This document shows positions 1-11,439 of a stretch of 11,439 nt of DNA, piece after piece. The notes under the pieces were generated by a model. It did no database searches. It saw nothing but the letters and a program-made list of their open reading frames with translations, and had not been told where the DNA came from. The position numbers and the translations under genes were made by a program. This DNA comes from Methanosarcinales archaeon (lineage in GTDB: Archaea; Halobacteriota; Methanosarcinia; Methanosarcinales; Methanogasteraceae): positions 1 to 11,439 of the forward strand of contig DTYY01000306.1 of the NCBI GenBank assembly GCA_012961645.1. Direction: 5' to 3'. Numbering within the stretch: the first letter of the stretch is position 1; each line of letters begins with the position of its first letter.

Positions 1-2
1 AA

Positions 3-125
3 AACGGCGACGCTCTGCCGGCGACCCTGGTCGGGCGTGACCGGAGCGTGGACATCGCCGTGCTGCGCGTGGAAACCCGGACCCCGCTGGCGGTGGCTGC
101 TCTCGGTGACCGCTCGGAGGCGGAA
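3..125 (+). other. HtrA/DegP-like protease fragment, GC-rich foreign-looking segment
   Basis: The open frame at the left edge reads NGDALPATLVGRDRSVDIAV and continues to PLAVAALGDRSEA. This is the pattern of trypsin-like HtrA/DegP proteases around the catalytic aspartate (G-x-A-x-x-V-G-x-D-x-x-x-D-[IL]-A-[VL], then the L-G-D-S segment). The His and Ser of the triad are not in the window. Bases 1-120 contain 87 G+C of 120 (about 72%), while 121-180 contain 27 of 60 (45%), so composition changes sharply near 125-130, exactly where the protein similarity switches to a DHH phosphoesterase. Seen directly: composition step and motif change. Inferred: this is a fragment of another genome joined by assembly or amplification, rather than a natural domain fusion. 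Confidence 0.6.
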
Positions 126-725
126 GAGGCGAAAAAATTCATCGATCTCGTGTCTGATCGATATTCGAGATCCGATCTCTCTGATATTGCGCTTGCACTC
201 GATTATGAGGCGTTCTGGCTCAGGTTCCAGAGTGGGAGGGGTATTGTTGACGATATTCTCAATCTCGGAAAGATCGAACGCCACCGGACGCTCGTGAAGT
301 TGCTATGCGAGCAGGCAAGGGACGCGATCGATGATCAACTTAGGGCTGCCATGCCGCATCTGCGGACGCAGAGGCTGAAAAATGGAGTGTCTCTGAATGT
401 GATCGATCTCGAGCACTTTGCGCACAAGTTCACGTTCCCGCCGCCAGGAAAGACGTCCGGAGAGATCCATGATCGCATCTGTCAGGAAACAGACGATCCG
501 GTGGTGACCCTCGGATACGGTCCCGATTTTGCTGTGATCAGATCGAGGGGGGTTGCCATGAACATCCCGCAGATGGTAAGAGAACTGCGTGAGGAGCTTA
601 CAGGCGCAGGGGTTAACGGCGGCGGACATCTGGTTGTAGGGAGCATCAAATTCTTGGAAGGGATGAGAACCGAGGTTCTGCAGAGGCTTGCCGAGATGAT
701 CGGGGGAATTGAGGTGGGCAATTAG
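3..725 (+). CDS. DHH-family phosphoesterase (archaeal RecJ/NrnA-like), C-terminal part, 5' end replaced or missing
   Basis: From about base 122 onward the frame encodes the C-terminal half of an archaeal DHH/DHHA1 phosphoesterase, a Mn-dependent family that cleaves short oligonucleotides, single-stranded nucleic acid or nucleotide phosphoesters. Numbering from the GTG at 48, the visible features are RYSRSDLSDIALALDYEAF (about 39-56), an IDLEHFAHKFTFPPPGKTSG segment (119-138), and the DHHA1 substrate-binding element with GGGH at 191-194 followed by LVVGSIKF. The catalytic DHH domain should lie upstream and is absent. The internal GTG at 48 is not credible as a start because it falls inside the HtrA-like segment. 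The stop is at 723-725, and phoU follows 33 bp later on the same strand. The DHHA1 assignment is firm; the exact substrate (RecJ-like nuclease or oligoribonuclease/pAp phosphatase) cannot be decided. Confidence 0.8.
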   Translation, partial: NGDALPATLVGRDRSVDIAVLRVETRTPLAVAALGDRSEAEEAKKFIDLVSDRYSRSDLSDIALALDYEAFWLRFQSGRGIVDDILNLGKIERHRTLVKLLCEQARDAIDDQLRAAMPHLRTQRLKNGVSLNVIDLEHFAHKFTFPPPGKTSGEIHDRICQETDDPVVTLGYGPDFAVIRSRGVAMNIPQMVRELREELTGAGVNGGGHLVVGSIKFLEGMRTEVLQRLAEMIGGIEVGN

Positions 726-727
726 AG

Positions 728-735
728 TAATATAA
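728..735 (+). promoter_or_regulatory. TATA-like box before phoU
   Basis: TAATATAA sits in the short AT-rich gap between the DHH gene and phoU, with 23 bases between it and the ATG at 759. That spacing would put transcription start at or very near the start codon, giving a leaderless or nearly leaderless phoU mRNA, as is common in archaea. No clear Shine-Dalgarno is present before this ATG, which agrees. Composition alone suggests the box; there is no direct evidence. Confidence 0.35.
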
Positions 736-758
736 CATCACCTGCATAAGAGATTGCA

Positions 759-1412
759 ATGGTCAGGAATCAGTATGAACACGAACTGGGAAAACTGAAA
801 GAAAATATCATAGAACTGGGCAGTATGGTTGATGTACTCATCCATGACGCGGTCGTTTCGCTCGAAACTCTTGACCCGTCGCTGGCTCAGTCTGTGATCG
901 AGCGGGATATAGCAGTGGATGATCTTGCATGTGACATCGAGAAGTCGTGTCTGAGGCTGATTGCGCTCCAGCAGCCGATGGCAGTCGATCTGCGGACGAT
1001 TGCGACAGCACTTAAGATACAGATCGATCTCGAACGGATGGGTGACCTTGCTGTCGATGTCGCAAGGGTCACCATATACACGAAGGGCGAGCCGCACGTA
1101 AAACCCTTAATCGACATCCCTCGCATGTCAGGCATGGTATGTGAGATGCTCAACTCCGCGATCAAATCGTTTCATGATTCGGATAGCGAACTTGCATACA
1201 AGACTGCAGAGCAGGATGACACCGTCGATGGGCTGTATGACCAGGTGCGCAGGGAACTGCTGACATATCTGGTCGAGGATCCGAAGAAGCTTGCCAGCAT
1301 CTCGAACCTGCTCTTCGTCTCGAAGTATCTCGAGCGCATCGGCGATCATGCCGTGAACCTCTGTGAGAATGTGATCTATATGGTAACAGGAGAAAGGGTG
1401 CGTCTGAATTGA
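759..1412 (+). CDS. phoU: PhoU-like phosphate-signalling protein
   Basis: This 217-residue protein has the usual length and two-repeat three-helix layout of PhoU. The two signature metal-binding motifs are clear: LERMGD at 91-96, followed by LAVDVAR, and LERIGD at 191-196, followed by HAVNLCE, one per repeat. PhoU proteins bind Fe/Mn clusters and restrain phosphate uptake, usually by contacting the PstB ATPase or a histidine kinase on the inner face of the membrane. No pst genes are in the window, so this copy may be an orphan or part of a wider regulon. The gene is followed almost without gap by a small membrane protein and a glycosyltransferase, suggesting one transcript. The ATG at 759 gives the normal N-terminus and fits the upstream TATA-like box. 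Confidence 0.93.
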   Translation: MVRNQYEHELGKLKENIIELGSMVDVLIHDAVVSLETLDPSLAQSVIERDIAVDDLACDIEKSCLRLIALQQPMAVDLRTIATALKIQIDLERMGDLAVDVARVTIYTKGEPHVKPLIDIPRMSGMVCEMLNSAIKSFHDSDSELAYKTAEQDDTVDGLYDQVRRELLTYLVEDPKKLASISNLLFVSKYLERIGDHAVNLCENVIYMVTGERVRLN

Positions 1413-1415
1413 TGC

Positions 1416-1421
1416 AAAGGG
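1416..1421 (+). promoter_or_regulatory. Ribosome binding site deciding the start of the small membrane protein
   Basis: AAAGGG lies 5 bases before the ATG at 1427. Two alternative in-frame starts, TTG 1409 and ATG 1412, overlap the phoU stop but have no Shine-Dalgarno at a usable distance, so 1427 is preferred. Confidence 0.5.
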
Positions 1422-1426
1422 ATATC

Positions 1427-1717
1427 ATGTCCGGCAACATTTTCACCATAATCGGGGTGATAATAGGAATTGTATTTGGAATAAATGCAGTTTCAGTGAT
1501 GCTTGGACTTATATCCGGATCAGTTGGACTTCTGGGCATGATAGGGTCTGGTTCGGGAATTGGTTTGATCGTATCAATAATCATAGCTGCAATTCTCATC
1601 ATCAAGATCAGGATCATCGCCAGTCTGATCACTGGAGCACTCATAGGCATCGTGCTGAATCTGGTCGTAAGCGAGATATATGGCGCGGATATAATCGCTC
1701 TGCTGTCAGGCGGATAA
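1427..1717 (+). CDS. Small hydrophobic integral membrane protein, unknown function
   Basis: The 96-residue product is almost entirely hydrophobic, dominated by Ile, Gly, Leu and Val. Likely membrane segments are about 5-37 (possibly two helices around a Gly-rich centre), 43-60 and 63-82, with one short basic stretch (KIRI, 60-63). Gly/Ser-rich spacing (GLISGSVGLLGMIGSGSGIG, 27-46) suggests tightly packed helices. No family could be recognised. It begins 14 bp after the phoU stop (or overlaps it if an earlier start is used) and ends 3 bp before the glycosyltransferase ATG, so it is very probably co-transcribed with both. It may help tether PhoU or the glycosyltransferase at the membrane, but that is a guess from position only. 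Confidence 0.7.
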   Translation: MSGNIFTIIGVIIGIVFGINAVSVMLGLISGSVGLLGMIGSGSGIGLIVSIIIAAILIIKIRIIASLITGALIGIVLNLVVSEIYGADIIALLSGG

Positions 1718-1720
1718 GAT

Positions 1721-2722
1721 ATGGAACGTCTGGATGTTATCGTGCCGGTAGCACCATTTGAGCCGATATCAGTACTTAGAAAGTCTTTAGATTACATATT
1801 GGGTCTTGAAAAAGGAGATCTGGATGTCCGGACCATTTATGTTCTCGATATCAATGATGAAACCGATGATCGTCTGAAATTCCTTGAGAAAATGCCGATT
1901 ATTGTGATCGCACGCAAAAACACCAGGGGACGTCGCGCTGGCGCGATTAACGACGCTCTTGATGCGTATAAACACGAAAAAGCACCTGATTATATCGCAT
2001 TATTTGATGTGGACAGCCGTCCAGACAGAAATTTTCTGATCGAGTGCACAGATGTGCTGCGGTCGAATGCAAACGTGATCATCGCAAGCGGCGCACGTTT
2101 CATCACAAATGTGGATGAAAATATCATAACAAAGACCATTGCTGCGGAATATTGTTTTTTTTCTGACGTATACCGGTTTTTTGAGAAATTTGATGGATTT
2201 AATCAGTTCAATGGCATGATTGGAGTCTTGAATATCAGAATTATGAGGGATCATCAGTTCGATCATCTGAATGAATCGGTATCATGTGAGGATCTTGATT
2301 TCACCCAAAAAGCATATCTTTCGGGTTTTGTCGGTAGATTCACACCGAATACGTTGGTTGGTGAGCAGGCGCCATCCACCATCGGAGATCTGTACAATCA
2401 ACGTGTCAGATGGCTATCTGGCGCATATCAGGGTCTGAGCACGTACCTGCCATCATTCATCGCCTCTGAGATTTCTGTATCAAAGAAACTGGCATGGTTT
2501 TTTGCGCTATCTCTGCCGTTCGTCGCTTTTCTTGCCACACCGGTTACGCCGCTATACGGGGTGCGTCTGTGGCGTAAATACGGTGTACGCTGCGCTTTTA
2601 TTCAGACATTCGGATTGATCGGGCATGTCTGGCTGATCACGCTCTGCGGAGTTGTTTCGCTGGCAAAACAGGCGTTTTGTGGAGGTGTCGAATGGAAAGA
2701 ATCGAGAAGGAGCGAGGTTTAA
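1721..2722 (+). CDS. Family 2 glycosyltransferase, membrane-associated, processive-type
   Basis: A 333-residue GT2 (GT-A fold) enzyme that would transfer sugars from nucleotide-sugar donors on the cytoplasmic face of the membrane. The order of motifs is typical: DVIVPV near the N-terminus (5-10), a donor/metal site FDVDS at 95-99 (the DxD motif), a CEDLD acid motif at 189-193 supplying the likely catalytic base, and QRVRW at 227-231, the QxxRW signature of cellulose/chitin/hyaluronan-synthase-like processive enzymes. Two hydrophobic segments follow at about 257-273 and 292-315, and the tail is basic. There is no N-terminal membrane segment, so it is shorter than full synthases. Parts are AT-rich (2101-2160 has 19 G+C of 60), unlike the cytochrome genes downstream. 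The substrate is unknown; surface polysaccharide or glycan synthesis is plausible. Confidence 0.85.
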   Translation: MERLDVIVPVAPFEPISVLRKSLDYILGLEKGDLDVRTIYVLDINDETDDRLKFLEKMPIIVIARKNTRGRRAGAINDALDAYKHEKAPDYIALFDVDSRPDRNFLIECTDVLRSNANVIIASGARFITNVDENIITKTIAAEYCFFSDVYRFFEKFDGFNQFNGMIGVLNIRIMRDHQFDHLNESVSCEDLDFTQKAYLSGFVGRFTPNTLVGEQAPSTIGDLYNQRVRWLSGAYQGLSTYLPSFIASEISVSKKLAWFFALSLPFVAFLATPVTPLYGVRLWRKYGVRCAFIQTFGLIGHVWLITLCGVVSLAKQAFCGGVEWKESRRSEV

Positions 2723-2729
2723 CACGAGA

Positions 2730-2740
2730 TTTAAGATTTA
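2730..2740 (+). promoter_or_regulatory. TATA-like box before the fumarase beta gene
   Basis: TTTAAGATTTA stands in the gap after the glycosyltransferase. The core TAAGATTTA (2732-2740) recurs exactly at 4098-4106 before the cytochrome operon. Transcription from here would begin around 2760-2768, upstream of every plausible ATG of the fumarase gene, indicating that this gene has its own promoter. Confidence 0.4.
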
Positions 2741-2806
2741 TTGGTCCAAACACGACAGCTTCGCTGTATGAACAATCTTTTAATGGGTAGTGCCAGAAAC
2801 AACACC

Positions 2807-3367
2807 ATGACCCTCCACCACCTGCAGACTCCGCTTACCTTGCCCGACATCCTCGGTCTGCGTGCAGGCGATCTCGTTTATCTGGACGGAACAGTCTTTA
2901 CAGCCAGAGATCGGGCGCATGAACGCATTTTGCAGAGATCAAAGACCCCGTTTGACCCTGCTGGTGCCGTGATCTACCATTGCGGTCCGGTCATGAAGGA
3001 GGTGGGCAGGTCATGGCAGGCGATTGCGGCAGGACCGACCACGAGTGCCCGCATGGACTCGCAGACCGGTGAGCTTCTGAAACGGTTTGGTGTACGTGCA
3101 ATCATAGGCAAGGGCGGGATGTCGGTCACCGATGCGATGCTGAACCGGTGTGTGTATCTTGCGGCGATCGGCGGATGCGCCGTAGTCGCAGCAGATCGCA
3201 TCGTTGTGCGCGATGTGCGCTGGCTCGATCTTGGCATGGCAGAGGCGGTCTGGGTGCTTGATGTGCACGATTTCGGACCACTCATCGTCGGGATCGATGC
3301 ACACGGGAGAAATTTGTTCGATGAGGTGAAATCCCGGTCAGAGAAGCGATTATCGGCTATGTTTTAG
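2807..3367 (+). CDS. Class I fumarate hydratase, beta subunit
   Basis: The 186-residue product matches the C-terminal (beta) subunit of two-subunit iron-sulphur fumarases and related L(+)-tartrate dehydratases, which interconvert malate and fumarate in the cytoplasm. Visible family features are LRAGDLVYLDGTVFTARD at about 18-35, with the next residues AHER, the AGPTTSARM segment at 75-83, and IGKGGM at 100-105. The alpha subunit, which carries the 4Fe-4S cluster ligands, is not adjacent and must be elsewhere. Start choice: the frame is open upstream, with ATGs at 2768, 2783 and 2807. The family normally begins just before the L-x-T-P-L segment, so 2807 is preferred, but none has a good Shine-Dalgarno. 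The gene ends 10 bp from the convergent DUF106 gene. Tartrate dehydratase is the main alternative, less likely in an anaerobic archaeon. Confidence 0.88.
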   Translation: MTLHHLQTPLTLPDILGLRAGDLVYLDGTVFTARDRAHERILQRSKTPFDPAGAVIYHCGPVMKEVGRSWQAIAAGPTTSARMDSQTGELLKRFGVRAIIGKGGMSVTDAMLNRCVYLAAIGGCAVVAADRIVVRDVRWLDLGMAEAVWVLDVHDFGPLIVGIDAHGRNLFDEVKSRSEKRLSAMF

Positions 3368-3377
3368 CACCAAAAAC

Positions 3378-4001
3378 TCATGCTCCGCCAATGTCAAGTG
3401 CCTTTCTGATGATCTGGCTGATTGGAAGCGAGCATATCATGTACCAGACGATCCAGTAATAGAAGACCCCGAGAACAGCAGACTCGGTGAGCGATTTTTC
3501 CCCCCAGAACGGGAATACCATGACAAATTCGGGATGTGCGTTTACAAACGACATCGCCCAGAAGAAGAGCGGTAGCGTGAGGATGCTGATGTATGCCATC
3601 GGTTTGAACTGCTGCTTCATCATCTTTCCCTGATCGCTCATCATGGCAGAACGTTGCTCATCCAGTTTCTTGAGTTTCTGCTTGTTCTCTGCGAGCTGCG
3701 CCTCCCGGTACTCCTTCTGAAACGCCTTCATCTTGTCGCTGAACGATCGCATCAACTCCCAGTCGATGGTGTACTTCTGGATGAGCGAGGCATATAGTGC
3801 TGTGATCGCAGCCATCACGAGAAGTGTTATATGGATCGGTAACGCGCCTGCCACCGGACTGACCATGAGACTGACGCTTATGGCAATCATGTCCCTGAAT
3901 TCCTGCCCCTGCCCGAGCATCTCCATTAATATCATTCCCAGTAACAGCGAGATGCCAAACGCCAGTGCCATCCGTTCCAGTGTCTCCTTCCAGTTGCTCA
4001 T
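3378..4001 (-). CDS. DUF106/EMC3-TMCO1-like membrane protein insertase
   Basis: The 207-residue protein belongs to the archaeal DUF106 family, which is placed in the Oxa1/YidC/EMC3/TMCO1 superfamily of membrane-protein insertases. Order seen: an N-terminal membrane helix (about 9-29), a second around 48-74, a charged coiled-coil hairpin at about 86-118 (KMKAFQKEYREAQLAENKQK), a Met/Gln-rich GKMMKQQFKPM stretch (125-135), then membrane helices at about 135-153 and 174-193. The long coiled coil between membrane segments and the following K-P-M are typical. In many archaea this gene lies in the secY-adk-cmk neighbourhood; none of those are here. The ATG at 4001 gives the standard N-terminus, with no strong Shine-Dalgarno upstream. 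It converges on the fumarase gene with a 10 bp gap and no visible terminator. Confidence 0.88.
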   Translation of the reverse strand: MSNWKETLERMALAFGISLLLGMILMEMLGQGQEFRDMIAISVSLMVSPVAGALPIHITLLVMAAITALYASLIQKYTIDWELMRSFSDKMKAFQKEYREAQLAENKQKLKKLDEQRSAMMSDQGKMMKQQFKPMAYISILTLPLFFWAMSFVNAHPEFVMVFPFWGEKSLTESAVLGVFYYWIVWYMICSLPISQIIRKALDIGGA

Positions 4002-4097
4002 GTGAGAGTACCCGCGTCACCGATGCACAAAAAGGTATGGGTTACCACGGCTTTCTGAGATCGGTCAACTTCGTCATAAAGACGGACGGGTCCGCGG

Positions 4098-4106
4098 TAA
4101 GATTTA
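4098..4106 (+). promoter_or_regulatory. TATA-like box before the cytochrome operon
   Basis: TAAGATTTA is identical over 9 bases to the box at 2732-2740. It lies 75 bases before the preferred ATG (4182) in the 180-bp gap between the divergent insertase and cytochrome genes, so it predicts a leader of roughly 45-55 bases. The gap must also hold the minus-strand promoter of the insertase gene; no convincing box for that is seen, though an AT-rich stretch occurs near 4026-4036. Confidence 0.4.
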
Positions 4107-4181
4107 AGTCCAGAGAGCATGACGTTTTTCCTAAAGACCCGGGAATCTCCTGCCAACACAAGAAAGCATGGGTACAGAACC

Positions 4182-5024
4182 ATGAGAGAAAGAAATCTAT
4201 GGATGATGCTTGCAGTAGCCTCACTTGCATTATTTGCAATTCCATGGACGATCTCAATGTTTGCAGGGCAGCACACATTCTATGATGTCTGCGACATGAA
4301 CTCGAAATGCTCAAAGTGTCATGCTGATGTCTGGGGTCAACTGGACAGCTCGCAGACCGTTCTGGCGCATAAGAATGCAGCAAACAACAAGAATTATACG
4401 ACTTACATGAGTGTTGGCGGAATCGAATACGACGGTTCGATGATATATACGATGGATTTTGCTGACGGGACGCACAATCCAGGCGATGTCGCGTATTTGT
4501 GGGACAGTGCCAGCGGTGAATGGGAAAAGGCGGTATATGACGGATCTTCGTTCATCCCAACCGGCGAGTTCGAACTGGTGAGTCTCGACATCGATACCGA
4601 TGGGTCGGTCAGCACCGATGAACTGTGCGGTTTCTGCCATGACACCCTCCTCTTCGGGTTGTCAGGCACGCACACAAGGAGAACGGTACGCGTCTGTGAT
4701 GATGACCGCTGCCACGGAAACCGGGACTGTGCATTCAACGATCCCGATTTCTTTGACGCTGATTCAAGTGCAACCATCGTCGGCTCTGACCTCAGCGGAT
4801 ACGCACACGCCGCATTCTATCTCAGTGGATCTAACGAATCATCGCCACATGCCGCCGGGCTGCCGTTTGGTCACGCTTCAGGAAACGTGAACGGCTCTTA
4901 CATCTCCAAAGGATACTGGGCATGTCTCGGCTGCCATTCGGGTGCGGGGGTGGATATAACCTTCGAGGCGGCAGATACATACGAGCACGACACAGACGAA
5001 GAGACACCAACAAGATATCGATAA
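4182..5024 (+). CDS. Four-haem c-type cytochrome with N-terminal membrane anchor
   Basis: A 280-residue exported cytochrome. A hydrophobic segment at about 6-27, after MRERN, acts as signal peptide or signal anchor. Haem-attachment motifs are CSKCH (43-47), CGFCH (149-153), CDDDRCH (172-178, a CX4CH form) and CLGCH (248-252). Residues 136-147 match a canonical EF-hand loop: D136, D138, D140, G141, V143 and E147 are in the right places, and it ends one residue before the second haem motif (C149). The tail (263-280) is strongly acidic with no second membrane helix. An upstream ATG at 4119 would add 21 non-hydrophobic residues in front of the signal and is rejected. The haems would be added outside the membrane by Ccm machinery not present here. 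Likely role: passing electrons from membrane carriers to the giant cytochrome encoded next; this is inference from order and spacing. Confidence 0.88.
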   Translation: MRERNLWMMLAVASLALFAIPWTISMFAGQHTFYDVCDMNSKCSKCHADVWGQLDSSQTVLAHKNAANNKNYTTYMSVGGIEYDGSMIYTMDFADGTHNPGDVAYLWDSASGEWEKAVYDGSSFIPTGEFELVSLDIDTDGSVSTDELCGFCHDTLLFGLSGTHTRRTVRVCDDDRCHGNRDCAFNDPDFFDADSSATIVGSDLSGYAHAAFYLSGSNESSPHAAGLPFGHASGNVNGSYISKGYWACLGCHSGAGVDITFEAADTYEHDTDEETPTRYR

Positions 5025-5025
5025 C

Positions 5026-5031
5026 AGGAGG
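5026..5031 (+). promoter_or_regulatory. Strong Shine-Dalgarno fixing a TTG start
   Basis: AGGAGG lies 6 bases before TTG 5038. The nearby ATG at 5046 is out of frame, and the next in-frame ATG (5101) would cut most of the signal peptide, so TTG is the start of the giant cytochrome. The site is immediately after the preceding gene's stop (5022-5024), which suggests independent strong loading of ribosomes within an operon. Confidence 0.75.
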
Positions 5032-5037
5032 AATTTC

Positions 5038-8000
5038 TTGATCAAATGCTCACAGATCCTGCTGCCGGCACGCATCATACCGGTCATCGCGCTGGCAGTC
5101 ATGCTGGCAGTCATGGGCGGTGATATGGGGGCGCACCCTCCTGCGATAAACCATTCCGGCGATTACACCGTGGTAATGACATACGGGCAGACTCCTTACC
5201 AGCTCGGATATCGCACAAACACCTCGACAGGGTGGGACTGGTGGGACGAGAAAGGCGCGAACCGGCAGAAGAATATCGTGCTGTTAAACGTCTTTGAGAA
5301 TGTCATCATCGATGGCAAGCCCTCACCTACGCACAAGAGCGGTCTATCGATCAGTGTCGATGTTACGTACCCGACAGATGATCTTTCAACGAACAGCACC
5401 ACCATAGCCCTTGCAGAGGATGGCAAGCATGAGTATTACTATGGCGTGTTCTATTACCCGAACGATGCATACACAGGCGTTTATGATGTCGATTTCAGAA
5501 AGACGATCGATTCAATCGATATAACACTTGATACAAACTTCACGACCACGCTCTGGGGCTGTCAGGCGAGGGGATGCCATGACGCATGGAGCCTGCAGAC
5601 AGACCCGTCAGAAAGAAACTCCACCACCGTGATACATCCGAACAAAATCGTCTCAGGATCGATGGAAAACGACTGCCAGATTATGTGCCATAGCCCTTAT
5701 GCCGCCCAGTTCTTAACAGCCACCCCGGTGCATCTGCATGAGATACAATACGGGCACGAGGGTGGTTTTATCTGCGGGGAAAGCGGATGGGTGACCATAT
5801 TTGAAGCCAACGATTCCAGGCGTGGCGAATGGGTGCTATCGATGTATGCAGAATCAGATCTGGTCAGACCGAGAGGTCAGACGCGGCTCACCGACCCGTC
5901 CCATGTCTTCATCGCAGAATGCACCGACTGCCACACCAGTTTCATCCATGATGAGGAGGGGAGCGAAACGCACGATATCGCAGCTCCGTATGTGCTCAAC
6001 GGGACTGTTGCAGTCAGCACCGGCGTCCATTCAGGCGTGGCATGCGATCTCTGCCACGGAGGTCTGGAATACCCAGAGGTCCCTAATGATCAGTATTCCC
6101 TAAGCGGCGTGCTTGGCAGCTATGCACCGACATTCACATCCTACCAGCGGTCAGAGGAGACCTACGTTCTCAATGTGAGCGGCGGCAGAGGGATCAATGT
6201 CTCGGTGACCTGCGATGACCCGGCATACAATTTCACGCTCTCCCTGATCGGACCGATCGATGATGCGGCAGGCATTCAGGACCTGAATAAGAGCGATAAC
6301 TGGCATGGCACCTACTATGTACCAAGCGTGGACGCAAGTGCATCGTTTGCCAGCGGATCACGGATATACCGCCCGAAGAACGCCACGCTTGCCAGCTATT
6401 CGGTCTTTGATGATGATGCCGGCATGCAGGAGGGAACATGGATCGCACGGATATTCGGCTGGTCTCCAGGGCTGGCAAACTACACCATCACATCCAGCAA
6501 CCAGAACCCGATCGCTTACAAGCCTATCATCCATATTCCGACGGATTGCAGCGAATGCCACAAGCCGGATCCGGATCCGCCGCTGAACCACACGAATGCA
6601 AGCGCAGACATCCCGATACCAAACTGGGACACTCGCGGGCTTGCCCACATACATGCCGACGTGAACGGAGATGGTGAGTATGACGTGGCATGTAGATCGT
6701 GCCATAACTCGCTGCACGAGATCTCGATTCTGAGTTGCACCGACTGCCACACGATGATCTCTGGCGGGCACAGAGGAATACCACCAGAACTTCTGGAAGG
6801 GTGCCAGAAATGCCACTTTGAGCCGCATTATGAGCCATGGAACGCCTCACTGGCAGAAATCATTAGAGAGACCGATCGCAGCTATGGCATCTCTGCAGGC
6901 GAGATATGCGGGTTCGTTGTACATGTCCCGAGATACACGAGATGGATCGAGTTCAACTCGACATGGTATGGCGAGGGGGTCGAACTGATCGCTGTACGAC
7001 CGAGCGCGGTCACGGAGACGGGTGTGAACATATCAGAGTATGTCGCCAGACATGTAGTATCAGAGTATGCCACCAGTCAGGGGCATGGAGGCGACTGGAA
7101 CCTCAACCTGACCGACGAGATGAGGGATTTGCGGTTCGATGGAGATATGGTTCTTCTTGACGATCAGAACACCAGCCACAAGTTCATACGTGTGGACAAC
7201 CCTGAATCGGGTGCGTGGTACGGCTACATCATAAGGCGCGCCCCGGATGACGGCTTGGGCGCTTCAGATGATACAAACGTCCTGATCTCAACCATATACG
7301 GTTACAATCCTTATCCCGGCTGCATCATCTGTCACGATTCGACGCTTCCACCGGATCCTGAGAATCGGACTACAGAATCCAACTTTGTTGTCTCAGCATT
7401 CGAAAAAGGCATTCATGCGAGGGTAAACGGCGCAGAGGATGACATCAATCGATCGTGCTGGGCATGTCATTGGGATGGTACCGTATCGTCAGAACACCGC
7501 AAAAAGAAGATGAATTGCAGCAACAACGACTGTCACACCTTCGATCAATCAAAATACAGAGAACCGATGATTTACGAGCATTTCAAGGACGCTGACATCC
7601 TCGATAATCCGGGAAACCTCACCACAAGCAACATCAGCACCACGGTCGGGTGCGATGCGTGTCATCTAAACAGCATCGTAGAGACTACAGACCCGGTCAC
7701 GAGCGGCACCTACAGGGTATCCCATTACGGCTCAACCGATGAACTGATGGCATATCCTGACAGTATCCTGACTGATTGCGTCTACTGCCACGAGGATATG
7801 GATAATGCGGAGGAATGGGGTGATGCGATCGATCCTACAGACTTAAAATCAGATTTGATCTGCGAAGATGAGAAAGCAACCATGCTTGCAGGAGATCTCT
7901 GGGAACTCAGAAACGGATACATATTAAAGGTCGTGAATGTCGATCTGAGCGGGAATAGCACGCTTGTGCAGCTCATCAGGGAAGGGGAGGTCATCGATGA

Positions 8001-9552
8001 GCATGTGATACGTGGTGATAAACCGTTTCTGTACGAGGAGGAGATCACGGATGATAACAGCACTTTTGACCAGACCATCGTTTCGGTGAACCTGACCGGC
8101 GTCATGAGAGGTGGAGAAGGTGGAGTTGCGACGCTGGAGGGCAGAACGATCAGACGAATCCACCCTGAGACCGAGAATAGGGCGTGCTATGCCTGCCACA
8201 TGGAAGGATACGCAAGAAACGACAGATACACCATCGTTGACCGGAAAGGAAACGTGACCTATTATACAAAGCTGCTTATTGATTTCGATGATGCGGGTGA
8301 GAGTTCAAAGACGCTTGGGTCTGGAGAGGACTGGGATCTTGGAGAAGGGTTCGTTCTCACGGTAAAACATGTCGATATCAACGGAGATCTTGCCATGCTC
8401 GAACTTCGAGAGAATGGTGTCGTGGTTGAGGACGATGTGGTGAATACGAGCGATCTATTCGAATACGAGAAGGATATCTCCCCGCTGACCGATGTACCCA
8501 TATTCAGAGCGAACATCTCAGGTGTATTCAGGTCTCGTGGCGCCGATCTGGCCGTGCTCGATGGTGTGCGGCTGATATCGCCTGACATATCTGACGCGGA
8601 CAAAAGCGACATCGATGACGAAGATAAGCTCAGAGTGGACGGCTACAACGTGAGCTGGATTTCTGTCGGAGAGAATTTCGGAGGAGCTGAGCCTGATACG
8701 TTCCATGTGCCGCCGCTTGTAAATGGCTGGGATATCGTCTTTGCCAACTGCATCCAGTGCCATGACCTTGGCACCGGTATGGATATCAAGCGTGTCGATG
8801 CAATCGATTCGCAGCTCGGGGCACATGCCGAACTAAACGCAGATGCATCCGCATCAGACGACGCACTGAAAACCGATCCGATCGTGAGAGCGTGCTGGGC
8901 ATGTCACGGAATCGGTCTGGAACCCGGCGTCCACCCTGACAAGACACCGAAAGACTGCGTGGACTGCCATGTGCACGAAATACTCTTTGATGCGGTTGAC
9001 ATCTCTGGTGTACCACATGGTAAGGTCAGGAATTGCACGAGTTGTCACGGAAAGTCGGGATATGATCCGCATGTGATCACCGCGTTTGGTGCGGTGCCAC
9101 ACATAGGCAATATCAAGCTGTCGCCGCAGTCGTGCTACGAAGGAGAGACTGTTGTGATCGATGCTGTTGCAGTCTCCGGCTGGATGCTTGAGGTGACTGG
9201 AGCTGAGTATTTCATCGACTTCACCGGATCGGATGGTACAGGAACTCCGATGATGCCGGTTGACGGCGCATTCGACAGCAACACCGAGGAGATCACCGCA
9301 AAGATCGACACCACTGGACTCCTCGCAGGCAATCACACGATCATCGTCCATGCCATGGAATCAGAGGATACATGGGGCAGGACGGCATCAGCCACGCTGC
9401 ACATCAAGACTGGCAGAAAACCGCTTCTGGTAGAGCTGGGTTCATTCGTGTCATCCATACCCGCATACTGGTACGCAGTTGTTCTGATAGGAATCCTGAT
9501 ACTATACGGGTTCATAAGATTCGCCGGATTGCGATCACGTAAGCAATCATGA
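5038..9552 (+). CDS. Giant 18-haem cytochrome with S-layer-like segments and C-terminal membrane anchor
   Basis: A 1504-residue extracellular cytochrome. The signal peptide covers about 8-32. Haem motifs begin at Cys 175 (CQARGCH), 213 (CQIMCH), 295, 336, 504, 552, 567, 589, 762, 807, 827 (CSNNDCH), 872, 914, 1050, 1238, 1286, 1307 and 1333: fifteen CxxCH, one CX3CH and two CX4CH. Between them lie beta-rich, haem-free regions at about 40-170, 341-503 and 594-761. Two segments (about 942-1042 and 1076-1181) share the W-x-L-x-x-G-[YF]-x-L-x-V-x-x-V-D core and the V-F-R-x-x-x-A end of the archaeal S-layer duplication domain (PF07752). An Ig-like region (about 1352-1458) precedes a membrane helix (1476-1493) and a short basic tail. 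Many N-x-S/T sites fit an exported glycoprotein. Such S-layer/multihaem fusions in ANME-2 archaea are thought to carry electrons across the S-layer. Redox partners are unknown. Confidence 0.9.
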   Translation: MIKCSQILLPARIIPVIALAVMLAVMGGDMGAHPPAINHSGDYTVVMTYGQTPYQLGYRTNTSTGWDWWDEKGANRQKNIVLLNVFENVIIDGKPSPTHKSGLSISVDVTYPTDDLSTNSTTIALAEDGKHEYYYGVFYYPNDAYTGVYDVDFRKTIDSIDITLDTNFTTTLWGCQARGCHDAWSLQTDPSERNSTTVIHPNKIVSGSMENDCQIMCHSPYAAQFLTATPVHLHEIQYGHEGGFICGESGWVTIFEANDSRRGEWVLSMYAESDLVRPRGQTRLTDPSHVFIAECTDCHTSFIHDEEGSETHDIAAPYVLNGTVAVSTGVHSGVACDLCHGGLEYPEVPNDQYSLSGVLGSYAPTFTSYQRSEETYVLNVSGGRGINVSVTCDDPAYNFTLSLIGPIDDAAGIQDLNKSDNWHGTYYVPSVDASASFASGSRIYRPKNATLASYSVFDDDAGMQEGTWIARIFGWSPGLANYTITSSNQNPIAYKPIIHIPTDCSECHKPDPDPPLNHTNASADIPIPNWDTRGLAHIHADVNGDGEYDVACRSCHNSLHEISILSCTDCHTMISGGHRGIPPELLEGCQKCHFEPHYEPWNASLAEIIRETDRSYGISAGEICGFVVHVPRYTRWIEFNSTWYGEGVELIAVRPSAVTETGVNISEYVARHVVSEYATSQGHGGDWNLNLTDEMRDLRFDGDMVLLDDQNTSHKFIRVDNPESGAWYGYIIRRAPDDGLGASDDTNVLISTIYGYNPYPGCIICHDSTLPPDPENRTTESNFVVSAFEKGIHARVNGAEDDINRSCWACHWDGTVSSEHRKKKMNCSNNDCHTFDQSKYREPMIYEHFKDADILDNPGNLTTSNISTTVGCDACHLNSIVETTDPVTSGTYRVSHYGSTDELMAYPDSILTDCVYCHEDMDNAEEWGDAIDPTDLKSDLICEDEKATMLAGDLWELRNGYILKVVNVDLSGNSTLVQLIREGEVIDEHVIRGDKPFLYEEEITDDNSTFDQTIVSVNLTGVMRGGEGGVATLEGRTIRRIHPETENRACYACHMEGYARNDRYTIVDRKGNVTYYTKLLIDFDDAGESSKTLGSGEDWDLGEGFVLTVKHVDINGDLAMLELRENGVVVEDDVVNTSDLFEYEKDISPLTDVPIFRANISGVFRSRGADLAVLDGVRLISPDISDADKSDIDDEDKLRVDGYNVSWISVGENFGGAEPDTFHVPPLVNGWDIVFANCIQCHDLGTGMDIKRVDAIDSQLGAHAELNADASASDDALKTDPIVRACWACHGIGLEPGVHPDKTPKDCVDCHVHEILFDAVDISGVPHGKVRNCTSCHGKSGYDPHVITAFGAVPHIGNIKLSPQSCYEGETVVIDAVAVSGWMLEVTGAEYFIDFTGSDGTGTPMMPVDGAFDSNTEEITAKIDTTGLLAGNHTIIVHAMESEDTWGRTASATLHIKTGRKPLLVELGSFVSSIPAYWYAVVLIGILILYGFIRFAGLRSRKQS
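7321..7536 (+). repeat. Three-haem module A (haems 9-11), internal duplication in the giant cytochrome
   Basis: The segment runs CIICHDS, then GIHARVN, RSCWACH, a His/Lys stretch and CSNNDCH. Module B at 8749-8970 has the same order: CIQCHDL, GAHAELN, RACWACH, a His/Lys stretch and CVDCH. Cys spacings are 45 and 20 residues here and 48 and 21 there. The pattern indicates an old internal duplication at protein level; the DNA has diverged. Confidence 0.65.
7861..8163 (+). repeat. S-layer-like segment 1 within the giant cytochrome
   Basis: Residues about 942-1042. The core LWELRNGYILKVVNVDLSGN aligns with DWDLGEGFVLTVKHVDINGD in segment 2, and both have a later [VL]-x-[GS]-V-[MF]-R element and a hydrophobic closing strand. 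This resembles part of the Methanosarcina S-layer duplication domain PF07752/DUF1608, but at about 100 residues it is shorter than the full domain. Recognition is by eye, without a profile score. Confidence 0.6.
8263..8580 (+). repeat. S-layer-like segment 2 within the giant cytochrome
   Basis: Residues about 1076-1181, the better match of the two: DWDLGEGFVLTVKHVDINGD, then LELRENGVVVEDDVV, a YEKDI stretch, and the ANISGVFRSRGADLAVLDGV ending seen in archaeal S-layer domains. Haem motif 14 (Cys 1050) lies between segments 1 and 2, and haem 15 (Cys 1238) follows after an acidic linker. Confidence 0.7.
8749..8970 (+). repeat. Three-haem module B (haems 15-17), internal duplication
   Basis: Second copy of the module described at 7321-7536. 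CWACH is identical in both copies, and the following motif is CX4CH in module A but CxxCH in module B, so the copies have diverged in haem-binding spacing. Haem 18 (CTSCH) follows 26 residues after the start of haem 17. Confidence 0.65.
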
Positions 9553-11191
9553 TCGCCGCCACCAGCCACGCACCCTCAAGCCCGGGCATCACCATGGTCT
9601 TTAATGATTCGATGTTCTGCTGAACCTCTCTTGCTTTCACATTGATCCGTCTCCGGACTGTTTCATCTTCAGCCCTGGCAGAGTCGGGTTTTGGGATTTC
9701 TGCGGCGCCGTTCGTGCCTGCTACTTGGGTGGGTGTTGCAGCTTCAGCAATCGCTGGAACCTTCTTAATCGACGTAATCAACGTAACCGGCATCTTAACC
9801 TCGTAATTTCCGGTGTAGTTCATGGTCCTTCCGGCATAGACCGTTTCTTTGAATTCAACCGAAGGTTCAGGGATATTCACATCGAGCGAGTCGATTCTTA
9901 TGACATAACTGACGCTTTCAGTCTCCTGCGATCTCATGAAAATGAAACCGGTAAAATTCGTTCTACCACTGACATAGGTTGTGTTTGCAGGCATCCGATC
10001 GATCAGACTGATGTATGCGGGCAGGTCGCCTGTATTTGTGGCGTTGATCGTGATATTGATGGTCTCGCCGATCTCTGCATGATCAGGCTCAACCGTCTTT
10101 ACGAGATCGATGAATGCGCCATGCACCACAGTCCTGGGGCGGTCGCTTTTAGCACCATGATCCATGTCCTGCAGACGCCACGATGCGCTGGCGGCAGGAA
10201 GTGTGAAACTGCCGGGTCTATCCGGAATCAGGTGATAATAAAAGGTCTTTTCTTCGCCGGGTCTCACATAAAATGTCCAGTTCAAATTTACGTCGTTTTT
10301 CACCCTGAAATGATCAGAAACCTCATCAGTCAGCGTGACCTGCCCGACCTCGTAGTTCTGGACGTTCTTTGCGCTGATGCCCACGTACACAGTATCGCCC
10401 CAGTAGATGTCAGGAGTCACAAACTTTCGCAGAGAAAGCGGCGATTTCAGCCCGGCCACTTTTGAGCCCTCCTTGCGATACTCGATACCATCCTCATCCC
10501 TGCCGGTCATCAGGACGTGTATATTCCCCTCCACCGACATCTCAGAGAACATGAGTTCGACCGTGACCGATCTCGACTCATCAGGACTGATCGTACCGAT
10601 GCGTCGGATCAAACCGCCGTCTGCCAGATACAATCCCTCGAGGCTGATATTCAGCAGCACATCACGCAGATCTCCGTCTCCATCGTTCTCGACTGTGATC
10701 TCTGCTGTTACGGTATCTCCGTAGAGATATTCACTCTCATCGGTCGAAATACCAAGTTTTATCTCAGGCGTCTTCTTCTCTGCCACCCATGAGGCGATCT
10801 TTGCCTCAGGATACCAGGGCCATCTGCCTATGGACTCCAGATCGTCCTTATCGGTTGCATCCTCGCATTTTAGCCTGATCTCATCGTTGTCCCAGACATG
10901 ACCCTTTGTAAGAACGATCCTCTCGACCAACTCGCCTGTTTCTTCCTCTGTATTCAGCCTGATCTCGAGTGCAACCGACCCCTCCCCATTGAAATCGGTA
11001 GCCTCGACTGTGAATACGCCGACCGAGAACGCGGGCTCATCCTTGTCAAGGGTGTGGGTCTCCTTGCTCGTCCATTCCACATCATCGCATGAAGCGATCG
11101 GTGCGGCGAGCAGGATCAAGCCAATGAATGCAAGAGCCGCAAGGGTCCGTTGTCCGTTCATCATTCGATTACCATCTGGTTTTATCCGCAT
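9512..11191 (-). CDS. Secreted, membrane-anchored envelope protein with Ig-like/DUF11 domains
   Basis: A 559-residue protein with a signal peptide at about 13-33, ending in PIASC. This resembles a lipobox, so lipid attachment at C35 is possible. Residues 36-140 form an acidic beta-rich domain loosely like the S-layer region of the neighbouring cytochrome. Three Ig-like domains follow at about 143-237, 250-345 and 355-465. The third is a clear DUF11 type (IDLVKTVEPDHAEIGETINI, then NTGDLPAYISLIDRMP). A low-complexity linker (475-515) and a charged helical stretch (512-533) lead to a membrane helix at about 539-555 with an RRIL tail. AGGAAG 5 bases upstream supports the ATG at 11191; MM at residues 10-11 is an alternative start. 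There are no haem motifs. Its convergent 41-bp overlap with the giant cytochrome suggests a linked role in the cell envelope, but function is unknown. Confidence 0.85.
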   Translation of the reverse strand: MRIKPDGNRMMNGQRTLAALAFIGLILLAAPIASCDDVEWTSKETHTLDKDEPAFSVGVFTVEATDFNGEGSVALEIRLNTEEETGELVERIVLTKGHVWDNDEIRLKCEDATDKDDLESIGRWPWYPEAKIASWVAEKKTPEIKLGISTDESEYLYGDTVTAEITVENDGDGDLRDVLLNISLEGLYLADGGLIRRIGTISPDESRSVTVELMFSEMSVEGNIHVLMTGRDEDGIEYRKEGSKVAGLKSPLSLRKFVTPDIYWGDTVYVGISAKNVQNYEVGQVTLTDEVSDHFRVKNDVNLNWTFYVRPGEEKTFYYHLIPDRPGSFTLPAASASWRLQDMDHGAKSDRPRTVVHGAFIDLVKTVEPDHAEIGETINITINATNTGDLPAYISLIDRMPANTTYVSGRTNFTGFIFMRSQETESVSYVIRIDSLDVNIPEPSVEFKETVYAGRTMNYTGNYEVKMPVTLITSIKKVPAIAEAATPTQVAGTNGAAEIPKPDSARAEDETVRRRINVKAREVQQNIESLKTMVMPGLEGAWLVAAIMIAYVIAIRRIL

Positions 11192-11196
11192 AAAAT

Positions 11197-11202
11197 CTTC
11201 CT
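11197..11202 (-). promoter_or_regulatory. Ribosome binding site of the DUF11-type protein
   Basis: On the minus strand AGGAAG precedes the ATG at 11191 by 5 bases. This favours 11191 over the internal Met codons at 11164 and 11161, which have no comparable site. Confidence 0.5.
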
Positions 11203-11439
11203 GTCGGTCTTCGGGTGGCGTATCTTAGCCGGTGTTAAGTTTGGTGTGAAAATGCCTATCCGGACAACCTTCGACATCTGCCCCGGATTAAACACTACGT
11301 AATGTGACAGCGTGCGACAAGAAGCTGCATCGCGAATTGCCATTGCGGCTACCCCTTCCATTTGGGGTAATCCTACTGTGAAACGCGCGGATGGTAACGT
11401 TTGTGCGTTAAGCTTGCAGGACAACGTGGAAAGTCTGAA
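11203..11439. other. Right-end region without a recognised gene
   Basis: About 237 bases. The minus strand has a possible promoter for the DUF11-type gene: ACCAAACTTAACACC (11231-11245), or TAAGAT (11222-11227), which is shared with the other boxes. A perfect 6-base inverted repeat, TACCCC/GGGGTA, lies at 11350-11355 and 11364-11369 with an 8-base loop. A plus-strand frame open from about 11325 to the window edge reads CDSVRQEAASR, then WGNPTVKRADG. This faintly recalls tails of IS200/IS605-type TnpB proteins but is too short and uncertain to call. An 80-codon minus-strand frame (11182-11424) overlaps the DUF11-type start and shows no family resemblance. No tRNA or CRISPR pattern is seen. Confidence 0.3.

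Follow-up and report, generated by a model that had tools for sequence, protein, structure and literature searches.

The way in which methane-oxidising archaea move electrons across their protein coat matters for the ocean methane sink. The stretch of DNA analysed here (the window; 11,439 nucleotides, one whole contig, C306, of a 1.66 Mb source assembly in 362 contigs that is 82% complete) comes from an organism that we take to be ANME-2c, as its relatives point that way. It holds a gene for a large multihaem cytochrome with two S-layer-like segments and a haem placed between them.

The 18-haem protein and its neighbours

The cytochrome gene, its parts and the two genes beside it are laid out in the window as follows.

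4119..5024, + strand: 4-haem protein with an N-terminal hydrophobic stretch (judged by eye), 13 nt upstream of the cytochrome gene
5026..5031, + strand: ribosome-binding-site-like AGGAGG ahead of a TTG start (read from the sequence)
5038..9552, + strand: 18-haem S-layer cytochrome, 1504 aa (open reading frame, motifs, Pfam matches, orthologues)
5038..5130, + strand: signal-peptide-like N-terminus, end approximate (hydropathy maximum at aa 7-23)
5350..6849, + strand: N-terminal module, aa 105-604, haems 1-8, closest to MHC-B-like proteins (sequence comparison, tree)
7876..8169, + strand: S-layer segment 1, aa 947-1044, putative copy 1 of the DUF1608 middle sub-domain (Pfam and profile comparison)
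8185..8199, + strand: haem 14 motif CYACH, aa 1050-1054, between the S-layer segments (motif scan)
8308..8586, + strand: S-layer segment 2, aa 1091-1183, putative copy 2 of the DUF1608 middle sub-domain (Pfam and profile comparison)
8749..9048, + strand: haems 15-18, motifs at aa 1238, 1286, 1307 and 1333 (motif scan)
9463..9528, + strand: C-terminal transmembrane-helix-like stretch, approximate (hydropathy maximum in the last 60 aa)
9512..11191, - strand: surface-type protein (DUF11, BatD and CARDB-like matches) whose gene is convergent with that of the cytochrome and overlaps its 3' end

What the initial annotation had seen in the sequence of this gene holds. The 18 C-x(2-4)-C-H motifs are present, as 15 CxxCH, one CxxxCH (aa 213) and two CxxxxCH (aa 175 and 827); 2000 shuffles of the same residues averaged 0.15 motifs and never gave more than 3. 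The motif positions also place 13 haems before segment 1, haem 14 (aa 1050) between the segments and four haems after segment 2, as had been claimed, and the proposed signal peptide and C-terminal membrane helix appear as hydrophobic stretches at both ends, judged by hydropathy alone. The two PF07752-like segments, previously put at residues 942-1042 and 1076-1181, agree with the Pfam search, in which PF07752 matches the protein in two stretches (127.2 bits, E 7.9e-37, cut-off 30). TIGR01567, the S-layer family duplication domain of NCBIfam, matches with 97.2 bits, under its curated cut-off of 121.9. Two cytochrome families, PF14522 and PF22113, match above their cut-offs, and the latter is MtrC/MtrF-like, with its best stretch at 760-921.

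Orthologues of the 18-haem protein occur in all nine genomes of genera g1, g2 and g4. All 18 motifs, in the order 13-1-4, are kept in seven of the seven proteins that cover the motif region (those of the window, L039-L043 and L045; the L043 protein is without its first ~166 aa), and two further orthologues are cut by contig ends and show 11 (L044) and 14 (L015) motifs. When gaps are ignored, 45 histidines are invariant among the seven, of which 18 are motif histidines, so that 27 are left as possible distal ligands; judging from the alignment, the invariant histidines would be enough for 18 proximal and 18 distal putative ligands. In genus g3 of family f1, an orthologue was found in none of eight genomes (G006, G008, G010 and G012-G016; 56-94% complete, nine candidates scored per genome). 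A survey of 246 genomes of the phylum, a draw with few members of the families studied here, gave a match to the A2 alignment at E 1e-15 in eight genomes, across both halves in three (the source genome, G017 and G020) and to a single half in five.

The 4-haem gene and the convergent surface-protein gene are kept in all five loci that have flanks (the window, L039, L040, L042 and L045). The overlap between the 3' ends of the cytochrome and surface-protein genes is about 35-47 bases in each of the five, and spans 9512-9552 in the window. Beyond this cassette, the window encodes the end of a Hef-associated-nuclease-like ORF, PhoU, a glycosyltransferase, a fumarase-beta-like subunit and an EMC3/TMCO1-like membrane protein. 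None of these is tied to the finding, and a search of the other four loci at E 1e-8 gave no counterpart of the outer window ORFs.

The linker haem

The suggestion that a haem between two S-layer pieces may be a variant not yet described does not stand. Chadwick et al. 2022 (PMC9012536), in the part that treats these proteins, state that every ANME cytochrome with an S-layer domain has one linker haem motif, place that haem in the S-layer plane, divide the large cytochromes of ANME into three types (A, B and C), and propose the S-layer cytochromes as conduits analogous to MtrCAB. Our literature search found no further paper naming both MHC-A and MHC-B with ANME. In our own survey, exactly one haem motif lies between the S-layer halves in 42 of 42 S-layer cytochrome ORFs, and we rejected the linker haem as a novelty on these two grounds. 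The survey took ORFs with at least three haem motifs and S-layer half-domain matches on both sides, from loci picked by similarity rather than at random, and the 42 ORFs are 41 distinct ones, with L010 and L043 being the same contig. The linker haem sits five residues past the end of segment 1 in 36 of the 42; in L057, L058, L071 and L073 the first half has no recognised end, which makes the counted gap longer.

What the S-layer segments are

The PF07752 model is 259 positions long, and the strongest matches of S-layer proteins span about 6-259. The two stretches of the 18-haem protein, each above the cut-off, cover only model positions 94-201 (DNA positions 7822-8142) and 102-226 (8266-8646) of the complete DUF1608/PF07752 repeat, and among the matches listed, 19 in S-layer cytochrome ORFs fall within positions 93-220. 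The same picture comes from the crystal chain of MA0829 (3u2g), in which segment 1 aligns with residues 104-202 and segment 2 with residues 98-219. Profiles built from the two halves (36 sequences for half 1, 32 for half 2) were compared with 31 repeats of haem-free S-layer-type proteins, and they matched the middle part of these repeats with probabilities of 99.4 and 99.7, versus 0.1 to 2.2 for the parts before or after the middle. In L003, the half-1 and half-2 models each match once per full repeat.

By sequence, then, both segments appear to be copies of one middle sub-domain of DUF1608, which differs from the published wording. Since both match only this middle part, no complete lattice unit is recognisable at this level, and the earlier claim that the haem lies within the lattice layer itself is not borne out; as the same sub-domain seems to occur twice, to put a haem in the plane of the lattice is an inference rather than a reading of the domains. 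The same sub-domain is also found in haem-free proteins (L108, L109 and L110), where it is strung as four to six beads, and in L108 and L109 these strings adjoin complete DUF1608 repeats.

MHC-A and MHC-B affinities

As far as testable, the 18-haem protein fits ANME MHC-A, with an MHC-B-like head. It shares with MHC-A, as that type is characterised in the relevant part of PMC9012536, the S-layer domain, the single haem between two pieces and the C-terminal helix; as in MHC-A and unlike MHC-B, it gave no match to an M6-like N-terminal domain (Pfam searched to E 1, NCBIfam to 0.1). It differs from MHC-A in its haem number, as 18 is above the cut of >10 haem motifs in the methods of PMC9012536 and just under the "20 and 80" mentioned in that text, and also in its N-terminal half (aa 105-604), which is closest to MHC-B-like proteins. 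This module is homologous to, and 44-54% identical with, the MHC-B-like proteins found here, and had only weaker matches elsewhere in our sequence set. From MHC-B, the protein differs in having 4 haems after the S-layer part, not 17. In two MHC-B-like proteins that were scanned, a match to MAM/choice-anchor-J, below curated cut-offs, lies close to the N-terminus, where the 18-haem protein has no match and a gap; we infer that this region is the M6-like region of PMC9012536, as far as it is described there. The same source, where it deals with gene neighbours, reports that a CcmF2 gene adjoins MHC-B. No CcmF_C match was found within the window. The source genome, at 82% completeness, has a single one, which lies on contig C90 some 1 kb away from a 17-haem ORF, so the MHC-B neighbour gene of Chadwick et al. 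is absent from this locus.

The tree of the S-layer region (39 rows, with a program warning of long branches meeting at the main joins) puts the window group on the A-like side, apart from the MHC-B-like proteins by a 100/100 branch; the A-like proteins have 4 haems after the segments, except for five with 16 or 19. L069 falls inside the window group, which for this reason does not form a single clade in this tree. The tree of the N-terminal module joins the window group with an ANME-2c MHC-B-like gene (84/99), but an AU test (L088 and the duplicate L010 omitted) did not reject a tree in which all 16 MHC-B-like rows form a clade that excludes the window group (p 0.325). We therefore dropped a recent origin of the module from an ANME-2c MHC-B-like gene, and limit the claim to "closest to MHC-B-like proteins". 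On these comparisons, the protein would be a mosaic, with an N-terminal half nearest MHC-B-like proteins and an S-layer half on the MHC-A-like side.

Related cytochromes

In ANME-2c (family f1) and in family f5, the MHC-B-like cytochrome is found as two ORFs, split within the second S-layer sub-domain (L057, L058, L066, L067, L070, L071, L073 and L075 in f1; L113, L114 and L115 in f5), and the first ORF stops at half-model position 79-80 in 11 of 11. Each of the 12 second ORFs examined in f1 (14-17 haems) starts with a signal-like N-terminus of its own, followed by sequence resembling the missing last strand, and three second ORFs in f5 (16 haems) are similar to them by eye, so the strand may be supplied in trans. 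One of four f5 loci examined (L117) is unsplit, and MHC-B-like proteins are single-chain in eight of eight cases in families f2/f3. In the source genome, the first ORF of the split cytochrome is followed by a cytochrome gene on the opposite strand (L075, C226), and the second ORF lies on a separate contig, near CcmF (L076, C90); these may be separate genes, or the contigs may be misassembled.

Two other proteins have the same S-layer pair and 4-haem tail as the 18-haem protein. In L069 (3628-7473, - strand), an octahaem tetrathionate-reductase-family head is joined to them in a 1282-aa frame with 18 haems, and this head matches TIGR04315 with E 5e-63, under the model cut-off. In L060 (2-15589, + strand), a frame of 5196 aa that is open at its 5' side has 120 haem motifs in the part covered.

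A proposed electron conduit and its alternatives

The reading that we favour, with a probability of roughly two in three, is that the 18-haem protein serves ANME-2c as an extracellular electron conduit, of the kind published as ANME MHC-A. The initial annotation had likewise set it beside the multihaem/S-layer fusions of ANME-2 archaea, which are proposed as electron conduits, and this role is supported as the most likely one; the protein is mostly ordinary for its kind, one more conduit of a published type. After export, it would receive its haems outside the membrane and stay anchored through its C-terminal helix. Electrons would come from the membrane side, perhaps via the 4-haem neighbour, to the four C-terminal haems; from there, their route would lead past haem 14, between the S-layer sub-domains, and on through the remaining 13 haems to an N-terminal head that faces outward, with the two sub-domain copies docking or bracing the haem chain in the protein coat. 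Given that both copies represent the same DUF1608 sub-domain, the protein probably sits in the S-layer as a guest and not as a lattice tile.

The sequence evidence in favour of the conduit consists of the 18 motifs and their constant order in the orthologues, the two PF07752 stretches, the invariant histidines, the linker haem and the kept 4-haem and surface-protein genes, to which the published model for the class is added. Evidence from elsewhere bears on the conduit in both directions. In its favour, the part of PMC10874420 on electrodes reports that the gene of a Methanoperedens 23-haem S-layer cytochrome is differentially expressed there. Against it, the same paper, where it treats electron transfer to iron minerals and syntrophy with sulfate reducers, has no such cytochromes expressed, and PMC9012536, in its statements on transcription, describes the large cytochromes as less transcribed in ANME-2c cultures. 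We also count against it the contrast between the eight genomes of genus g3, all of them negative for an orthologue, and the nine positive genomes of the other three genera.

A surface reductase on a stalk would account for the same protein differently: the sub-domain copies would be spacer beads, and the haems would be there for a terminal reductase or for a connection with other extracellular cytochromes, so that the S-layer is not bridged. The haem-free bead strings suit such a stalk, as does the lack of the rest of the DUF1608 repeat in the cytochrome copies, but the C-terminal anchor, the haems placed before as well as after the segments, and the linker haem in every surveyed ORF fit a continuous wire better, and we consider the stalk unlikely, with about the weight of a minority view. 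Still less probable is a true lattice tile, in which the two segments act as both sub-domains of one DUF1608 repeat and haem 14 sits in the lattice plane. This is the wording of PMC9012536, in the part concerned, and of the initial annotation, and 3u2g is the top Foldseek match of both our fold models (E 5.7e-9 and 5.9e-6), over 267 and 188 columns, which is more than one sub-domain. Those models are of low confidence, with mean pLDDT of 40.4 and 49.8, and the alignments have an rmsd of 14-17 Å, and we read no arrangement from them; moreover, both segments match the same region of 3u2g and the same part of the Pfam model, and the profile comparison finds the middle sub-domain and next to nothing outside it. 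An assembly or translation artefact, which a fragmented assembly of several hundred contigs might suggest, has a negligible chance of being true, and we regard it as refuted, since the 18 motifs recur in the same order in orthologues from other assemblies.

Alongside the conduit, we tentatively put forward, at somewhat below even odds, that the "S-layer domain" of these cytochromes is a pair of one DUF1608 sub-domain clamped around a single haem, and that this pair is a module of its own, not a lattice unit, joined to varied multihaem heads: MHC-B-like in the window protein, octahaem tetrathionate-reductase-like in L069 and very long haem chains in L060. If this is true, the published view, in which a haem lies in the plane of the lattice, would need revision, and the cytochromes would be guests docked to the S-layer. 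What is new here is the reading of the segments as two copies of one sub-domain, the mosaic make-up and the three-gene cassette. The locus thus adds a correction to the domain reading that is open to testing, and the small conserved cassette of 4-haem neighbour, 18-haem conduit and surface protein could be expressed and studied.

Comparison with known systems

MtrCAB-type bacterial conduits include a porin. The 18-haem protein resembles these conduits as a multihaem wire across an outer layer, by the analogy drawn in the corresponding part of PMC9012536, and through its PF22113 match; it differs in that no porin partner was seen in the window and that the outer layer here is protein. Methanosarcina MA0829, the DUF1608/PF07752 protein of structure 3u2g, is alike in that both segments are homologous to its chain residues from about 98 to 219, and unlike in that just the middle sub-domain is recognisable in the 18-haem protein, where it occurs twice, with a haem between the copies.
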